Below are positions 1 through 64,000 of a DNA stretch of 64,000 nucleotides, piece after piece. The position numbers were made by a program, and so were the translations under genes. The notes below the pieces were generated by a model. The model made no database searches. It had not been told where the DNA came from and saw only the letters and a program-made list of their open reading frames with translations. Source of the DNA: Pseudomonas resinovorans NBRC 106553 (GTDB lineage: Bacteria; Pseudomonadota; Gammaproteobacteria; Pseudomonadales; Pseudomonadaceae); assembly GCF_000412695.1 (NCBI RefSeq), contig NC_021499.1:3720001-3784000 (forward strand). The letters are read 5' to 3'. The first letter of the stretch is position 1. Every line of letters starts with the position of its first letter.

Positions 1-72
1 GTAATACTTTTTATCGATCAACTATTTCAAAAGTCGTTTTTAAGCGGTAGATTCAGCGGCGTCTCCACCAAA

Positions 73-83
73 TAGTCATACAA
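73..83. promoter_or_regulatory. Candidate FadR/GntR-family operator
   Basis: TAGTCATACAA fits the FadR-subfamily half-palindrome pattern TNGTNNNACNA. It lies just upstream of the ribosome-binding region of the aldonate dehydratase gene, whose downstream neighbour encodes a FadR-type regulator. The motif match is visible; its use as an operator is inference, and a short pattern like this can occur by chance. Confidence 0.4.
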
Positions 84-99
84 TAAGAGTGACCGCGCC

Positions 100-1839
100 A
101 TGACTGAGAAGAAAACCCCGCTCCGCTCCGCCCAGTGGTTCGGCACTGCCGACAAGAACGGCTTCATGTACCGCAGCTGGATGAAGAACCAGGGCATCCC
201 GGACCACGAATTCCAGGGCAAGCCTATCATCGGCATCTGCAACACCTGGTCCGAGCTGACGCCGTGCAACGCCCACTTCCGCAAGATCGCCGAGCACGTG
301 AAGAAAGGCGTGCTGGAAGCCGGCGGTTTCCCGGTGGAGTTCCCGGTCTTCTCCAGTGGCGAGTCCAACCTGCGCCCCACCGCAATGCTCACCCGCAACC
401 TGGCGAGCATGGACGTGGAAGAAGCCATTCGCGGCAACCCGGTGGACGCCGTGGTGCTGCTCACCGGCTGCGACAAGACCACCCCGGCCCTGCTGATGGG
501 CGCGGCCAGCTGCGACGTGCCGGCCATAGTCGTCACCGGCGGGCCGATGCTCAACGGCAAGCACAAGGGCAAGGACATCGGCTCCGGCACCGTGGTCTGG
601 CAGATGCACGAAGCCTACAAGGGCGGCCAGATCAGCCTGGATGAATTCCTCTCCGCCGAGGCCGGCATGTCCCGCTCGGCCGGCACCTGCAACACCATGG
701 GCACCGCCTCCACCATGGCCTGCATGGCCGAGGCGCTGGGCACCTCCCTGCCCCACAACGCGGCCATCCCGGCGGTGGATTCGCGGCGCTACGTGCTCGC
801 CCACCTGTCCGGCATGCGCATCGTCGACATGGTCCACGAAGACCTGCGCCTGTCGAAGATCCTCACCCGCGAAGCCTTCGAGAACGCCATCAAGGTCAAC
901 GCCGCCATCGGCGGTTCCACCAACGCCGTGATCCACCTCAAGGCCATCGCCGGGCGCATCGGCGTCGAGCTGGACCTGGAAGACTGGACCCGCGTCGGCA
1001 AGGGCACCCCGACCCTGGTCGACCTGCAGCCCTCCGGCCGCTTCCTGATGGAAGACTTCTACTACGCCGGCGGCCTGCCCGCGGTGATCCGCCGCCTGGG
1101 CGAAGCCGGCCTGCTGCCCAACCCCGAGGCCCTGACCGCCAACGGCAAGAGCCTCTGGAGCAACTGCCAGGCATCGCCGCAGTACAACGACGAGGTGATC
1201 CGCCCCCTGGACAAGCCCCTGGTGGACGACGGCGGCCTGTGCATCCTGCGCGGCAACCTGTCGCCCCGTGGCGCGGTGCTCAAACCCTCCGCCGCCACCC
1301 CGGAACTGATGCAGCACCGTGGCCGCGCCGTGGTCTTCGAGAACTTCGACGACTACAAGGCGCGCATCGCCGACCCGGACCTGGACGTGGACGAAACCTG
1401 CGTACTGGTGCTGAAGAACGCCGGGCCCAAGGGTTATCCGGGCATGGCCGAGGTGGGCAACATGGGCCTGCCGCCCAAGGTGCTGGCCAAGGGCATCAGC
1501 GACATGGTGCGCATCTCCGACGCGCGCATGAGCGGCACCGCCTACGGCACCGTGGTGCTCCACGTCGCACCGGAAGCGGCGGCCGGCGGCCCCCTGGCGG
1601 CGGTGCGCAATGGAGACTTTATAGAACTGGACTGCGCCAACGGCCGCCTGCACCTGGACATCAGCGACGAGGAACTGGCCGGGCGCCTGGCCGACCTCAA
1701 GCCGGACACCAGCGCGAAGATCTTCGACAGCGGCTACGCCCGTCTCTACGTGGACCACGTGATGCAGGCGGACCAGGGCTGCGACTTCGACTTCCTGGTC
1801 GGTTGCCGCGGCTCGGCCGTTCCGCGCCACTCGCACTGA
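100..1839 (+). CDS. IlvD/Edd-family aldonate dehydratase, L-arabinonate dehydratase-like
   Basis: This 579-residue protein belongs to the IlvD/Edd dehydratases, which remove water from sugar acids to give 2-keto-3-deoxy acids using an Fe-S cluster and Mg2+. Cysteines at 56 (TPCNAHF), 124 (TGCDKTTPA) and 197 (GTCNTMGTAST) lie where the [2Fe-2S] ligands of L-arabinonate dehydratases are found, and the length matches that subgroup. IlvD-type dihydroxyacid dehydratase is less likely, because the neighbours are sugar-acid genes rather than ilv genes. A FadR-type regulator follows on the same strand, and a semialdehyde dehydrogenase and FAH-fold protein 7-10 kb away could complete the route to 2-oxoglutarate. 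Exact substrate (arabinonate, xylonate, galactonate or fuconate) is not decidable from sequence. The upstream 99 bases are AT-rich and hold a candidate operator. Confidence 0.85.
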   Translation: MTEKKTPLRSAQWFGTADKNGFMYRSWMKNQGIPDHEFQGKPIIGICNTWSELTPCNAHFRKIAEHVKKGVLEAGGFPVEFPVFSSGESNLRPTAMLTRNLASMDVEEAIRGNPVDAVVLLTGCDKTTPALLMGAASCDVPAIVVTGGPMLNGKHKGKDIGSGTVVWQMHEAYKGGQISLDEFLSAEAGMSRSAGTCNTMGTASTMACMAEALGTSLPHNAAIPAVDSRRYVLAHLSGMRIVDMVHEDLRLSKILTREAFENAIKVNAAIGGSTNAVIHLKAIAGRIGVELDLEDWTRVGKGTPTLVDLQPSGRFLMEDFYYAGGLPAVIRRLGEAGLLPNPEALTANGKSLWSNCQASPQYNDEVIRPLDKPLVDDGGLCILRGNLSPRGAVLKPSAATPELMQHRGRAVVFENFDDYKARIADPDLDVDETCVLVLKNAGPKGYPGMAEVGNMGLPPKVLAKGISDMVRISDARMSGTAYGTVVLHVAPEAAAGGPLAAVRNGDFIELDCANGRLHLDISDEELAGRLADLKPDTSAKIFDSGYARLYVDHVMQADQGCDFDFLVGCRGSAVPRHSH

Positions 1840-1909
1840 CGCACCCGGGCGCCGGTTGCCCCGGCGCTCCTGTCACGCGCCTCTCCGGATTCGGCAAGGG
1901 AGCGATGCT

Positions 1910-1926
1910 ATGATGCGCGGCATCAT
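1910..1926. promoter_or_regulatory. Perfect dyad overlapping the -10 of the GntR gene
   Basis: ATGATGC, spacer GCG, GCATCAT is a perfect 7-bp inverted repeat 20 bases before the regulator start codon. It overlaps a TATGAT hexamer (1909-1914) that resembles a sigma-70 -10 box. A dyad here could be an autoregulatory operator; that role is inferred from position only, and the sequence differs from the FadR-like site at 73-83. Confidence 0.35.
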
Positions 1927-1946
1927 TTCGGACCTGCGCTTCTCCC

Positions 1947-2669
1947 ATGGATTACCAGACACCCAAGCCCCGCAAGAGCATGCACGCCCGCATCGTCCAG
2001 GAACTGGGCATGCACATCGTTTCCGGCCGCTTCAAGCCCGAGGAGAAGCTGCCCCCGGAAGCGACGCTCTGCGAGGAATACAAGGTCAGCCGGCCGGTAC
2101 TGCGCGAGGCCACGCGCGTGCTCACCGCCAAGGGCCTGGTGTACTCCAGGCCCCGCGTGGGCACCGTGGTGCGTCCGCGCAACGAATGGCACCTGCTGGA
2201 CCCGGACGTCCTCTTCTGGCTGGTGCAGAGCACCCCGCAGACCCAGTTCTTCAACACCCTGGTGGGCGTGCGCCGCATCCTCGAACCGGAGATCGCCGCC
2301 CTCGCGGCGACCACCGCGACCGACGCGGACATCGCCGCCATCGAGGACGCCTACCAGCGCATGGAAGCCGCCCAGACCCGCGAGCAGATGCTGCAACCGG
2401 ACCTGGACTTCCACCGCGCCATTGCCGAAGCCACCCACAACGACCTGCTTGCCTACATGTGCAACATGCTCTCGTTGCCCCTGCGCGAGTCGATCACCGT
2501 CACCAACCTGCGCCCCAATACCCAGCAGCTCAGCCTGCCACGCCACAAGGCGATCCTCACCGCGATCAAGAATCGCGACGCCCTGGGCGCCCGGCACGCC
2601 TCCCTGGTGCAGCTGGACGATACCCGCGTAGCCCTCGATACCGTGATGAACGAACTGACGCCGCTCTAG
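1947..2669 (+). CDS. FadR-subfamily GntR transcriptional regulator
   Basis: This 240-residue regulator has an N-terminal winged helix (about residues 10-75; motif around LPPEATLCEEYKVSRPVLREA) and a C-terminal all-helical FCD domain. The FCD domain binds the effector, often through a metal held by Asp and His residues such as those in LDFHRAI. Such proteins usually repress genes for uptake and breakdown of sugar acids or other small carboxylates. It follows the aldonate dehydratase by about 107 bases and precedes an FAD-linked oxidase, so control of one or both neighbours is likely. The start was chosen as the first ATG giving a complete winged helix. Effector unknown. Confidence 0.85.
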   Translation: MDYQTPKPRKSMHARIVQELGMHIVSGRFKPEEKLPPEATLCEEYKVSRPVLREATRVLTAKGLVYSRPRVGTVVRPRNEWHLLDPDVLFWLVQSTPQTQFFNTLVGVRRILEPEIAALAATTATDADIAAIEDAYQRMEAAQTREQMLQPDLDFHRAIAEATHNDLLAYMCNMLSLPLRESITVTNLRPNTQQLSLPRHKAILTAIKNRDALGARHASLVQLDDTRVALDTVMNELTPL

Positions 2670-2721
2670 CCGGCGGCGCAGCGGTCGCGGGCTACCCTCA
2701 TCCCCTAGCAAGGAGCCCGTG

Positions 2722-4125
2722 ATGACCCAAGCCCCCTCCCCGCGCCAACGCCAGCCGCTGCCCCAGGACCTGGCCGGCGCCCTCGCCGCCCTGCTCGGCG
2801 AGCGTTTCAGCACCGCCGCGGCGGTCTGCGAACACCATGGCCGCGACGAATCCCTCTACGACCCGGTGGCGCCGGATGCCGTGGTCTTCGCCCGCAGCCA
2901 GGACGAGATCAGCGCCATCCTCCGCCTCTGCCACCAGCACCGGGTGCCGGTGATCCCCTACGGCAGCGGCTCCTCCCTGGAAGGCCACCTGCTGGCCGTG
3001 CAGGGCGGCATCAGCCTCGACGTCTCGCAGATGGACCAGGTGCTGGAGTTCCGCCCCGAAGACCTCAGCATCACCGTGCAGCCCGGCATCACCCGCAAGG
3101 CGCTAAACGAATACCTGCGCGCCAGCGGCCTGTTCTTCCCAATCGACCCGGGCGCCGACGCCAGCCTCGGCGGCATGTGCGCCACCCGGGCCTCGGGCAC
3201 CAACGCCGTGCGCTACGGCACCATGCGCGAGAACGTGCTGGGCCTCACCGCCGTGCTGGCCGACGGCCGCGTGCTGCCCACCGGCTCCAGGGCGAAGAAA
3301 TCCTCCGCCGGCTACGACCTGGCGCGGCTGTTCATCGGCAGCGAAGGCACCCTGGGCGTGATCAGCGAAATCACCCTCAAGCTGCACCCGCAGCCAGAAG
3401 CCATCTCCGCCGCCGTATGCAGCTTCGCCAGCGTCGACGAGGCGGTGCGCACGGTGATCGAGACCATCCAGATGGGCGTTCCCGTGGCCCGTGCCGAACT
3501 GGTGGACGCCCTGGCCATCGGCGCGTTGAACCGCCACTTCAAGCTCAGCCTGAACGAAGCCCCCACCCTCTTCCTGGAATTCCACGGCAACGCCAGCAGC
3601 GTCGCCGAGCAGGCGGAAACCGTGCAGGGCCTGGCCGCTGGCAATGGCGGCAGCGGCTTCCAGTGGGCCACCCAGCAGGAGGAACGCAACCGCCTGTGGA
3701 GCGCCCGGCACAACGCCCTGTTCGCCTTCCTCCAGCTCAAGCCCGGCTGCCGCGCCTCAAGCACCGATGTCTGCGTGCCGCTGTCCAGGCTCGCCGAATG
3801 CGTCGCCGGCACCGAGCAGGACCTGCGCCAGTCCAGCATCCCGGCACCGATCTTCGGCCATGTGGGCGACGGCAACTTCCACGTCTGCCTGCTGCTGGAC
3901 CCGGACAACCCGGCCGAAGTGGAAGAAGCCGAACGGCTCAACCGCGCCATCGTCCAGCGCGCCCTGGCCGTCGGCGGCACCTGCACCGGCGAGCACGGCG
4001 TGGGCCTGCACAAGATGGACTTCCTGCTGGAAGAACACGGCTTGGTTGCCATCGACACCATGCGCGCCATCAAGCAGGCCCTGGACCCGCTGAACCTGAT
4101 GAACCCCGGCAAGATCTTCCGCTGA
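2722..4125 (+). CDS. FAD-linked 2-hydroxyacid dehydrogenase (D-lactate dehydrogenase/GlcD-like)
   Basis: This protein of about 467 residues is a vanillyl-alcohol-oxidase-type flavoprotein. An N-terminal PCMH FAD-binding domain carries YGSGSSLEGH and an IDPGADASLGGM stretch, and the C-terminal cap domain ends in LMNPGKIF. Members oxidise D-lactate, glycolate or D-2-hydroxyglutarate and pass electrons to cytochrome or quinone. GTG (2719) and ATG (2722) are adjacent; ATG was chosen because AGGAG at 2711-2715 sits 6 bases away. It lies 49 bases after the GntR gene, so co-transcription is plausible. Among sugar-acid genes it may oxidise a hydroxyacid intermediate, but the substrate cannot be assigned. 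Confidence 0.8.
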   Translation: MTQAPSPRQRQPLPQDLAGALAALLGERFSTAAAVCEHHGRDESLYDPVAPDAVVFARSQDEISAILRLCHQHRVPVIPYGSGSSLEGHLLAVQGGISLDVSQMDQVLEFRPEDLSITVQPGITRKALNEYLRASGLFFPIDPGADASLGGMCATRASGTNAVRYGTMRENVLGLTAVLADGRVLPTGSRAKKSSAGYDLARLFIGSEGTLGVISEITLKLHPQPEAISAAVCSFASVDEAVRTVIETIQMGVPVARAELVDALAIGALNRHFKLSLNEAPTLFLEFHGNASSVAEQAETVQGLAAGNGGSGFQWATQQEERNRLWSARHNALFAFLQLKPGCRASSTDVCVPLSRLAECVAGTEQDLRQSSIPAPIFGHVGDGNFHVCLLLDPDNPAEVEEAERLNRAIVQRALAVGGTCTGEHGVGLHKMDFLLEEHGLVAIDTMRAIKQALDPLNLMNPGKIFR

Positions 4126-4324
4126 ATACCGCCGCACGCCCGCCAAGGGCGTGCACTCCCCCTTTGCCAATGTTGACCGACCGTTCAGCTCGTCGGCCCA
4201 CCCCGCCCCTGTCATGAAATGAAAATCCGCTGTCGCGGGATGAGAGGCGACCGGCCCGGTTGCGCCCTTAGAGTCGGCGCCAACCACCGCAGGCCGGGCC
4301 CCGCCCGGAAACACGAGAGCCTCC

Positions 4325-6118
4325 ATGAGCAGATCCACCCCCACGAGCCAGACCGCCACCACCACCAAGCGCCCCCCGGCCACCGGCCGGAAGCGTCGCG
4401 CTCGCAAGGATGGCGATCTCCCGGAAAACACCTATCAGCACGAGCTGATCGGCACGGCAAGCAACCAGACCCTGGCCGGCAACCCGCTGGTGAGCGTGCG
4501 CGCGGCGGACCTGGCCGGCTCGGCCGGCTACCTGCTGAAAGCCCTGGGCAAGTCGCCGCTCAAGGCCGGCGCCCACCTGGGCGGCTACCTGAAGGAGCTG
4601 CGCGCCATCGTCGGCGGCAACTCCAGCGTTGCGCCGGACCCGAAGGACAAGCGCTTCGCCGATCCGGCCTGGCAATCCAACGCCTTCCTGCGCGCACTGC
4701 TGCAGAGCTACCTGGCCGGGCAAAGCGAGTTGAACCGCTTCATCGAATCCACCAACCTGGCCCCGCTGGAAAAGAGCCGCGCCCAGTTCGTCGCCGCGTT
4801 GCTGGCCGACGCGCTGGCCCCGAGCAACTCGCCGCTGACCAATCCGGCGGCGCTGCGCAAGCTGGTGGACACCGGCGGCATGAGCCTGGCCAGGGGCATC
4901 CGCCAGTTCGGCCGGGATGTGCTGGACAACCGGGGGCTGCCGGCGCAAGTGGACAGCACGCCGTTCAAGGTCGGGGAAAACATCGCCACGGCCAAGGGCG
5001 AGGTGGTGTTCCGCAACGAGATGTTCGAGCTGCTGCAGTTCGCGCCCACCACCGAAAACGTCTACGCCCGGCCCCTGGTGATGTCGCCGCCGCAGATCAA
5101 CAAGTACTACGCCATCGACCTGTCGCCTGAGAAAAGCCTGATCCAGTGGATCCAGGACAGTGGCGTGAACCTCTTCGTCATCAGCTGGCGCAACCCCACC
5201 AGCGAGCACCGCGACTGGGGCCTGTCCGACTACGCGCTGTGCCTCGACCAGGCCGTGAACGTGGCGCGCCGCATCACCGGCAGCCCCGACGTGAACATGT
5301 GGGGTTCCTGCTCGGGCGGCATCACCCTGGCGGCCTACCTGGGCTGGCTGGCGGCCCGTGGCGAAGGCCACAAGGTGGCCAACACCAGCTGGGCGGTGTG
5401 CGTGCTGGACATGCCGTCGGCACTGGACGACACCACCCTCGGCCTGTTCACCACCCCGGCCGCCCTGCGCGCGGCCAAGGCCAGCTCGCGGCGCAAGGGC
5501 GTGCTGAGCGGCCAGGACATGGCGCGCATGTTCGCCTGGATGCGGCCCAACGACCTGATCTGGAACTACTGGGTCAACAACTACCTGCTGGGCAACAAGC
5601 CGCCGGCCTTCGACATCCTCGCCTGGAACAACGACACCACGCGCCTGCCGGCCCAGCTCCACGCGGACTACCTCGACCTGGTCCAGCAGAACCCCTACAG
5701 CAACCCGGGCACCCTGGAGATCGCCGGCGAGTCCATCGACATGACCCGGGTGAAGGTGGGCGCCTATGTGGTGGGCGGCACCACCGACCACATCACCCCC
5801 TGGCAGGGCTGCTACGGCACCGCCCGGCTGTTTGGCGACGACGCGACCTACGTGCTGTCCAACGCCGGCCACCTGCAGAGCCTGGTGAACCCGCCGGGCA
5901 ACCCCAAGTCGTTCTACTACGCGGCACCCGCCGCCGCCGAGAACCCGGAAACCTGGCTGCAGAACGCCGGTGAGCGCCAGCAAGGCAGCTGGTGGCCCCA
6001 TTGGCGCGAATGGATCGGCCAGCGCTCGGGCGACAGCCTGCCGGCGCCGAAGAAGCTGGGTTCGCGCAAGTACCCGCCCCTCTGCCCCGCGCCCGGCACC
6101 TACGTCATGGAGCGTTAA
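4325..6118 (+). CDS. phaC: Class II poly(3-hydroxyalkanoate) synthase, stand-alone
   Basis: This 597-residue enzyme polymerises medium-chain 3-hydroxyacyl-CoA into PHA granules in the cytoplasm. The lipase-like box GSCSGG holds the nucleophile Cys329; Asp488 (TTDHITPW) and His516 (NAGHLQS) complete the triad. The alpha/beta-hydrolase core and the C-terminal PAPGTYV stretch are typical of pseudomonad class II synthases. Those enzymes are usually about 560 residues; the extra length here is a basic, Thr/Arg-rich N-terminus. The usual neighbours phaZ, a second phaC, phaD and phaI/F are absent, so this is a solitary copy rather than the main pha cluster. A terminator-like hairpin follows 20 bases after the stop. 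Confidence 0.9.
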   Translation: MSRSTPTSQTATTTKRPPATGRKRRARKDGDLPENTYQHELIGTASNQTLAGNPLVSVRAADLAGSAGYLLKALGKSPLKAGAHLGGYLKELRAIVGGNSSVAPDPKDKRFADPAWQSNAFLRALLQSYLAGQSELNRFIESTNLAPLEKSRAQFVAALLADALAPSNSPLTNPAALRKLVDTGGMSLARGIRQFGRDVLDNRGLPAQVDSTPFKVGENIATAKGEVVFRNEMFELLQFAPTTENVYARPLVMSPPQINKYYAIDLSPEKSLIQWIQDSGVNLFVISWRNPTSEHRDWGLSDYALCLDQAVNVARRITGSPDVNMWGSCSGGITLAAYLGWLAARGEGHKVANTSWAVCVLDMPSALDDTTLGLFTTPAALRAAKASSRRKGVLSGQDMARMFAWMRPNDLIWNYWVNNYLLGNKPPAFDILAWNNDTTRLPAQLHADYLDLVQQNPYSNPGTLEIAGESIDMTRVKVGAYVVGGTTDHITPWQGCYGTARLFGDDATYVLSNAGHLQSLVNPPGNPKSFYYAAPAAAENPETWLQNAGERQQGSWWPHWREWIGQRSGDSLPAPKKLGSRKYPPLCPAPGTYVMER

Positions 6119-6138
6119 GGCGCCCGTGCCTCAAGCAG

Positions 6139-6168
6139 AAACCCACGTACTCCGTGGGTTTCCGTGTT
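6139..6168 (+). terminator. Rho-independent terminator after phaC
   Basis: AAACCCACG, loop TACTC and CGTGGGTTT form a perfect 9-bp stem, followed by a T-rich run ending in GTTTT. It sits between the convergent phaC and amidase genes and could serve both strands. Confidence 0.75.
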
Positions 6169-6198
6169 TTCCAGAGGCGCGCGGCTGACAGCCGGCGA

Positions 6199-7911
6199 TC
6201 AGTTGCCCGAGGACAATGCCGGGGTGCGCGGCGGGATCATCCGCTTCGACCCGGTCGACTCGAACGCCGATGCCAGGTGCAGCAGGGACGAGTCGTCGTA
6301 GGCGCGACCGGCGAAGGTCAGCCCGACGGGCATGCCGATATCCGCCATGATCCCCATCGGCACCGTCACCGTGGGCACACCCAGGTGGCGCACCGCCAGG
6401 TTGCCGTTGGCCACCCAGACCCCATTGCTCCAGGCGATATCCGCGGACGCCGGATCGACATCGGCGTTCGCCGGACCAACGTCGGCCACGGTCGGGAAGA
6501 TCACGGCGTCGAGGCCCAGGCGGTCCATCCACTCTTCCAGGTCGATGCGCCGCGTCTGCTCCAGGCCACGCAGGCCGTCGGGCAGGGTGGGAATCTGGTC
6601 CCAGGGGGTGATGCCGCGCTCGGCCATGCGCACGTACTCATCCATGCCCGCGGCCAGGTCGCCCTCGCGGTTCGGCAGGGTGCCCGGGTCGTGGGGGAAA
6701 ATCTGCGGCCCGTCCACGTCCACCAGGCGGTTCAAGGCAGGATCGCCGTTGGCCCGCAGGAAATCATCGAAGGCCCAGGCGCTCAGGTCCCAGAGTTCGT
6801 GATGGAGGAACTCCTTGGAGACCAGGCCACGGGTGAACACCGTCGGCGCGCCGGGACGGTCGCCCTCGCAATTGGAAACCAGCGGGAAATCCACCTCCAC
6901 CACCTCGGCACCGGCGGCTTCGAGCGCCTGGCGAGCCTGTTGCCAGAGGTCGATCACCGCCGGACGGGTGTTGATCCGCTGCCCGGTCGGCCCGCCGATG
7001 CCGGGCGCCTCGCTGGTGCCCGCCTCGGGGTCGGCGTTGATGAACATGCGCGGCACGCCAAAGCGTTTCCCCGCCAGGGCGTCGGCCTTGGCGGCCAGCG
7101 CCGGGTAGGAGGCCGGGCGCACGGAGGCGACGCTGGGAATGGGCACCCAGGGTTGCAGGCGCCACAGGTCGCCCCGGGTGTCGGGGTCGTCAGCCACCAC
7201 CACGTCGAGCACTTCGAGGAGGTCGGCCATGGTCCTGGCGTAGGGCACCACGACGTCCATGGTCGGGGTCAACGGCCAGTTGCCGCGCACCGAGATCACC
7301 CCACGCGAGGGCGTGTAGGCGCACAGGCCGTTGTTCGAGGCAGGCCCGCGCCCGCTCGACCAGGTTTCCTCGGCGAGACCGAAGGCGGAGAAGCTGGCCG
7401 CCGTCGCGGTACCGGCGCCGTTCGACGAGCCGGAGGCGAAGGGCGCGGTGAGGTAGTCAGCGTTGTACGGGCTCTCCGCGCGGCCGTAGACGCCGCGCTG
7501 CATGCCGCCGTTGGCCATGGGCGGCATGTTGGTCTTGCCCAGGCAGATCGCGCCCGCAGCGCGCAGGCGCTCGATGGTGAAGGCATCGCGATGGGCGACG
7601 AGCTTGGCGAATGCCGGGCTGCCGGAAGCGGCCGTGAGCCCCTTCACCAGGTAGCTGTCCTTGGCCGTGTAGGGGATACCGTCGAGCGGCCCGAGCAACT
7701 CGCCCCGCGCCCGGCGGGCGTCGGACGCCTCCGCTTCCTTGAGCGCGTCGGGGTTGCGCACCACCACTGCATTGAGGGCAGTGGGCGTGTCGGGACGGTC
7801 ATAGGCATCGATCCGGGCGAGGTAGGCCTGGACCAGCTCGACGGCCGTGGTGCGACCGGACTCGAGCGCGGCACGCAGCTCGGCAATGGAAACCTCGGTG
7901 ACCTCGATCAT
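6199..7911 (-). CDS. Amidase-signature family hydrolase
   Basis: This 570-residue enzyme has the Ser-cisSer-Lys signature: Lys84 (YTAKDSY), cis-Ser163 (ASGSSNGAG) and probable nucleophile Ser186 (WSSGRGPA). The motifs diverge from the usual GGSSGGS and GGSIRIPA but keep the catalytic residues. It hydrolyses an amide or related bond; the substrate is unknown. The N-terminus has no signal peptide, so it is probably cytosolic. The start codon overlaps the stop of a 22-codon upstream ORF as ATGA (see 7908-7976), and its own ribosome-binding site is weak. It runs convergent with phaC. Confidence 0.8.
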   Translation of the reverse strand: MIEVTEVSIAELRAALESGRTTAVELVQAYLARIDAYDRPDTPTALNAVVVRNPDALKEAEASDARRARGELLGPLDGIPYTAKDSYLVKGLTAASGSPAFAKLVAHRDAFTIERLRAAGAICLGKTNMPPMANGGMQRGVYGRAESPYNADYLTAPFASGSSNGAGTATAASFSAFGLAEETWSSGRGPASNNGLCAYTPSRGVISVRGNWPLTPTMDVVVPYARTMADLLEVLDVVVADDPDTRGDLWRLQPWVPIPSVASVRPASYPALAAKADALAGKRFGVPRMFINADPEAGTSEAPGIGGPTGQRINTRPAVIDLWQQARQALEAAGAEVVEVDFPLVSNCEGDRPGAPTVFTRGLVSKEFLHHELWDLSAWAFDDFLRANGDPALNRLVDVDGPQIFPHDPGTLPNREGDLAAGMDEYVRMAERGITPWDQIPTLPDGLRGLEQTRRIDLEEWMDRLGLDAVIFPTVADVGPANADVDPASADIAWSNGVWVANGNLAVRHLGVPTVTVPMGIMADIGMPVGLTFAGRAYDDSSLLHLASAFESTGSKRMIPPRTPALSSGN

Positions 7912-7976
7912 GCTTGCACCGCCAGCTGCAGGTGGGCGGCACAGGGGACATCACTCATCTCGAAATCGGCGCTCAT
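7908..7976 (-). CDS. Possible 22-residue leader peptide translationally coupled to the amidase
   Basis: The ORF encodes MSADFEMSDVPCAAHLQLAV plus two residues, and its TGA overlaps the amidase ATG (ATGA). A good ribosome-binding site (AGGA, 5 bases before its ATG) precedes it, whereas the amidase start lacks a clear one. That pattern suggests coupled translation or a leader peptide. No family is recognised. It could instead be a chance ORF. Confidence 0.4.
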   Translation of the reverse strand: MSADFEMSDVPCAAHLQLAVQA

Positions 7977-8246
7977 ATCGGTCCTCGTTACACGGCTTGG
8001 CGCGACAGGTTCCGGACTGGAACCTGGGCCAGTGAAGATTCTAGGCGCTCTATTGTGCACCAAGCCGGTGCCGGAGGAAGTGCTAGTGAGCGTCGAGGCG
8101 CGTGCTCTCTGCTCACGCCCACTCAGTGCTTACCGACTGACTAGAGGAGGTGAGGCAACGACACCGCCCCTTCAGGAGGCCGAGTCGCCCGGGAGGGCGA
8201 AACAGAACGCCCAAGCCACTTCGGCAATGAGCCTAACAACGGTATT

Positions 8247-8360
8247 TCAGCCTTCTCTCAAAAACATACCAATGAGGCACAAACCCACGATAAGCAGCAA
8301 CCCCCCCACCCAACGCAGCCAACCATCGCCGCGCCAGGTGGAGGTTTCAGCGTTCCCCCC
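8247..8360 (-). other. Hydrophobic ORF remnant in frame after the semialdehyde dehydrogenase stop
   Basis: Directly after the dehydrogenase TAA, the same frame stays open for 37 codons and then ends in TGA. The peptide contains a predicted transmembrane stretch, VGGLLLIVGLCLIGMFL, ending in REG. No ATG lies in frame before the hydrophobic part, and the segment contains runs of six G and seven G on the coding strand. It could be a small membrane protein with a non-ATG start, a readthrough tail, or a gene damaged by an indel in a homopolymer. The rest of the gap (7977-8246) shows nothing I can name. Confidence 0.3.
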
Positions 8361-9941
8361 TTAGATCGCGTCCCGCGTACTCTGCCCATCCACCAACCGC
8401 TGGATACCCAGGGGGTTGGCGTTTTTCAGCGCATCCGGCAGCAGCGCATCGGGGTAGTTCTGGTAGCACACCGGCCGCAGGAAGCGGTCGATGGCCAACG
8501 TGCCCACCGAGGTCCCGCGCGCATCGGAAGTAGCCGGGTACGGGCCGCCATGGACCATGGCGTCGCAGACTTCCACACCGGTCGGGTAGCCGTTGAGCAG
8601 CAGGCGGCCGGCCTTCTGCTCCAGCAGCCCGAGCAGGTCGCCGAAGCCGTCGAGATCACCGGCGTCGCCGATCAGGGTGGCCGTGAGCTGGCCGCGCAGG
8701 CCTTGCAGGGCGCGGGTCAGCTCGGCCTTGTCGGCCACCTCCACCACTATGGTGGTCGGGCCGAAGACTTCTTCCTGCAGCAGCTCATCGCCGTCCAGCA
8801 ACAGGCTCACGTCGGCCTTGAACAGCTGGGCCTGGGCCTGGTTGCCCTGCTGGACGGCACCCGCCAGGTGGCTGATGCCGGGGTGCCGGTGCAGGTGCTC
8901 CAGGCCCTGGCAGTAGCTTTTCAGGCCACCGGCATTGAGCAGGGTCTGCGCCGGCTGGTCGCCCATCAAGGCGGCGAAACGCTGGAGAAAGGCGCTGAAC
9001 TCCGGCGAACGGATACCGATCACCAGGCCAGGGTTGGTGCAGAACTGCCCCGCCCCCAGCACCACCGACGCCGCCAGTTCCGCCGCCACCTGCTCGCCAC
9101 GGGCCTTGAGCGCCTCGGGCAGCAGCAGCACGGGGTTGATGCTGCTCATTTCGGCGAACACCGGGATCGGCTGCGGGCGCGCCGCGGCCATGTCGCACAA
9201 GGCGCGACCACCCCGCAGGGATCCGGTGAAGCCCACGGCCTGAATCGACGGATGCTTCACCAGCCACTCGCCCACGCCACCGCCGTAGATCATGTTGAAC
9301 ACGCCTGCCGGCATGGCAGTCTTCTCCGCCGCGCGGACGATGGCGTCGGCCACCCATTCGGCCGTGGCCATGTGGCCGCTGTGGGCCTTGAACACCACCG
9401 GGCAACCGGCGGCCAGGGCGGCGGCGGTGTCGCCGCCGGCGGTAGAGAACGCCAGGGGGAAGTTGCTGGCACCGAACACCGCCACCGGGCCGAGGCCGAT
9501 GCGGTACTGGCGCAGGTCCGGACGCGGCAGCGGCTTGCGCTCCGGCAGCGCACGGTCGATGCGCGCGCCATGGAAATCGCCACGGCGCAGCACGCTGGCG
9601 AACAGCCGCAGTTGGCCGCTGGTACGGCCCCGCTCGCCCTGGATGCGGGCGGCCGGCAGAGCGGTTTCGCGGCAGACAGTGGCGATGAAGTCGTCGCCCA
9701 GGGCGTCCAGCTCGGCGGCGATGGCGTCGAGGAATTCGGCGCGACGCGCGGCCGGCAGGTTGCGGTAGGCGCCATAGGCGGCCTCGGCGGCCCGGGCGGC
9801 GGCGTCCACTTCGGCCTCTGTGGCCTGGTGGAAGCTGTATGGCAGGGCTTGCGCGCTGGTGGCGTCGAAGCTCTGCACGGTGACGGTGCCGGCGGCGCTG
9901 CGGCCGCCGGCGATGAAGTTGAAACCGGTGATGACGGTCAT
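8361..9941 (-). CDS. Alpha-ketoglutarate semialdehyde dehydrogenase
   Basis: This 526-residue aldehyde dehydrogenase oxidises 2,5-dioxopentanoate to 2-oxoglutarate with NAD(P)+, the last step of non-phosphorylating pentose, hexarate and hydroxyproline pathways. The catalytic Cys301 lies in GAGQFCTNPGL, a sequence typical of this subgroup, and FGASNFPLAFS forms part of the cofactor site. The ATG at 9941 follows AGGGAGACGAGC. The open frame continues upstream without homology, so longer starts were rejected. The FAH-fold gene lies upstream on the same strand but a terminator separates them, so this gene may have its own promoter within about 60 bases. Confidence 0.88.
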   Translation of the reverse strand: MTVITGFNFIAGGRSAAGTVTVQSFDATSAQALPYSFHQATEAEVDAAARAAEAAYGAYRNLPAARRAEFLDAIAAELDALGDDFIATVCRETALPAARIQGERGRTSGQLRLFASVLRRGDFHGARIDRALPERKPLPRPDLRQYRIGLGPVAVFGASNFPLAFSTAGGDTAAALAAGCPVVFKAHSGHMATAEWVADAIVRAAEKTAMPAGVFNMIYGGGVGEWLVKHPSIQAVGFTGSLRGGRALCDMAAARPQPIPVFAEMSSINPVLLLPEALKARGEQVAAELAASVVLGAGQFCTNPGLVIGIRSPEFSAFLQRFAALMGDQPAQTLLNAGGLKSYCQGLEHLHRHPGISHLAGAVQQGNQAQAQLFKADVSLLLDGDELLQEEVFGPTTIVVEVADKAELTRALQGLRGQLTATLIGDAGDLDGFGDLLGLLEQKAGRLLLNGYPTGVEVCDAMVHGGPYPATSDARGTSVGTLAIDRFLRPVCYQNYPDALLPDALKNANPLGIQRLVDGQSTRDAI

Positions 9942-10003
9942 GCTCGTCTCCCTGACCTTGTGGGTTGAGGGGTGGCCACCGCGAACGATGGCGATCCAGA
10001 AAT

Positions 10004-10047
10004 GAAAACGCCCGGCGCGTGCCTCGTGGGCACGCGACTGACGGGCG
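10004..10047 (-). terminator. Nested hairpin terminator after the FAH-fold gene
   Basis: On the minus strand an outer CGCCCG/CGGGCG stem encloses an 8-bp CGCGTGCC/GGCACGCG stem, followed by TTTTC. It lies between the FAH-fold gene and the semialdehyde dehydrogenase, implying partial or full uncoupling of their transcription. Confidence 0.65.
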
Positions 10048-10078
10048 CGGGCGCCGCCGGCGGGCCGGCGGCCGGGTG

Positions 10079-11074
10079 TTACAGCGAACGCACGGCGCCG
10101 GGCGCCAGGGGTTCGCCCTCGGAAGCGATGCCGTTGACCAACGGCGCGCCGAACTCGCTCATCTCGATCTCGAAGCGGTCGCCGGGCCGGGCCTTGATGC
10201 CGTCGGCGAACGACAGGGTGGCCGTGCCGAAGTAATGCACGTGCACATCGCCGGGACGCAGGAACTGCTGGTACTTGAAGTGGTGGAACTCCAGGTTCTC
10301 CAGGCTGTGGCACATGTTCTCCTCGCCGGAGAGGAACTCCCGCTCCCAGATCACCTCGTCACCGCGACGGATGCGGCTGGTGCCCGCCAGGTGCGCCGGC
10401 AGCGCGCCCACCCGCAGTTCCGGGCCGTAGGCGCAGAAACGCAGCTTGGAATGCGCCAGGTAGAGGTAGCTGCGGCGCTCCAGTACGTGGTCGGAAAACT
10501 CGTTGCCCAGGGCATAGCCCAGGCGGTAGGGCTGGCCGTCGTCGCCGACGACGTAGAGACCCACCAGCTCGGGCTCCTCGCCGGCGTCCTCGGCGAAGGC
10601 CGGCACCGGGAAGTCGGCGCCGGGCCGCACGACGATGCCGCCATCGCCCTTGTAGAACCATTCCGGCTGCGCACCGACCTTGCCGGCACCCGGCTTGCCG
10701 CCCTCCACGCCCCATTTGAACATGCGCATGGTGTCGGTCATGGCGGCCTCGTCCTGGCCCTTCTGCTGGTGCATCTTGTCGCGGGTCGCGGCGCTGCCCA
10801 GGTGGGTCAGGCCGGTGCCGCTGACCAGGCAATGGGCCGGGTCCTGGTGGTCCAGCGGCGGCAGCACGCGGCCGGCCTCCAGCAGCTCGCGGTACTGCGG
10901 GCCGGGCTCGGTGCCACGGGCCAGCACTTCGTCCTGCAGGCCGCGCCCGGCGGCGATGGCGGCCAGGGCCAGCTCACGGGTGCTGGCGGTGCCGCGCACC
11001 TGCTGCACCTGGCCGCCTTCGATGACGCCTACCTGGCGTTGACCGCTGGCGGTCTCGAACTGGATCAGTCTCAT
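10079..11074 (-). CDS. FAH-fold AraD1/GguC-like sugar-acid enzyme
   Basis: This 331-residue protein has the C-terminal fumarylacetoacetate hydrolase fold, with metal-site candidates in the GLYVVGDDGQPYRLGYALGN region and the EFSDH segment. It resembles the AraD1/GguC branch found next to pentonate genes, where members act on 2-keto-3-deoxy sugar acids (dehydration or hydrolysis). Together with the aldonate dehydratase and semialdehyde dehydrogenase it would supply the middle step to 2-oxoglutarate. It is transcribed divergently from a LysR gene across about 100 bases, the usual layout for LysR control. The exact reaction is inferred from context, not proven by motif. Confidence 0.75.
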   Translation of the reverse strand: MRLIQFETASGQRQVGVIEGGQVQQVRGTASTRELALAAIAAGRGLQDEVLARGTEPGPQYRELLEAGRVLPPLDHQDPAHCLVSGTGLTHLGSAATRDKMHQQKGQDEAAMTDTMRMFKWGVEGGKPGAGKVGAQPEWFYKGDGGIVVRPGADFPVPAFAEDAGEEPELVGLYVVGDDGQPYRLGYALGNEFSDHVLERRSYLYLAHSKLRFCAYGPELRVGALPAHLAGTSRIRRGDEVIWEREFLSGEENMCHSLENLEFHHFKYQQFLRPGDVHVHYFGTATLSFADGIKARPGDRFEIEMSEFGAPLVNGIASEGEPLAPGAVRSL

Positions 11075-11177
11075 GGCGATGACTCTCGTTGCGGGGTGTT
11101 GGCGAGGACTTTACGAATCCCCCGGCGGCCTGCCTAATGAGAGCTTCTGATCCCGCGATAACTTTTGGTCATCCCCC

Positions 11178-12119
11178 ATGATCGCTTCCCTCCCCGCCCT
11201 GGTTTCCCGCTTGCGCCTCAAGCAGCTGCGCCTGCTCATCGCCCTGGACGAGCAGGGCTCGCTGCACAAGGCCGCCGAGCAGGTGGCGATCACCCAGCCG
11301 GGCGCCACCAAGGCGCTGAACGAGATCGAGGCGGCCTTTGGCATGCGCCTGTTCAATCGCACCAGCCAGGGCTTGGAAGCCAACGACCTGGGGCGCTGCG
11401 CGATCCGCTACGCGCGGCTGATCCACACCGACCTGGCCCACCTGCGGGAAGAAATGGTCGGCATCCTCCAGGGCCAGGGCGGACGCCTCTCCGTGGGCGC
11501 GGTGATGGGTGCCGTGCCGCTGCTGGCGCGCAGCCTGGGGCGGTTGCGGGAAACCCAGCCGGAGCTCTCGGTGGAAGTGGTGGAAGACACCAGCGCGCGC
11601 TTGCTCGGCCTGATCGACCAGGGCCGCCTGGACCTGGCCGTCTGCCGCACCAGCGTCAGCCCGCGGCCGGACGCCTACGAGGCGCGGGTACTGCATGAAG
11701 AAAGCCTGCGGGTGATGGCCAACCCCGCGCACCCGCTGGCCGCCGCCGAGTCCCTGGAACTGGCGGACCTGGCCGGGTATCCCTGGGTGGTCTACCCGGC
11801 CAACATGCCCATGCGCCTGGTGCTGGAGCGTGAATTCAGCCAGGCGGGGCTGGATTTCCCGCGCTATCCGCTGGAAACCGCCTCCACCCTCACCACCCTG
11901 ATGTTGTTGCGCCAGAACCCCCAGTTGATCGCCCTGATGCCCCGTGAAGTGGCGGATGAGGCGATCCACCTCGGCAGCCTGGCCTGCCTGCCCCTGCACC
12001 TGCGCTCGCGCAGCGAGCCCTTCTCGGTGGTGATGCGCCGGGGCGCGCCGCTGTCGGCGCCGGCGCAGTTGCTGTGGCAGGCCCTGGAAGCCGAATGTAC
12101 TTCAGCACCGGGCGCCTGA
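11178..12119 (+). CDS. LysR-family transcriptional regulator
   Basis: This 313-residue regulator has an N-terminal winged helix (about residues 12-70, LHKAAEQVAITQPGATKALNEIEAAFG) and a periplasmic-binding-protein-like effector domain. It diverges from the FAH-fold gene, so it probably activates that gene in response to a sugar-acid intermediate. The shared intergenic stretch 11075-11177 should hold its T-N11-A site; I could not single one out. The start is the first ATG before the helix-turn-helix. Confidence 0.88.
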   Translation: MIASLPALVSRLRLKQLRLLIALDEQGSLHKAAEQVAITQPGATKALNEIEAAFGMRLFNRTSQGLEANDLGRCAIRYARLIHTDLAHLREEMVGILQGQGGRLSVGAVMGAVPLLARSLGRLRETQPELSVEVVEDTSARLLGLIDQGRLDLAVCRTSVSPRPDAYEARVLHEESLRVMANPAHPLAAAESLELADLAGYPWVVYPANMPMRLVLEREFSQAGLDFPRYPLETASTLTTLMLLRQNPQLIALMPREVADEAIHLGSLACLPLHLRSRSEPFSVVMRRGAPLSAPAQLLWQALEAECTSAPGA

Positions 12120-12158
12120 CAGGCCCCCGGCAAACAGACCCGACCACAGGAACGCAAC

Positions 12159-12515
12159 ATGCCCCATCTCGTTATCGAACACAGCGCCAACCTCACCAGC
12201 GTCGACGCCGCCGCCCTCCTCGTCGCCTGCAACGGCTTCCTCGCCGACACCGGGCACTTCGCCGAGGCGGACATCAAGAGCCGCGTGATTCGCCACGAGC
12301 ACTTCCTGGTGGGCACCGAGGCCCAGGGCCGGGGCTTCCTGCACGCCACCCTGTGGCTGCTCTCGGGCCGGCCGGAAAACGTCAAGCAGGCCTTGAGCCG
12401 TGGCCTGCTGGAAGCCCTGGAAGCCGCATTCCAGAAGCCCGACGGCCTGGCCGTGCAGGTGAGCGTGCAGCTGCAGGACATGGAGCGCGGCACTTACTCC
12501 AAAGCCTTCCTCTGA
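12159..12515 (+). CDS. 5-carboxymethyl-2-hydroxymuconate isomerase-family protein (tautomerase fold)
   Basis: This 118-residue protein has Pro as the first residue after Met (MPHLVIEHSANL), the catalytic base of the tautomerase superfamily, and its length fits the HpaF/CHMI family that isomerises CHM in homoprotocatechuate breakdown. No other hpa genes are nearby, so the substrate may differ. It starts 39 bases after the LysR stop on the same strand and may be co-transcribed with it. Confidence 0.75.
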   Translation: MPHLVIEHSANLTSVDAAALLVACNGFLADTGHFAEADIKSRVIRHEHFLVGTEAQGRGFLHATLWLLSGRPENVKQALSRGLLEALEAAFQKPDGLAVQVSVQLQDMERGTYSKAFL

Positions 12516-12670
12516 CCCGCGCCATCCCTGGCCTCCAGCGACTCAAAGGGGGAATGATTCGGCGCCGCCGTAGTCTATTTCCCCATGCGGGGCTGGCGCA
12601 CCGGCCGGCTCCGCACTCCGCCGCCCCGCTCAGGCAGTCCCGGCGGCCCCGATCCCATCGGAGGTCGAAC

Positions 12671-13270
12671 ATGCGCTGGATACCCATGGCGGTCTGCGTC
12701 GCCGCCCTGCTGCTGGCCGGCAACGCCCCGGCCGAAACCCGCGCCCAGGCGGCGGAAGACAAGGCCGAGGTACTGGAGGAAAAGGCCGCCCAGGACCAGC
12801 CCGTCGCCGGCCAGGCCGAACCCATCACCCGTGGCGAGGCGCAGGCCGTGGACCCGGCCGGTGCAGCGCCGCTCGACGACGCCATCACCTGCCTGGCCCG
12901 TTCCATCTACTGGGAAGCCAAGGGCGAACCGCCGCAAGAGATGGAAGCGGTCGCCAATGTGGTGATGAACCGGCTCGGCAGCCCGGACTTCCCCGACTCC
13001 GTCTGCGCGGTGGTCAAGCAAGGCTCGGAAACCGGCAGCTGCCAGTTCTCCTGGTGGTGCGACGGCCGCCCCGATGAAGTGGTCGAAGCCGAACGCTACG
13101 ACCTGGCCACGGAAATCGCCCGCAAGGCCCTCAACGGCCAACTACACGACCGCACGGGCGGCGCCCTGTACTTCCACGACCGCAACGTTTCCCCCGACTG
13201 GGCGCGGACCTACACCCGCACCGCCCAGACCCGGCGCTTTCTGTTCTACCGGCCGAAGTCGACGACCTAA
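12671..13270 (+). CDS. SleB-family cell wall hydrolase, exported
   Basis: This 199-residue protein has a signal peptide (cleavage near NAPAE, residue about 23), a Glu/Ala/Gln-rich linker (about 25-70) and a C-terminal Hydrolase_2/SleB domain. The domain contains RSIYWEAKGEP, with the catalytic Glu, and the AVANVVMNRLGSPDFPDSVC core. SleB-type enzymes cleave peptidoglycan glycan strands; in non-spore-formers they act in wall remodelling. ATG 12671 was chosen because it starts the signal peptide. Confidence 0.8.
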   Translation: MRWIPMAVCVAALLLAGNAPAETRAQAAEDKAEVLEEKAAQDQPVAGQAEPITRGEAQAVDPAGAAPLDDAITCLARSIYWEAKGEPPQEMEAVANVVMNRLGSPDFPDSVCAVVKQGSETGSCQFSWWCDGRPDEVVEAERYDLATEIARKALNGQLHDRTGGALYFHDRNVSPDWARTYTRTAQTRRFLFYRPKSTT

Positions 13271-13312
13271 CCCCTCGCCTGCGCCGCGCACGACTGCTGG
13301 GCAGGCGCGCCC

Positions 13313-13654
13313 TCAGTCCAGGGTGATGGTCCAGGCGATCAGCACCGCCACCACGGTGGTGAAGGCCAGGCCGATGAGGAACAGGGCATCGCTTACCTGC
13401 TCCAGCAGGTGGTTGCGCTCCAGCTTGCGCGTTCGCAGGCCCCAGTAGGACAGGATCGCCGTGGCCAGGTAGATGACCGCGTTGATGGCCAGCAGGTCGT
13501 CGCCGATGATGTCCTCGCGCTTCAGTGCGACCACCACCTGGAAGATGCCGATGACGGTGATGCAGACCCCGACCATAGCCGCCGAGGCGGCGAAGATATG
13601 CACGCAGATATCATCGTCCAGCCGTTTCTTCTGCTGCTGTTGCTGCTCGGTCAT
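13313..13654 (-). CDS. Small inner-membrane protein, three predicted helices
   Basis: This 113-residue protein has a Gln-rich hydrophilic start followed by three hydrophobic segments (about residues 22-42, 58-75 and 90-110). The middle linker contains ALKREDIIGDD. I do not recognise a family with known function. It is a lone gene read toward the convergent SleB-type gene. Confidence 0.65.
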   Translation of the reverse strand: MTEQQQQQKKRLDDDICVHIFAASAAMVGVCITVIGIFQVVVALKREDIIGDDLLAINAVIYLATAILSYWGLRTRKLERNHLLEQVSDALFLIGLAFTTVVAVLIAWTITLD

Positions 13655-13841
13655 GGTGGATCGCTCTCCCGCTGCTCGCCGACATTCCTGAATCTAGCAG
13701 CCCGATTCGGCGGCACAGCACACCGCGTCGGGTGCGCCATGAACACCTGTTCCTGCTCGGCCCTTGGACATTCGCTCCTGCAGAGCCAACGCGGCGCACC
13801 CTACCGGCCCCATGCCGTTCGTTGGGGGCACGGCTTCCCCT

Positions 13842-14939
13842 TCACTTCCCGGCCGCCCGTTGCATGCAACGCTGGTAACGCTCGTCCACCCGCTTGGCGA
13901 ACCACTCGGTGGTGAGCTTGCGGGTGATCTTCGGGCTTTTCAGGTCGATGCCCGGGATCACCTGGCGGGGCAGTTGGCGCCGCTCGACCTTTTCGGCCAG
14001 TTCGAAGACCCGCACGTACAGGTCGGTTTCCTCGAACGCCAGGCTGTCGCCCTTGAGCAGGTCCCGGCGAATGGCCGAGTCGCTGAGGTCCAGTTGCTTG
14101 TGCAGGGCCCGCACCGCCAGTTCGGTGGAGCCGGCCTTGCTGGAGCCGTGGATCACCAGGTCGCCGTCCAGCGCCAGGGGAATCCCCGTGGCCAGGCTCA
14201 CGGCGTTCTGGAAGGCGGCGTTGCGGCTGGCGTACCAGCCGGCGTTGAAATCGGCGAAGCGGTACAGCTGCCTCGGGTAGTTGGCCGGGTAGCCCAGCAG
14301 GTGGGCGATGCCGAAGAACATGCCGCCACGCCGGGTGAAGACTTCCTGGCGGATGGACCCTTTCAGCGGATAGGGGTAGCGGCTGGCGTTGGCCTCGGCG
14401 AAGTCGATGCTCACCTGCATGGGCCCGCCGGTGTGCACCGGGTTGAAGTTGCCGAACAGCTTCTGGCCCAGGGGCACCATGCCGATGAAGTCGTCGAAGA
14501 TGGCGCTCAGCTGCTTCTCCGTGCGCACGGCGGACAGCCGCTGCTCGTAGGTCTTGCCGTTGGGCGAGTCGAGCTTCAGCGCGGAGCTGACCAGGAACTC
14601 CGGCACGTGCAGCTTGCCGGCGCGCCGCTGGATTTCCTGCCGGGCGATCTTCGCCAGCCTCGGCACCTGCGGGTCGACCTGGAAGGTGGACTCCTGTTCG
14701 GTCACGGCCAGCACGGCGCAGAGGTTGCTGTCGCTGGGGCGAATGTCCTGGGCGGCGAAGGCGGCCTGGATGTCGGCGGCCCAGCCCTGGCGGTCCGGCA
14801 CCTTGGCCGGCATCAGCCGAACCACCTTGGCGCGCACCTCGGCCGGTCGCGGCGGTGGCTCCTCCGGGGCGCGGGTGCCGCAGGCGGCCAGGGCCAGCAG
14901 CGTGACGAGGAGCGGGAGACGGGAAAGCGGATCGATCAT
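13842..14939 (-). CDS. DUF1615 lipoprotein
   Basis: This 365-residue protein begins with a lipoprotein signal, MIDPLSRLPLLVTLLALAAC, whose LAAC lipobox puts the lipidated Cys at residue 20. The remainder matches the DUF1615 family of pseudomonad lipoproteins, with a lysozyme-like look (AVTEQESTFQ). The frame stays open for another 53 codons upstream, but that extension would bury the signal, so ATG 14939 was chosen. Function is unknown; a wall-associated role is inference. Confidence 0.82.
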   Translation of the reverse strand: MIDPLSRLPLLVTLLALAACGTRAPEEPPPRPAEVRAKVVRLMPAKVPDRQGWAADIQAAFAAQDIRPSDSNLCAVLAVTEQESTFQVDPQVPRLAKIARQEIQRRAGKLHVPEFLVSSALKLDSPNGKTYEQRLSAVRTEKQLSAIFDDFIGMVPLGQKLFGNFNPVHTGGPMQVSIDFAEANASRYPYPLKGSIRQEVFTRRGGMFFGIAHLLGYPANYPRQLYRFADFNAGWYASRNAAFQNAVSLATGIPLALDGDLVIHGSSKAGSTELAVRALHKQLDLSDSAIRRDLLKGDSLAFEETDLYVRVFELAEKVERRQLPRQVIPGIDLKSPKITRKLTTEWFAKRVDERYQRCMQRAAGK

Positions 14940-15279
14940 GGGCACTGCCTTGGGCCTTCGACGGATGCATAAGTGCTGCCAAAGTCCAGCATTCTGAACA
15001 CTCGTTTTAGATGCTGAACCAGAAAAATATTTTCTATGCGCCTTTTTATACTTACAAATCAATAAGTTAACCTTGAAAACCCGATAAAAATCGGCCATTA
15101 TTTTTTACGTTTTCCGACGGACTCGTTTGACATATTTAACGGCTCTGGCAGGCTATATGAAGGTTCCGACCGGCAATCGCCCCGACGATGACCGGCAGTG
15201 CTCGGGACCTCAGGTAGCGCCAACCCTCAGTGGCGCGCCTGCACAGCAACGATAGGCTGAGCCTGTCCCAAGGTGAAAT
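14940..15279. other. AT-rich divergent promoter region
   Basis: These 340 bases separate two divergent genes and are clearly richer in A/T than the surroundings between about 14990 and 15140. A short hairpin CCGAT/ATCGG with a T-rich tail on the minus strand lies near 15080-15100, and a TTGACA hexamer sits at 15127-15132. I could not pair the hexamer with a well-spaced -10. No gene is seen. Confidence 0.5.
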
Positions 15280-16095
15280 ATGTCCAACAGCAACATTGGC
15301 AATAAGAAGCAGACCACTCGTAAACCGGTCGTCCTGATGTCCATGGGCGCCCAGGAACGCAAGGGCCACGACTACCAGGTGATGACGCACAAGTACATCG
15401 TCCCGCTGGTTGATATCTCCGAATGCGTACCCGTCCTCGTGCCCACCTGCTGCGGCATCGAAGACCTCGAGCAATACCTCGACATGGCTGACGGCGTTTA
15501 CCTCACCGGTGCCGGCAGCAATATCGACCCGGCGCTGTATGGCCAGGAAAACGAAACACCCGGCAAGGGCCAGGACAAGGATCGCGACAACTTCGACCTG
15601 CCCCTGATCCGCGCAGCCCTCCAGCGTGGCCTGCCAATCTTCGGCATCTGCCGTGGCATGCAGGAAATCAACGTTGCCCTGGGCGGCGACATGTACCAGA
15701 AGGTCTATGCCGAGCCTGGCTTCAACGACCATCGCGAAAACACCGAGGACCCGGTGGACGTCCAGTACTCACCTGCGCACAGCGTGCGTGTGCAGCAGAA
15801 CAGCTGGCTGCATCAGGTCCTGGGCACCAATGAGATCCGCGTGAACTCGCTGCACGGCCAAGGCCTGAAAAACCTCGGCAAGGGCATCGAGGCTATCGCC
15901 CACGCCGAAGACGGCCTGGTGGAAGCCATTCATGCACCGAGCCTTTCGCCCTTCCTGTTCGCGGTGCAATGGCACCCGGAATGGCAGGCGGCGAAGAACC
16001 CCGACTCGGTGAAGATCTTCCAGGCCTTCGGCGAAGCCTGCCGCAAGCAGGTGGAGCGCAAGGCCAAGGGCAAGACGTTTCACCAAGCTGCCTGA
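15280..16095 (+). CDS. Class I glutamine amidotransferase-like gamma-glutamyl hydrolase (peptidase C26)
   Basis: This 271-residue protein has the C26 triad: Cys124 in FGICRGMQ, His232 and Glu234 in QWHPEW. PuuD and SpuA relatives remove the gamma-glutamyl group from polyamine breakdown products. Here no polyamine genes are adjacent, so the physiological substrate is inferred only from family. The N-terminus is short and basic without a signal, consistent with a cytosolic enzyme. The ATG follows AAGGTGAAAT. A strong terminator follows 18 bases after the stop. Confidence 0.8.
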   Translation: MSNSNIGNKKQTTRKPVVLMSMGAQERKGHDYQVMTHKYIVPLVDISECVPVLVPTCCGIEDLEQYLDMADGVYLTGAGSNIDPALYGQENETPGKGQDKDRDNFDLPLIRAALQRGLPIFGICRGMQEINVALGGDMYQKVYAEPGFNDHRENTEDPVDVQYSPAHSVRVQQNSWLHQVLGTNEIRVNSLHGQGLKNLGKGIEAIAHAEDGLVEAIHAPSLSPFLFAVQWHPEWQAAKNPDSVKIFQAFGEACRKQVERKAKGKTFHQAA

Positions 16096-16112
16096 TCCCG
16101 CCCCGTAACATC

Positions 16113-16141
16113 AAAAAGCCCGGCATCCGCCGGGCTTTTTT
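16113..16141. terminator. Bidirectional rho-independent terminator
   Basis: GCCCGGC/GCCGGGC with a 4-base loop is flanked by five A on the left and six T on the right, so it can end transcription from both convergent genes. Confidence 0.85.
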
Positions 16142-16153
16142 CATGGCACACGC

Positions 16154-17089
16154 CTAGCCCCTTCCCTTGACCAGCCCCGCCAGCCAGAGCGTCAGCACCA
16201 CCACCAGGCACATGCAGGCAAACGCCAGCCAGGCGTTCGGCCAGAGCAGCGGCATGCCGAACAGGATAAGGCTGTCGTTGCCCCCCGGCACCAGGCTCGA
16301 CCCCAGCGCCATCAGCACCCCACCGCAGAAGCACCGCAGCAAATCCCTCAGGCTTGGCCAGCGGTGCTCCCAGAGCCCGGCCGTCCAGCCGCCCAGCAAT
16401 GCCCCGGCGAAAATCGCCGGCAGCAACAGGCCGCGCAGCCCGAGCGCCATGAAGCGGCCGGTGGCCAGCTCGGCGAGGATGTCGGTGTAGGCCCAGGCCC
16501 CCACACAGACGAACAGCAGCAGGAAGGCCATGCCGAGGACGATGGTGGCGTGATGGGGCGACCAGATGGAGGCCTCGGCCGAACCATTGCGCCGGTTCCA
16601 GGCCAGCCAGCCGAGACGGGCCACCAGCGCGGCGAGGATCATCGGGGCCAGGCCGATGGGCACCTGCTGCAACCAGTCCGGTATCGCCACCGGCATGCTC
16701 GAGGTCATGCCCGGGCCGCGACCGGCCAGGGCGAAGCCGATGAGAAAGCCCAGCGGCGTCGCCAGCCAGGCCCATTGCCCGGACCCGACCCGCGCTAGCA
16801 CGCCGAAGGCGCAGCCGCCGTTGATGAAGGCACCGATGCCGAGCAAGGCGCCGCCCAGGGCCGCGTGCCAGTGCAGCGCGTAGCCCATGGGCACCATCGG
16901 CAGGCGGTCGAAGGCACGCAGCAGGACGAAGCCGCCCAGCACCCAGAGAGAGGTTTCCAGCAGCGCCCGCAAGTGCGCCCAGCGGCGCCTGTTCACCACC
17001 TCTTCCAGCGCGGCCACCAGGCAGGTGCCGCCACGCTGTACGGCAAAGCCCATCAGCAGGGCCAGGAGCACACTCGCCAGCAGGATCAC
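16154..17089 (-). CDS. YeeE/YedE-family (sulfur transport) membrane protein
   Basis: This protein of about 311 residues has around nine hydrophobic helices and two glycine/cysteine signatures, VQRGGTCL near the start and INGGCAFG near residue 90. These match the paired motifs of YeeE/YedE transporters for thiosulfate or related sulfur species. The GTG at 17089 was chosen because GGAG lies close upstream and the first helix follows at once. A longer frame begins at a TTG without a good ribosome-binding site. It stands alone here; a second, split YeeE pair lies at 40.2-41.0 kb. Confidence 0.78.
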   Translation of the reverse strand: MILLASVLLALLMGFAVQRGGTCLVAALEEVVNRRRWAHLRALLETSLWVLGGFVLLRAFDRLPMVPMGYALHWHAALGGALLGIGAFINGGCAFGVLARVGSGQWAWLATPLGFLIGFALAGRGPGMTSSMPVAIPDWLQQVPIGLAPMILAALVARLGWLAWNRRNGSAEASIWSPHHATIVLGMAFLLLFVCVGAWAYTDILAELATGRFMALGLRGLLLPAIFAGALLGGWTAGLWEHRWPSLRDLLRCFCGGVLMALGSSLVPGGNDSLILFGMPLLWPNAWLAFACMCLVVVLTLWLAGLVKGRG

Positions 17090-17206
17090 GCCCTCGCCCT
17101 CCGCAGAGCAGGCCTCAGGCAAAGCTTAGTCGTACCCCGGAAACCGCTTCATGGCGCCGCGCAAAGGCACTAGCATGGCCGCCTCAATGAACCCTGGAGA
17201 TTGCTT

Positions 17207-17692
17207 GTGACCCTCTCGATCCGCCCCGCCCAAGCCGAAGACGCCCAACAGATCCTCGACTTCATCATCGAACTGGCGGTCTATGAGCGAGCCGGCCACG
17301 AAGTCATCGCCAGCGTCGAGGACATCCGCCGCAGCCTGTTCGCCGACAACGCCCCGTCCCGTGCGCTGATCTGCCTGCGCAACGGCAAGCCGATCGGCTA
17401 CGCGGTGTACTTCTACAGCTACTCCACCTGGCTGGGGCGCAACGGCATCTACCTGGAAGACCTCTACATCACGCCGGAACAACGCGGCACCGGCGCCGGC
17501 CGCCGCCTGCTGCGGGAGATCGCCCGCGAAGCCCGCGCCAACGATTGCGGCCGCCTGGAATGGAGCGTGCTGGACTGGAACCAGCCGGCCATCGACTTCT
17601 ACAAGTCCATCGGCGCCCTGCCCCAGGACGAATGGGTGCGCTACCGCCTGGATGGCGACGCGCTGCGGGAGTTCGCCGAAGGCCGAGATTGA
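17207..17692 (+). CDS. GNAT-family N-acetyltransferase
   Basis: This 161-residue protein has a GNAT fold with the acetyl-CoA loop EQRGTGAGRRLL and the preceding IYLEDLYITPE strand. It resembles diamine/spermidine-type acetyltransferases in length and in the C-terminal WNQPAIDFYKSIGA segment, so a small amine substrate is likely but unproven. GTG 17207 was preferred to TTG 17201 because GGAG at 17196-17199 gives a 7-base spacing. Confidence 0.82.
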   Translation: MTLSIRPAQAEDAQQILDFIIELAVYERAGHEVIASVEDIRRSLFADNAPSRALICLRNGKPIGYAVYFYSYSTWLGRNGIYLEDLYITPEQRGTGAGRRLLREIAREARANDCGRLEWSVLDWNQPAIDFYKSIGALPQDEWVRYRLDGDALREFAEGRD

Positions 17693-17877
17693 GAATCGGT
17701 CGCGCGCCTGATCGCCCGCTTGCGAGCCTCCTGTCGGAAAGGGTTGCCGCCCGTTCCACCGGTACGTGATGGCCACTACACATCAATCCGAGTTCCACCC
17801 AGAATCCGCACAGCAACCTGGCGCTGTCACGCACGCCATGGATGACCTCCGAGAACAGGAACAGAAGGATCTCACCG

Positions 17878-19440
17878 ATGGCCACCGCCAGCGCATTCGT
17901 CGCCGTGAACATGAACCTCGCCGAGATCTGGGACGGCTACGTCACCGTCCAGACCAGCAACCAGATCCAGATCACCTACGGCGGCTACGTCCAGAACTAC
18001 TACGGCAGCTTCACCTACGACGGCTTCGGGCTGACGGGCGGCACGCTGACCTCCACCAACTACATCGAGTACGGGACGAAGGTCTACGAGATCACCGGCC
18101 TGAGCCTCAGCGCCCTGACGGTCGAGGCCTACATCGATGCCGCGGACATCGACAGCCTTTTCAACTACGCCTTCGCGGGCAACGACCGTCTCAACGGATC
18201 GAGCCAGAACGACACCCTCAGGGGTTTCAACGGCAATGATGTGCTCCTGGGCAACGGCGGCAACGACGCGCTGTACGGGGACGCCGGCAACGACAGCCTG
18301 AACGGTGGCGTGGGTGCCGACAACATGGTCGGCGACCTGGGCAACGACATCTACTACGTCGACAACGCCGCCGATGTGGTCTCGGAAACCAGCTCGGCCG
18401 GCGGGGTCGACACCGTCATTTCCAGCGTCAGCCGCGCCCTCGGCCTCAACCAGGAACACCTGACGCTCTCGGGCTCCGCCGCCATCAACGCCACCGGCAA
18501 TGGCCTGGCCAACACCCTCACCGGCAACGCGGCGGCCAACGTGCTCAATGGCGGCGTCGGCGCCGACACCATGGCTGGCGGCCTGGGCAACGACACCTAC
18601 TATGTCGACAACGCCGCCGATGTGGTCTCGGAAACCAGCGCGACCGGCGGCGTCGACACCGTCGTCTCCAGCGTCAGCCGTGCCCTCGGCCTCAACCAGG
18701 AGCACCTGACGCTCTCCGGCTCCGCCGCCATCAACGCCACCGGCAATGCACTGGCCAACACCCTTACCGGCAACGCTGCGGCCAACGTGCTCAACGGCAG
18801 CACCGGCGCCGACGTCATGAGCGGTGGCCTGGGCAACGACATCTACTACGTCGACAACGCCGCCGATGTGGTCTCGGAAACCAGCGCGACGGGCGGGATC
18901 GACACCATCGTTTCCAGCGTCAGCCGTGCCCTTGGCCTCAACCAGGAAAACCTCACGCTGTCCGGCACCGCCGCCATCAATGCCACCGGCAACACGCTTG
19001 CCAACAGCCTGACCGGCAACGCCGCCAACAATCTCCTGGATGGCGGCGTGGGCAACGACACGCTGTCCGGAGCCGCGGGCAACGACCGGCTGATCGGCGG
19101 CGCCGGCAAGGACAGCCTGACCGGTGGCGTGGGCAATGACATCTTCGCCTTCGGCAACCTGGCGGATACGGGACTGACCAGCACCACCTGGGACGTCATC
19201 ACCGACTTCACCCGTGGCGTCGACCGGATCGACCTCGCCGCCCTGGACGCCAATACCGCCACCCCGGCCAACGACGCCTTCACCACCGTCATCGGCAGTG
19301 CCAGTGCCTTTACGGCGGCAGGCCAGTTGAAGCTCAGCGGCGGCGTGCTCTATGGCAATACCGATGCCGATGCCACCGCCGAGTTCGCGATCCAGCTGGT
19401 CGGTGTCACCGCTGTGTCGACGGCGGACTTCGTCGCCTAG
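17878..19440 (+). CDS. RTX (hemolysin-type) calcium-binding repeat protein, type I secreted
   Basis: This 520-residue protein has a unique N-terminal part (about residues 1-95), RTX nonapeptides of the GGxGxDxUx type (for example GGNDALYGDAGNDSLNGG), and three 82-residue modules. Two final RTX blocks (about 385-425) precede a C-terminal region ending in ADFVA, a tail like the type I secretion signals of serralysin-type proteins. RTX repeats fold on Ca2+ outside the cell. No catalytic domain is recognised and no type I transporter is adjacent. ATG 17878 was chosen because AAGGA lies 8 bases upstream; an in-frame ATG at 17842 has no such site. Confidence 0.82.
   Translation: MATASAFVAVNMNLAEIWDGYVTVQTSNQIQITYGGYVQNYYGSFTYDGFGLTGGTLTSTNYIEYGTKVYEITGLSLSALTVEAYIDAADIDSLFNYAFAGNDRLNGSSQNDTLRGFNGNDVLLGNGGNDALYGDAGNDSLNGGVGADNMVGDLGNDIYYVDNAADVVSETSSAGGVDTVISSVSRALGLNQEHLTLSGSAAINATGNGLANTLTGNAAANVLNGGVGADTMAGGLGNDTYYVDNAADVVSETSATGGVDTVVSSVSRALGLNQEHLTLSGSAAINATGNALANTLTGNAAANVLNGSTGADVMSGGLGNDIYYVDNAADVVSETSATGGIDTIVSSVSRALGLNQENLTLSGTAAINATGNTLANSLTGNAANNLLDGGVGNDTLSGAAGNDRLIGGAGKDSLTGGVGNDIFAFGNLADTGLTSTTWDVITDFTRGVDRIDLAALDANTATPANDAFTTVIGSASAFTAAGQLKLSGGVLYGNTDADATAEFAIQLVGVTAVSTADFVA
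18352..19050 (+). repeat. Three in-frame tandem 246-bp repeats within the RTX gene
   Basis: Units start at 18352, 18598 and 18844, each opening with a YYVDNAADVVSETS block, exactly 246 bases (82 codons) apart. The third unit diverges near its end. The exact spacing and high nucleotide similarity indicate recent duplication and potential for copy-number change. Confidence 0.85.
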
Positions 19441-19451
19441 GAACACGGCCT

Positions 19452-19483
19452 GCGGGAACCAGGGGCAAGCCCCTGGTTCCCGC
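19452..19483. repeat. Strong inverted repeat after the RTX gene
   Basis: Arms of 15 bases (starting GCGGGAACCAGG) flank only AA, giving a long stable hairpin 12 bases after the RTX stop. There is no T-tract, so it may protect mRNA ends rather than terminate. Confidence 0.6.
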
Positions 19484-19526
19484 ACGCTTGCGCGATTCGC
19501 CTCTCCCCTCCCTCAAGCCGTCGAAT

Positions 19527-19551
19527 CCGAGCGCTCCACGCTCGGTGTTTT
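19527..19551 (+). terminator. Rho-independent terminator
   Basis: CCGAGCG/CGCTCGG with a 5-base loop is followed by TGTTTTC. It lies downstream of the RTX gene and its first hairpin. Confidence 0.6.
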
Positions 19552-19657
19552 CGCATGCGCATTGATTTCAGCGGGCCCGCGAAGCATTCCGGACGGTGGT
19601 TTCTGGCCGCGCCTGTGCGAAAATGGCGCCATTGCAAAAGTTGTTGCTGGAGACCGT

Positions 19658-20608
19658 ATGGAAATTCTGGATTACGAAGACAGCCTTGAGACCTACCTGG
19701 GCGGACTGAGCGGAAAAAAGATCACGATCGTCTCCGCCTTCGCCAGCGGCACCGAGCCCCTGGTCGACCTGCTGATCGAAAATGACAACCAGCTGGACAT
19801 CCTGGTCGGCACCATCAACTCGCTGACCGCGCCCGACTTCATCGAGCACTGCCTCAATGAAGCCAACCCGGACCTCGCCCTGTCGGTGGATTTCCGCTAC
19901 CAGGCCAGCGTGAACTGGAAGCTCTACCTGGTCGAACCGGACGTGGTGATAGTCGGCAGCGCCAACCTTACCCAGGTGGGCGTGAGCCTGGTGCGTGACA
20001 CCTGCACGGTGATCACCGACGCGGCCCTGTACGACGCCTACCTGGCCCGCGTCCAGGCGCTCAAGAGCATCGACGGCGTCCTGCCGTGCAGCCATTCCCA
20101 GGCGTTCGAGGATGCCCTGGACAGCTACAAGCAGAGCCACCGTCGCATGCAGGCGGGCCTCGCGCGTACCGCCGAGTACCTGGACAGCGAAGGCTGGCTG
20201 GGCGACGACACCAACCAGAGCATCCCGCTGTTCATCTGGTACAGCGACCACTCCCAGCAGTCCGAGGACGAGGCGCGCGATTACCTCAAGTCCAGCAGCG
20301 ATGGCGTGGCCTGGGACGACGTCCGCGAGTTCTTCACCTATGACTGCGCCGAAGGCGCCCTGCCCTACGAGGAAGGCGACGTGGTACTGACCGCGCGCTG
20401 CAACGGCTCGCACATCGGTTTCTACACCTTCGACCGCATCCTCTACCGCAGCGGCACCTACTACATCTACGCCTACCGCAAGAAGCGCTACACCCAGCCG
20501 TTCAAGCTCGATGGCGACAAGGAACTGCTCAAGGAAGCCATTCCGGTGTGGTACGAAGACGGCCGCACCGAGATCAACCGCGCCGATATCCTGCGGGTGC
20601 TGCCCTAA
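19658..20608 (+). CDS. Phospholipase D-fold protein with altered HKD motif
   Basis: This 316-residue protein has a single PLD-like motif. Where HxKx4Dx6GSxN is expected it reads NWKLYLVEPDVVIVGSAN (residues 86-103), so the catalytic His is Asn86 and the Asp is Glu93, while Lys88 and GSxN are kept. Intact relatives are phosphodiesterases or nucleases. Loss of the His suggests an inactive or altered enzyme, perhaps a nucleic-acid-binding module. The C-terminal half (about 170-316) is rich in aromatic and acidic residues with no named domain. GGAG lies 5 bases before the ATG. The gene is convergent with zapA. Confidence 0.65.
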   Translation: MEILDYEDSLETYLGGLSGKKITIVSAFASGTEPLVDLLIENDNQLDILVGTINSLTAPDFIEHCLNEANPDLALSVDFRYQASVNWKLYLVEPDVVIVGSANLTQVGVSLVRDTCTVITDAALYDAYLARVQALKSIDGVLPCSHSQAFEDALDSYKQSHRRMQAGLARTAEYLDSEGWLGDDTNQSIPLFIWYSDHSQQSEDEARDYLKSSSDGVAWDDVREFFTYDCAEGALPYEEGDVVLTARCNGSHIGFYTFDRILYRSGTYYIYAYRKKRYTQPFKLDGDKELLKEAIPVWYEDGRTEINRADILRVLP

Positions 20609-20621
20609 AGCCAGGCAAATG

Positions 20622-20698
20622 TAGGAGCGAATTCATTCGCGATGCGGAACCACGGGCCGCTCGCGGCCCTTCGCGAATGAATCAGCTCCTGCGACGAG
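20622..20698. repeat. Palindromic intergenic repeat (GAATTCATTCGC family)
   Basis: A GTAGGAGCGAATTCATTCGC arm and its near reverse complement flank a GC-rich hairpin between the convergent PLD-fold gene and zapA. Related single arms occur near 28663, 32941, 43819 and 62409. I see nothing else in 20609-20737, including no 6S RNA. Confidence 0.8.
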
Positions 20699-20737
20699 CC
20701 GGCCGTGCCATCCGGGAGCATCGAGCTCGGCCCTGGA

Positions 20738-21034
20738 TTAGGACGCGTTATCCAGCTGCGCGCGGATGCGCCGATTGAGCAGCGCCAGGCGCTGGGTGAC
20801 ATCGGCGTCGTCGGGAGGCGTATCGATGGCGCCCACCTGGCGCGCGCAGAGGTTCAACGCGGAAAGCACCACCAGTTCATTGGCGGTGACATAGGGGAAT
20901 TTCTTCTTGTTGGCGGCGATCTCCGCCTGCAGCATCGCGGCCGCATCCTGCAGCACCTGCTCCTCGCCTACGGGCGCCTTGATGCTGTACTCGCGCCCGA
21001 GGATGCGCAGCACGCGGACGCTGTCGGTGCTCAT
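20738..21034 (-). CDS. zapA: Cell division protein ZapA
   Basis: This 98-residue protein binds FtsZ at the septum and bundles protofilaments. It shows the ZapA layout: an N-terminal beta part (VRVLRILGREYSIKAP) followed by a long helix (VTANELVVLSALNLCARQV) forming the coiled coil. Its ATG overlaps the TGA of the upstream small coiled-coil gene (ATGA), the standard pair in Pseudomonas. The usual downstream 6S RNA and folate cyclo-ligase genes are not here. Confidence 0.9.
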   Translation of the reverse strand: MSTDSVRVLRILGREYSIKAPVGEEQVLQDAAAMLQAEIAANKKKFPYVTANELVVLSALNLCARQVGAIDTPPDDADVTQRLALLNRRIRAQLDNAS

Positions 21035-21261
21035 GCGCTGGCGCGGCTCTCGCTGACGCGGCGGACCAGGGCCTGCAGGCGCTCGGCGGTGGCGCTGCTC
21101 TTCTCTTCCTGCTCCATCATGGCCAGTTGCAGGCTGTCGTTGTCTTCGCGGGCCTTGCGCAGTTCGGCGCGGATGCGCGCGTTGTCGTCGGCGATGGCCT
21201 GGTTCTGTTGCAGCAGCTCGCTGACGAGCTCTTCCAGTTGTACGAGGGTGTTGTCCAGCAT
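21031..21261 (-). CDS. TIGR02449-family coiled-coil protein, ZapB-like partner of ZapA
   Basis: This 76-residue, almost wholly helical protein has heptads of Leu (LVQLEELVSELLQQNQAI). It belongs to the small family found directly upstream of zapA in pseudomonads and is translationally coupled to it by a 4-base overlap. A role in divisome assembly through ZapA is inferred from the pairing. Confidence 0.8.
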   Translation of the reverse strand: MLDNTLVQLEELVSELLQQNQAIADDNARIRAELRKAREDNDSLQLAMMEQEEKSSATAERLQALVRRVSESRASA

Positions 21262-21487
21262 GGTGGTCTCCCGGGCAGGTGTAAAAGGTCGCGGAGGATA
21301 AAGAATTACGCCCCCGCAAGCCAGGAATAATCGGACTGTTCGGACAGAATGTATGCTGTCGTTTCAATGGCTTAGGTAAAATTCTTCATGTCACTTCGGC
21401 AGTACGGCCACAAAATTGCCCCGGCAGCGCGAGCGTCATGATCACGGTTAGAATCACCCGGTGAAAAAGGGTTCCGAGGTTTCAGTG

Positions 21488-23851
21488 GTGGAGTTGCAGC
21501 AGGGGTTCGTCCTGACCCGGCATTGGCGGGACACGCCCGAGGGGACGGAAGTCGAATTCTGGTTGGCCACCGACGCCGGCCCGCGACAGGTACGCCTGCC
21601 GCCACAGACCCCGGTGGCGTTCATTCCCGCCGAACAACGCGAACGCGCCGAGGCCTTGCTGCGCGGCGAACGTGACGTGGAGCTGCGCCCCCTGGCCCTG
21701 TGCGACTTCCGCCACCGTCCGGTGCTGGGCCTGTACTGCAAGCACCAGCGCCAGCTGATGCGTCTGGACAAGGCCCTGCGCAAGGCCGGCGTGGAGCTGT
21801 TCGAGGCTGATGTGCGCCCGCCTGAGCGCTACCTGATGGAGCGTTTCATCACCGCGCCGGTGCTCTTCGGCGGCACCCCGGATGGCAACGGCCTGCTGCT
21901 GGACGCCCAGCTCAAGCCCGCCCCCGACTACCGCCCGCAGCTCAAGCTGGTGTCCCTGGACATCGAAACCACCGAGCGCGGCGAGCTCTACTCCATCGCC
22001 CTGGAAGGCTGCGGCCAGCGCCAGGTCTACATGCTCGGCCCGGCCAACGGCGACGCCGGCGAGCTCGACTTCCAGCTCGACTACCGCGACAACCGCGCCG
22101 AGCTGCTGCAGGCGTTGAACCAGTGGCTGGCCGAGCACGACCCGGACGCCATCATCGGCTGGAACCTGGTGCAGTTCGACCTGCGGGTGCTCCAGGCCCA
22201 CGCCGAGCAGCTCAAGGTTCCACTGCTGCTGGGCCGGGGCGGCGACCCCATGGGCTGGCGCGAGCACGGCAGCGGCAACAACCACTACTTCGCCGAGGCA
22301 GCCGGACGGCTGATCATCGACGGCATCGAAGCCCTGCGCTCGGCCACCTGGAGCTTCCCCTCCTTCAGCCTCGAAAGCGTGGCCCAGACGCTGCTCGGCG
22401 AAGGCAAGGCGATCGACACGCCCTACCAGCGCATGGACGAGATCAACCGCATGTTCGCCGAGGACAAGCCCGCCCTGGCGCGCTACAACCTCAAGGACTG
22501 CGAGCTGGTCACGCGTATCTTCGACAAGACCGAGCTGCTGCACTTCCTGCTGGAGCGCGCCACGGTCACGGGCCTGGCCACCGACCGCAGCGGCGGCTCA
22601 GTGGCCGCCTTCACCCACCTCTACATGCCGCTGATGCACCGCCAGGGCTTCGTCGCCCCCAACCTCGGCGACAAGGTCCCCGAGGCCAGCCCCGGCGGCT
22701 TCGTCATGGACTCGCGCCCGGGCCTCTACGAATCGGTGCTGGTACTGGACTACAAGAGCCTCTACCCGTCGATCATCCGCAGCTTCCTGATCGACCCGGT
22801 GGGCCTGATCGAAGGGCTGCGCCAACCGGACGACGAACACTCGGTACCGGGCTTTCGCGGCGCGCGCTTCTCCCGCACCCGGCACAGCCTGCCGGCCATC
22901 GTCTCGCGGGTCTGGGAGGGCCGCGAGGCCGCCAAGCGCGACGGCAACAAGGCACTCTCCCAGGCGCTCAAAATCATCATGAACGCCTTCTACGGCGTGC
23001 TCGGCTCCAGTGGCTGCCGCTTCTTCGACACGCGCCTGGCCTCCTCCATCACCATGCGCGGCCACGAGATCATGCGCCGCACCCGCGAGCTGATCGAGGC
23101 CGAGGGCTACGCCGTGATCTACGGCGACACCGACTCCACCTTCGTCTGGCTCAAGCGCGCCCACGCCGAGGAAGACGCCGCGCAGATCGGCCGCCACCTG
23201 GTGCGCCAGGTCAACCAGTGGTGGCGCGAACACCTGGCCCAGGAATACGGCCTGGAAAGCGCCCTGGAACTGCAGTTCGAGACCCACTACCAGCGCTTCC
23301 TGATGCCCACCATCCGCGGCGCCGAGGAAGGCAGCAAGAAGCGCTACGCGGGCCTGGTGGTTCGTGCCGACGGCAGCCACGAGATGGTCTACAAGGGCCT
23401 GGAGACCGTGCGCACCGACTGGTCGCCCCTGGCCCAGCGCTTCCAGCAGGAGCTCTACCAGCGCATCTTCAATCGCCAGTCCTACCAGGACTACGTGCGC
23501 GAGTACGTGCGTCAGACCCTGGCCGGCGAGCTGGACGAGCTGCTGGTGTACCGCAAGCGCCTGCGCCGGCAGCTCGACGACTACACCCGCAACGTCCCGC
23601 CCCACGTGCGCGCCGCGCGCATGGCCGACGACTACAACGACCGCCAGGGCCGGCCGCGCCAGTACCAGAATGGCGGCTGGATCAGCTACCTGATCACCCT
23701 GAACGGCCCCGAGCCGCTGGAAACCCGCAGCTCGGCCATCGACTACGACCACTACCTGACCCGCCAGCTGCAACCGGTGGCCGACGCCATCCTGCCCTTC
23801 GTGGGGGATGACTTCCTGTCGCTGATCGACCGGCAGATGGCGTTGTTCTAG
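21488..23851 (+). CDS. polB: DNA polymerase II (family B)
   Basis: This 787-residue polymerase for DNA repair and replication restart has a 3-5 exonuclease (DIETT at Asp158; YNLKDC) and a family B palm. The palm shows motif [10 protein letters not shown] (Asp421) and motif C YGDTDS (Asp547, Asp549). Length is close to the E. coli enzyme (783). GTG 21488 was preferred over GTG 21461 because GAGG lies 8 bases before it and the N-terminus then aligns as [12 protein letters not shown] with the E. coli start. I find no CTG-N10-CAG LexA box in the 226-base divergent region, which is unusual for an SOS polymerase. Confidence 0.93.
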
Positions 23852-23883
23852 AGGGCGATGGGGTTTCGCGCGGGCTACGAATC

Positions 23884-24031
23884 GATGGGTATCGCTTCGC
23901 TCAACCCATCCTACGGAAGCAGCTCCCCGTGGCACCGTAGGATGGGTTGAGGAACGAAACCCATGCGGACCGTGGCTGATGGGTATCGCAAGTCCGTAGG
24001 GTGGATGGCGCTTTTCCATCCACCAGCGGTG
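23884..24031. repeat. Cluster of three palindromic repeat arms
   Basis: One arm of the GTAGGATGGGTTGAG family runs 23884-23915 and an opposed arm 23937-23968. A GGTGGATGG-type hairpin (GGTGGATGG/CCATCCACC) follows at 23996-24031. They fill the gap between the convergent polB and response-regulator genes. Confidence 0.8.
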
Positions 24032-24038
24032 CAGTGTC

Positions 24039-24671
24039 TCAGATGGAAATCAGCCCATGCTCCAGGGCGTATTTCACCAGGGCGGCGGGGGTGTCGATGT
24101 TGAGCTTGCGGCGGATGCTCAGGCGGTAGGTCTCCACCGTGCGCACGCTGATATCCAGCTCGCGGGCCACTTCCTTGTTGTTCAGGCCCCGGGCGAGCAT
24201 CGACAGCACTTGCAGTTCGCGCGGGGTCAGCTCGTTCTCGTCGCGGCTGTTGGTGGCCAGCTTGCGGGCGATTTCCGGGCTGTAGAAGCTGCCGCCGGCG
24301 ACTATCGCCTCGATGGCGGCGATCAGCTCCTGGGACGGCGCGTTCTTCAGCACGTAGCCGAAGGCGCCGGCGTTGATGGAGGTGCGCACGTACTCCTGGT
24401 TGTCGTACATGCTCAGGATCAGGATCTTGATGCCCGGATAGAGGCCGCACAGCTTGCGCGTCAGCTCCAGGCCGTTCATGTCCTTGAGGCCAACGTCCAC
24501 CAGCAGCAGGTCCAGCTCGGTGGTCGCCACCAGGGCCAGGGCTTCGGCGCCCGACTCGGCCTGGGCCACCACCTCGAAGTGCGGCAAGGCGGACAGCAGC
24601 GATTTCACGCCATCGCGCACCAGCACATGGTCGTCGATCAGCGCGATTCTGATCGGGTAGGCAACACTCAT
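24039..24671 (-). CDS. NarL/LuxR-type response regulator
   Basis: This 210-residue regulator has a receiver domain (phospho-acceptor Asp59 in LLLVDVGLKD, Lys in YVLKNAP) and a C-terminal LuxR helix-turn-helix (LTPRELQVLSMLARGLNNKEVARELDIS). It lies directly downstream of the sensor kinase gene (34-base gap) and is its probable partner. Likely targets are the divergent porin gene and perhaps cstA, by context. Confidence 0.9.
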   Translation of the reverse strand: MSVAYPIRIALIDDHVLVRDGVKSLLSALPHFEVVAQAESGAEALALVATTELDLLLVDVGLKDMNGLELTRKLCGLYPGIKILILSMYDNQEYVRTSINAGAFGYVLKNAPSQELIAAIEAIVAGGSFYSPEIARKLATNSRDENELTPRELQVLSMLARGLNNKEVARELDISVRTVETYRLSIRRKLNIDTPAALVKYALEHGLISI

Positions 24672-24705
24672 GACGGCCCCTTGGTTCGGTTGAAGGTCGA
24701 GCCGA

Positions 24706-26046
24706 TCAAGCTCTGGGAATTTCGACCTGCAATTCCGTGCGGCCGTTAGAGGAGGAGATGGCGAAGGTCCCGCGATGATGGTCGACCCGCTCCCTGATAT
24801 TGCGCAGGCCGATGCCGTGGCTTCTGTCCAGCAGGCCGGGGTCGAACCCAACCCCGTTGTCCTCGACCCGCAGCGTGATGGCGCGCGGCGAAATGGAAAG
24901 CGAAATTATAGCGGCGCTGGCCTCTGAATGGCGTTCGATGTTGGTCAGGGCCTCCTGGATGATTCGGAACAGCGTGACCGATACATCCTTATCCACCTCT
25001 GCGTCATCCAGCCCGCACTCGTACTGAGTACGGATGGTCGTGCGCTGCTCGAACTCGCGCACCAGCTGGTCGATGGCCGGCGACAGGCCGAGGGTATCCA
25101 GCAGCGAGGGCCGCAGGTCGTGGGAGATGCGGCGGATCTCGCCGATGGCCTCGCCCAGGCGCGCTGTGCCCGCCCGCAGGTTGTCCAGCCCCCTGCCCCG
25201 CCCGCTCTCCAGCTCCAGGCTGGCCAGCTCGAACTGGAACTTGATCGACACCAGCTGCTGGCTGATACCGTCGTGCAGTTCGCGGGACACCCGCGAGCGC
25301 TCCTCTTCCTGCAGGTGCACGATGCGCTGGTTGAGCGCCGACAGCTTGCGGTCGGCCAGGCGCTGCTCGGTGAAGTTCAGCATCAGGCCGCCGGAGAACA
25401 CCACCAGCACGGCGATCAGCGCGAAGGACGCGATCGCCAGCACGGTTGTCAGCACCCCGCTGGCCACTTCCTGGCGGGACTTGTGGGTCGCCACTTCGAC
25501 GTCGTCGATGTAGATGCCGGTGCCCAGCATCCAGCCCCAGCGCTCCAGCATCACCACGTAGGAGAGCTTTTCGGTGACCTGCCCGGTGGAGGGCTTTTCC
25601 CAGGTGTAGAGCTGGAAGCCATCGCCGCTCTCGGCGCTTTTCAGCAGCGCCTGGATCACCGGCAGGCCGTTCTTGTCCTTCATCCCGATGAGCTCCTTGC
25701 CCACCAGGTCGGCCTGGCGCGGGTGCATCAGGCTCTTGCCGTGGCTGTCGTAGACGAAGAAGTAGCCGTCCAGGCCAAAGCTCGCCCGCGCCAGCATGTT
25801 CAGCGCCTGCTGGCGCGCCTGTTCGTCGTCGCGGCCGCTCTGGTACAGCGGCGCGATCAGGCTCAGGGCCAGCTCCAGGTAGTTTTTCAGCTCCGCCTGC
25901 TTGGCGGCCATGATGCTGCTCTCCACCAGTTTCGCCTGCTGCTCTTCCAGCTTGCGGCTCTGGGCGAACACCAGCACGCAGATGAACAGCACCGACACGA
26001 TGAGGGGCAGGACGCTGAGCGTCACGATCTTGTACTTGAGTTGCAT
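24706..26046 (-). CDS. Cache-domain sensor histidine kinase (HisKA_3 type)
   Basis: This 446-residue membrane kinase has TM1 (about 8-28), a periplasmic single-Cache domain (about 35-190, with GLDGYFFVYDSHGKSLMHPR), TM2 (about 197-222), a HisKA_3 dimerisation helix and a HATPase domain. The phospho-acceptor is His258 in RELHDGISQQ, and DNGVGFDP marks the ATPase. Cache domains of this kind often bind small carboxylates. Paired with the LuxR-type regulator and facing an OprD-type porin, it probably senses a nutrient the porin imports. A second ATG 12 bases upstream is possible. Confidence 0.88.
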   Translation of the reverse strand: MQLKYKIVTLSVLPLIVSVLFICVLVFAQSRKLEEQQAKLVESSIMAAKQAELKNYLELALSLIAPLYQSGRDDEQARQQALNMLARASFGLDGYFFVYDSHGKSLMHPRQADLVGKELIGMKDKNGLPVIQALLKSAESGDGFQLYTWEKPSTGQVTEKLSYVVMLERWGWMLGTGIYIDDVEVATHKSRQEVASGVLTTVLAIASFALIAVLVVFSGGLMLNFTEQRLADRKLSALNQRIVHLQEEERSRVSRELHDGISQQLVSIKFQFELASLELESGRGRGLDNLRAGTARLGEAIGEIRRISHDLRPSLLDTLGLSPAIDQLVREFEQRTTIRTQYECGLDDAEVDKDVSVTLFRIIQEALTNIERHSEASAAIISLSISPRAITLRVEDNGVGFDPGLLDRSHGIGLRNIRERVDHHRGTFAISSSNGRTELQVEIPRA

Positions 26047-26198
26047 GGTCACTCGCATCAAAGCGCGCCCGAGCCGTGGCTCGGTAGTTCTACGCACCCG
26101 AGGTCGGTAGAACAGCGCATATCAAAGGGCCGCTCGGCCGTGAATAGTTGCCCGGTCGCGCCGGCCAGCTGGTTGGCTGGCCATTCAACCGTTTCCAC

Positions 26199-26206
26199 AA
26201 TAACAA
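26199..26206 (+). promoter_or_regulatory. Crc/Hfq CA motif overlapping the porin ribosome-binding site
   Basis: AATAACAA fits the AAnAAnAA catabolite-repression motif bound by Hfq and Crc in pseudomonads and abuts the AAGAG Shine-Dalgarno of the porin. Position is right for translational repression; the function is inferred. Confidence 0.5.
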
Positions 26207-26216
26207 GAGTACGACC

Positions 26217-27485
26217 ATGTTCCGTCCTACCCGTCTTTCTTCCTCACTGCTCCTGCTCACCGGTACCGCCATCGGTGTCGCCAGCCCTGTCCAGGCCGAG
26301 TTCATCAACGACAGCAAGGCCAGCCTGGAACTGCGCAACTTCTACTTCAACCGCGACTTCCGCCAGGAAAACGCCCCCCAGTCCAAGGCCGAAGAATGGG
26401 CCCAGGGCTTCCTCCTGCGTTATGAGTCCGGCTTCACCGAAGGCACCGTCGGCGTGGGCGTCGACGCCATCGGCCTGCTCGGCGTCAAGCTCGACTCCAG
26501 CCCCGACCGCAGCGGCACCGGCCTGCTCAAGCGCGACCGCGAAACCGGCCGCGCCCAGGACGAATACGGCGAACTCGGCGCCACCGTCAAACTGCGCGCC
26601 TCCAAGAGCGTGCTCAAGGTCGGCACCCTGATGCCCAAGCTGCCGGTCGTCCAGTACAACGACTCGCGCCTGCTGCCGCAGACCTTCCAGGGTGGCCACC
26701 TGAACTCCATGGAGATCGACGGCCTGACCTTCGACGCCGGCCGCCTCAACCGGGTCAACCAGCGCGACTCCTCCAACAACGAGGCCATGACCATCACCAG
26801 CGGCGCCGCCCGCGCCATCAGCTTCCGCAGCGGCACCACTAGCGACGAGTTCAACTTCGGCGGCGCCAGCTACAAGTGGAACGACAGCCTCACCACCGCC
26901 TACCACTACGGCGAGCTGGAAGACTTCTACAAGCAGCACTTCCTCAGTGCCGTGCACATCCTGCCGCTGGGCGACAAACAGTCCCTCAAGAGCGATATCC
27001 GCTTTGCCCGCTCCACCGACGATGGCTCCAGCAACGTCGACAACAAGGCCTTCGGCGCCATGTTCACCTACGCCCTCGGCGGCCACGCGTTCGGCCTCGG
27101 CTACCAGAACATGAGCGGCGACACCGGCTTCGCCTACATCAACGGGACCGACCCCTTCCTGGTCAACTACGTGCAGATCGGCGACTTCGCCAACAAGGAC
27201 GAGAAGTCCTGGCAGGCCCGCTACGACTACAACTTCGCCAGCATCGGCATCCCCGGCCTGACCTTCATGACCCGCTACCTGACCGGCGACAACATCGACC
27301 TGGGCGCCGGTCGCTCCGATGGCAAGGAATGGGAACGCAACATGGACATCGCCTACGTCTTCCAGGACGGCCCGCTGAAGAACTTCGGCGTCAAATGGCG
27401 CAACGCCACGGTGCGCACCAGCAACTTCGGCAGCGACATCGACGAGAACCGCCTGATCCTCAGCTACGTGCTGCCGCTCTGGTAA
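26217..27485 (+). CDS. OprD-family outer membrane porin
   Basis: This 422-residue protein has a signal peptide ending near PVQAEF and the conserved opening of OprD porins (LELRNFYFNRDFRQ). Alternating beta strands run to a terminal aromatic residue (LPLW). OprD-type 18-strand channels admit amino acids, aromatic or other carboxylates. It is divergent from the two-component system across about 170 bases. ATG 26217 was chosen because it begins the signal peptide and follows AAGAG. Substrate unknown. Confidence 0.9.
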   Translation: MFRPTRLSSSLLLLTGTAIGVASPVQAEFINDSKASLELRNFYFNRDFRQENAPQSKAEEWAQGFLLRYESGFTEGTVGVGVDAIGLLGVKLDSSPDRSGTGLLKRDRETGRAQDEYGELGATVKLRASKSVLKVGTLMPKLPVVQYNDSRLLPQTFQGGHLNSMEIDGLTFDAGRLNRVNQRDSSNNEAMTITSGAARAISFRSGTTSDEFNFGGASYKWNDSLTTAYHYGELEDFYKQHFLSAVHILPLGDKQSLKSDIRFARSTDDGSSNVDNKAFGAMFTYALGGHAFGLGYQNMSGDTGFAYINGTDPFLVNYVQIGDFANKDEKSWQARYDYNFASIGIPGLTFMTRYLTGDNIDLGAGRSDGKEWERNMDIAYVFQDGPLKNFGVKWRNATVRTSNFGSDIDENRLILSYVLPLW

Positions 27486-27494
27486 CAGCCGCCA

Positions 27495-27645
27495 CCCCTC
27501 TCCCGGCGGGAGAGGGGTTCAGCCCCTGCAGCATCACCCTGTGGGGGCGAATTCATTCGCCAAGCAGGCCGCAGGTCTGCCCTTCGAGCTCCCAGCCGAC
27601 CTGATGATCCCCTCAACCCCGGCCCCTCTCCCATAGGGAGAGGGG
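27495..27645. repeat. Twin CCCCTCTCCC hairpins at both convergent gene ends
   Basis: The same 10-bp hairpin, CCCCTCTCCC/GGGAGAGGGG, occurs at 27495-27517 (loop GGC) after the porin and at 27623-27645 (loop ATA) after yjiA on the other strand. A GAATTCATTCGCC-type repeat arm lies between. The hairpins probably act as terminators or mRNA-end stabilisers although T-tracts are poor. Confidence 0.65.
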
Positions 27646-27654
27646 AGCTCACAC

Positions 27655-28629
27655 CTACACCTGCGCGGCCTCGAAGCCCGCGCGGATGTCCGCTTCCGGC
27701 AGCTGGTCGCCGATGAACACCATCACGCTCGCGCGCGCCTCGCCGTCCTGCCACTCGGTGTCCCAGTCGAAGCCGTAGAGCCGCAGCACGCCCTGGAACA
27801 CCAGGCGGCGGTCTTCGCCGGCGATGCTCAGCACGCCCTTGTAGCGCAGCATGGAATTGCCGTGCTCCTCCAGCAGCCGCTCCATGAAGGCGCTGAGCTT
27901 GTCGATATCCAGCGGGCGCTCGCTTTTCAGCACCAGGGTGCCGATGCGGTCGGGGCTGCCGGCTGGTGTCAGCGGACGCAGGCCGAGCGCCGGGCCGACA
28001 TCGGCGTTGAGGTTGAAGCCGCGCACGTCCAGCAGCTCGGCCAGGTCGATGCGGCCATGCTCCACCACACGGATCGGCGCGCGACGGTTGATGCGCGAAA
28101 GGCGCTGGCACAGCGCGTCGAAGTGCGCCTCGTCCACCAGGTCGCGCTTGCTCACCAGGATGCGGTCGGCGAAGCCCACCTGCGCCTGGGCGATGGTTTC
28201 CTGCAGGTGGCGCTCGGCGTTCACCGCGTCCACCAGGGTGATGATGCCGTCCAGCACATAGCGCTGGCACAGCTCTTCATCGGCGAAGAAGGTCTGCGCC
28301 ACCGGCGCCGGGTCGGCGAGGCCGGTGCACTCGATCACCAGGCGGTCGAAGGCCAGCTCGCCGGCGTCCAGGCGCTCCAGCAGCAGGAACAGGGCCTTTT
28401 CCAGCTCCACGTGGATGGAGCAGCAGACGCAGCCGTTGGCCAGGGTCATCACCTGCACCGGCTCCGCGCCGAGCAGTTGGCCGTCGATGGGGGTCTCGCT
28501 GAACTCGTTTTCGATCACGGCGATCTTCAGGCCGTGCTCGGCCTTGAGGATGTGCTTGAGCAGGGTGGTCTTGCCGGCACCGAGGAAGCCGCTGAGCACG
28601 GTGACCGGAATGGGGAATTGGGCAGACAT
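27655..28629 (-). CDS. yjiA: CobW/P47K-family GTPase YjiA
   Basis: This 324-residue G3E GTPase has a Walker A (GFLGAGKTTLL), the metal-binding CxCC motif (NGCVCCS) and a Walker B/ECTG stretch (LVIECTGLADP). The usual NKxD base-recognition motif reads SKRD. G3E proteins insert or carry metals such as Zn or Co. It ends the cstA-yjiX-yjiA block, a stable order in Pseudomonas. The gap to yjiX (28630-28744) carries a GAATTCATTCGC repeat arm. Confidence 0.9.
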   Translation of the reverse strand: MSAQFPIPVTVLSGFLGAGKTTLLKHILKAEHGLKIAVIENEFSETPIDGQLLGAEPVQVMTLANGCVCCSIHVELEKALFLLLERLDAGELAFDRLVIECTGLADPAPVAQTFFADEELCQRYVLDGIITLVDAVNAERHLQETIAQAQVGFADRILVSKRDLVDEAHFDALCQRLSRINRRAPIRVVEHGRIDLAELLDVRGFNLNADVGPALGLRPLTPAGSPDRIGTLVLKSERPLDIDKLSAFMERLLEEHGNSMLRYKGVLSIAGEDRRLVFQGVLRLYGFDWDTEWQDGEARASVMVFIGDQLPEADIRAGFEAAQV

Positions 28630-28744
28630 CAGGGCAATCCTCGAAATCAGGTTTCAACCTGTAGGAGCGAATTCATTCGCGATCGGTCGGCGCAAACAAG
28701 AGCGCCACGCAGGGCGTGGCGCTCAGGTTACCGCATCGAGCAGT

Positions 28745-28948
28745 TCAGCAGCAGCGTACGGGTCGCCCCTTGCCGCCGCCGTAACGCGCCTCCTGGCGCT
28801 CACGGAAGAACTCCTCGTACGTCATTACCGGCTTGTCCGGGTGCTTGTTGCGCATGTGCTCGACGTAAGTGTCGTAGTCGGGCATGCCCACCAGCATCCG
28901 GGCCGCCTGGCCCAGGTACTTACCCATGCGGCTCAGGTCGTTGAACAT
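28745..28948 (-). CDS. YbdD/YjiX-family (DUF466) CstA partner protein
   Basis: This 67-residue protein contains the family core [22 protein letters not shown] and [14 protein letters not shown]. Members always follow CstA/BtsT transporters and are needed for, or modulate, their activity. It begins 13 bases after cstA, so they form one operon. Confidence 0.9.
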
Positions 28949-28961
28949 GCGCGCGGTCTCC

Positions 28962-31019
28962 TCAAGCGTCCGGAATCGGCTGGAAAGGCGATTCCTTGTC
29001 GGTGCGCTCGGTCTTCATCCAGGCGCTGCGTCCCACCTTGATCGCGTAGAACAGCACGCTCAGCACCACGAAGAGGAACAGCACGGTCAGGGTCGCGTTG
29101 GTGTAGGCGTTGAAGATCACATGCTGCATCTGCGCCACGTCCTTGGCCGGGGCCAGGATCTGGCCGGCTTCCAGGGCGTCGCTGTACTTCTTGGCGAGTG
29201 CCAGGAAGCCCACGGCCGGGTTCGGGTCGAGCAGCTTGATCAGGCCCGCGGTGGTGGTGCAGATCAGCAGCCAGGTGGCCGGAATCAGGGTGACCCAGAC
29301 ATAGCGCTGGCGCTTCATCTTGATCAGCACCACGCAACCCAGCATCAGGGCGATGCCCGCCAGCATCTGGTTGGAGATACCGAACAGCGGCCACAGGGTG
29401 TTGATGCCGCCCAGCGGGTCGATCACGCCCTGGTACAGCAGCCAGCCCCACATGGCCACGCAACCGGCGGTGGCGATCACGTTGGCGGTCCAGGACTCGG
29501 TCTTCTTCAGGGCCGGGACGAAGTTGCCCAACAGGTCCTGCAGCATGAAGCGACCGGCACGGGTACCGGCGTCCACCGCGGTGAGGATGAACAGCGCCTC
29601 GAAGAGAATCGCGAAGTGGTACCAGAAGGCCATGGTGTTCTCACCCGGCAGCACCTGGTGGAGGATCTGCGCGATGCCTACGGCCAGGGTCGGCGCACCG
29701 CCGGCACGGGCCAGGATGCTGTGCTCGCCGATATCCGCGGCGGTCTGCTGGAGCACTTCCGGGGTGATGGCGAAGCCCCAGCTGCTGACCGTGGCGGCCA
29801 CGGCATGCACGTCGGTACCCACCAGGGCCGGCGGGCTGTTCATGGCGAAGTACACGCCCGGCTCGATCACCGAGGCGGCGACCATGGCCATGATGGCGAC
29901 GAAGGATTCCATCAGCATGCCGCCGTAGCCGATGTAGCGGGCATGGGACTCGTTGGCCAGCAGCTTGGGCGTGGTGCCCGAGGAAATCAGCGCGTGGAAA
30001 CCGGAGACCGCGCCGCAGGCGATGGTGATGAACAGGAAGGGGAACAGGGTGCCCTTCCACACCGGGCCGGTGCCGTCGACGAACTGGGTCAGGGCCGGCA
30101 TCTTCAGCTCGGGCGCGATCACCAGGATGCCGATGGCCAGGCCGATGATGGTGCCGATTTTCAGGAAGGTCGACAGGTAGTCACGCGGGGCGAGGATCAG
30201 CCACACCGGCAGCACCGCGGCGACGAAGCCGTAGCCGATCAGCATCCAGGTGATCTGCACGCCGGTGAAGGTGAAGGCCGGGCCCCAGACCGGGTCCGCC
30301 GCCACCAGGCCGCCGAACCAGATGGACGCCAGCAGCAGCGCCACGCCGACGATGGAGATCTCACCGATGCGGCCCGGGCGGATGTAGCGCATGTAGATGC
30401 CCATGAACATCGCGATCGGGATGGTCGCCATCACGGTGAACATGCCCCAGGGGCTTTCGGCCAGGGCCTTCACCACGATCAGCGAGAGCACCGCGAGGAT
30501 GATGATCATGATCAGGAAGGCGCCGAACAGCGCGATGGTGCCAGGCACCTGGCCCATTTCCTCGCGCACCAGCTCGCCCAGGGAGCGGCCGTTACGACGG
30601 CTGGAAATGAACAGCACCATGAAGTCCTGCACCGCACCGGCCAGGACCACGCCGGCGATCAGCCAGAGGGTGCCGGGCAGGTAGCCCATCTGCGCGGCGA
30701 GCACCGGGCCCACCAGCGGGCCGGCGCCGGCGATGGCGGCGAAGTGGTGACCGAAAAGGATGTGCTTGTTGGTCGGGACGTAGTCCAGGCCGTCGTTGTT
30801 CAACACCGCCGGTGTTGCACGGGTGGCGTCCAGCTCCATCACCCGGGTGGCGATGAACAGGCTGTAGTAACGGTAGGCAATCAGGTAGATCGCGGTTGCA
30901 GCAGTAACGATCCAGAGCGCGTTAATGGCTTCGCCCCGGCGCAGCGCCACGGTGCCCAGCGCGAATGCGCCCAGCACGGCAACGGCGAACCAGGCGATTC
31001 GGGTAGCCAGTTGTGTCAT
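28962..31019 (-). CDS. cstA: Carbon starvation protein CstA (pyruvate/peptide transporter)
   Basis: This 685-residue polytopic inner-membrane protein of the CstA/BtsT family has many hydrophobic helices and the conserved [20 protein letters not shown] segment near residue 80. Family members import pyruvate or peptides when carbon is scarce. The ATG follows GGCAGGAG. The leader holds overlapping Crc/Hfq-type motifs and a dyad further upstream, consistent with catabolite control. Confidence 0.95.
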
Positions 31020-31057
31020 CGAAGGTCTCCTGCCGCTGGGATTACCTGCGGCGGCTT

Positions 31058-31068
31058 TTGTTGTTGTT
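31058..31068 (-). promoter_or_regulatory. Crc/Hfq CA motif in the cstA leader
   Basis: On the coding strand this reads AACAACAACAA, two overlapping perfect AAnAAnAA matches about 40 bases before the cstA start codon. Crc with Hfq represses translation at such motifs in Pseudomonas; action here is inferred. Confidence 0.5.
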
Positions 31069-31141
31069 TATGCCCGGATAAGGGCAGCGGACACTATCGG
31101 CGCCTGGCGCCCGCGGAGACATTCGCACAACTACGAAGCAG

Positions 31142-31163
31142 GGCTACGTAATACTACGTAGCC
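31142..31163. promoter_or_regulatory. Perfect dyad upstream of cstA
   Basis: GGCTACGTA and TACGTAGCC flank the spacer ATAC, a 9-bp perfect inverted repeat about 125 bases upstream of cstA. It lies in the likely promoter region and is a good candidate activator or repressor site; the factor is unknown. Confidence 0.5.
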
Positions 31164-31477
31164 AGCATGCGCCATCACGGGGCATCTTTCGGTGTGGGGA
31201 CGAGGGAACGATCCCAGGCAAGGAATCATGTAGGGGCGATTGCAATCGCCAAGCGAACCGCAGGTTCGCCCTTCAGCGCAGCAGGGGGCGGCTTCGCCAC
31301 CCTTGGCGAATGAATTCGCCCCCACAAGACTTGGTCGCCAAGGGCAGTGGTGTAGGTTGTGGCTGAGCTATGCGAAGCCCAACACCAGGCGCCTCGGTCG
31401 AGCGGTCGGTTCCCACACCGCCAATCGACTTCTCCCCACAGACCGCCCGCTAGGAACTTTCACACAAGCCATTAGCC

Positions 31478-31507
31478 TTGAGCGCCTACAAATGCCCTCG
31501 CTAGAGT
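31478..31507 (+). promoter_or_regulatory. Sigma-70-like promoter of cassette copy 1
   Basis: TTGAGC (31478-31483), an 18-base spacer and TAGAGT (31502-31507) give a plausible promoter placing the start near 31514, just before the first leader hairpin. The same sequence is present in copy 2. Confidence 0.45.
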
Positions 31508-31513
31508 CCGGCC

Positions 31514-31745
31514 ACTCGCGGTCAATCCCGCGAGGCGGGAGTCGAAACCCGGAACATCTACGAAGGCGCACGCGCGCCATAGCCATCAGCCAGGCGCTTT
31601 TTTGTGCCCGTCCGATGCATCTATGGCGGACCGTGCGGGGCAGGCATTTGTCTGGCCGGTTCCTTCGTACCGGTATTTCGACCCCCGTACGGTCCGCCAC
31701 CCTCCAGCCGAGTCGAAACGGCCCGTGGCGGCTTCCATGGCAACG
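31514..31745 (+). ncRNA. Structured leader RNA with a triplicated self-complementary word, copy 1
   Basis: The order of elements is as follows. Hairpin CTCGCGG/CCGCGAG comes first. Hairpin A (CGGG/CCCG) then shows the loop AGTCGAAA at 31540-31547. After a variable stretch, a 16-bp stem P1 (31625-31640 with 31683-31698) encloses P2 (CAGGC/GTCTG, 31641-31654) and P3 (31655-31660/31669-31674). The single-stranded TTTCGAC (31676-31682) follows P3. Hairpin C (GCCG/CGGC, 31707-31722) shows AGTCGAAA again at 31711-31718. TTTCGAC is the reverse complement of GTCGAAA in both loops. The outer stem of hairpin C (31694-31700 with 31725-31731) uses the same bases as the foot of P1, so the two are mutually exclusive. 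The RNA ends at the ribosome-binding site. No known riboswitch is recognised. Confidence 0.7.
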
Positions 31746-31760
31746 AAGGAGGCAACGGAC

Positions 31761-32087
31761 ATGCACCACCCACCTTTTATCCCCGCGCACCACCCCGCCA
31801 CACTCCGGCCCCTGCCCTATCCCGCCCAGCCCCATGGCGATGTGTTGTTTCTCAACCCCCATGCCTCGGCCGCCAACCTCTTCGACACCGCCCAGCAACG
31901 CATGGCCGCCCTTGGCGACCTGCTGCACTGCCTGGAAAACAGCAGCTCCCACAGCCTGCTCCCCGAGGAAACCGCCCGTGTAGCCGCCGCCCTCGGCCTG
32001 CTGCTGGCCGAAGCCCGCGTCTTGTTCGAGGCGGCCTATGAACGAGCACGGGAAGAAGCGCAGGCCAACGATTGCCACCGTCCGTAA
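31761..32087 (+). CDS. Small unknown protein of the duplicated leader-RNA cassette, copy 1
   Basis: This 108-residue protein has a Pro/His-rich start (MHHPPFIPAHHPATLRPLPY), a LFLNPHASAANLF link and two amphipathic helices (DTAQQRMAALGDLLHCLE; PEETARVAAALGLLLAEAR). It resembles the small helical DUF3077/DUF6124-like proteins that are multi-copy in Pseudomonas, but I cannot assign a function. AAGGAGG lies 8 bases before the ATG. It is nearly identical to copy 2 (32636-32944), differing mainly at the C-terminus. Confidence 0.7.
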   Translation: MHHPPFIPAHHPATLRPLPYPAQPHGDVLFLNPHASAANLFDTAQQRMAALGDLLHCLENSSSHSLLPEETARVAAALGLLLAEARVLFEAAYERAREEAQANDCHRP

Positions 32088-32370
32088 GGACTCACCCCGA
32101 AGGCAGCGCGCAGCAGTCTGGTGTGGGGGCGATTTCAATCGCCAAGCGAACCGCAGGTTCGCCCTTCAGCGCAGCAGGGGGCGGCTTCGCCACCCTTGGC
32201 GCATGAATTCGCCCCCACAAGACTTGGTCGCCAAGGGCAGTGGCGTAGGTTGTGGCTGAGCTATGCGAAGCCCAACACCAGGCGCCTCGGTCGAGAGGTC
32301 GGTTCCCACACCGCCAATCGACTTCTCCCCACAGACCGCCCGCTAGGAACTTTCACACAAGCCATTAGCC

Positions 32371-32400
32371 TTGAGCGCCTACAAATGCCCTCGCTAGAGT
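32371..32400 (+). promoter_or_regulatory. Sigma-70-like promoter of cassette copy 2
   Basis: TTGAGC (32371-32376), an 18-base spacer and TAGAGT (32395-32400), identical to copy 1. Confidence 0.45.
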
Positions 32401-32406
32401 CCGGCC

Positions 32407-32620
32407 ACTCGCGGTCAATCCCGCGAGGCGGGTGTCGCAGCCCGGTCCTTCCAGCAAGGCATGTCCAACCATGGACATGACGCCAGCGGCGTCGCACATG
32501 GTGGACCGTGCGGGGCAGACTTCGGTCTGGCCGGGGCCTTGCTAGCCGGTACTGCGACCCCCGCATTGGTCCGCCACCCTTTCGTGTCGCAGCGATGGGT
32601 GGCGATTCTTCCGCCTAGCA
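32407..32620 (+). ncRNA. Structured leader RNA with a triplicated self-complementary word, copy 2
   Basis: This has the same plan as copy 1 with different sequence. Hairpin A (CGGG/CCCG) has loop TGTCGCAG at 32433-32440. Two copy-specific hairpins follow (CATGTCCA/TGGACATG at 32460-32479 and GACGCC/GGCGTC at 32479-32493). P1 is 32500-32515 with 32559-32575, P2 is CAGAC-TTCG-GTCTG (32516-32529) and P3 is 32530-32534/32546-32550. The free word CTGCGAC lies at 32552-32558. Hairpin C has loop TGTCGCAG at 32585-32592 inside stem CGCCACCC/GGGTGGCG. CTGCGAC is the reverse complement of GTCGCAG in both loops. Compared with copy 1, the three sites have changed together and stems show compensatory changes. 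Hairpin C again competes with the P1 foot. Confidence 0.7.
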
Positions 32621-32635
32621 AGGGAAGCAACGGAC

Positions 32636-32944
32636 ATGCACCACCCACCTTTTATCCCCGCGCACCACCCCGCCACACTCAGGCCCCTGCCCTATCCCGC
32701 CCAGCCCCATGGCGATGTGTTGTTTCTCAACCCCCATGCCTCGGCCGCCAACCTCTTCGACACCGCCCAGCAACGCATGGCCGCCCTTGGCGACCTGCTG
32801 CACTGCCTGGAAAACAGCAGCTCCCACAGCCTGCTCCCCGAGGAAACCGCCCGTGTAGCCGCCGCCCTCGGCCTGCTGCTGGCCGAAGCCCGCGCCTTGT
32901 ACGAGGCGGCCTATGAACGGGCGCGGGAAGACCGACCCTTGTAG
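32636..32944 (+). CDS. Small unknown protein of the duplicated leader-RNA cassette, copy 2
   Basis: This 102-residue protein is identical to copy 1 over about the first 90 residues, then has ALYEAAYERAREDRPL where copy 1 has VLFEAAYERA and a longer tail. The ribosome-binding site AAGGGAAG is weaker than in copy 1. Function is unknown. Its near identity to copy 1 contrasts with the diverged leader. Confidence 0.7.
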   Translation: MHHPPFIPAHHPATLRPLPYPAQPHGDVLFLNPHASAANLFDTAQQRMAALGDLLHCLENSSSHSLLPEETARVAAALGLLLAEARALYEAAYERAREDRPL

Positions 32945-33076
32945 GAGCGAACTCACTCCGAATCGAACGCGGCGCGCAAACCAGTAGCCCGGATGAAATC
33001 CGGGAGAGGCGGTGAGGTCTCCCCGGATCGATCAGGCAGGACTACGTCCTGCATCGCGATTGAAATCGCTCCTACA
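32941..33076. repeat. Composite palindromic repeats after the cassette
   Basis: A GTAGGAGCGAA-type arm (32941-32965), an AGCCCGGATGAAATCCGGG hairpin (32984-33004) and a reversed GAAATCGCTCCTACA arm (33062-33076) fill the gap before the LysE-type gene. Confidence 0.7.
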
Positions 33077-33100
33077 TCGAGGCCGGCCCCACCGAATCAT

Positions 33101-33718
33101 TCAACGGCTCAGCAGCAGCTTCCCGCCCATCACCAGCAGGAAGCTGCCCATCAGGGTTTCGAACACGGCCTTGAAGCGCATGAAACCGCCGCGTACGCCG
33201 GGCCTGGAAAACAGCAGCGCCATTGAGCAGTACCAGGTGCCCGATACCAGCGCGGCGATGACCACGATGGCCGCGTAGAACCAGACCGGCGCGTGGGCCG
33301 GCACCATCACCGCGAAGATGCTGCCGTAGAAGGCCAGGGCCTTGGGGTTGGTCATGCTCACCAGGTAGCCCTTGCGGGCCGCGGCGATGGGGCTGGACTC
33401 GAGCCGTTCCGGGGTGGCCAGGGGCGCCTTGCGCGCGCCGAGGATCATCCGCCCGCCGAGCCAGATCAGGTAGGCGGCACCCAACAGGCGGATACCCAGG
33501 TGCAGCCACTCCACCTGCGACACGATCAGCCCCAGCCCAGCCACGGCCAGCAGCGTCCAGGTGGCGGAGGCGGCGGACATGCCCAGCCCGGTGGCGACGC
33601 CCGCGCGGCGCGAACGCAGGGTGGCGGTGGAGGTGACAATGGCGAAGTTCGGCCCGGGGCTGACGACGCTGAGCGCCAAAACACCGGAAATGGCTAGCAA
33701 TGCGCCGAGGTAGTCCAC
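33101..33718 (-). CDS. LysE/RhtB-family exporter
   Basis: This 205-residue inner-membrane protein has about six helices and the family signature near the first helix (VSPGPNFAIVTSTATLRSRRAGVATGLG). LysE/RhtB proteins export amino acids or small metabolites by proton exchange. No regulator is adjacent. Substrate unknown. Confidence 0.88.
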   Translation of the reverse strand: MDYLGALLAISGVLALSVVSPGPNFAIVTSTATLRSRRAGVATGLGMSAASATWTLLAVAGLGLIVSQVEWLHLGIRLLGAAYLIWLGGRMILGARKAPLATPERLESSPIAAARKGYLVSMTNPKALAFYGSIFAVMVPAHAPVWFYAAIVVIAALVSGTWYCSMALLFSRPGVRGGFMRFKAVFETLMGSFLLVMGGKLLLSR

Positions 33719-33806
33719 GGCAGCCTCCTGTCACAGGGGTCGGGGAGATGCCGGGAAGTATATCCGGGTACTGGCCGGAACCGCTCGTCAATGGTCGGCC
33801 TCCGCC

Positions 33807-33971
33807 CTACCGGCGGACTTCGCTCACGGCGCCCGGGGCCTCCCGCTCACCACTGGCCACCTCGGCTCCCAGCAGGGCCATCAGGAATACCCAGGCACAA
33901 GCCCCGGCCAAGGGCCAGCGGTGATTCCGGCGAAGCTGCCGGCCAGACGGTAAAGATGCACGACTGCTCAT
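33807..33971 (-). CDS. Possible 54-residue single-pass membrane peptide
   Basis: The ORF has a basic N-terminus (RQLRRNHRW), one hydrophobic segment (PLAGACAWVFLMALLGAEVA) and a charged tail, as expected for a small membrane protein. A weak GGAAG precedes the ATG. It lies about 200 bases downstream of the ExbB-like gene on the same strand and could be the last gene of that operon. No family recognised. The rest of 33719-34168 shows no gene. Confidence 0.35.
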   Translation of the reverse strand: MSSRASLPSGRQLRRNHRWPLAGACAWVFLMALLGAEVASGEREAPGAVSEVRR

Positions 33972-34168
33972 AGCGACTACTTCCGTCCAACGCCCGTCGA
34001 CTCCGGGCCTTGACCAGGCCCCGATGGTGACGACACAAGCACTGCAGGAAAGATTATGTCCCCCTGCACAGAAGCCCAGGCCGTCCATCGGGCGCCCAGG
34101 GTTGTTCAGCCGATTGCCGCCGAGGCTTGCCCGCAGCCGGAGGCGTGCGCCATTCGGGCTTCGCACGG

Positions 34169-34954
34169 TCAACTGACCGGGTCGACGCCCACTTCGCTCA
34201 CGGCGTGCGGATCCGTATCGGTCAGGGCATGGGCGCCCGACCGCTGCTCGACGGCCATCTGTCGCTCCACCTCCCGCCGCCGTTCGAGTTCGCGATTGAC
34301 CAGCAGCAGCACCTGGATGCAAAGCGCCCTGAGCCCCGCGTTGTAGCTGGCCATGCCGCGCACCAGCGTGTTGTAGATGACCACCGCCGGAATCGCCGCC
34401 ACCAGGCCGAGGGCCGTAGCCAGCAGCGCCTCGGCGATGCCGGGGGCGACTACCGCGAGGTTGGTGGTCTGGGATTCGGCGATGCCGATGAAGCTGTTCA
34501 TGATTCCCCAGACGGTGCCCATCAGGCCGACGAAGGGTGCAGTGGAGCCGATGCTGGCCAGCACGCCGATGCCCTGGCCTATGTCCCGTGCGCTGGCCGC
34601 CACCCGGCGCTCCAGGCGTAGGCGTATGCGCTCGGGCAGCCCTGCATTGCCCGGCAGCTCCGCCGACTGCTGCAGTTCATCCCGCACTTCCTGCAGCAGC
34701 TCCGCGGCAGGCCCCGGGTTGCGACCCAGCAGTTCCCAGGCATCCTCCAGACGCACGCTTCGATGCAGGGTTGCCAGATCACGACGCAACCGCAGGCGCT
34801 CCGAAAGCAGCTCCCAGGCCTTGGCCAGGCACACCGTCCAGGACAGCACCGAAGCGCCCACCAGGCCCAGCATGATGACTTGCACCACCGGGCCTGCGTT
34901 CAGGTACATGTCCAGCGGAGACAGATCGCCATGGACCGCCAGGGCAAGGTTCAC
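34169..34954 (-). CDS. MotA/TolQ/ExbB proton-channel family protein
   Basis: This 261-residue protein has TM1 near residue 20-40, a long cytoplasmic helical part, and TM2-TM3 carrying the family core (LASIGSTAPFVGLMGTVWGIMNSF ... PGIAEALLATALGLVAAIPAV). It energises TonB-type transport. Its GTG start (34954) overlaps the TGA of the PepSY gene as GTGA, with GGGGGAGG upstream; the longer frame to 35074 was rejected. It is the third gene of a receptor-PepSY-ExbB operon. The usual ExbD and TonB partners are absent here, so it must borrow them. Confidence 0.85.
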   Translation of the reverse strand: MNLALAVHGDLSPLDMYLNAGPVVQVIMLGLVGASVLSWTVCLAKAWELLSERLRLRRDLATLHRSVRLEDAWELLGRNPGPAAELLQEVRDELQQSAELPGNAGLPERIRLRLERRVAASARDIGQGIGVLASIGSTAPFVGLMGTVWGIMNSFIGIAESQTTNLAVVAPGIAEALLATALGLVAAIPAVVIYNTLVRGMASYNAGLRALCIQVLLLVNRELERRREVERQMAVEQRSGAHALTDTDPHAVSEVGVDPVS

Positions 34955-36375
34955 GCCCGCCTCCCCCGGGCGAACAGCCAGAGCCCCATGAGGGCAAGCA
35001 GCACATGGATCGCCGCCAGGGCGGTCAGCGTCGCGTCTTTCACCGGCTTGCCAAGAGCGCCGAGGTAATCCCACTTGTGCAGGTAGGCGAAGGCCCAGCC
35101 CTCGGCACGGTCGGCATCCCGCACCCGCGAGGCCAGGGCACCGTCCAGCGGGTCGACGTAGAGGCTGGTGTGATGCGCATCGGCGTAGGTGGCCTTGAGC
35201 ACCGGCAGGCGCTTGAAGACGAAGCCGTACTCGTGGTCGAACCGCGTCTGCAACTCGACGCCCAGCGGCTCGCCCAGTCCCAGTTGGCCGGCATGGTGGG
35301 CCAGGCGCTGATTGGCGTAACGACGCGCGGCATCATCACCCAGCGGCTGACCGTCCAGCGCGAGGTAGCGCACCTCGAAGAGACTCTGCAAGCGCCACGC
35401 CGCATGCCCGTCGAGACTCACCAGGCCCAGGCGCACTGCCACTTCGCCCGGTTGCAGCCAGTTCGCCGCAGGGGCCGCGTCCAGAATCCCCACCGGAATC
35501 CGCGGCGAGTAGGCCTGTGGCCAGGGTTCGGCGCCGACCTTGTGCAGCAGGTGCCAGGCACCGCTGCTGGCGAAACTCAAGCTGGCCAGGGCGATTCCCA
35601 GGCCAACCCAGCCATGGACTCGGCGCAACCGGGTGCGAGCACGAGGCCGGGCGAAGAACAGGCCGACACCGAGCACCACGGTGGCCACTACCGAGGCCAG
35701 GATCAGCAGCATCACCAGCGGCCGCAGCCAGCCTGCCGACTTCAGCCAGGCAAAGGTGTGCAACTGCTGGAACAGCACGCTGAACCAGGCCTTGCGCTCG
35801 TCCACCAGGGTGCCGAGGCGGTCCTGCTGGAGGTCCAGGTAGACGCGCAGGCCGTCATCCCGCGAGGTGTCCACCCGCGCCGCCGGCAGCAGGCGATTGA
35901 TGAAGGCGTACTCACCGTTGAAGGACGACAGGCTGCCACCGTAGGCCAGCCCTTCGGCACTGCCCAGGTAGTGGGCGGCGAGACGCGTGGCATGGCGCGC
36001 CACCAGGTCTACCGGCACCCCGCTGCGCGCATCCCAGTATCGGGGCTCCGCCGCTCCGGGCAGGCGCGCCTGATAGTAGGGCTGGCCGTCCAGCACCAGC
36101 AGGCGCAACCCCTCCACCTCGGCGATGCCCGCCACCGCAAGCAGCGGCCCGGGCGCCTTCAGACCATCCAGCAGCAGCGGCGCCTGTGGCGGCATCATCT
36201 GTGCCGGCCGGGGCTGCAACGCACTCATCAATGGATGCAACATGCCGGTGGCGGCCCAGCAGAACACGCCGACGCAGGCCAACAGCGCCAGCCGCCGGTG
36301 CCACGGCATGAGCCGCAGCACGCGCTGGCGCAGGGTCGGGCGCTGGGTGGCGAGGCGTCCCAGCGCCGCGGTCAC
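34951..36375 (-). CDS. PepSY-domain membrane protein, TonB-receptor associated
   Basis: This 474-residue protein has TM segments near residues 20-42, about 300-325, 350-370 and the C-terminus (LTALAAIHVLLALMGLWLFARG), with periplasmic PepSY-type regions between them. Its GTG start overlaps the receptor stop (GTGA). PepSY proteins beside TonB receptors are often linked to reduction or release of iron from siderophores in the periplasm. That role is inferred from context. The open frame continues 95 codons upstream inside the receptor gene and was discarded. Confidence 0.8.
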   Translation of the reverse strand: MTAALGRLATQRPTLRQRVLRLMPWHRRLALLACVGVFCWAATGMLHPLMSALQPRPAQMMPPQAPLLLDGLKAPGPLLAVAGIAEVEGLRLLVLDGQPYYQARLPGAAEPRYWDARSGVPVDLVARHATRLAAHYLGSAEGLAYGGSLSSFNGEYAFINRLLPAARVDTSRDDGLRVYLDLQQDRLGTLVDERKAWFSVLFQQLHTFAWLKSAGWLRPLVMLLILASVVATVVLGVGLFFARPRARTRLRRVHGWVGLGIALASLSFASSGAWHLLHKVGAEPWPQAYSPRIPVGILDAAPAANWLQPGEVAVRLGLVSLDGHAAWRLQSLFEVRYLALDGQPLGDDAARRYANQRLAHHAGQLGLGEPLGVELQTRFDHEYGFVFKRLPVLKATYADAHHTSLYVDPLDGALASRVRDADRAEGWAFAYLHKWDYLGALGKPVKDATLTALAAIHVLLALMGLWLFARGRRA

Positions 36376-38411
36376 ATCCGCCACTCCAGGCCGACATAGA
36401 CGCTTCGGCCATCGCCCGGCAGGAACTGGGCGCTGTCCTGGCCACCGGCATCGGCGATCACACCGGTGGTGGCGACGTAGGTCTTGTCGGAAAGGTTGCG
36501 CCCCTCGATGAAGAAGCCAAACCCATCCGCCGGCCGATAGCCACCCTTCAGTCCCCAGATGGCATAGCCATCGGCGTACAGGGTTTCCGCCTGGTCGACG
36601 TTGTAGTGGCTGGGCACCCACTCGAAGGTCGGGCCGGCATACCAGCCCTCGCGCAGCCACATTGCCTCGCCCTTGATGAACTGGCGCGGCAGGCCGGCCA
36701 GGCGGTTGTTGCCGTAGACGTCGTCGTTGTCGAAGCGGAAGTCGTTGAACAGGTACTGCCCGCGCAGCACGACCTGGCCGACGGTCCAGGCGCCGCCCAG
36801 CTCGATACCCTGATGGATGGTGCGGTCGGCGTTGATGGTGCCGAGTGGCTGACCGTCGCCATCGTTCAGGGCCAGCAGTTCGTCGCGGATTTCGCTGCGG
36901 TAGACCGCCAGGTCCAGGGCCAGGTCGTCACGCTGCCAGCGCATCCCGGCTTCCAGGGTGTTGGCCTTTTGCGCGTCGTTGGCCGTGATGATCTGGCCGC
37001 CGGTCAGCTCGCTGAAGGTCGGTGGCTCGAAGCTCTGGCTGAGGTTGGTGAACAGCTGGATCTCTTCGCTCAGGTCATGGCGCAGGCCGATACGGGCAAT
37101 GCGGCCGATGTAGGTCTTGTTGAAGGACTCGTCCTGGGGCAGGCAGAAGCCCGAGACGAAAGCGTTGCAGCGCAGGCGGTCATCCACGTCGCGCTCCTGG
37201 TGCAGCCAGGCCAGGCCGCCGATCAGCGCCCATTGCTCGGCCACGGGTACTTCCAGTTCGCCGAAGGCATTGAGGTTGCGCGCGGTCTGGTGCAGTTCGT
37301 TGACCTTGCGGCCCTTGTTCCCGCTCACGTTGATGTAGCGCGAGTCCCAGTTGCGCCCCTGGCTGGCTTCGACCCCGCCGGTCCAGCGCCAGCCCTCATC
37401 GTTGTGCCACTTGTGGGACACCCGCAGGCCGTAATCCTCGCTGTCGATGTCCAGCACCTGGAAGATCGGGTGGAACAGGCTCTTCTCGCTGTAGAAGCTG
37501 GCGAACTCCAGGCTATGGCCGTCGTCCAGTTCCAGGACGCTGATGTTGCCCAGGCGCGTCAGGTCGAAGTCGCGCTGCTGGTCGCCGGTGATACTGCTCT
37601 GAGATGCCTGCTTCGGATCACGGCGCATCTGCGCCTTCGTCAGGTTGCCGGGCAGGTCGGAGTCGGTGTCCACATGGGTCAGGTAGAAGCGCGTGGACAG
37701 CCGCTCGTTGATGCGCCCGCCGAGGTTGGCGAAGTAGCGCTGGTTGTCCTGCTCAGAATGGTCACGGTAGCCATCCTGGGAGTAACTGTTGACGCTGACG
37801 AAGCCGTCCCAGTCGCCGAAGTCCTGGGCACCGGCGCCATAGAAACGCTGGTAGCCGAAGCTGCCGCCCTCGGCGCGCAGGGTCAACGGTGGCGCTGTCT
37901 TGCCGGTGGGGCTGACGAAGTTGATGGCGCCACCCAGGGTGGCCGAACCGTAGCGCCAGGCGTTGGCCCCGCGCAGAACTTCGATGTGGTCGACAGCCAG
38001 GGGCTCGATGGTCTGGAAGTCGAAGCTGCCGTCGGCCAGGTTCACCGGCGCGCCGTCCTGCATCAGCAGCAGGCCACGGCCATGGAAGGTGCGTTGCAGG
38101 CCCGAGCCACGAATGGACAAACGCGCCTCCTCGGCACCGAAGCGCGGCTGCACGAAGACGCCGGGCGCCATCCCCAGGGCGTCCTGCAGGGTGCTGCTGC
38201 GGCCGGTCTTGTAGGTTTCGGCGTCCACCACCGTGGCGCCGCCGGGGATCCGCGAGAAGTCTTCTTTCTTCTCGGCGATGGTCGGCGCGGTGGGGTCCTT
38301 GCGGTACTCCCCTTTCACCAGGGTGTTGTCCAGTTCCACGGATTCGGCGTGGGCGAGGTTGGCCAGGCTCACGGCAATGGCGAGCAGGCTCAGTACGGAA
38401 GTCTTGTGCAT
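36372..38411 (-). CDS. TonB-dependent outer membrane receptor
   Basis: This 679-residue receptor has a signal peptide (ANLAHAES) and an N-terminal plug (about 45-170; RIPGGATVVDAETYK, GVFVQPRFGAEEARLSIRGSG, GANAWRYGSATLGGAINF). A 22-strand barrel follows, ending in VYVGLEWRM. The fold resembles iron/siderophore receptors of the FecA/PupB kind without the N-terminal signalling extension. It lacks the Met/His/Cys-rich motifs of the copper receptor OprC. I see no clear Fur box in the 100 bases upstream. Ligand unknown. Confidence 0.88.
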   Translation of the reverse strand: MHKTSVLSLLAIAVSLANLAHAESVELDNTLVKGEYRKDPTAPTIAEKKEDFSRIPGGATVVDAETYKTGRSSTLQDALGMAPGVFVQPRFGAEEARLSIRGSGLQRTFHGRGLLLMQDGAPVNLADGSFDFQTIEPLAVDHIEVLRGANAWRYGSATLGGAINFVSPTGKTAPPLTLRAEGGSFGYQRFYGAGAQDFGDWDGFVSVNSYSQDGYRDHSEQDNQRYFANLGGRINERLSTRFYLTHVDTDSDLPGNLTKAQMRRDPKQASQSSITGDQQRDFDLTRLGNISVLELDDGHSLEFASFYSEKSLFHPIFQVLDIDSEDYGLRVSHKWHNDEGWRWTGGVEASQGRNWDSRYINVSGNKGRKVNELHQTARNLNAFGELEVPVAEQWALIGGLAWLHQERDVDDRLRCNAFVSGFCLPQDESFNKTYIGRIARIGLRHDLSEEIQLFTNLSQSFEPPTFSELTGGQIITANDAQKANTLEAGMRWQRDDLALDLAVYRSEIRDELLALNDGDGQPLGTINADRTIHQGIELGGAWTVGQVVLRGQYLFNDFRFDNDDVYGNNRLAGLPRQFIKGEAMWLREGWYAGPTFEWVPSHYNVDQAETLYADGYAIWGLKGGYRPADGFGFFIEGRNLSDKTYVATTGVIADAGGQDSAQFLPGDGRSVYVGLEWRM

Positions 38412-38513
38412 GGTGCACTCCCAAGGTCTTTAGTTGGCATTGTTCTGGGTGTCCGGGGATTGGCCGGACAAACGCGGGCCCCGCGCGAGGGCGCGGTAGC
38501 CGGAACGATGCCG

Positions 38514-38888
38514 CTAGGGAGCTCGGGGGTTGGCCGGGGGCCAGTTGCAGCGGGGCGAAGCCTTGCTACACGGCTCCACCGCCGGTCGCGGTGTGCTGGC
38601 GGGACGCGGGAACCAGCCCAGGTAGAACAGCAGGCCGATGGCGAGCGTGAAGGCGCTGCACAACGGGCAGCCGAAGCTCGGCATCAGGTTGCCGCTGGGC
38701 AGGTCGCCGGGGGCGCTATCCAGGCCGGACAAGGAGTTGCCATCCACCGAACAGTAGAGCCCCCCTACTCCACTCAGCTGCAGCCCGCTCATCTGGCCAT
38801 GGCTGATGGCGCAGACGAAGGCGCTGAACAGGATGCAGCAATAGAGCATCCAGGCGATCAGCGAGCGGTGTTGGCGAGCGAAACCCAT
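38514..38888 (-). CDS. DUF2946-family membrane protein
   Basis: This 124-residue protein has a hydrophobic segment near residues 10-30 (LIAWMLYCCILFSAFVCAISHG), a central loop with CPLC and a second helix (SAFTLAIGLLFYLGWF). It matches the DUF2946 proteins that precede TonB receptors for metals. It lies 102 bases upstream of the receptor on the same strand, so it is likely part of that operon. ATG 38888 was chosen; the frame is open further upstream without support. Confidence 0.7.
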   Translation of the reverse strand: MGFARQHRSLIAWMLYCCILFSAFVCAISHGQMSGLQLSGVGGLYCSVDGNSLSGLDSAPGDLPSGNLMPSFGCPLCSAFTLAIGLLFYLGWFPRPASTPRPAVEPCSKASPRCNWPPANPRAP

Positions 38889-39278
38889 GGGGGCGTCTGT
38901 CCTTGATTCCTTGTTATGCCGTGCCTGGGGCACGGGTGGCCTGGGCTGAGCATAGATGCTCGCGCGGCCGTCGACCTGACGCTCATCCGGCATTCCAGAC
39001 CGGTGAGGCGGGCGGGACTCTAGCACCCGCCCGCCCGCACCGGAACCCGCCGGGTGCTGTGGTGGATTGCCGCACTGAAGCGCTGCAGGGCCTCCCGGGC
39101 TACAGAGAATCGAGCGGAATCTTCAGCGTAGGATGGGTTGAGCGAAGCGATACCCATGCTGCCCGAAGAAGCTGATGGGTATCGCTTCGCTCAACCACAT
39201 CCTACGGAGAGATTCGTAGCCCGGATGAAATCCGGGGGCAGCGCTGGGCATTTCCCGGATTGCATCCGGGCTACGTTC
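38889..39278. repeat. Intergenic region with two palindromic repeats
   Basis: A complete GTAGGATGGGTTGAG palindrome occupies 39128-39206 (both arms). A GTAGCCCGGAT palindrome with two CCGGAT..ATCCGG hairpins occupies 39216-39274. The rest (38889-39127) should hold the DUF2946 promoter; I see no gene. Confidence 0.75.
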
Positions 39279-40142
39279 CTACAGGGTATCGAGGGGAATC
39301 TTCAGGTAGCGGATGCCATTGGCTTCCGCCGGCGGCAACTGGCCGGCGCGCATGTTCACCTGCACCGCCGGCAGGATCAGCGCCGGCATGTCCAGGGTGG
39401 CATCCCGCGCGGTGCGCATGGCGACGAAGGCGTCTTCGTCGATGCCTTCGTGGACGTGGACATTGCCTGTGCGCTGCTCCGCCACCGTGGCCTGGTAGCA
39501 GTAGTGGTCGCGTCCCGGCGCCTTGTAGTCGTGGCAAAGGAACAGGCGGGTGGCGTCCGGCAACTGGAACAGGCGGCGGATGGAGCGGTACAGGGCGCGG
39601 GCGTCGCCACCGGGGAAATCGCAACGGGCGGTGCCGTAGTCGGGCATGAACAGGGTGTCGCCGATAAAGGCGGCATCGCCGATCAGGTAGGTCATGCAGG
39701 CCGGGGTATGCCCCGGCGTGTGCAGCGCCAGCAGCTCCAGGCCGCCGATGGCCAGGCGGGCGCCGTCCGCCAGCAGGCGGTCGAACTGGCGGCCGTCGGT
39801 GGCGAACGCCTCGCCCGCATTGAACAGCGCGCCGAAGCGCCGCTGCACCTGGGTGATCTCCCCGCCAATGGCAAGCTGTCCGCCCAGCTCGCCCTTGAGC
39901 CAGGCAGCGGCGGAGAGGTGATCGGCGTGCACATGGGTTTCCAACAGCCAGTCCACCTGCAGCCCCTGCTCGCGCACCCGCTCGGCGATGCGCTGCGCCC
40001 CGGCATGGCCGGTGCGGCCACTGGCGGCGCAGTAGTCCAGCACCGGGTCGACGATGGCGCAGCGGTCGCTCGCCGGGTCGCGGACCAGGTAGCTGTAGGA
40101 GCAGCTGGACGGGTCGAAGAAGGCTTCCACGCGTGGGTTCAT
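39279..40142 (-). CDS. MBL-fold persulfide dioxygenase-like hydrolase
   Basis: This 287-residue metallo-beta-lactamase-fold enzyme carries the metal motif THVHADHLSAA, downstream ligands in HTPGHTPA and IGDTLFMPDYG, and a terminal His in CHDY. The layout fits the ETHE1/Blh group that oxidises glutathione persulfide to sulfite. It precedes a split YeeE pair and a CsoR-family sensor whose operators lie in the locus, a known type of sulfide-detoxification cluster. Blh rather than true ETHE1 is possible. Confidence 0.82.
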   Translation of the reverse strand: MNPRVEAFFDPSSCSYSYLVRDPASDRCAIVDPVLDYCAASGRTGHAGAQRIAERVREQGLQVDWLLETHVHADHLSAAAWLKGELGGQLAIGGEITQVQRRFGALFNAGEAFATDGRQFDRLLADGARLAIGGLELLALHTPGHTPACMTYLIGDAAFIGDTLFMPDYGTARCDFPGGDARALYRSIRRLFQLPDATRLFLCHDYKAPGRDHYCYQATVAEQRTGNVHVHEGIDEDAFVAMRTARDATLDMPALILPAVQVNMRAGQLPPAEANGIRYLKIPLDTL

Positions 40143-40172
40143 CAGGCAGGCTCCAGTTCTTGCAGCTTCAGC

Positions 40173-40592
40173 TTAGTTTCCCGCGCGAGCTTGAAGGGTT
40201 GCATGCAGGCCCATGCCGGCGAGCATGGCGACGACGAACAGCCAGACCTGCCAATGCCCCGTGAGCAGCAGCACCAGCGCCGGCCCCGGGCAGATCCCGG
40301 CGATGCCCCAGCCGACACCGAACAGCAGGCTGCCGCCGATCAGCCGGCCATCGAGGTCGCGCCGCGACGGCAACTGCATCGGCGCGCCCAGCCAGGATTG
40401 CCGACGCCCCCGCGCCAGGGCGAAGGTCGGCAGCGCCACGCCTATGGCGCCGCCCATCACCAGGGCCAGGGATGGGTCCCAGGCGCCGGCCAGGTCGAGG
40501 AAGGCCAGCACCTTGGCCGGGTTGGCCATGCCGGCGAGCAGCAGGCCGAGGCCGAACAGCAGGCCGGCGAGAAACGCGCTGAACCGCTTCAC
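40173..40592 (-). CDS. YeeE/YedE half-transporter, second subunit (DUF6691-like)
   Basis: This 139-residue protein has about four helices and the motif GWGIAGICPGPALV. It forms one half of a split YeeE/YedE sulfur-transport protein. GTG 40592 overlaps the TGA of the first half (GTGA). Together the two halves would move a sulfur species such as thiosulfate or persulfide; the direction is unknown. Confidence 0.82.
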   Translation of the reverse strand: MKRFSAFLAGLLFGLGLLLAGMANPAKVLAFLDLAGAWDPSLALVMGGAIGVALPTFALARGRRQSWLGAPMQLPSRRDLDGRLIGGSLLFGVGWGIAGICPGPALVLLLTGHWQVWLFVVAMLAGMGLHATLQARAGN

Positions 40593-41029
40593 GGGGCACC
40601 TCCGATGAGGTGGCGCAACACGAAGACGGTGAGGAAACCCGTCGCCATGAAGGCCAGGGTCGCCGCCAGCGAACGCGGTGACAACCGGGCCAGACCGCAA
40701 ACGCCATGGCCGCTGGTGCAGCCGGAGGCATAGCGGGTGCCGACACCCACCAGCAGGCCGGCCAGCAACAGCGCCGGCCAGCCCGCATCGATGCGCACCT
40801 GCGGAGCGCCGGCCACGGCCATCCAGAGCAGCGGGGCCAGCAGCAGGCCGAGGAGGAACAGGCCCTTCTCGCCAAGGCCCTCGCCCTGGCGTTGCAGCAG
40901 GCTGCCGAGCAGGCCGCTGATGCCGGCGATGCGGCCATTGGCGAGGATGAACAGGCCGGCGGACAGGCCGATCAGGGCCCCACCGGCCAGGGCGGTCCAA
41001 GGGGTGAAGGCAGGCCAGTCGAGGGTCAT
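40589..41029 (-). CDS. YeeE/YedE half-transporter, first subunit
   Basis: This 146-residue membrane protein has ANGRIAGISGLLG near residue 30 and the second signature YASGCTSGHGVCGLARLS near 100, the conserved Cys motif of the family. It is the first gene of the operon behind a CsoR-type operator at 41064-41085 and is translationally coupled to the second half. Confidence 0.85.
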   Translation of the reverse strand: MTLDWPAFTPWTALAGGALIGLSAGLFILANGRIAGISGLLGSLLQRQGEGLGEKGLFLLGLLLAPLLWMAVAGAPQVRIDAGWPALLLAGLLVGVGTRYASGCTSGHGVCGLARLSPRSLAATLAFMATGFLTVFVLRHLIGGAP

Positions 41030-41063
41030 TCGGGACGCTCCGGGGTGAAGGGGATGACGGAAT

Positions 41064-41085
41064 CATATACCCCCAGGGGTATATG
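41064..41085. promoter_or_regulatory. CsoR-family operator upstream of the YeeE operon
   Basis: CATATACCCC, CA, GGGGTATATG is a perfect 10-bp inverted repeat of the G/C-tract type recognised by CsoR, CstR and RcnR-class repressors, 35 bases before the first YeeE half. Confidence 0.8.
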
Positions 41086-41197
41086 CACCAACACCCGAGC
41101 ACGACGAGCCTCGGCGCCGGTGCTTTTCGTAGGATGGGTAGAGGAACGAAACCCATCAACCCCGGATTTTGAGGGTTGGTGCCAGGGCTACCCGGGC

Positions 41198-41467
41198 TCA
41201 GCTGTATTTGGTGAAGATGGCGCGGACGCGCTCCAGGGTGGCAGCGGGGTCTTGTTGCGGGTCGAGCATGGCCTCTTCCACCAGGCACATGAGCATCTGC
41301 TGGTAGGCGCGATCAAGCGCCTTGCGCGAGGCGCTGAACTGCTGGGCGATGGCCTCGCAATCGTCGCCACGGCGAATCATCGCCTGCAGGCCACGGACCT
41401 GCCCTTCGACGCGGGCCAGGCGCTTGAGCATGGCGTCCTGGTGGGCCGCCACCACTTCGTTGGTCAT
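41198..41467 (-). CDS. CsoR/FrmR-family transcriptional repressor, probable sulfide/persulfide sensor
   Basis: This 89-residue all-helical repressor begins helix 1 with LKRLARVEGQVRGLQAMI. The ligand positions are Cys37 (GDDCEAI) and Cys61 (MLMCLVEE); the His expected at the second position in copper or formaldehyde sensors is replaced by Cys. A two-Cys arrangement without His favours thiol chemistry, as in CstR-like sulfide sensors, and fits the dioxygenase/YeeE neighbours. Spacing (24) differs from S. aureus CstR. It sits 169 bases upstream of the YeeE operon, same strand, and has its own operator at 41485-41503. Confidence 0.8.
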   Translation of the reverse strand: MTNEVVAAHQDAMLKRLARVEGQVRGLQAMIRRGDDCEAIAQQFSASRKALDRAYQQMLMCLVEEAMLDPQQDPAATLERVRAIFTKYS

Positions 41468-41484
41468 TGCCTGCCTCTTCTGCT

Positions 41485-41503
41485 GATTACCCCGGGGGGT
41501 ATC
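41485..41503. promoter_or_regulatory. CsoR-family operator upstream of the repressor gene
   Basis: GATTACCCC and GGGGTATC flank GG, resembling the operator at 41064-41085, 18 bases before the repressor start. It implies autoregulation. Confidence 0.7.
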
Positions 41504-41542
41504 AATCTACTCCAGCCCCGGGCCCGGCGCACGGCCCCGCTG

Positions 41543-43612
41543 TCACGCCAGGGCCTTGACCCCGGCGTTGAACTGCTCGGCCGGCACCGGCTTGCCGAGC
41601 AGGAAGCCCTGCAGCGAGTCGCAGCCCAGGCCGGTGAGGAAGGCCTGTTGGGATTCGGTCTCCACCCCTTCGGCGACGATGCGCAGGTCCAGCGCCTGGC
41701 CGAGGGCGACTATCGCGGAGATGATCGCCGCGTCGTCGCTGTCGCGCTCCAGGTCGCGGACGAAGCCACGGTCGATCTTCAGCTCGTTGGCCGGCAGGCG
41801 CTTGAGGTAGAGCAGGCTGGAGTAGCCGGTACCGAAGTCGTCGATGGACAGGTCCACGCCCATGTCCGACAGCTGCCCCAGGATCGCCAGGCTGGCGTCG
41901 GCGTCCCGCATGGCGGTGGTCTCGGTGATTTCCAGGGTCAGGCAGTTGGCCGGCAGGTGGTGGCGATCCAGCGCCGCGCGCACGTTGCCGATCAGCCCGG
42001 CGTGGCAGAACTGCACGGCCGAGAGGTTCACCGCCACCCGCCAGTCGCGGTGACCCTCGGCATACCACAGGCTCATCTGCCGGCAGGCCTCGTTCAGCAC
42101 CCAGTTGCCGATGGGGATGATCAGGCCGGTCTTCTCCGCCAGTTCGATGAACTGGTCGGGCATCAAGAGGCCCCGGCGCGGGTGTTGCCAGCGCAGCAGC
42201 GCTTCGGCGCCGATCACCCGGCGGCCGTTACCGGCGGCGAACTTGGGCTGGAAGTGCAACAGCAACTCGCGTCCGTCCACGGCCTGGCGCAGGTCGTGGA
42301 GCAGTTGCAGGTGGTTGCGCGCGTTGGTGTTCATCGACTGCTCGAAGAAGCTGTAGCCGTTCTTGCCCGCGCCCTTGGCGTGGTACATGGCGGCGTCGGC
42401 GTTCATCAGCAGCTCTTCGCGGGTGGTGCCATCGCCGGGATAGAGGGCGATGCCGACACTGGTGGAAACCCGCAGCTCCTGCCCCGCCACGTCGAAGGCG
42501 TTGCCCACCAGGGTCACCAGTTGGCTGGCCAGGGTGGCGGCATCATTCGGCTCCCCCAGGTGGGCCAGCAGCACGAACTCGTCGCCGCCGATGCGCGCCA
42601 GGGTGTCCTCGGCGCGCAGGTGCTCGCGCAGGCGTTCGGCGACTTCACGCAGCAACAGGTCGCCCACATGGTGGCCGAAGGCGTCGTTCACCGGCTTGAA
42701 GCCGTCCAGGTCCATGAACAGCACGCCGAAGCAGCCGCCATGGCGCCGCACCTTGTGGATGGCCTGGTCGATACGGTCTTCCAGCAGGGTGCGGTTGGGC
42801 AACTTGGTGAGGTTGTCGTGCAGGGCCAGGTGGGTCAGCTCCTGGTTGGCCTGCTCCAGGGAGCTGGCCAGCCGGGCGGTGCGCGCTTCCAACCGGGCGT
42901 CGAGCACCGAGGTCAGCAGCGCGATGGCCAGGATCGCCAGGGTTACCACTATCACCAGGCTGGCCAGCCAGCGGCTGTCGAGGCCGGTGACGGCGGCGCC
43001 GCAGAAACTGCCCTCGGGGAAGTTCGCCGCCGCCATGCCGGTGTAATGCATGCCCACGATGGCCACGCCCATCACCAGTGCCGCACCGGCCCGCGCCAGG
43101 CGCACGAAGGGGGTGTTGCGGCGCAGGCGGAAGGCGATCCACAGGGCCGCGCCAGAAGCCGCCACCGCAATAGCCAGGGACAGGTAGAACAGGCCGGGGT
43201 CGTAATCGATGCCCGGCAGCATGCGCATGGCGTGCATGCCCAGGTAATGCATGGAGCTGATGCCCGCGCCCATGGTCAGCGCGCCACAGAGGAGCTGCCA
43301 GAGCGGCTGCCTGGGCTGGCTCACCAGCCACAGGGCGAAGCCCGACACCAGTATCGCGATCAGCAGCGAGAGCAAGGTCAGCGGCAGGTCGTAGCCCAGG
43401 GGAATGGGCAGGCTGAAGGCAAGCATGCCGATGAAGTGCATGGACCAGATGCCGATGCCCATGGCGACGGCACCGCCGGCGATCCAGAGTACAGCGCCAC
43501 GTCCCTGGCTGCTGTTCACCCGCCCGGCCAGGTCCAGCGCCGTGTAGGACGCGAGGATGGCCACCAGCAGGGAAATGAGAACGAGGGAGTAGTCGTAGCT
43601 GCCCGTGAGCAT
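41543..43612 (-). CDS. mucR: MHYT-GGDEF-EAL cyclic-di-GMP protein, MucR-like
   Basis: This 689-residue membrane protein has seven helices carrying MHYT repeats (MHFIGM, MHYLGM, MHYTGM; about residues 1-240). A GGDEF domain with an intact GGDEF site (IGGDEFVLL) and an EAL domain with EALLR, DDFGTGYSSL and EGVET follow, so both synthesis and hydrolysis of c-di-GMP are possible. Architecture and length fit P. aeruginosa MucR, which supports alginate production; MHYT may sense O2, NO or CO through copper. It is a single gene. Orthology to MucR is inferred from architecture. Confidence 0.88.
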   Translation of the reverse strand: MLTGSYDYSLVLISLLVAILASYTALDLAGRVNSSQGRGAVLWIAGGAVAMGIGIWSMHFIGMLAFSLPIPLGYDLPLTLLSLLIAILVSGFALWLVSQPRQPLWQLLCGALTMGAGISSMHYLGMHAMRMLPGIDYDPGLFYLSLAIAVAASGAALWIAFRLRRNTPFVRLARAGAALVMGVAIVGMHYTGMAAANFPEGSFCGAAVTGLDSRWLASLVIVVTLAILAIALLTSVLDARLEARTARLASSLEQANQELTHLALHDNLTKLPNRTLLEDRIDQAIHKVRRHGGCFGVLFMDLDGFKPVNDAFGHHVGDLLLREVAERLREHLRAEDTLARIGGDEFVLLAHLGEPNDAATLASQLVTLVGNAFDVAGQELRVSTSVGIALYPGDGTTREELLMNADAAMYHAKGAGKNGYSFFEQSMNTNARNHLQLLHDLRQAVDGRELLLHFQPKFAAGNGRRVIGAEALLRWQHPRRGLLMPDQFIELAEKTGLIIPIGNWVLNEACRQMSLWYAEGHRDWRVAVNLSAVQFCHAGLIGNVRAALDRHHLPANCLTLEITETTAMRDADASLAILGQLSDMGVDLSIDDFGTGYSSLLYLKRLPANELKIDRGFVRDLERDSDDAAIISAIVALGQALDLRIVAEGVETESQQAFLTGLGCDSLQGFLLGKPVPAEQFNAGVKALA

Positions 43613-43767
43613 GAAGAACCTTTCAAAGCGCAGGAGTCATCCGAAGGACGACGATAGAAAAACGGGACGCATTCTAAACAATATCGGGCCAGCCAGTGAC
43701 GCCGTATGGCAGATTGCCGCTATCGCCGAAGAACCCGACGCAATCCGGGGCCTAGGGCCGACAATTT

Positions 43768-43842
43768 CCCGGATTTCATCCGGGCTACCACGCTCCTTGT
43801 TGGCACGGCCGGCTTTTGTGTAGGAGCGAATTCATTCGCGAA
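43768..43842. repeat. Two palindromic repeat arms upstream of the MucR-like and Lrp genes
   Basis: A CCCGGATTTCATCCGGGCTAC hairpin lies at 43768-43788 and a GTAGGAGCGAATTCATTCGCG arm at 43820-43840. The remainder of 43613-43882 shows no gene. Confidence 0.7.
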
Positions 43843-43882
43843 GGACAGCGCAGCTGTCCGTTCTCCCAGCCACGCAGAGGGC

Positions 43883-44329
43883 TCAACCCTGCGGCGGCTC
43901 CAGCCCGCGCAGGGGGATGGGCGCGGACATGACGATGGAGGTGCGGGTCTCACCGAAGTGGTTGATGCTGCCGACGAAGCGTTCCAGGTGGCGGATATCA
44001 CGAGTCACCACCCGCAGGATGAAGGAGTCCTGCCCGGTCACGTGCAGGCACTCCAGCACCTCGGGCATCCCCTGCAACTGGGCCAGCAGCCTGGCCTTGT
44101 CCGGCTGCGGGGTGGTCATGCCGATCAGCGCCATCACCGAGTAGCCGGCCTGCTCCGCCGACACAGCGGCGCGATAGGCCTCGATCACCCCGCCCTCTTC
44201 CAGGCGCTTCAGGCGCTCGGAGGTGGCCGGCAGGGAAAGCGCCACCCGCGCGGCCAGGTCGGTGAGGGAAATCCGTCCTTCCCGCTGCACGATCTGCAGG
44301 ATTTTCCAGGACTTGGCATCCAGCTCCAT
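43883..44329 (-). CDS. Lrp/AsnC-family regulator
   Basis: This 148-residue protein has an N-terminal helix-turn-helix (ISLTDLAARVALSLPATSERLKRLEEGGVI) and a C-terminal RAM domain (about 65-140). It is divergent from a LysE-type exporter across 132 bases, the classic layout in which an Lrp-type sensor of an amino acid turns on its exporter. Confidence 0.9.
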   Translation of the reverse strand: MELDAKSWKILQIVQREGRISLTDLAARVALSLPATSERLKRLEEGGVIEAYRAAVSAEQAGYSVMALIGMTTPQPDKARLLAQLQGMPEVLECLHVTGQDSFILRVVTRDIRHLERFVGSINHFGETRTSIVMSAPIPLRGLEPPQG

Positions 44330-44461
44330 TTTTCTCAGGCCTCCCCTGCATATTTCGAGAATTTTTCAGGCGACTACGGGAAACAACCGTAATCCCTGCA
44401 TTCAGCCAGGCATCAGTGCAGCGCAGAATATCCGCCTTGTCCATCGCTGCGGATTCGCGCC

Positions 44462-45076
44462 ATGTCCCTGCTGTTTCTCAAGTCATTGCTGATCGGCCTG
44501 TCCATCGCCGCCCCGGTGGGGCCGGTAGGCTTGTTGTGCATCCAGCGCACCCTGGGGCATGGCGCGCGCATCGGTTTCATCAGCGGCCTGGGCGCGGCGG
44601 CGGCGGACGCCTGCTACGGCGCCCTGGGGGCCTTCGGCATGGGCGCGGTCACCCACTTCTTCGTGCAGCTGGCCACGCCGCTCGCCCTGGCCGGGGGCCT
44701 GTTCCTCGCCTGGCTGGGGCTGAAGATGCTGCGTGCGGCGCCGGCGGAACGCGCGGCCCGGGCCGAGGCCCCGGCGCGGGCGCTACCGGCCTTCGCCTCG
44801 GTGTTCGTCCTCACCCTGGGCAACCCGCTGACCATTCTCTCCTTCATCGCCATCTTCGCCACCCTGGCCGGCGGCGAGGCACTGTCCGGCACGGACGGCC
44901 TGGTCATGGTGCTGGGGGTGTTCTGCGGCTCGGCCCTCTGGTGGCTGGGCCTCAGCCTGGGGGTGAGCGCCATCCGCCACCGCCTGGACGCCCGCGCCAT
45001 GGCCTGGATCGATCGCACGGCGGGGGCCTGCCTGCTGGGGTTTGCCGCCTGGCAGCTGGCGCGGCTGGCGGCTTAG
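44462..45076 (+). CDS. LysE/RhtB-family exporter controlled by Lrp-type regulator
   Basis: This 204-residue, six-helix protein has the signature PVGPVGLLCIQRTLGHGARIGFISGLGAA. It is unrelated at close range to the exporter at 33101-33718. The divergent Lrp/AsnC gene suggests it exports an amino acid or analogue sensed by that regulator. Confidence 0.88.
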   Translation: MSLLFLKSLLIGLSIAAPVGPVGLLCIQRTLGHGARIGFISGLGAAAADACYGALGAFGMGAVTHFFVQLATPLALAGGLFLAWLGLKMLRAAPAERAARAEAPARALPAFASVFVLTLGNPLTILSFIAIFATLAGGEALSGTDGLVMVLGVFCGSALWWLGLSLGVSAIRHRLDARAMAWIDRTAGACLLGFAAWQLARLAA

Positions 45077-45620
45077 GTCCGCCATACGGCTGGTGCGAAG
45101 CCGTAGCCCTGATGGAATCCGGGAACGACAGGCGGGATTCCCCGGATCGCATCCGGGCCACTGAAGGCTCGGACCCGTAGGGTGGATGGCGCTTTTCCAT
45201 CCACCAGCGGTGCTCTGCGGGGCCTCGATGGTGGACCGGTGAAGCGTGGTCCACGGATGAGGCCTGCCAGCGGGCTCCCGGATTGCATCCGGGCTCCCAC
45301 GAAAGACTTCGCGCGAACTGTAGCCAAAGGGGCTTGCCGCCAGGCCTCGGCCCTAGCGATAACTCATGGTGAAGGTCATGGCCGAACGCAGCCTCCCGGC
45401 CGGACCTCGTTCTCCGTCTGGTAGAGATGGACGCGCTGGAGATGGAGATGCTGTGGGGCGCGTCCGATAGCCGGTGGCGCCCCTTGCCATCCTCATGCAC
45501 CTTCCCGGTGCAGGCGATGGGTAGCCTGGTGCCACCTCGGCGTTACGCCTGGTAATCCCCCCACCCCGAAAAGCCTGAGCGCTGGCGCATAAACCGACAT
45601 AAATCGGCATTTACCGGTAG
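45077..45620. repeat. Repeat-rich intergenic region
   Basis: It holds a CCCGGAT/ATCCGGG pair (45103-45159), a GGTGGATGG/CCATCCACC hairpin (about 45179-45213), a GGTGGACC/GGTCCAC hairpin (45228-45254) and a further CCCGGATTGCATCCGGG hairpin (about 45276-45293). No gene is convincing in 45300-45620; several short ORFs lack coding character. Confidence 0.65.
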
Positions 45621-45621
45621 A

Positions 45622-45637
45622 TGGCGCGGCACTTGCT
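45622..45637 (+). promoter_or_regulatory. Sigma-54 promoter of the polyamine-binding protein gene
   Basis: TGGCGCGGCACTTGCT carries GG and GC exactly 10 bases apart (45623-45624 and 45635-45636), matching the -24/-12 consensus TGGCACG-N4-TTGCW at all but one key position. It lies 72 bases before the start codon. Confidence 0.8.
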
Positions 45638-45708
45638 TACATATTTGCGACCTGAGCAGATAGATATCGGCCCAGGATTGCCCCAAGCCACCTGAAGGTT
45701 GACTGCAA

Positions 45709-46809
45709 TTGATCAAGCACAAGCTCCCCAGCCTGCTCGCCTCGGCCCTCTGCGGCCTGCTCGCCACCCAGGCCATCGCCGAAGAGCGCACCCTGCGCGT
45801 CTACAACTGGTTCGACTACATCACCCCGCAGACCCTGGAGACCTTCAAGAAGGAAAACGGCGCCACGCTGATCTACGACATCTTCGACACCAACGAGGCC
45901 CTGGAGGCCAAGCTGCTCACCGGCAACTCCGGCTATGACGTGGTGGTGCCATCCAACGTGTTCCTCGCCAAGCAGATCCAGGCCGACGTGTTCCAGCCGC
46001 TCGACCGCAGCAAGCTGCCCAACTGGCAGCACCTGGACCCGCAGTTGATGAAGCTGATCGAGGCCAACGACCCGGGCAACCGCTTCGCCGTGCCCTACAT
46101 GTACGGCACCGTGCTGATCGGCTTCAACCCGGCCAAGGTCAAGGCGGCGCTCGGCGAGAGCGCCCCGGTGGACAGCTGGGACCTGATCTTCAAGGAAGAG
46201 AACATCGCCAAGCTCAAGCAGTGTGGCGTCGCCCTGCTGGACTCGCCGTCGGAGATCCTGCCCATCGCCCTGCACTACCTGGGCCTGGACCCCAACAGCA
46301 ACAAGCCCGCCGACTACGAGAAGGCCGGCGAACTGCTGCAGAAGATCCGCCCCAGCGTCGCCTACTTCCACTCCTCCAAGTACATGGCCGACATCGCCAA
46401 CGGTGACATCTGCGTGGCCGTGGGCTACTCCGGCAGCTTCTCCCAGGCCGCCAACCGCGCCAAGGAAGCCGGCAACGGCGTGGTGGTGGATATGCGCCTG
46501 CCCAAGGAAGGCGCGCCGATCTGGTTCGACATGCTGGCCATCCCCAAGGGCGCGAAGAACCCGGAAGACGCCCACGCCTTCATCAACTACCTGCTGCAAC
46601 CCAAGGTGATCGCCCCGGTCAGCGATTTCGTCGGCTACCCCAACCCGAACAAGGACGCCACCGAACTGGTCGCCCCGGCCATCCGCAACAACCCCAACCT
46701 CTACCCCACCGCCGAAGCGCAGAAGAGCCTCTACACCCTGGTGCCCCTGGACCGCCCCGCCGAACGCGCCCGCACCCGCGCCTGGACCAAGCTCAAGTCC
46801 GGGACCTGA
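45709..46809 (+). CDS. Polyamine ABC transporter periplasmic binding protein (SpuD/PotF-like), orphan
   Basis: This 366-residue protein has a signal peptide (LLATQAIAEE) and the PotF/SpuD-type opening TLRVYNWFDYITPQTLE. The binding pocket includes NWFDY, DVVVPSNVFLAKQI, YMYGTV, the VGYSGSF segment and IWFDMLAIPKGAKN. It would bind putrescine or spermidine in the periplasm. No permease or ATPase is adjacent, so it must join a system elsewhere. The start is TTG with AAGG about 10 bases upstream; no better in-frame start precedes the signal. Transcription is probably sigma-54 dependent. Confidence 0.88.
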   Translation: MIKHKLPSLLASALCGLLATQAIAEERTLRVYNWFDYITPQTLETFKKENGATLIYDIFDTNEALEAKLLTGNSGYDVVVPSNVFLAKQIQADVFQPLDRSKLPNWQHLDPQLMKLIEANDPGNRFAVPYMYGTVLIGFNPAKVKAALGESAPVDSWDLIFKEENIAKLKQCGVALLDSPSEILPIALHYLGLDPNSNKPADYEKAGELLQKIRPSVAYFHSSKYMADIANGDICVAVGYSGSFSQAANRAKEAGNGVVVDMRLPKEGAPIWFDMLAIPKGAKNPEDAHAFINYLLQPKVIAPVSDFVGYPNPNKDATELVAPAIRNNPNLYPTAEAQKSLYTLVPLDRPAERARTRAWTKLKSGT

Positions 46810-46840
46810 CACAGCCGGTGCGCGCGGCGCACCCTACCGG

Positions 46841-47015
46841 GTGGACCACGCTTCACCGGTCCACCATGGGAGGCCCGGCGTGACACCATTGGTGGATGAA
46901 AAAAGCGTCACCCACGACTATGGACAGACGTAGGATGGGTCGGGCGGCGTTCCGCGAGGTACGAAACCCATCGAGCGGAGTTGATGGGTATCGCTGCGCT
47001 CAACCACATCCTACG
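46841..47015. repeat. Palindromic repeats after the polyamine-binding protein gene
   Basis: A GGTGGACC-type hairpin (46841-46867) is the exact inverted copy of 45228-45254. A GTAGGATGGGT palindrome follows at 46930-47015. Confidence 0.75.
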
Positions 47016-47027
47016 CCCCCTCCTCCC

Positions 47028-47066
47028 TCACGCCATCCGCGAAATGGTCCGGCGCAAGCGCGTGAG
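47028..47066 (-). pseudogene. 3-prime remnant of a third yhhJ-like permease gene
   Basis: On the minus strand these bases read LTRLRRTISRMA then TGA, matching the C-termini ALMRLRRTISQMA (48491 onward) and ALTRFRRTIAQMA (53655 onward). The same palindromic repeat lies just beyond the stop in all three. Only the last 12 codons survive, so a third tandem copy of the ABC operon was probably lost. Confidence 0.6.
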
Positions 47067-47096
47067 GGGTAGCCCCCGCAACACCGGCATACCTGG

Positions 47097-48137
47097 CTAC
47101 AGGTAATCGAGCACGTAGGTCAGCGTGGCGTTCGCCCGGCCCGGAGCGACCGGAAGGTTCAGCGGGACATAGCGGGCCTGGCCGTTGAAGCGGTAGAAGT
47201 CCCGATCACCGCTGCGGCCCGTCCAGGCGAGCGGCAGGGCGTTTTCGCGGTTCCTGGGCAGCAGGCGGCCGGCGGACCGGAGTTCGATGCCAACGTTCCG
47301 CGCCACCCCTGCCTGGCCGGCGTTGGACAGACTCAACACGCCGTTGGCATTGAGGTCGCCGGCGAAATACAGCCGTACCGGCGAATTGGCGCCGTTGCCG
47401 CCCGAGCAACTGATATCGATGGAGTAGTCGCGCACTGGAGCGGTCCGGTTGGCCACCACCGCGGCCACGGCATTGCCCATGGGCACGGTGACCGGGTTGC
47501 CCGGCGTACAGCTCATGGTCATCACGTCGTTGACAATGGTGCTGCGGATGCTTTGCGTGTAGTTGCCCCAAACCCGTCTACTGCCAGGCGCTATGAGGAG
47601 AACGTTGTAGGAGATGTCGAGCGCGATGCGACGAGGAATATCGGTGCCTGTTCGGATTACCTCGATGCCAATGAAAGACGGTCCCCTGCTCGCAGCGGCG
47701 AGACCTTCGGGGATGATGTAGGGATCCGACATTGCATAAGGCTGGGGCCGCTGCCCCCCCCCTAAGGCGCGGTAGGCGAGTATTCGCACTTCAAGGCCTT
47801 CTACCCCGTTCAGCCTGAAGACCCCTGCCCGGCCTGTGGGTATGAGCCCCGTAGTCGCACCCACTTCGAACACCAGGGTTGTTTCCCGCCGGCAGGCAAT
47901 CTCACTGGAGCCGCCGGGAGCAATGGTGTTGCTGTCGCCGACGTTCGAGCCTATGCCTCCTGGGGTGAGGATGATGTTCGCGGTAATGGTGTTACTGCCG
48001 CTGACCGGCCTGAAGGTACAGGTCGAGTCGTCGGCAACGGCTGATTGAATGTACCCACCCCCCGTCATGGCCAGGAGCAACGCCACGACGGGTGGATAGT
48101 TGAGTTGAAGTCGGAAACGCTTACGGGAGGGTTCCAT
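47097..48137 (-). CDS. Fimbrial adhesin (pilin-fold, two-domain), orphan
   Basis: This 346-residue exported protein has a signal near residues 15-35 (LLAMTGGGYIQSAVAD), a first domain (about 36-190) and a C-terminal fimbrial domain. The C-terminal domain has paired Cys (MSCTPGN, ISCSGG) and a terminal donor-type strand ending TLTYVLDYL. This resembles the tip adhesins of chaperone-usher fimbriae. No chaperone, usher or pilin gene lies nearby. It replaces most of the lost third ABC operon copy. Confidence 0.7.
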   Translation of the reverse strand: MEPSRKRFRLQLNYPPVVALLLAMTGGGYIQSAVADDSTCTFRPVSGSNTITANIILTPGGIGSNVGDSNTIAPGGSSEIACRRETTLVFEVGATTGLIPTGRAGVFRLNGVEGLEVRILAYRALGGGQRPQPYAMSDPYIIPEGLAAASRGPSFIGIEVIRTGTDIPRRIALDISYNVLLIAPGSRRVWGNYTQSIRSTIVNDVMTMSCTPGNPVTVPMGNAVAAVVANRTAPVRDYSIDISCSGGNGANSPVRLYFAGDLNANGVLSLSNAGQAGVARNVGIELRSAGRLLPRNRENALPLAWTGRSGDRDFYRFNGQARYVPLNLPVAPGRANATLTYVLDYL

Positions 48138-48490
48138 TCAGGCTTCTCTGTATTGAAGGACGAAGCCCCAGCCGAACATGTACGCCGGGGCCATTTGGAG
48201 GCCACGAATTTTATGGTCTCGCCCCTACGTCGTCCGCAAGGACGAACCAAGGGGTTCGTAGGATCTTTCATCTTTGCCCTGCAACCCGGCCCCTCCTGCT
48301 AGCCGGAGTCGATCATCGTGCCCAGCACCACGACGGATTCAGTCGCGAATGAAATCGCCCCTACGGGCTTGCACCGATGCAACGACGTAGGATGGGTTGA
48401 GCGGAGCGATACCCATCAACCGCAAGCGATCGGTATCGCAAGCTCAACCCATCCTACGAGCCATCCCTGCCACTCCCGCACCGCCTCCCC
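48138..48490. repeat. Intergenic region with a palindromic repeat
   Basis: The GTAGGATGGGTTGAG palindrome occupies 48388-48459, beside the yhhJ-like stop. An arm resembling the GAATGAAATCGCCCC repeat lies near 48345. The part nearest 48138 should hold the adhesin promoter. No gene seen. Confidence 0.65.
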
Positions 48491-49615
48491 TCACGCCATC
48501 TGCGAGATGGTTCGGCGCAAACGCATCAGGGCGGCGGCAAAAAAGGCCGCGCCGATTGCGCTGGTGGCCAGCATCCGTGGCCACACCACCTCCAGGCCGG
48601 CGCCCCGGTAGAACACCGACTCGGCGAGTATCACGAAGTGGGTGGTGGGCGCACCGAGCATCAGGGTCTGCAAGGCCTGGGGCATGCTCTCCCGGGGGGT
48701 GGTGGAGCCGGAGAGGATCTGCAGCGGCACCAGCACCAGGATGGTCAGCAGGCCCAGTTGCGGCATGGAGCGCGCCACGGTGCCGAGGAGGATGCCCAGG
48801 GAGGTGGTGGCGAACAGGTGCAGCGCGGCCGCCAGCAGGAACACCCCCAGGGAGCCGGCCAGGGGCACCCCCAGCCACAGCCGCACCACCAGCTGCAACG
48901 ACAGCAGCGCCGCCAGCAGCACCACCAGGCCCATGGACCAGACCTTGGCCAGCATGATCTCGAGGGCCCCCAGGGGCATCACCAGCAGGTGCTCCAGGGT
49001 GCCGCGCTCGCGTTCGCGGATCAGCGCAGCGCCGGTGAGGATGATCGACAGCATGGTGATCTGGTTGATCACCTCCATCACCCCGCCCAGCCAGGCCTGG
49101 GTCAGGTTGGGGTTGAACAGCATGCGCGGCACCAGTTCCACCGGCATCGCCGCATCACCGCGCTGGCGCTCGACGAACTGGCGCACCTCGGCCTCGACGA
49201 TGGTACGGATGTAGCCGGCACCGCTGAAGGCCTGGGCCACCTGGGTGGCGTCCACGTTCAGCTGCAGCGCCGGACGGCGGCCGGCCAGCAGGTCGCGCTG
49301 GAAGTTCGGTGGAATCCCCAGGGTGAAGGTGTAGAGGGCGGTGTCCAGGCCCCGGTCCATCTGCGCCTGGTCGATCAGCAGCGGCGGGTGGAACAGCGGC
49401 GGCTGGAAGGCCTCGACCAGTTGGCTGGAGAGCTGCGAGTCGTCCTCGTCCACGATCGCCACCGAGGCGTTGTGGAGGATTTCCGGCAGGCCGGTGGCCG
49501 AGCTGTAGACCCCCAGGCTGAAGGCCCAGAGGATCAGCAACAGCATGGCGCGGTCGCGGCGCAGGCTGTGGAACTCCTTGAGCCCCAGGTGAAGGATATT
49601 GGCCAGGGCGCGCAT
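48491..49615 (-). CDS. yhhJ: ABC-2 type permease, YhhJ-like (operon 1)
   Basis: This 374-residue permease has TM1 near residue 22-45, a large periplasmic domain (about 50-175) and five C-terminal helices. ITMLSIILTGAALIRERERGTLEHLLVMPL is the ABC-2 core. Length equals E. coli YhhJ. Its ATG overlaps the stop of the rbbA-like gene (TGATG). It is the last gene of a yhiI-rbbA-yhhJ operon and a close paralogue of 53655-54779. Substrate unknown. Confidence 0.88.
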   Translation of the reverse strand: MRALANILHLGLKEFHSLRRDRAMLLLILWAFSLGVYSSATGLPEILHNASVAIVDEDDSQLSSQLVEAFQPPLFHPPLLIDQAQMDRGLDTALYTFTLGIPPNFQRDLLAGRRPALQLNVDATQVAQAFSGAGYIRTIVEAEVRQFVERQRGDAAMPVELVPRMLFNPNLTQAWLGGVMEVINQITMLSIILTGAALIRERERGTLEHLLVMPLGALEIMLAKVWSMGLVVLLAALLSLQLVVRLWLGVPLAGSLGVFLLAAALHLFATTSLGILLGTVARSMPQLGLLTILVLVPLQILSGSTTPRESMPQALQTLMLGAPTTHFVILAESVFYRGAGLEVVWPRMLATSAIGAAFFAAALMRLRRTISQMA

Positions 49616-52347
49616 CAGGCCTCCTGTTTCTTCAGCGCCAGCACGCTGCACAGGGTGAGCAGCGGGATGGCCAGCAGCAGCGGCAGGAAGTACGGCCCCA
49701 GGTCGGCGAAACCCAGGGCCTTGGAGAACACCCCACGGCTCATCACCAGAAAGTGCGAGGTGGGATAGAGCTTGCCCATCAGCGCCGCCGCGCCCTCCAG
49801 GGACGACACCGGGTGCACCAGCCCGGAGAACTGGATGGCCGGCACGGTGGTGGCGATGGCCACGCCGAAGATGGCGGCGATCTGGCTGCGCATGAAGGTC
49901 GACAGCAGCAGGCCGATGCCGGTGGCCACGCAGACGTAGAACAAGGCGCCGGTCAGCAGCGCCGCCAGGCTGCCCTTGAGCGGCACGCCGAACAGCAGCA
50001 CCGCCAGGGCCACCATCAACAGGCAATTGAGCATGCCCATGGCGACATAGGGCAGCTGCTTGCCGAGGAGGAACTCCAGGCGCGTCACCGGGGTGACGTA
50101 GAGGTTGGTGATCGAGCCCAGCTCCTTCTCCCGCACTACACCGAGGGCGGTGAGCATGGCCGGGATGATCACCAGCAGCACCGGGATCATCGCCGGCACC
50201 ATGGCCTGCACGCTCTCCACATCGGGGTTGTAGCGATAACGCAGCTCCAGCTCGGCGTCGGCGGCCGGGCCCGCCAAGGGCGAGGCGCGCCGCAGCTCGT
50301 CCAGGTAGTCGGCATGCAGCCCCAGCACGTAGCCGCGCACGATGCTGGCGCGGGCCGGCATGGCGCCGTCGATCCACATCCCCACCTGGGGGCTGGCGCC
50401 GCGCTTGAGGTCGCGGCCGAAGCCCGGCGGAATCTCCACCGCCAGGCTCAGCTCGCCGCTGCGCAGGCGCCTGTCCAGCTCGGCGTAGTCGTGGATCGGC
50501 GGCCGCTCGACGAAGTAGCGCGAGCCGGCGATGTTCAGCGCATAGGCCTGGCTGCTGCCGGTCTGGTCGCGGTCCAGCAAGGCGTAGGGCAGGTCCTCCA
50601 CGTCCAGGCTGATGCCGTAGCCGATGATCACCATCAGGAGCACGGTGCCGAGCAGGGCCAGGGTCAGGCGGATGGGGTCGCGGCGCAGCTCCATGGCCTC
50701 GCGCCGCGCATAGCTGAACAGCCGCAGGAAGCTGAAGGCCGGGTTGCGCGCCTTCGCCTCGGCCACCTCGCCGCCGGCCGGTAGCCAGCTGGACGGCGGC
50801 TCGGCGCCGGCATCGTCCTGCTCTTCGAGGTAGGCAATGAAGGTGGCCTCCAGGCTGTCCTGGCCGCGCCGGGCCATGAGGCCCCGGGGCGTGTCGCTGT
50901 CCAGCACGCGGCCGGCGTGCATCATGGAGATGCGGTCGCAGCGCTCGGCCTCATTCATGAAATGGGTGGTGATGAAGATGGTCACCCGGTCCCGCCGTGA
51001 CAGCTCCAGCAGCAGCTCCCAGAAACCGTCGCGGGCCACCGGGTCGACCCCCGAGGTGGGTTCGTCGAGGATCAGCAGGTCCGGCTCGTGGATCACCGCC
51101 ACCGCCAGGGACAGGCGCTTGCTGATGCCCAGCGGCAGGCTCTGCGGAAAGGCCTGCTGCACCCCTTCCAGGTCGAAGCGCCGGAGCATCTCGGTCACCC
51201 GTGGCGCCACCCGTTCGGCCGGCAGGTGGAACAGCCGCGCGTGCAGCTCCAGGTTCTGCCGCACCGTCAGCTCGCCATACAGGGAAAACGCCTGGGACAT
51301 GTAGCCCACCCTGCGCCGCGCCTCGCGGTTGCCCGCCGTCACCGGCTGGCCGAACAGCGCGCAGCTGCCTTCGCTGGCCGGCAACAGGCCGGTGAGCATC
51401 TTCATGGTGGTGGACTTGCCGCAGCCATTGGAGCCGAGGAAGCCGAAGATTTCCCCGCGCTCGATGCGCAGGCTCACGCCGTCCACCGCAACGAAATCGC
51501 CGAAGCGCCGGGTCAGGCCCTCGGCCTCGATGGCCAGCTCGCCGCTGCCGGCCGGGCGCGGCGGAATCACCAGCTGCCGGTGGCCTCGGCGCTTCTCCTC
51601 CGGCAACAGGGCGACGAAGGCCGCCTCCAGGCTTTGCGTGGCGGTGCGCCGACGGATGTCCTCGGGGGTGCCGGTGGCCAGCACCCTTCCGGCGTCCATG
51701 GCCACCAGCCAGTCGAACCGCTCGGCCTCCTCCATGTAGGCGGTGGCCACCAGCACGCTCATGCCGGGGCGGCCGGCGCGGATACGCTGGATCAGCTGCC
51801 AGAACTGGTTGCGCGACAGCGGGTCGACCCCGGTGGTGGGCTCGTCGAGGATCAGCAGGTCGGGGTCGTGGATCAGCGCGCAGCACAGCCCGAGCTTCTG
51901 CTTCATGCCGCCGGAGAGCTTGCCCGCCGGGCGCTCGCGGAACGGCGCGAGGCCGGTGCTCTGCAACAGGTCGGCGATGCGCCGCTCACGCTCGTCCCGC
52001 CCCTGGCCGAAAAGCCGGCCGAAGAAGTCGAGGTTCTCGAACACCGTCAGCGTCGGGTAGAGGTTGCTGCCCAGGCCCTGGGGCATATAGGCGATGCGCT
52101 GGCAGACGGCGCGGCGGTGGACGGCCTGGCGCATGTCGCCGCCGAGCACGTCCAGGCTGCCGGCCTGCAGCCTGCGGGCGCCGGCCAGCAGCGCCAGCAG
52201 GCTGGACTTGCCGACGCCGTCCGGGCCGATCAACCCCAGCATGCGCCCGGCCGGCAGCTCCAGGTTCAGGTCCGCCAGGGCCAGGGTTGCGCCATAGCGC
52301 AGGGCGACGCCCTCCAGGCGCGCCAGAGGCGCTCTGGCCGGAGTCAC
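49615..52347 (-). CDS. rbbA: RbbA-like fused double-ATPase/ABC-2 permease (operon 1)
   Basis: This 910-residue fusion has ABC domain 1 (Walker [10 protein letters not shown] near residue 40, signature LSGGMKQ, Walker B LLILDEPT) and ABC domain 2 (GSNGCGKST near 310). In domain 2 the signature position reads [10 protein letters not shown]. An ABC-2 permease follows from about 540. Length matches E. coli RbbA (911), first described as a ribosome-bound ATPase; in an operon with an HlyD-type and a permease protein it more likely forms an exporter. GTG 52347 overlaps the HlyD stop (GTGA); the much longer upstream frame is an artefact. Confidence 0.9.
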
Positions 52348-53414
52348 AGCGGCAGCGTCCGGGCCAGGTGCTCGGGCCACTCGGCGTCGCTGGCCAGGCG
52401 CAGGTAGGCCACACCCGGCACGCCGGACTTCACTGCCGCGACGTATTTGCTCAGCAGTGCCGGGTCCACCCGTGCCTTGACCCGGAACATCAGCTTCTCC
52501 CGCTCGCTGGCGGTTTCCACGGTCTTGGGGGTGAACTGGGCCACGCTGGCCACATAGCTGACCCGCGCCGGGATGGCGTAGCCGGACACCGCGTCCAGCA
52601 CCAGGCGCACCTCCTGGCCGAGGTTGACCCGCCCCGCCTCGCCGGCCGGGAGGAAGAAGGTCATGTACACATCCGCCAGGTCGACCATGTTCAGCACCCG
52701 GCCGCCGGCCGCCAGCACTTCGCCGGGCTGGGCGATGCGGTATTGCACGCGGCCGGCGCGCGGCGCGCGCAGCAGGCTGTCGTCGATGTCGGCGGCCAGG
52801 CGCAGGGTGCTGGCGGTGGCGGCCTCGATGGCCGACTGCGCCTCCACCACCTGGGAACGAGTCGCCGCCGCCCCGGCCCGTGCCGACAGCACCTGGGAAC
52901 GCGCGGCCAGCAAGGCGGCTTCGGCGCTTTCCAGGCGGGCGCGGTCGTCGTCCAGCTGCTGCTGGGGCATGGCGTGGCGCGCCACCAGGGTCTCGGTGCG
53001 GACAAAGCGCTTCTGCGTGGCGGTCAGTTCCGCCTGGCGCTGGCTGACGATGGCCGCCGCGGTGGCCTGCTCGCTGTCGCGCTGGGCCACCAGGGCCTCG
53101 GCAGTGGCCTTGGCGTTCTCGGCCCGGCGCACCTCGGCGCGGGCCTGGGCCAGTTGGGCTTCGAGCACCTGGGTGTCCATGCGGGCCAGCACCTGGCCCT
53201 GGCTGACGAAGTCGCCCTCCTCCACCAGGATTTCCGCCACCCGTCCGGGCAGCTGGGTGGCCACGTCCAGTTCGGTGGCCTCGATGCGCCCGTTGCCGCT
53301 GGCCAGGCCTTCCCCCGTCCCCTCGCTGCGCAGGCCGTACCAGGCCCCCGCGCTGCCCGTCACCAACAGCAGGCCCAGGGCCAGGGTCGACCTGCGTTTG
53401 TTGCGCGATTTCAT
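52344..53414 (-). CDS. yhiI: HlyD-type periplasmic adaptor, YhiI-like (operon 1)
   Basis: This 356-residue membrane-fusion protein has one N-terminal helix, a biotinyl-lipoyl half ([18 protein letters not shown]), a long coiled-coil hairpin (about 90-200, Ala/Glu-rich) and the returning lipoyl/beta-barrel part ([18 protein letters not shown]). It links the inner-membrane ABC exporter to an outer-membrane channel. ATG 53414 follows GGAG by 6 bases; an ATG 21 bases upstream is weaker. Confidence 0.88.
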
Positions 53415-53477
53415 CCGCCGCTCCTCGATATCCATTCAAAGGGAGCGCGAATAGTCCGGCTGGCATCGGCGGGCGAA

Positions 53478-53491
53478 TTGATTCAGGTCAT
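53478..53491 (-). promoter_or_regulatory. Candidate ANR/DNR-type box upstream of ABC operon 1
   Basis: TTGATTCAGGTCAT has one perfect FNR-family half site (TTGAT) and a degenerate second half. It lies 64-77 bases before the HlyD start, the same place as TTGATACAGGTCAG in operon 2. Conservation between otherwise different upstream regions suggests function. Confidence 0.4.
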
Positions 53492-53569
53492 GGGCCGCCG
53501 TGCTTCCGAAGTACGACAGGAAACCACGGACGAATCCCACAGCCAAGGTAGTGCCCTGAGTGCCATCTG

Positions 53570-53643
53570 TAGGATGGGTTGAGCGGAGCGATACCCATGC
53601 GGGCAAGATTGATGGGTATCGCTCCGCTCAACCACATCCTACG
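53570..53643. repeat. GTAGGATGGGTTGAG palindrome between the two ABC operons
   Basis: Both arms are present, ending 11 bases from the stop of the second yhhJ-like gene, as at the other two copies of that gene end. Confidence 0.8.
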
Positions 53644-53654
53644 GCCCACATCCC

Positions 53655-54779
53655 TCACGCCATCTGCGCGATGGTCCGGCGGAAGCGCGTGAGGGCGGCG
53701 GTGAAGAAGGCGGCGCCGATGCCGATGATGGCCAGCAGCTGCGGCCAGACGATGTCCAGCCCGGCGCCCCGGTAGAGGATGGCCTGGGCCAGGGCCACGA
53801 AGTGGGTGGTGGGCGCCGCCAGCATGATGAACTGCACCAGCTCCGGCATGCTCTCGCGCGGCGTGGTACCGCCGGAGAGGATCTGCAGCGGCATCAGCAC
53901 CAGGATGGTCAAGAGCCCCAGCTGCGGCATGGAGCGCGCCACGGTGCCGAGGAAGATGCCCATGGAGGTGGTGGCGAACAGATGCAGGCCGGCCGCCAGC
54001 AGGAACAGGCCGATGGAGCCGCCGATGGGCACCGCCAGCCAGCCTTGCACCACCAGCTTCAGCGACAGCGCCGCCGCCACCAGCACCACCAGGCCCATGG
54101 ACCAGACCTTGGCCAGCATGATCTCGAAGGCCGTCAGCGGCATCACCAGCAGGTGCTCCACGGTGCCGTGCTCGCGCTCGCGGATCAGCGCAGCACCCGT
54201 GAGGATGATCGACAGCATGGTGATCTGGTTGATCACCTCCATCACGCCGCCGAACCAGGCCTGGGTCAGGTTGGGGTTGAACAGCATGCGCGGCGCCAGC
54301 TCCGCCGCTTGCGGGCCGGCCCCTCGGTAGCGCTGGACGAACTGCTGCACCTCGTCGGCGACGATGTTCTGGATATAGCCGGCGCCGCTGAACGCCTGGC
54401 CCACCTGGGTGGCGTCGACATTGAGCTGCAGCGCTGGGCTGCGGCCGGCCAGCAGGTCGCGCTGGAAGTCCGGCGGGATGTTCAGGGTGAAGGTGTAGAG
54501 CCCGGTATCCATGCCCCGGTCCATGGCGGCCTGGTCGATCAGCTCAGGCGTGCGGAAGTACGGCGGCTGGAAGGCATGGATCAGTTGGTTGGAGAGCTGC
54601 GAGCGGTCCTCGTCTATTACCGCGATGGGCGCGTTGTGCAGGGTTTCCGGCAGGCCGGTGGCCGAGCTGTAGACCCCCAGGCTGAAGGCCCAGAGGATCA
54701 GCAGCAGCATGGCGTAGTCACGCCGCAGGCTTTGGAACTCCTTCAGCCCCAGATTGAAGATATTGGCCAGCGCGCCCAT
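53655..54779 (-). CDS. yhhJ: ABC-2 type permease, YhhJ-like (operon 2)
   Basis: This 374-residue paralogue of 48491-49615 has the same topology and high identity (for example VEDLLVMPL-type core VEHLLVMPLTAFEIMLAKVW). It starts 3 bases after the rbbA-like stop. Confidence 0.88.
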   Translation of the reverse strand: MGALANIFNLGLKEFQSLRRDYAMLLLILWAFSLGVYSSATGLPETLHNAPIAVIDEDRSQLSNQLIHAFQPPYFRTPELIDQAAMDRGMDTGLYTFTLNIPPDFQRDLLAGRSPALQLNVDATQVGQAFSGAGYIQNIVADEVQQFVQRYRGAGPQAAELAPRMLFNPNLTQAWFGGVMEVINQITMLSIILTGAALIREREHGTVEHLLVMPLTAFEIMLAKVWSMGLVVLVAAALSLKLVVQGWLAVPIGGSIGLFLLAAGLHLFATTSMGIFLGTVARSMPQLGLLTILVLMPLQILSGGTTPRESMPELVQFIMLAAPTTHFVALAQAILYRGAGLDIVWPQLLAIIGIGAAFFTAALTRFRRTIAQMA

Positions 54780-54782
54780 GGC

Positions 54783-57518
54783 TCAGTCCTCCTGCTTCTT
54801 CAGCGCCAGCACGCTGAGCAGGGTGAGCACGGGAATCGCCGCCGCGAGCGCGAGGAAGTACGGCGCCAGGTCGGCAAAGCCCAGGGCCTTGGAGAACACC
54901 CCGCGGCTGATGATCAGGAAGTGCGAGGTCGGGTAGAGGTGCCCCATCAGCGCGGCGGCGCCTTCCAGGGACGACACCGGGTGCACCAGGCCGGAAAACT
55001 GGATGGCCGGCACCATGGTAGCGATGGCCACGCCGAACACGGCGGCGATCTGGCTGCGCATGAAGGTGGACAGCAACAGGCCGATGTCGGTGGCCACGCA
55101 GACATAGAGCAAGGCCCCCACCAGCAGCGCCAGCAGGCTGCCCTTGAGCGGCACGCCGAACACCAGCACCGCCAGGGCCGCCATCAGGACGAAGTTGAAC
55201 ATGCCCATGGCCACGTAGGGCAGCTGCTTGCCGAGGAGGAACTCCAGGCGCGTGACCGGGGTGACATAGAGGTTGGTGATGGAACCCAGCTCTTTCTCGC
55301 GCACCACCCCCAGGGCCGTGAGCATGGCCGGGATCATGATCAGCAGCAGCGGGATCACCGCCGGCACCATGGCCTGGATGCTCTCCACGTCGGGGTTGTA
55401 GCGGTAGCGCAGTTCGATGTCGGCGGCGGCAGGCTGCACGGCCTGGGTGGAGGTACGCGCCAGTTCCCTCAGGTAGTCGCCATGCAGCCCCTGCACGTAA
55501 CCCTGCACGGTGCTGGCGCGGGTGGGCATGGCGCCGTCGATCCACACGCCGATCTGCGGGCTCATCCCGCGCTTGAGGTCACGGCCGAAGCCCGGCGGAA
55601 TCTCGATGGCCAGGCTCAGCTCGCCGCTGCGCATGCGCCGGTCCAGCTCGGCGTAGTCGTGGATCGGCGGCTGCTCGATGAAATAGCGCGAGCCGGAAAT
55701 ATTCAGCGCATAGGCCTGGCTGGTGGTGGTCTGGTCACGATCCAGCACGGCGTAGGACAGGTCCTCCACGTCCAGGCTGATGCCGTAGCCGATGATGAAC
55801 ATCAACAGCACTGTGCCCAGCAGCGCCAGGGTCAGGCGGATGGGGTCGCGGCGCAGCTCCATGGCCTCGCGCCGGGCGTAGCTGAACAGCCGCTGGGGGC
55901 TGAAGCTGGGGTTCGGCGGCTCGTGGTCGCTGGGGCCCTGCGCTGGCGGCGCGTCGGCCGGGGGCTGGGCGCCCTGCCCGGCCGCCTCTTCCAGGTAGAG
56001 GATGAAGGTGGCTTCCAGGCTGTCCTGGCCACGTTTTTCCATCAGGCCTTGCGGCGTGTCGCTATCCAGCACGCGGCCGGCGTGCATCAGGGAGATGCGG
56101 TCGCAGCGCTCGGCCTCGTTCATGAAGTGGGTGGAGATGAAGATGGTCACCCCATCGCGCCGCGACAGCTCCACCATCAGCGCCCAGAAGCCGTCGCGGG
56201 CCACCGGGTCCACACCGGAGGTGGGCTCGTCGAGGATGAGGATTTCCGGGCGGTGGATCACCGCCACCGCCAGGGACAGGCGCTGGCGAATCCCCAGGGG
56301 CAGGCCATCGGGCAATTCGTGCTGCACCTTGTCCAGCCCGAAGCGCTCCAGCAGTTCGGCGATGCGCGGGCCGATCTCCGCCTCGGGCAGGTGGAACAGC
56401 CGCGCATGCAGGTCGAGGTTCTGCCGCACCGTCAGCTCGGCATAGAGGGAAAACCCCTGGGACATGTAGCCCACCCGGCGGCGGGTGGCCATGTCGTTGG
56501 CATCCACCGGCTGGCCGAACAGCGCGCAGCTGCCCTCGCTGGCGGGCAGCAGGCCGGTGAGCATCTTCATGGTGGTGGACTTGCCGCAGCCGTTGGAGCC
56601 GAGAAAGCCGAAGATCTCCCCGCGCTCGATGCGGAAGCTCACCCGGTCCACCGCGACGAAATCGCCGAAACGGCAGGTCAGCCCCTGGGCCTCGATGGCC
56701 AGCTCGCCACTGCCCGGTGGGCGTGGCGGGATCACCAGTTGCCGGTGGCCCCGGCGCTTGGCCTCGGGCAGCAGCGCGACGAAGGCCGCCTCCAGGCTGT
56801 CGCAGCCGGTGCGCATGCGGAGGGCCTCGGGGGTGCCGGTGGCCAGGACCTTGCCCTCGTCCATGGCCACCAGCCAGTCGAAGCGTTCGGCCTCCTCCAT
56901 ATAGGCGGTGGCCACCAGCACGCTCATGCCCGGGCGGCCGGCACGGATGCGCTGGATCAGCTGCCAGAACTGGTTGCGCGACAGCGGGTCGACCCCGGTG
57001 GTGGGTTCGTCGAGGATCAGCAGGTCGGGGTCGTGGATCAGCGCGCAGCACAGGCCCAGCTTCTGCTTCATGCCGCCGGAGAGTTTGCCCGCAGGCCGCT
57101 CGCGGAAGGGTTCCAGGCCGGTGCTGCGCAGCAGATCGCTGATGCGACGCTCGCGTTCTTCGCGCGCATGGCCGAACAGACGACCGAAGAAGTCGACGTT
57201 CTCGAACACCGTCAGCGTCGGGTAGAGGTTCTTGCCCAGGCCCTGGGGCATGTAGGCGATACGCTGGCAGATGGCGCTGCGGTGGGCGGCCTGGCGCATG
57301 TCGCCGCCCAGCACCTGCAGGTTGCCGGCCTGCACCTTGCGCGCGCCGGCCAGCAAGGCCAGCAGGCTGGACTTGCCGACGCCATCGGGGCCGATCAGCC
57401 CCACCATGCGCCCGGCCGGCAGTTCCAGGCTGACGTCGTCCAGGGCATGCACGCCCCGGTACGTCAGGCCGATGCCCTCCAGGCGCGCCACCAGCGCATC
57501 CGCCACCCGCATGTTCAT
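54783..57518 (-). CDS. rbbA: RbbA-like fused double-ATPase/ABC-2 permease (operon 2)
   Basis: This 911-residue protein is, in length, exactly E. coli RbbA. ABC domain 1 has GPDGVGKSS and LSGGMKQ; ABC domain 2 has GSNGCGKST; the permease begins near residue 545. It is highly similar to the operon 1 copy but differs in the linker (about 505-545) and around residues 225-250. ATG 57518 overlaps the HlyD stop (ATGA). The operon is divergent from the aromatic amine dehydrogenase genes. Confidence 0.9.
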
Positions 57519-58585
57519 AACGGTACCTTCACATCCAGGCGTTCGGGCCAGGCGGCCTGCGGGTCAAGTTGCAGGTAGGCCATGCCGGGCACGCCGGTCT
57601 TCACCGCGGTGATGTATTTCTTCAAGAGTTCGGGGTCGATCCGCGCCTTGACCCGGAACATCAGCTTCTCCCGCTCGCTGGCGGTTTCCACGGTCTTGGG
57701 CGTGAACTGCGCCACGCTGGCCACATAGCTGACCTTGGCCGGGATCACGTACTGCGGCACCGCGTCCAGCACCAGCCGTGCTTCCTGGCCGAGCACCACG
57801 CGCCCGGCCTGGTTGGCAGGCAGGAAAAAGGTCATGTACACGTCCACCAGGTCGACCATGTTCAGCACCCGGCCACCGGCGCCGAGCACCTCGCCGGGCT
57901 GGGCGATGCGGTACTGCACCCGGCCGGCGCGCGGGGCGCGCAGCAGGCTGTCGTCGATATCGGCGGCCAGGCGCTCGGTACTGGCGGTGGCCGCCTCGAT
58001 GGCGGACTGCGCCTCGATCACCTGGGACCTGGCCGCCGCCACCCCGGCCTCGGCGGACAACACCTGCGCCCGCGCGGCGGCCAGTGCGGCCTCGGCGCTT
58101 TGCAGCACGGCGCGGTCGTCGTCCAGTTGCTGCTGCGGCATGGCATTGCGTGACACCAGGGTGCGGGTACGGTCGAAACGTTTCTTCGCGGCGGTGAGCT
58201 CGGCCAGGCGCTGGTTGACCACGGCGCCGGCGGTGACCTTCTCGCTCTCGCGCTGGGCCACCAGGGCCTGGGCGGTGGCCTTGGCGTTCTCCGCCCGGCG
58301 CACCTCGGCGCGGGCCTGGGCCAGTTGGGCCTCCAGCACCTGGGTGTCCATGCGCGCCAGCACCTGGCCCCGGGTGACGAAATCACCCTCGTCCACGGCT
58401 ATTTCCGCCACGCGTCCGGGCAGCTTGGTGGCCACGTCCAGTTCGGTGGCCTCGATGCGGCCATTGCCGCTGGCGAATCCCTCACCCAGCTCCGTTGGCC
58501 GCAGCCAGTACCAGGTGCCCAGGGCGCCCGCGACCACCAGCAGGGCCAGCGCCCAGGTCAGGTTGCGTTTGCTTGGCAATTTCAT
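57515..58585 (-). CDS. yhiI: HlyD-type periplasmic adaptor, YhiI-like (operon 2)
   Basis: This 356-residue protein has the same length and domain order as 52344-53414: N-terminal helix ([16 protein letters not shown]), lipoyl half ([18 protein letters not shown]), coiled coil, lipoyl return ([18 protein letters not shown]). ATG 58585 follows GGGGGAT; an upstream TTG was rejected. Confidence 0.88.
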
Positions 58586-58646
58586 CTGATCCCCCGCCAA
58601 TTCCGTCCATCTGTAGGAATTCTCCTGATATCGGGTGGAAATTTTC

Positions 58647-58660
58647 TTGATACAGGTCAG
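58647..58660 (-). promoter_or_regulatory. Candidate ANR/DNR-type box upstream of ABC operon 2
   Basis: TTGATACAGGTCAG resembles the operon 1 site (11 of 14 or better) and lies 62-75 bases before the adaptor start. A GAGAAT hexamer sits at class II -10 distance. It lies in the aau divergent region, so it might also influence that operon. Confidence 0.4.
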
Positions 58661-58700
58661 TTTCAGTCGGGGCTATGCTTTCTGGCGGGTTCCAAGGCAG

Positions 58701-58762
58701 TGGCAGACAAGCAAAGGATGTGGCACGGCCACACAAGGGATTGGCACGGACAACAAGCTCTG
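58701..58762. promoter_or_regulatory. Three direct repeats (TGGCA iterons) upstream of aauB
   Basis: TGGCAGACAAG (58701), TGGCACGGCCACACAAG (58721) and TGGCACGGACAACAAG (58742) recur every 20-21 bases, two helical turns, so a regulator could bind them on one face of the DNA. They are not sigma-54 sites because no GC follows at the -12 distance. Confidence 0.55.
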
Positions 58763-58844
58763 CGCCGACAGCCAGGGGCAGACTAGGACTGCAGATTTCT
58801 GTCCGCACCCGCGATCCATTCCAATAATTAAGGGAGCCGCCCCT

Positions 58845-59996
58845 ATGCGAATAACCAGGATCCTCGCCCAAACCACGCTGGCCCTGGGCGTCGCGCTCGC
58901 TGGCCTGGGCAACGCCGCCGCCGAGCTGCCGGCCGATGCCGGTATCGGCCAGACCACCTTGCCGTTCCCGCCGGAGCCGCATCGCGCCTACATCGTCGAC
59001 GTGGAGTTCAACAACTTCGTCGCCGGCCGCGTGACCGTGGTCGACCCGGAGAAGAAAAAGATGCTCGGCATGGTCAGCACCGGCTTCGCCGCGCCGTCCA
59101 CCCTGAGCCGTGACGGCAAGCTGCTGTACACCGCCGACCTGTTCTACTCCCGTGGTACCCGTGGCACCCGCACCGACGCGCTGACCGCCTGGGACACCAG
59201 CACCCTGTCGCCGGCCTGGGAAGTACTGATCCCCAACAAGCGCGCCGAGAGCCTGACCCAGCGTTATGGCCTCAGCACCAGCAGCGACGACCGCTTCGTC
59301 TACGTCTACAACTTCACCCCGTCCACCTCGGTGACCGTGGTCGACACCCAGGCCAAGGCCGTGGTCAACGAGATCGCCATCCCCGGCTGCGTGCTCAACT
59401 ACCCGGTGGGCAAGCGCGCCTTCGCCTCCCTGTGCGGTGACGGCAGCCTGCAGCTGCTGAAGCTCGACGACGCCGGCAAGGAAGTCTCCCGCAGCCACAC
59501 CCCCTTCTTCGACCCGAATGCCGAGAAGCTGGTGGAGCGCGCCTTCGGCGTGGGCGACACCTACTACTTCGTCACCACCACCGGCACCGTGCGCACCGTG
59601 GACTTCTCCGGCAAGGAGCCGAAGATCCTCCCGGCCTGGGAACTGGTCGACGCCGCCGAGAAGAAGGCTGGCTGGGCTCCGGGTGGCTGGCAGCTGATCA
59701 CCGTGGCGCCGAAGCTGAACCGCATGTACGTGCTGATGCACGACGCCCATGAAGCCATGAAGTGGGAAGATCCGAGCCCGATCGTCGGTGTCTTCGATCT
59801 CAAGACCCACAAGCGTATCGGCACCCTGGAAGCGCCGAACCCGATCTGGAGCCTGCACGCCACCAGCGACGACAACCCCCTGCTGCTGGGCATCAACGTC
59901 GCCGGCGGTCTGGAAGTGTTCGACCTGAAGGCTGGCAAGCACACCGGCACCATGGCGGACATCCACAAGACCGCGACCCAGATCCTCAGCCACTGA
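58845..59996 (+). CDS. aauB: Aromatic amine dehydrogenase heavy (beta-propeller) subunit
   Basis: This 383-residue periplasmic protein has a signal peptide (LAGLGNAAAE) and a seven-bladed propeller with blade motifs such as HRAYIVDVEFNNFVAGRVTVVDP and DDRFVYVYNFTPSTSVTVVDTQ. It pairs with the tryptophan tryptophylquinone (TTQ) light subunit to oxidise primary amines to aldehydes and ammonia. Aromatic amine rather than methylamine dehydrogenase is preferred from the light-subunit sequence and the gene order. The start follows AAGGGAGCCGCCCC-type sequence. It is the first gene of the operon. Confidence 0.87.
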   Translation: MRITRILAQTTLALGVALAGLGNAAAELPADAGIGQTTLPFPPEPHRAYIVDVEFNNFVAGRVTVVDPEKKKMLGMVSTGFAAPSTLSRDGKLLYTADLFYSRGTRGTRTDALTAWDTSTLSPAWEVLIPNKRAESLTQRYGLSTSSDDRFVYVYNFTPSTSVTVVDTQAKAVVNEIAIPGCVLNYPVGKRAFASLCGDGSLQLLKLDDAGKEVSRSHTPFFDPNAEKLVERAFGVGDTYYFVTTTGTVRTVDFSGKEPKILPAWELVDAAEKKAGWAPGGWQLITVAPKLNRMYVLMHDAHEAMKWEDPSPIVGVFDLKTHKRIGTLEAPNPIWSLHATSDDNPLLLGINVAGGLEVFDLKAGKHTGTMADIHKTATQILSH

Positions 59997-60008
59997 CGAG
60001 GTGCCGCC

Positions 60009-60548
60009 ATGCAACCTGACTCGATCTTCGTCATCACCGCCGCCGTCGTGGTTGCGGTGATCCTGGCCAGCGCGGCGACGCACAAGCTGCGCGCGCCGGC
60101 GCGCTTCGCCAACCAGGTGGAGGATTACCAACTGCTGCCCCGCGCCCTGGTGCGTCCGGTGTCGCGCCTGGTGCCCTTCGTCGAAGTGGCCGTGGCCTTC
60201 GCCCTGCTGGTGCCCGCCAGCCGCCACATCGCGGCCCTGGCTGCAGCGGCGTTGCTGGCCGGCTACGCCCTGGCGATCGGCATCAACCTGTGGCGCGGCC
60301 GTCGCGACATCGACTGCGGTTGCGCCGGGCCCGAACAGGCCCAGCCGATCCGTCCGGTGCTGCTGGCGCGCAACGCCGTACTGGTGAGCCTGGCGCTGGT
60401 CGCCAGCCTCGCTCCCCACAGCCGCGAGCTGGGCTTTTTCGACGGTTTCGTCGTGATCGCCGCCGCCGCCGTGGCCCTGCTCGTCTATGCCGCCGCCGAT
60501 GGCCTGATGGCCAACGCTCCCCGTCTGCTCAAACTTATTGGAAGGTGA
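60009..60548 (+). CDS. aauE: MauE/AauE-family membrane protein for TTQ enzyme maturation
   Basis: This 179-residue protein has about four helices and the conserved DIDCGCAGP motif. MauE-type proteins, related to the DoxX/VKOR-like thiol systems, help form the many disulfides of the light subunit. It begins 12 bases after aauB. Confidence 0.88.
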   Translation: MQPDSIFVITAAVVVAVILASAATHKLRAPARFANQVEDYQLLPRALVRPVSRLVPFVEVAVAFALLVPASRHIAALAAAALLAGYALAIGINLWRGRRDIDCGCAGPEQAQPIRPVLLARNAVLVSLALVASLAPHSRELGFFDGFVVIAAAAVALLVYAAADGLMANAPRLLKLIGR

Positions 60549-60551
60549 ATT

Positions 60552-61163
60552 ATGGAAGCCCTGATCGTTTCCAACGTCCTGCTCTGGTGTCTGTTGATTG
60601 CCCTGGCCTTCGCCGTCATGGGCCTGGTGCGCCAGATCGGCGTGCTCCACGGCCGCCTGGCCCCGGCCGGCGCGCTGATGGTCGATAAAGGCGTGGCCGT
60701 CAACGAGCCCGCCCCGCAAGTCACCGCCGCCGACCGTCACGGCCGCCCGGTGAACTTCGGCTACGCCGGCGAGAAAGCCCAGCTGCTGTTCTTCCTCTCG
60801 CCCACCTGCCCGATCTGCAAATCCCTGCTGCCGGCCATCAAGTCCATCGCCAAGGCCCAGGCCGACCGCCTGGACGTGATCTACGTCAGCGACGGCGACA
60901 TGGACGCCCAGAAGGCGCTGATCGCCGAGCACAACCTGGAAGACGCCACCTACGTGGTCGGCCCGGAAGTGGGCATGACCTACCAGATCGGCAAGCTTCC
61001 CTACGCCGCGCTGGTGGACAAGGCTGGCGTACTGCGCTCCAAGGGCCTGGTGAACTCCCGCGAGCACCTGGACAGCCTGTTCGAGGTCGAGCACCTGGGC
61101 AGCGCCACCCTGCAGCAGTACCTGCACAACCACACGCATTCCCACGGCGCGCACAACCACTAA
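60552..61163 (+). CDS. aauD: MauD/AauD thioredoxin-like disulfide factor
   Basis: This 203-residue protein has an N-terminal membrane anchor (LLWCLLIALAFAVMGLV) and a thioredoxin fold with a CPIC active site in FFLSPTCPICKSLLP. The C-terminus is His-rich (HNHTHSHGAHNH), which could bind metal. It works with AauE on light-subunit disulfides. Its ribosome-binding site GGAAGG overlaps the end of aauE. Confidence 0.9.
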   Translation: MEALIVSNVLLWCLLIALAFAVMGLVRQIGVLHGRLAPAGALMVDKGVAVNEPAPQVTAADRHGRPVNFGYAGEKAQLLFFLSPTCPICKSLLPAIKSIAKAQADRLDVIYVSDGDMDAQKALIAEHNLEDATYVVGPEVGMTYQIGKLPYAALVDKAGVLRSKGLVNSREHLDSLFEVEHLGSATLQQYLHNHTHSHGAHNH

Positions 61164-61178
61164 GGAAGGGAGCACTCC

Positions 61179-61700
61179 ATGAAACTGCTAGATCGTCTGT
61201 TCGAACGCTCCACGCGCCATGTGGCCGACACCACCTCCCGGCGCAAGCTGCTTGGTCGCATCGGTTCGCTGATGGTGGCCGGCGCCGCCCTGCCGGTGCT
61301 GCTGCCCATCGACCGCACCAGCAAGGCCCTGGCCGCCGACAAGCCGATGGCCGGCGACCCGGGTGATCCCAACAGCTGCGACTACTGGCGCTATTGCTCC
61401 GTGGACGGCTTTCTGTGCGCCTGCTGCGGCGGATCGGTTACCTCCTGCCCGCCCGGTACCGAAGCTTCCCAGGTGACCTGGATCGGCACCTGCCGCAACC
61501 CGGCCGACGGCAAGGACTACATCATTTCCTACAACGACTGCTGCGGTAAGCACAGCTGCGCCCAGTGTGCCTGTACCCGCAACGACAGCGAGGAACCGGC
61601 GTACCGTCCGTTCAACAACAACGACGTCAACTGGTGCCTGGCGGCCAAGTCGCACATCTACCACTGCACCGTTTCCATCATTCGCGGCGTCGCGATCTGA
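61179..61700 (+). CDS. aauA: Aromatic amine dehydrogenase light subunit (TTQ cofactor)
   Basis: This 173-residue subunit has a twin-arginine signal (SRRKLLGRIGSLMVAGAAL) and many Cys for disulfides. The two Trp that become tryptophan tryptophylquinone are Trp101 (VTWIGTC) and Trp152 (DVNWCLA). The segments CDYWRYCSVDGFLCACCGG and DCCGK resemble the aromatic amine enzyme of Alcaligenes more than the methylamine enzyme. It catalyses amine oxidation in the periplasm, passing electrons to a blue copper protein or cytochrome. Confidence 0.92.
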   Translation: MKLLDRLFERSTRHVADTTSRRKLLGRIGSLMVAGAALPVLLPIDRTSKALAADKPMAGDPGDPNSCDYWRYCSVDGFLCACCGGSVTSCPPGTEASQVTWIGTCRNPADGKDYIISYNDCCGKHSCAQCACTRNDSEEPAYRPFNNNDVNWCLAAKSHIYHCTVSIIRGVAI

Positions 61701-61714
61701 CCCGAGGGGCTGCC

Positions 61715-62242
61715 ATGCGTTTGCTGTTGATCGTTGGACTGGCATGCGCCATGGCAGCCCCCGTGGCCATGGCCCGCGCCATTCCGAACCCCAACCAGAA
61801 GCACGCCCCGGGCAACGAGTCGCCGCAGACTCCCATTGCCCGGGCCGGCTACAGCACCCCGACCAACTACCAGCTGCAATGCGCGGGTTGCCACCTGGGT
61901 GACGGTACCGGCTCCAAGGCCAACGACACGCCGAAGATGAAGGACTTCGTCGGCAACTTCCTCAAGGTGGAAGGCGGCCGCGAGTTCCTCGTGCGGGTGC
62001 CGGGCATGTCCCAGTCGGCGTTGAACAACGACCAGCTGGCCGACCTGCTGAACTGGCTGATGCGCAAGGACGGCATGGCCGGCAAGAGCGTGCCGGACGA
62101 CTACAAGCCCTACACCGGGGAAGAAGTGGCGAAGATTCGCGGCGTCACCCTGCTCAACCTGCCGGACACCCGCGCAGGCCTGATCAAGGAGATGCGCAGC
62201 CAAGGCATCACCATTGATGACGGCATGGACAACGCCTACTGA
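61715..62242 (+). CDS. Monoheme cytochrome c-type protein of the aau operon
   Basis: This 175-residue exported protein has a signal peptide (GLACAMAAPVAMARA) and one heme site, CAGCH, within TNYQLQCAGCHLGDGTG. A possible distal Met lies in VPGMSQSAL. It follows aauA by 14 bases, the position of the putative cytochrome gene in the Alcaligenes aau cluster, and may accept electrons from the dehydrogenase. A strong terminator follows. Confidence 0.82.
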   Translation: MRLLLIVGLACAMAAPVAMARAIPNPNQKHAPGNESPQTPIARAGYSTPTNYQLQCAGCHLGDGTGSKANDTPKMKDFVGNFLKVEGGREFLVRVPGMSQSALNNDQLADLLNWLMRKDGMAGKSVPDDYKPYTGEEVAKIRGVTLLNLPDTRAGLIKEMRSQGITIDDGMDNAY

Positions 62243-62263
62243 GTTTTATGCTGGACGGCTTGT

Positions 62264-62290
62264 GGCCCGCCTTATGGCGGGCCTTTTTTT
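62264..62290 (+). terminator. Rho-independent terminator of the aau operon
   Basis: GGCCCGCC, loop TTAT, GGCGGGCC and a run of seven T. Confidence 0.9.
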
Positions 62291-62622
62291 GGGCGCGTTT
62301 TTTGGGGAGCCCCAGCGTTGGGTTTCGCTTCGCTTCGCTCGCGGATCGCCGCCCGACCCAACCTACGAAAACCGAGCTCGGTGCACCCCACGGCACGGCC
62401 GGCTCGACGTAGGAGCGAATTCATTCGCGAAGGGCCGCAAGGCCCGTGGGTCCGGTTCGCACATGACTTCAAACCGCATACGTAGGATGGGTTGAGCGAA
62501 GCGATACCCATGCGGACAAGGCTGCCACCTGCCTCTACGTCCCACTCCATGCTGCGTGAATCCCGGAAATGATGAAGAATCCGCAACCCGCATTTCATCG
62601 TTGACGGAGCGACGAGCACACC
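62291..62622. repeat. Intergenic region with repeat arms
   Basis: A GTAGGAGCGAATTCATTCGC arm starts at 62409 with a GGGCC-rich hairpin after it. A single GTAGGATGGGTTGAG arm lies at 62482-62515. No gene seen; the GrpB-family promoter should lie near 62520-62610. Confidence 0.65.
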
Positions 62623-63120
62623 ATGGCCCTGACTAGCACGATCAGTCACTACGACCACAATTGGCCGGCCCTTTTCAGCGCAGAGCGCGCCCGAATCGAG
62701 CCGGGCTTCCTGGCCGAACTCGTCACCACCCACCATGTCGGCAGCACCGCCGTGCCGGGACTGGCCGCCAAGCCGGAAATCGATCTCCTGATCGAGGTAT
62801 CGGAGCATATCGACGAGCCGCAGCGGATCGAGTTCATGGCCACTCTCGGCTATGTGCGCGGTAGCAACCTCTCCGAGGGGCACCACTTCTACCGCCGCGA
62901 TGTGGACGGCGTGCGAACCCACAAGGTGCATGTCTGCATCAGCGGCCATGCCCAGATCGCGCGCATGCTGAGATTTCGCGACCTGCTACGCAGCGACCCC
63001 GAACTACGCCAGCGGTACCAGGCCCTCAAGCTCGCCCTTGAAGCAGGCAATCGCGACGGCATAGGCGAGTACCTGGCCGGCAAGGCCCCCTTCATCGACG
63101 CCGTGATGGGCCACGGATGA
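62623..63120 (+). CDS. GrpB-family (UPF0157) nucleotidyltransferase-fold protein
   Basis: This 165-residue protein has the family signature HHVGSTAVPGLAAKPEIDLLIEV near residues 37-59 and THKVHVCISGH near 98. GrpB proteins have a nucleotidyltransferase-like fold; their activity is not settled. It is a single gene 164 bases before an alpha/beta hydrolase gene. Confidence 0.85.
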   Translation: MALTSTISHYDHNWPALFSAERARIEPGFLAELVTTHHVGSTAVPGLAAKPEIDLLIEVSEHIDEPQRIEFMATLGYVRGSNLSEGHHFYRRDVDGVRTHKVHVCISGHAQIARMLRFRDLLRSDPELRQRYQALKLALEAGNRDGIGEYLAGKAPFIDAVMGHG

Positions 63121-63284
63121 TCGACCCGGACAGGATGCCGGTTCCTCGCGACATCCCGTCTTTGCTCCTAGAGTTGATGAGCGGCCCAAGGGCTCGGTCC
63201 AGACGCTCCGGAACGGAGCCCGGCCGCCATCGATCGACGAGCAAACACCGATTGCCACTTCCACATCACACAGGAGTCGCGAAC

Positions 63285-64000
63285 ATGGGGTACGTCACCA
63301 CGAAGGATGGAGTCGAGATTTTCTACAAGGACTGGGGGCCGAAAGACGCGCAGGTGATCCATTTCCATCACGGCTGGCCGCTCAGCGCGGACGACTGGGA
63401 TACGCAGATGCTGTACTTCCTGGCCCGCGGTTTTCGCGTGGTGGCCCACGACCGCCGTGGCCACGGCCGCTCCAGCCAGGTGTGGGACGGCCACGACATG
63501 GACCATTACGCCGACGACGTGGCGGCGGTGGTGAACCACCTCGGCACCCGAGGCGCCATCCATGTGGGCCACTCCACCGGCGGCGGCGAGGTCGCCCGCT
63601 ACGTCGCTCGTTATCCGGACGATCCGGTGCCCAAGGCGGTGCTCATCAGCGCCGTGCCGCCACTGATGGTGAAGACCGAGAAGAACCCCGGCGGCCTGCC
63701 CAAGGATGTGTTCGACGGCCTCCAGGCCCAGCTCGCGGCCAACCGCGCGCAGTTCTACCGCGACGTTCCCGCCGGCCCCTTCTACGGCTACAACCGCCCC
63801 GGTGCCGAACCCTCCGAAGGCATCATCGCCAACTGGTGGCGGCAGGGCATGATGGGCGGCGCGAAGGCCCATTACGATGGCATCGTCGCCTTCTCCCAGA
63901 CCGACTTCACCGCGGACCTCCAGGCCATCACCATCCCCGTGTTGGTGATGCATGGCGACGACGACCAGATCGTGCCCTACGAGAACGCCGGCGTGCTCTC
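63285..64000 (+). CDS. Alpha/beta hydrolase, non-heme chloroperoxidase/arylesterase-like, cut by window end
   Basis: The first 238 codons are present. The fold shows the oxyanion stretch HHGWPLSADDWD, the strand RVVAHDRRGHGRSSQ and the nucleophile elbow GHSTGGGEVARYV with its Ser. A probable acid Asp lies in VMHGDDDQIVP. The catalytic His lies beyond the edge. Such enzymes are esterases that can perhydrolyse carboxylic acids and so halogenate with peroxide. GGAG lies 9 bases before the ATG. Substrate unknown. Confidence 0.85.
   Translation, partial: MGYVTTKDGVEIFYKDWGPKDAQVIHFHHGWPLSADDWDTQMLYFLARGFRVVAHDRRGHGRSSQVWDGHDMDHYADDVAAVVNHLGTRGAIHVGHSTGGGEVARYVARYPDDPVPKAVLISAVPPLMVKTEKNPGGLPKDVFDGLQAQLAANRAQFYRDVPAGPFYGYNRPGAEPSEGIIANWWRQGMMGGAKAHYDGIVAFSQTDFTADLQAITIPVLVMHGDDDQIVPYENAGVL

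Follow-up and report, generated by a model that had tools for sequence, protein, structure and literature searches.

Chromosomal C4 antisense RNA units with copy-specific words precede two near-identical small genes in Pseudomonas resinovorans

C4 is an RNA switch that was first known from phages and presumably keeps the gene behind it from being started. The phage P1 record describes C4 as an RNA of its own that represses translation of icd/ant; it annotates, in order, a1 and b1 (both 'putative'), C4 RNA, a2, b2 and icd, and a note on ant adds that icd is apparently required for ant expression. In the P1 sequence itself, a' (CTGTCAA) separates hairpin 2 from the closing stem, and the loop of hairpin 2 holds b'. 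PMC2864571 assigns c4 antisense RNA to 'Proteobacteria, phages' and c4-a1b1 to gammaproteobacteria and phages.

Two C4 units in the window

The stretch analysed here (64 kb of Pseudomonas resinovorans NBRC 106553; hereafter, the window) carries two leaders, each followed by a small gene (Table 1). Across the whole window exactly two Rfam matches reached the family cut-off, and both were C4 (RF01695). Both leaders are thus C4 antisense RNA units with the layout a1/b1, C4, a2/b2. A previous reading of the letters alone (the sequence-only reading) knew of no named RNA with this plan; that statement no longer holds, as RF01695 exceeds its cut-off in both copies and the layout annotated in P1 is identical.

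The same reading had described a central 7-nt segment complementary to two flanking words, with different words in the two copies, and all six stretches proved to be as it described them. Read directly at their coordinates, positions 31540-31547 and 31711-31718 of copy 1 are each AGTCGAAA, and the final 7 nt of both are exactly complementary to TTTCGAC at 31676-31682; in copy 2, positions 32433-32440 and 32585-32592 are each TGTCGCAG, and CTGCGAC at 32552-32558 is the exact reverse complement of both outer words over 7 nt. The outer stretches are therefore identical over 8 nt, as claimed for an 8-nt word, but the complementarity extends over 7 nt, not 8. This word set is the a-site set (a1, a', a2) of P1.

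Both copies hold a second co-varying triple, overlooked previously, which is the b1, b', b2 set of P1 and in which the apical loop of C4 (b') matches an upstream word and the ribosome-binding region. In copy 1, 31662-31669 pairs with 31559-31566 and 31661-31668 with 31743-31750; in copy 2, 32536-32543 pairs with 32453-32460 and 32537-32545 with 32615-32623. In both cases b2 lies at the ribosome-binding region of the downstream ORF, which starts at 31761 or 32636.

Table 1 Features of the two leaders and their downstream genes (positions in the window)
Feature	Positions	Strand	Basis
Copy 1 possible promoter, weak (TTGAGC, 18 nt, TAGAGT)	31478..31507	+	Loose pattern; stricter scan negative
Copy 1 c4-a1b1-like target stretch	31501..31555	+	RF03163, 28.4 bits, below cut-off of 46.7
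Copy 1 a1 site GTCGAAA, in hairpin loop	31541..31547	+	Exact complement of a'
Copy 1 b1 site TACGAAGG	31559..31566	+	Exact complement of b'
Copy 1 C4 antisense RNA	31619..31704	+	RF01695, 76.2 bits, cut-off 45
Copy 1 b' word, apical loop of C4 hairpin 2	31661..31669	+	Complements b1 and b2
Copy 1 a' word TTTCGAC (the 'free segment' of the sequence-only reading)	31676..31682	+	Complements a1 and a2
Copy 1 a2 site GTCGAAA	31712..31718	+	Coordinate read
Copy 1 b2 site ACGAAGGA, overlaps ribosome-binding region	31743..31750	+	Complement of b'
Copy 1 downstream gene, 108 aa, no named family	31761..32087	+	ORF; no Pfam/NCBIfam match over cut-off
Copy 2 possible promoter, weak (TTGAGC, 18 nt, TAGAGT)	32371..32400	+	Loose pattern; stricter scan negative
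Copy 2 c4-a1b1-like target stretch	32394..32448	+	RF03163, 32.9 bits, below cut-off of 46.7
Copy 2 a1 site GTCGCAG	32434..32440	+	Coordinate read
Copy 2 b1 site AGCAAGGC	32453..32460	+	Coordinate read
Copy 2 C4 antisense RNA	32494..32581	+	RF01695, 66.0 bits, cut-off 45
Copy 2 b' word	32536..32545	+	Complements b1 and b2
Copy 2 a' word CTGCGAC	32552..32558	+	Complements a1 and a2
Copy 2 a2 site GTCGCAG	32586..32592	+	Coordinate read
Copy 2 b2 site CTAGCAAGG, at ribosome-binding region	32615..32623	+	Coordinate read
Copy 2 downstream gene, 102 aa, 97% identical to copy 1	32636..32944	+	ORF

The likeness to P1 thus comprises the RNA family, the order of sites (a1, b1, C4, a2, b2, gene) and the positions of a' and b' within the RNA. 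All four target sites were found in both window copies, unlike in some relatives, and the P1 a-word CTGTCAA itself recurs in several Bro-N units of the same genome. The window units differ from P1 in that they are chromosomal, with many copies per genome, that their words differ between the two copies, and that the gene behind them is not icd/ant. They also differ in that b2 directly precedes the gene of interest. At four other loci (L168, L169, L170 and L172), the ribosome-binding site serves an ORF of 25-28 codons that overlaps the start of the main gene, somewhat like icd ahead of ant; in the window copies, b2 is followed directly by the start of the gene itself.

Proposed mode of action

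We consider it highly probable that the leaders are stand-alone chromosomal C4 units, in which base pairing of a' and b' with the mRNA sites a2 and b2 lets C4 shut off translation of that mRNA, and in which a1/b1 form a competing target, probably a decoy. Each unit would consist of a promoter, a1 and b1, an 86-88-nt C4 RNA carrying a' and b', a2 and b2, and the small gene; by analogy with P1, C4 would be made as a separate processed RNA, its pairing with the mRNA would block translation, and the upstream sites would offer it a second target. The need for each unit to remain self-consistent would account for the joint change of its words. Membership in the C4 family, covariation of the sites and association with certain gene families are established, and the location of b2 on the ribosome-binding region, read from the coordinates of both copies, fits translational repression. 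Upstream of a1, the promoter candidates of Table 1 were recovered by a loose pattern; a stricter scan of 31200-33000 found no consensus promoter, and this, like the sub-threshold c4-a1b1 matches, weighs against the model.

For comparison we assembled all C4 matches of four genomes, 103 loci with none dropped: 18 from P. resinovorans itself (G000), 48 from its relative G277 (47 of them over cut-off), 16 from G153 and 21 from G017. A run of at least five T lies 10-100 bases before C4 at 29 of the 103 loci, compared with about 5 expected from shuffles, and may mark a short a1/b1 transcript.

The principal alternative is a purely cis-acting, attenuator-like switch, in which a1/b1 and a2/b2 would compete for a'/b' within one transcript with no action in trans. 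Several observations are in keeping with it: the predicted minimum-energy fold of either leader pairs a1 with a', some units keep a1 without a2 (see below), and the 3' arm of C4 matches downstream sequence above shuffles in G000, G277 and G017, though hardly in G153 (25% vs 8%). The last of these, which hints at a third contact of the 3' arm with downstream sequence, is also common across loci. The P1 annotation of C4 as an RNA in its own right, repressing icd/ant at the level of translation, argues against a solely intramolecular switch, as does a scan of 31200-33000 in which no terminator-like site was found, and we regard this alternative as unlikely. The pseudoknot or kissing contact within a single leader that had been proposed from the letters covers only part of the picture; the central element in P1 is an antisense RNA that acts on mRNA.

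Much less probable again is a ligand-binding riboswitch or a wholly unnamed RNA, the suggestion of the sequence-only reading. A long structured leader ahead of a small gene would suit such an element, but C4 alone reaches the Rfam cut-off in the window, where no known riboswitch family does so, and the plan is that of P1; we dropped this candidate because the RF01695 match and the P1 layout together exclude it as a separate class. Two further named RNAs touch the upstream sites. The a1/b1 stretches of the window align below threshold with c4-a1b1 (RF03163, 'a1, b1 targets of C4 antisense RNA'), unlike several QslA, DUF3077 and DUF6124 leaders, in which this family exceeds its cut-off. The isrK RNA (RF01394) is over cut-off across the a1/b1 region in 7 of 20 DUF3077 loci and differs in the window, where its match scores 24.6 bits against a cut-off of 50.

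Covariation and predicted cross-talk

Exact a-triples of at least 6 nt were found at 10/18 loci of G000, 46/48 of G277, 11/16 of G153 and 13/21 of G017. When C4 cores were permuted among loci of the same genome (2000 trials), the corresponding means were 2.3, 4.0, 2.2 and 2.5 and the maxima 6, 11, 7 and 9. Triples of at least 7 nt numbered 6/18, 42/48, 8/16 and 8/21 in the same order and comprised 5, 20, 5 and 5 distinct a-words, and a' matched a1 over at least 7 nt at 18/18, 44/48, 16/16 and 19/21 loci. Outside these genomes, a 7-nt a-triple was present at all 17 QslA-type loci with C4, which use seven words and several of which are close relatives. For the second triple, b' matched its own b2 region more strongly on average than those of other loci in all four genomes.

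These data support, in the window as well as in its homologues, the covariation and loop-to-strand pairing that had been proposed. Chance complementarity in GC-rich sequence, for which one might point to a' matches of at least 7 nt with another locus's upstream region in 10-15% of cross-locus pairs, is refuted by triple counts above every one of the 2000 shuffles in all four genomes and by the 17/17 QslA-type loci, and its probability is practically nil.

Where all three sites exist in homologues, they do not vary independently, but a subclass of loci lacks the downstream a-site. No a-triple of even 5 nt was found at 20 of the 103 loci (7/18 in G000, 8/21 in G017, 5/16 in G153 and 0/48 in G277). 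Among eight Pseudomonas relatives of the window protein, three (L168, L169 and L172) have a full a-triple, two of their a-words being absent from the window, and the other five have a1 and no a2. Downstream pairing is therefore not the whole story in units that keep a1 without a2. Seven loci of P. resinovorans (L004, L006, L011, L013, L016, L017 and L018) combine good a1/b1 pairing with weak or absent a2/b2 pairing, and possibly constitute a subclass with another mode of action.

The two window copies had also been taken to be orthogonal to each other. Predicted duplex energies do not support so clean a separation: for the copy 1 leader, the C4 of copy 2 (-8.8 and -15.7 kcal/mol) is predicted to be no weaker a partner than the C4 of copy 1 itself (-8.2 and -13.1 kcal/mol). 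In the opposite direction, binding of copy 1 C4 to the copy 2 leader is predicted to be weak (-7.3 and -7.3 kcal/mol), compared with -12.4 and -16.8 kcal/mol for that leader and its own C4, so that orthogonality would be one-way at best. More broadly, the own target was the best predicted one for only 9/18 C4 RNAs in G000, 36/48 in G277, 8/16 in G153 and 9/21 in G017, which likewise weighs against the model.

Downstream genes and specificity cassettes

The window protein had no match over cut-off in Pfam or NCBIfam, its best matches among the sequences of solved structures had E-values of 0.08 and weaker, and no homologues were found in phages or plasmids at the limits used; one DUF6124-type protein had one phage-record match. 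Membership in DUF6124 or DUF3077 was tried and rejected, with hhalign probabilities of 1.3 and 0.6, respectively. The protein is modelled as a helical hairpin (mean pLDDT 79.8), for which a search of the PDB gave no match at E 0.001 or less; our guess is a small binding or regulatory protein.

Judging from downstream ORFs chosen by a simple rule, several of them doubtful (that of L150, where DUF6124 matches, is in the wrong frame), 13 of the 18 units of P. resinovorans precede a Bro-N match (E 0.01 or less), and the 48 units of G277 precede DUF6124 (34), DUF3077 (3), Bro-N (3), PaaA2 (1) and QslA (1). The reverse test, which starts from the gene and looks for C4 upstream on the same strand, gave C4 within 700 bases for 38 of 40 DUF6124 matches in G277, these 40 counting a gene split in two pieces and a match that stays under the cut-off. 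Upstream C4 was likewise found for 8/9 Bro-N matches in G000, 13/15 in G017 and 11/17 in G153; for 15 of 20 DUF3077 loci scanned, of 21; and for 11 of 20 DUF6124 loci scanned, of 35 matches, in G045 and G067, where 4 more of the 20 had c4-a1b1 only. It preceded the window-family gene at 8/8 Pseudomonas loci; a ninth locus, a 31-residue match in a Ruminococcaceae bin, had no C4. Among QslA matches, C4 was upstream in 17 of 20 loci scanned, of 40 listed, and one of the three misses, L188, begins so close to a contig end that it is uninformative. C4 is a likely regulator of DUF6124, DUF3077, window-family and QslA-type genes.

The QslA-type genes (L176-L195) fall in the Pfam family of the LasR-specific antiactivator, and the 17 that bear C4 all have a perfect a-triple; C4 may here provide a possible antisense input into quorum sensing. 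Two loci matching DUF3077 and DUF6124 (L208/L236 and L212/L222) lie beside PrrF RNA and have no C4 at cut-off. Near the window-family gene of Pseudomonas citronellolis, a fluoride riboswitch (RF01734) lies on the other strand (L174:616-677).

RF01695 occurs in all 18 genomes of the genus, with 3 to 25 copies each, and with at least one copy in 199 of 298 genomes of the family, a survey in which at most 14 candidates were scored per genome, so that its copy counts are lower bounds. At the level of the phylum, 42 of 299 genomes had it (40 over cut-off), and the same surveys found none in 14 control genomes. The 48 matches of G277 are scattered over both strands of one 6.6-Mb contig.

The two window copies diverge between two near-identical blocks, one at about 31240-31539 and the other starting at about 31752 and covering most of the gene. 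Identity is 98% over the first 290 nt of the ORF and 67% over the cassette. The pair very probably represents one gene that was duplicated and now carries two specificity cassettes (about 31540-31751 and 32433-32625). Similarly, for 31 pairs of loci from one genome whose ORFs are 85% or more identical, mean identity was 92% for the ORF, 82% for the C4 stems, 84% for a' and 48% for the b' loop region, one of these pairs (L096/L097) having identical C4. Among the DUF6124-type units of G277 (528 pairs), identity of the b' loop had a rank correlation of 0.00 with the 3' half of the gene, the values for the promoter region and the 5' half being 0.40 and 0.58; loop identity averaged 0.52, vs 0.44 for shuffled loops. 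Genes that are almost the same can carry b-words that bear no relation to each other. In the Bro-N sets, which are small, the correlation was -0.11 in G000 (21 pairs) and +0.34 in G017 (36 pairs, p 0.04), the latter therefore not in line with a decoupled loop.

Individual loci differ in which part is shared. The genes of copy 1 and L169 are 60% alike, yet the two units have the same a-word, agree over most of the b-word and share 78% of the cassette; between L169 and L172, 95% of the gene and 72% of the cassette are shared; and L003 and L041 have C4 cores 97% alike, followed by sequence 56% alike. Such comparisons show that cassette and gene histories can differ. We read this as exchange of cassettes between genes, and fast divergence of the words could explain part of the mismatch.

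On balance we lean, by a modest degree, towards the view that pseudomonads possess a genome-wide 'one lock per gene' system that uses a phage-type antisense RNA as its building block. The chromosomal C4 units, dozens in number (48 matches in one genome), would control DUF6124, DUF3077, Bro-N and QslA-type genes, including homologues of the quorum-sensing antiactivator QslA, and cassettes that diverge and move independently of the controlled genes would place duplicated genes under separate control. Unlike the phage case, a phage-type immunity RNA would here form a multi-copy chromosomal control family, with words that change together at several sites. With many chromosomal units, non-phage targets and words decoupled from genes, this looks like a new deployment of a known RNA class, and C4 units would offer natural parallel antisense pairs in which to follow the parting of RNA specificities once a gene has been duplicated and the level of cross-talk that a cell tolerates. 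As a minor observation, a partly self-complementary element of about 100 bases opens each copy of the duplication (31229-31331 and 32122-32224) and recurs near L168.
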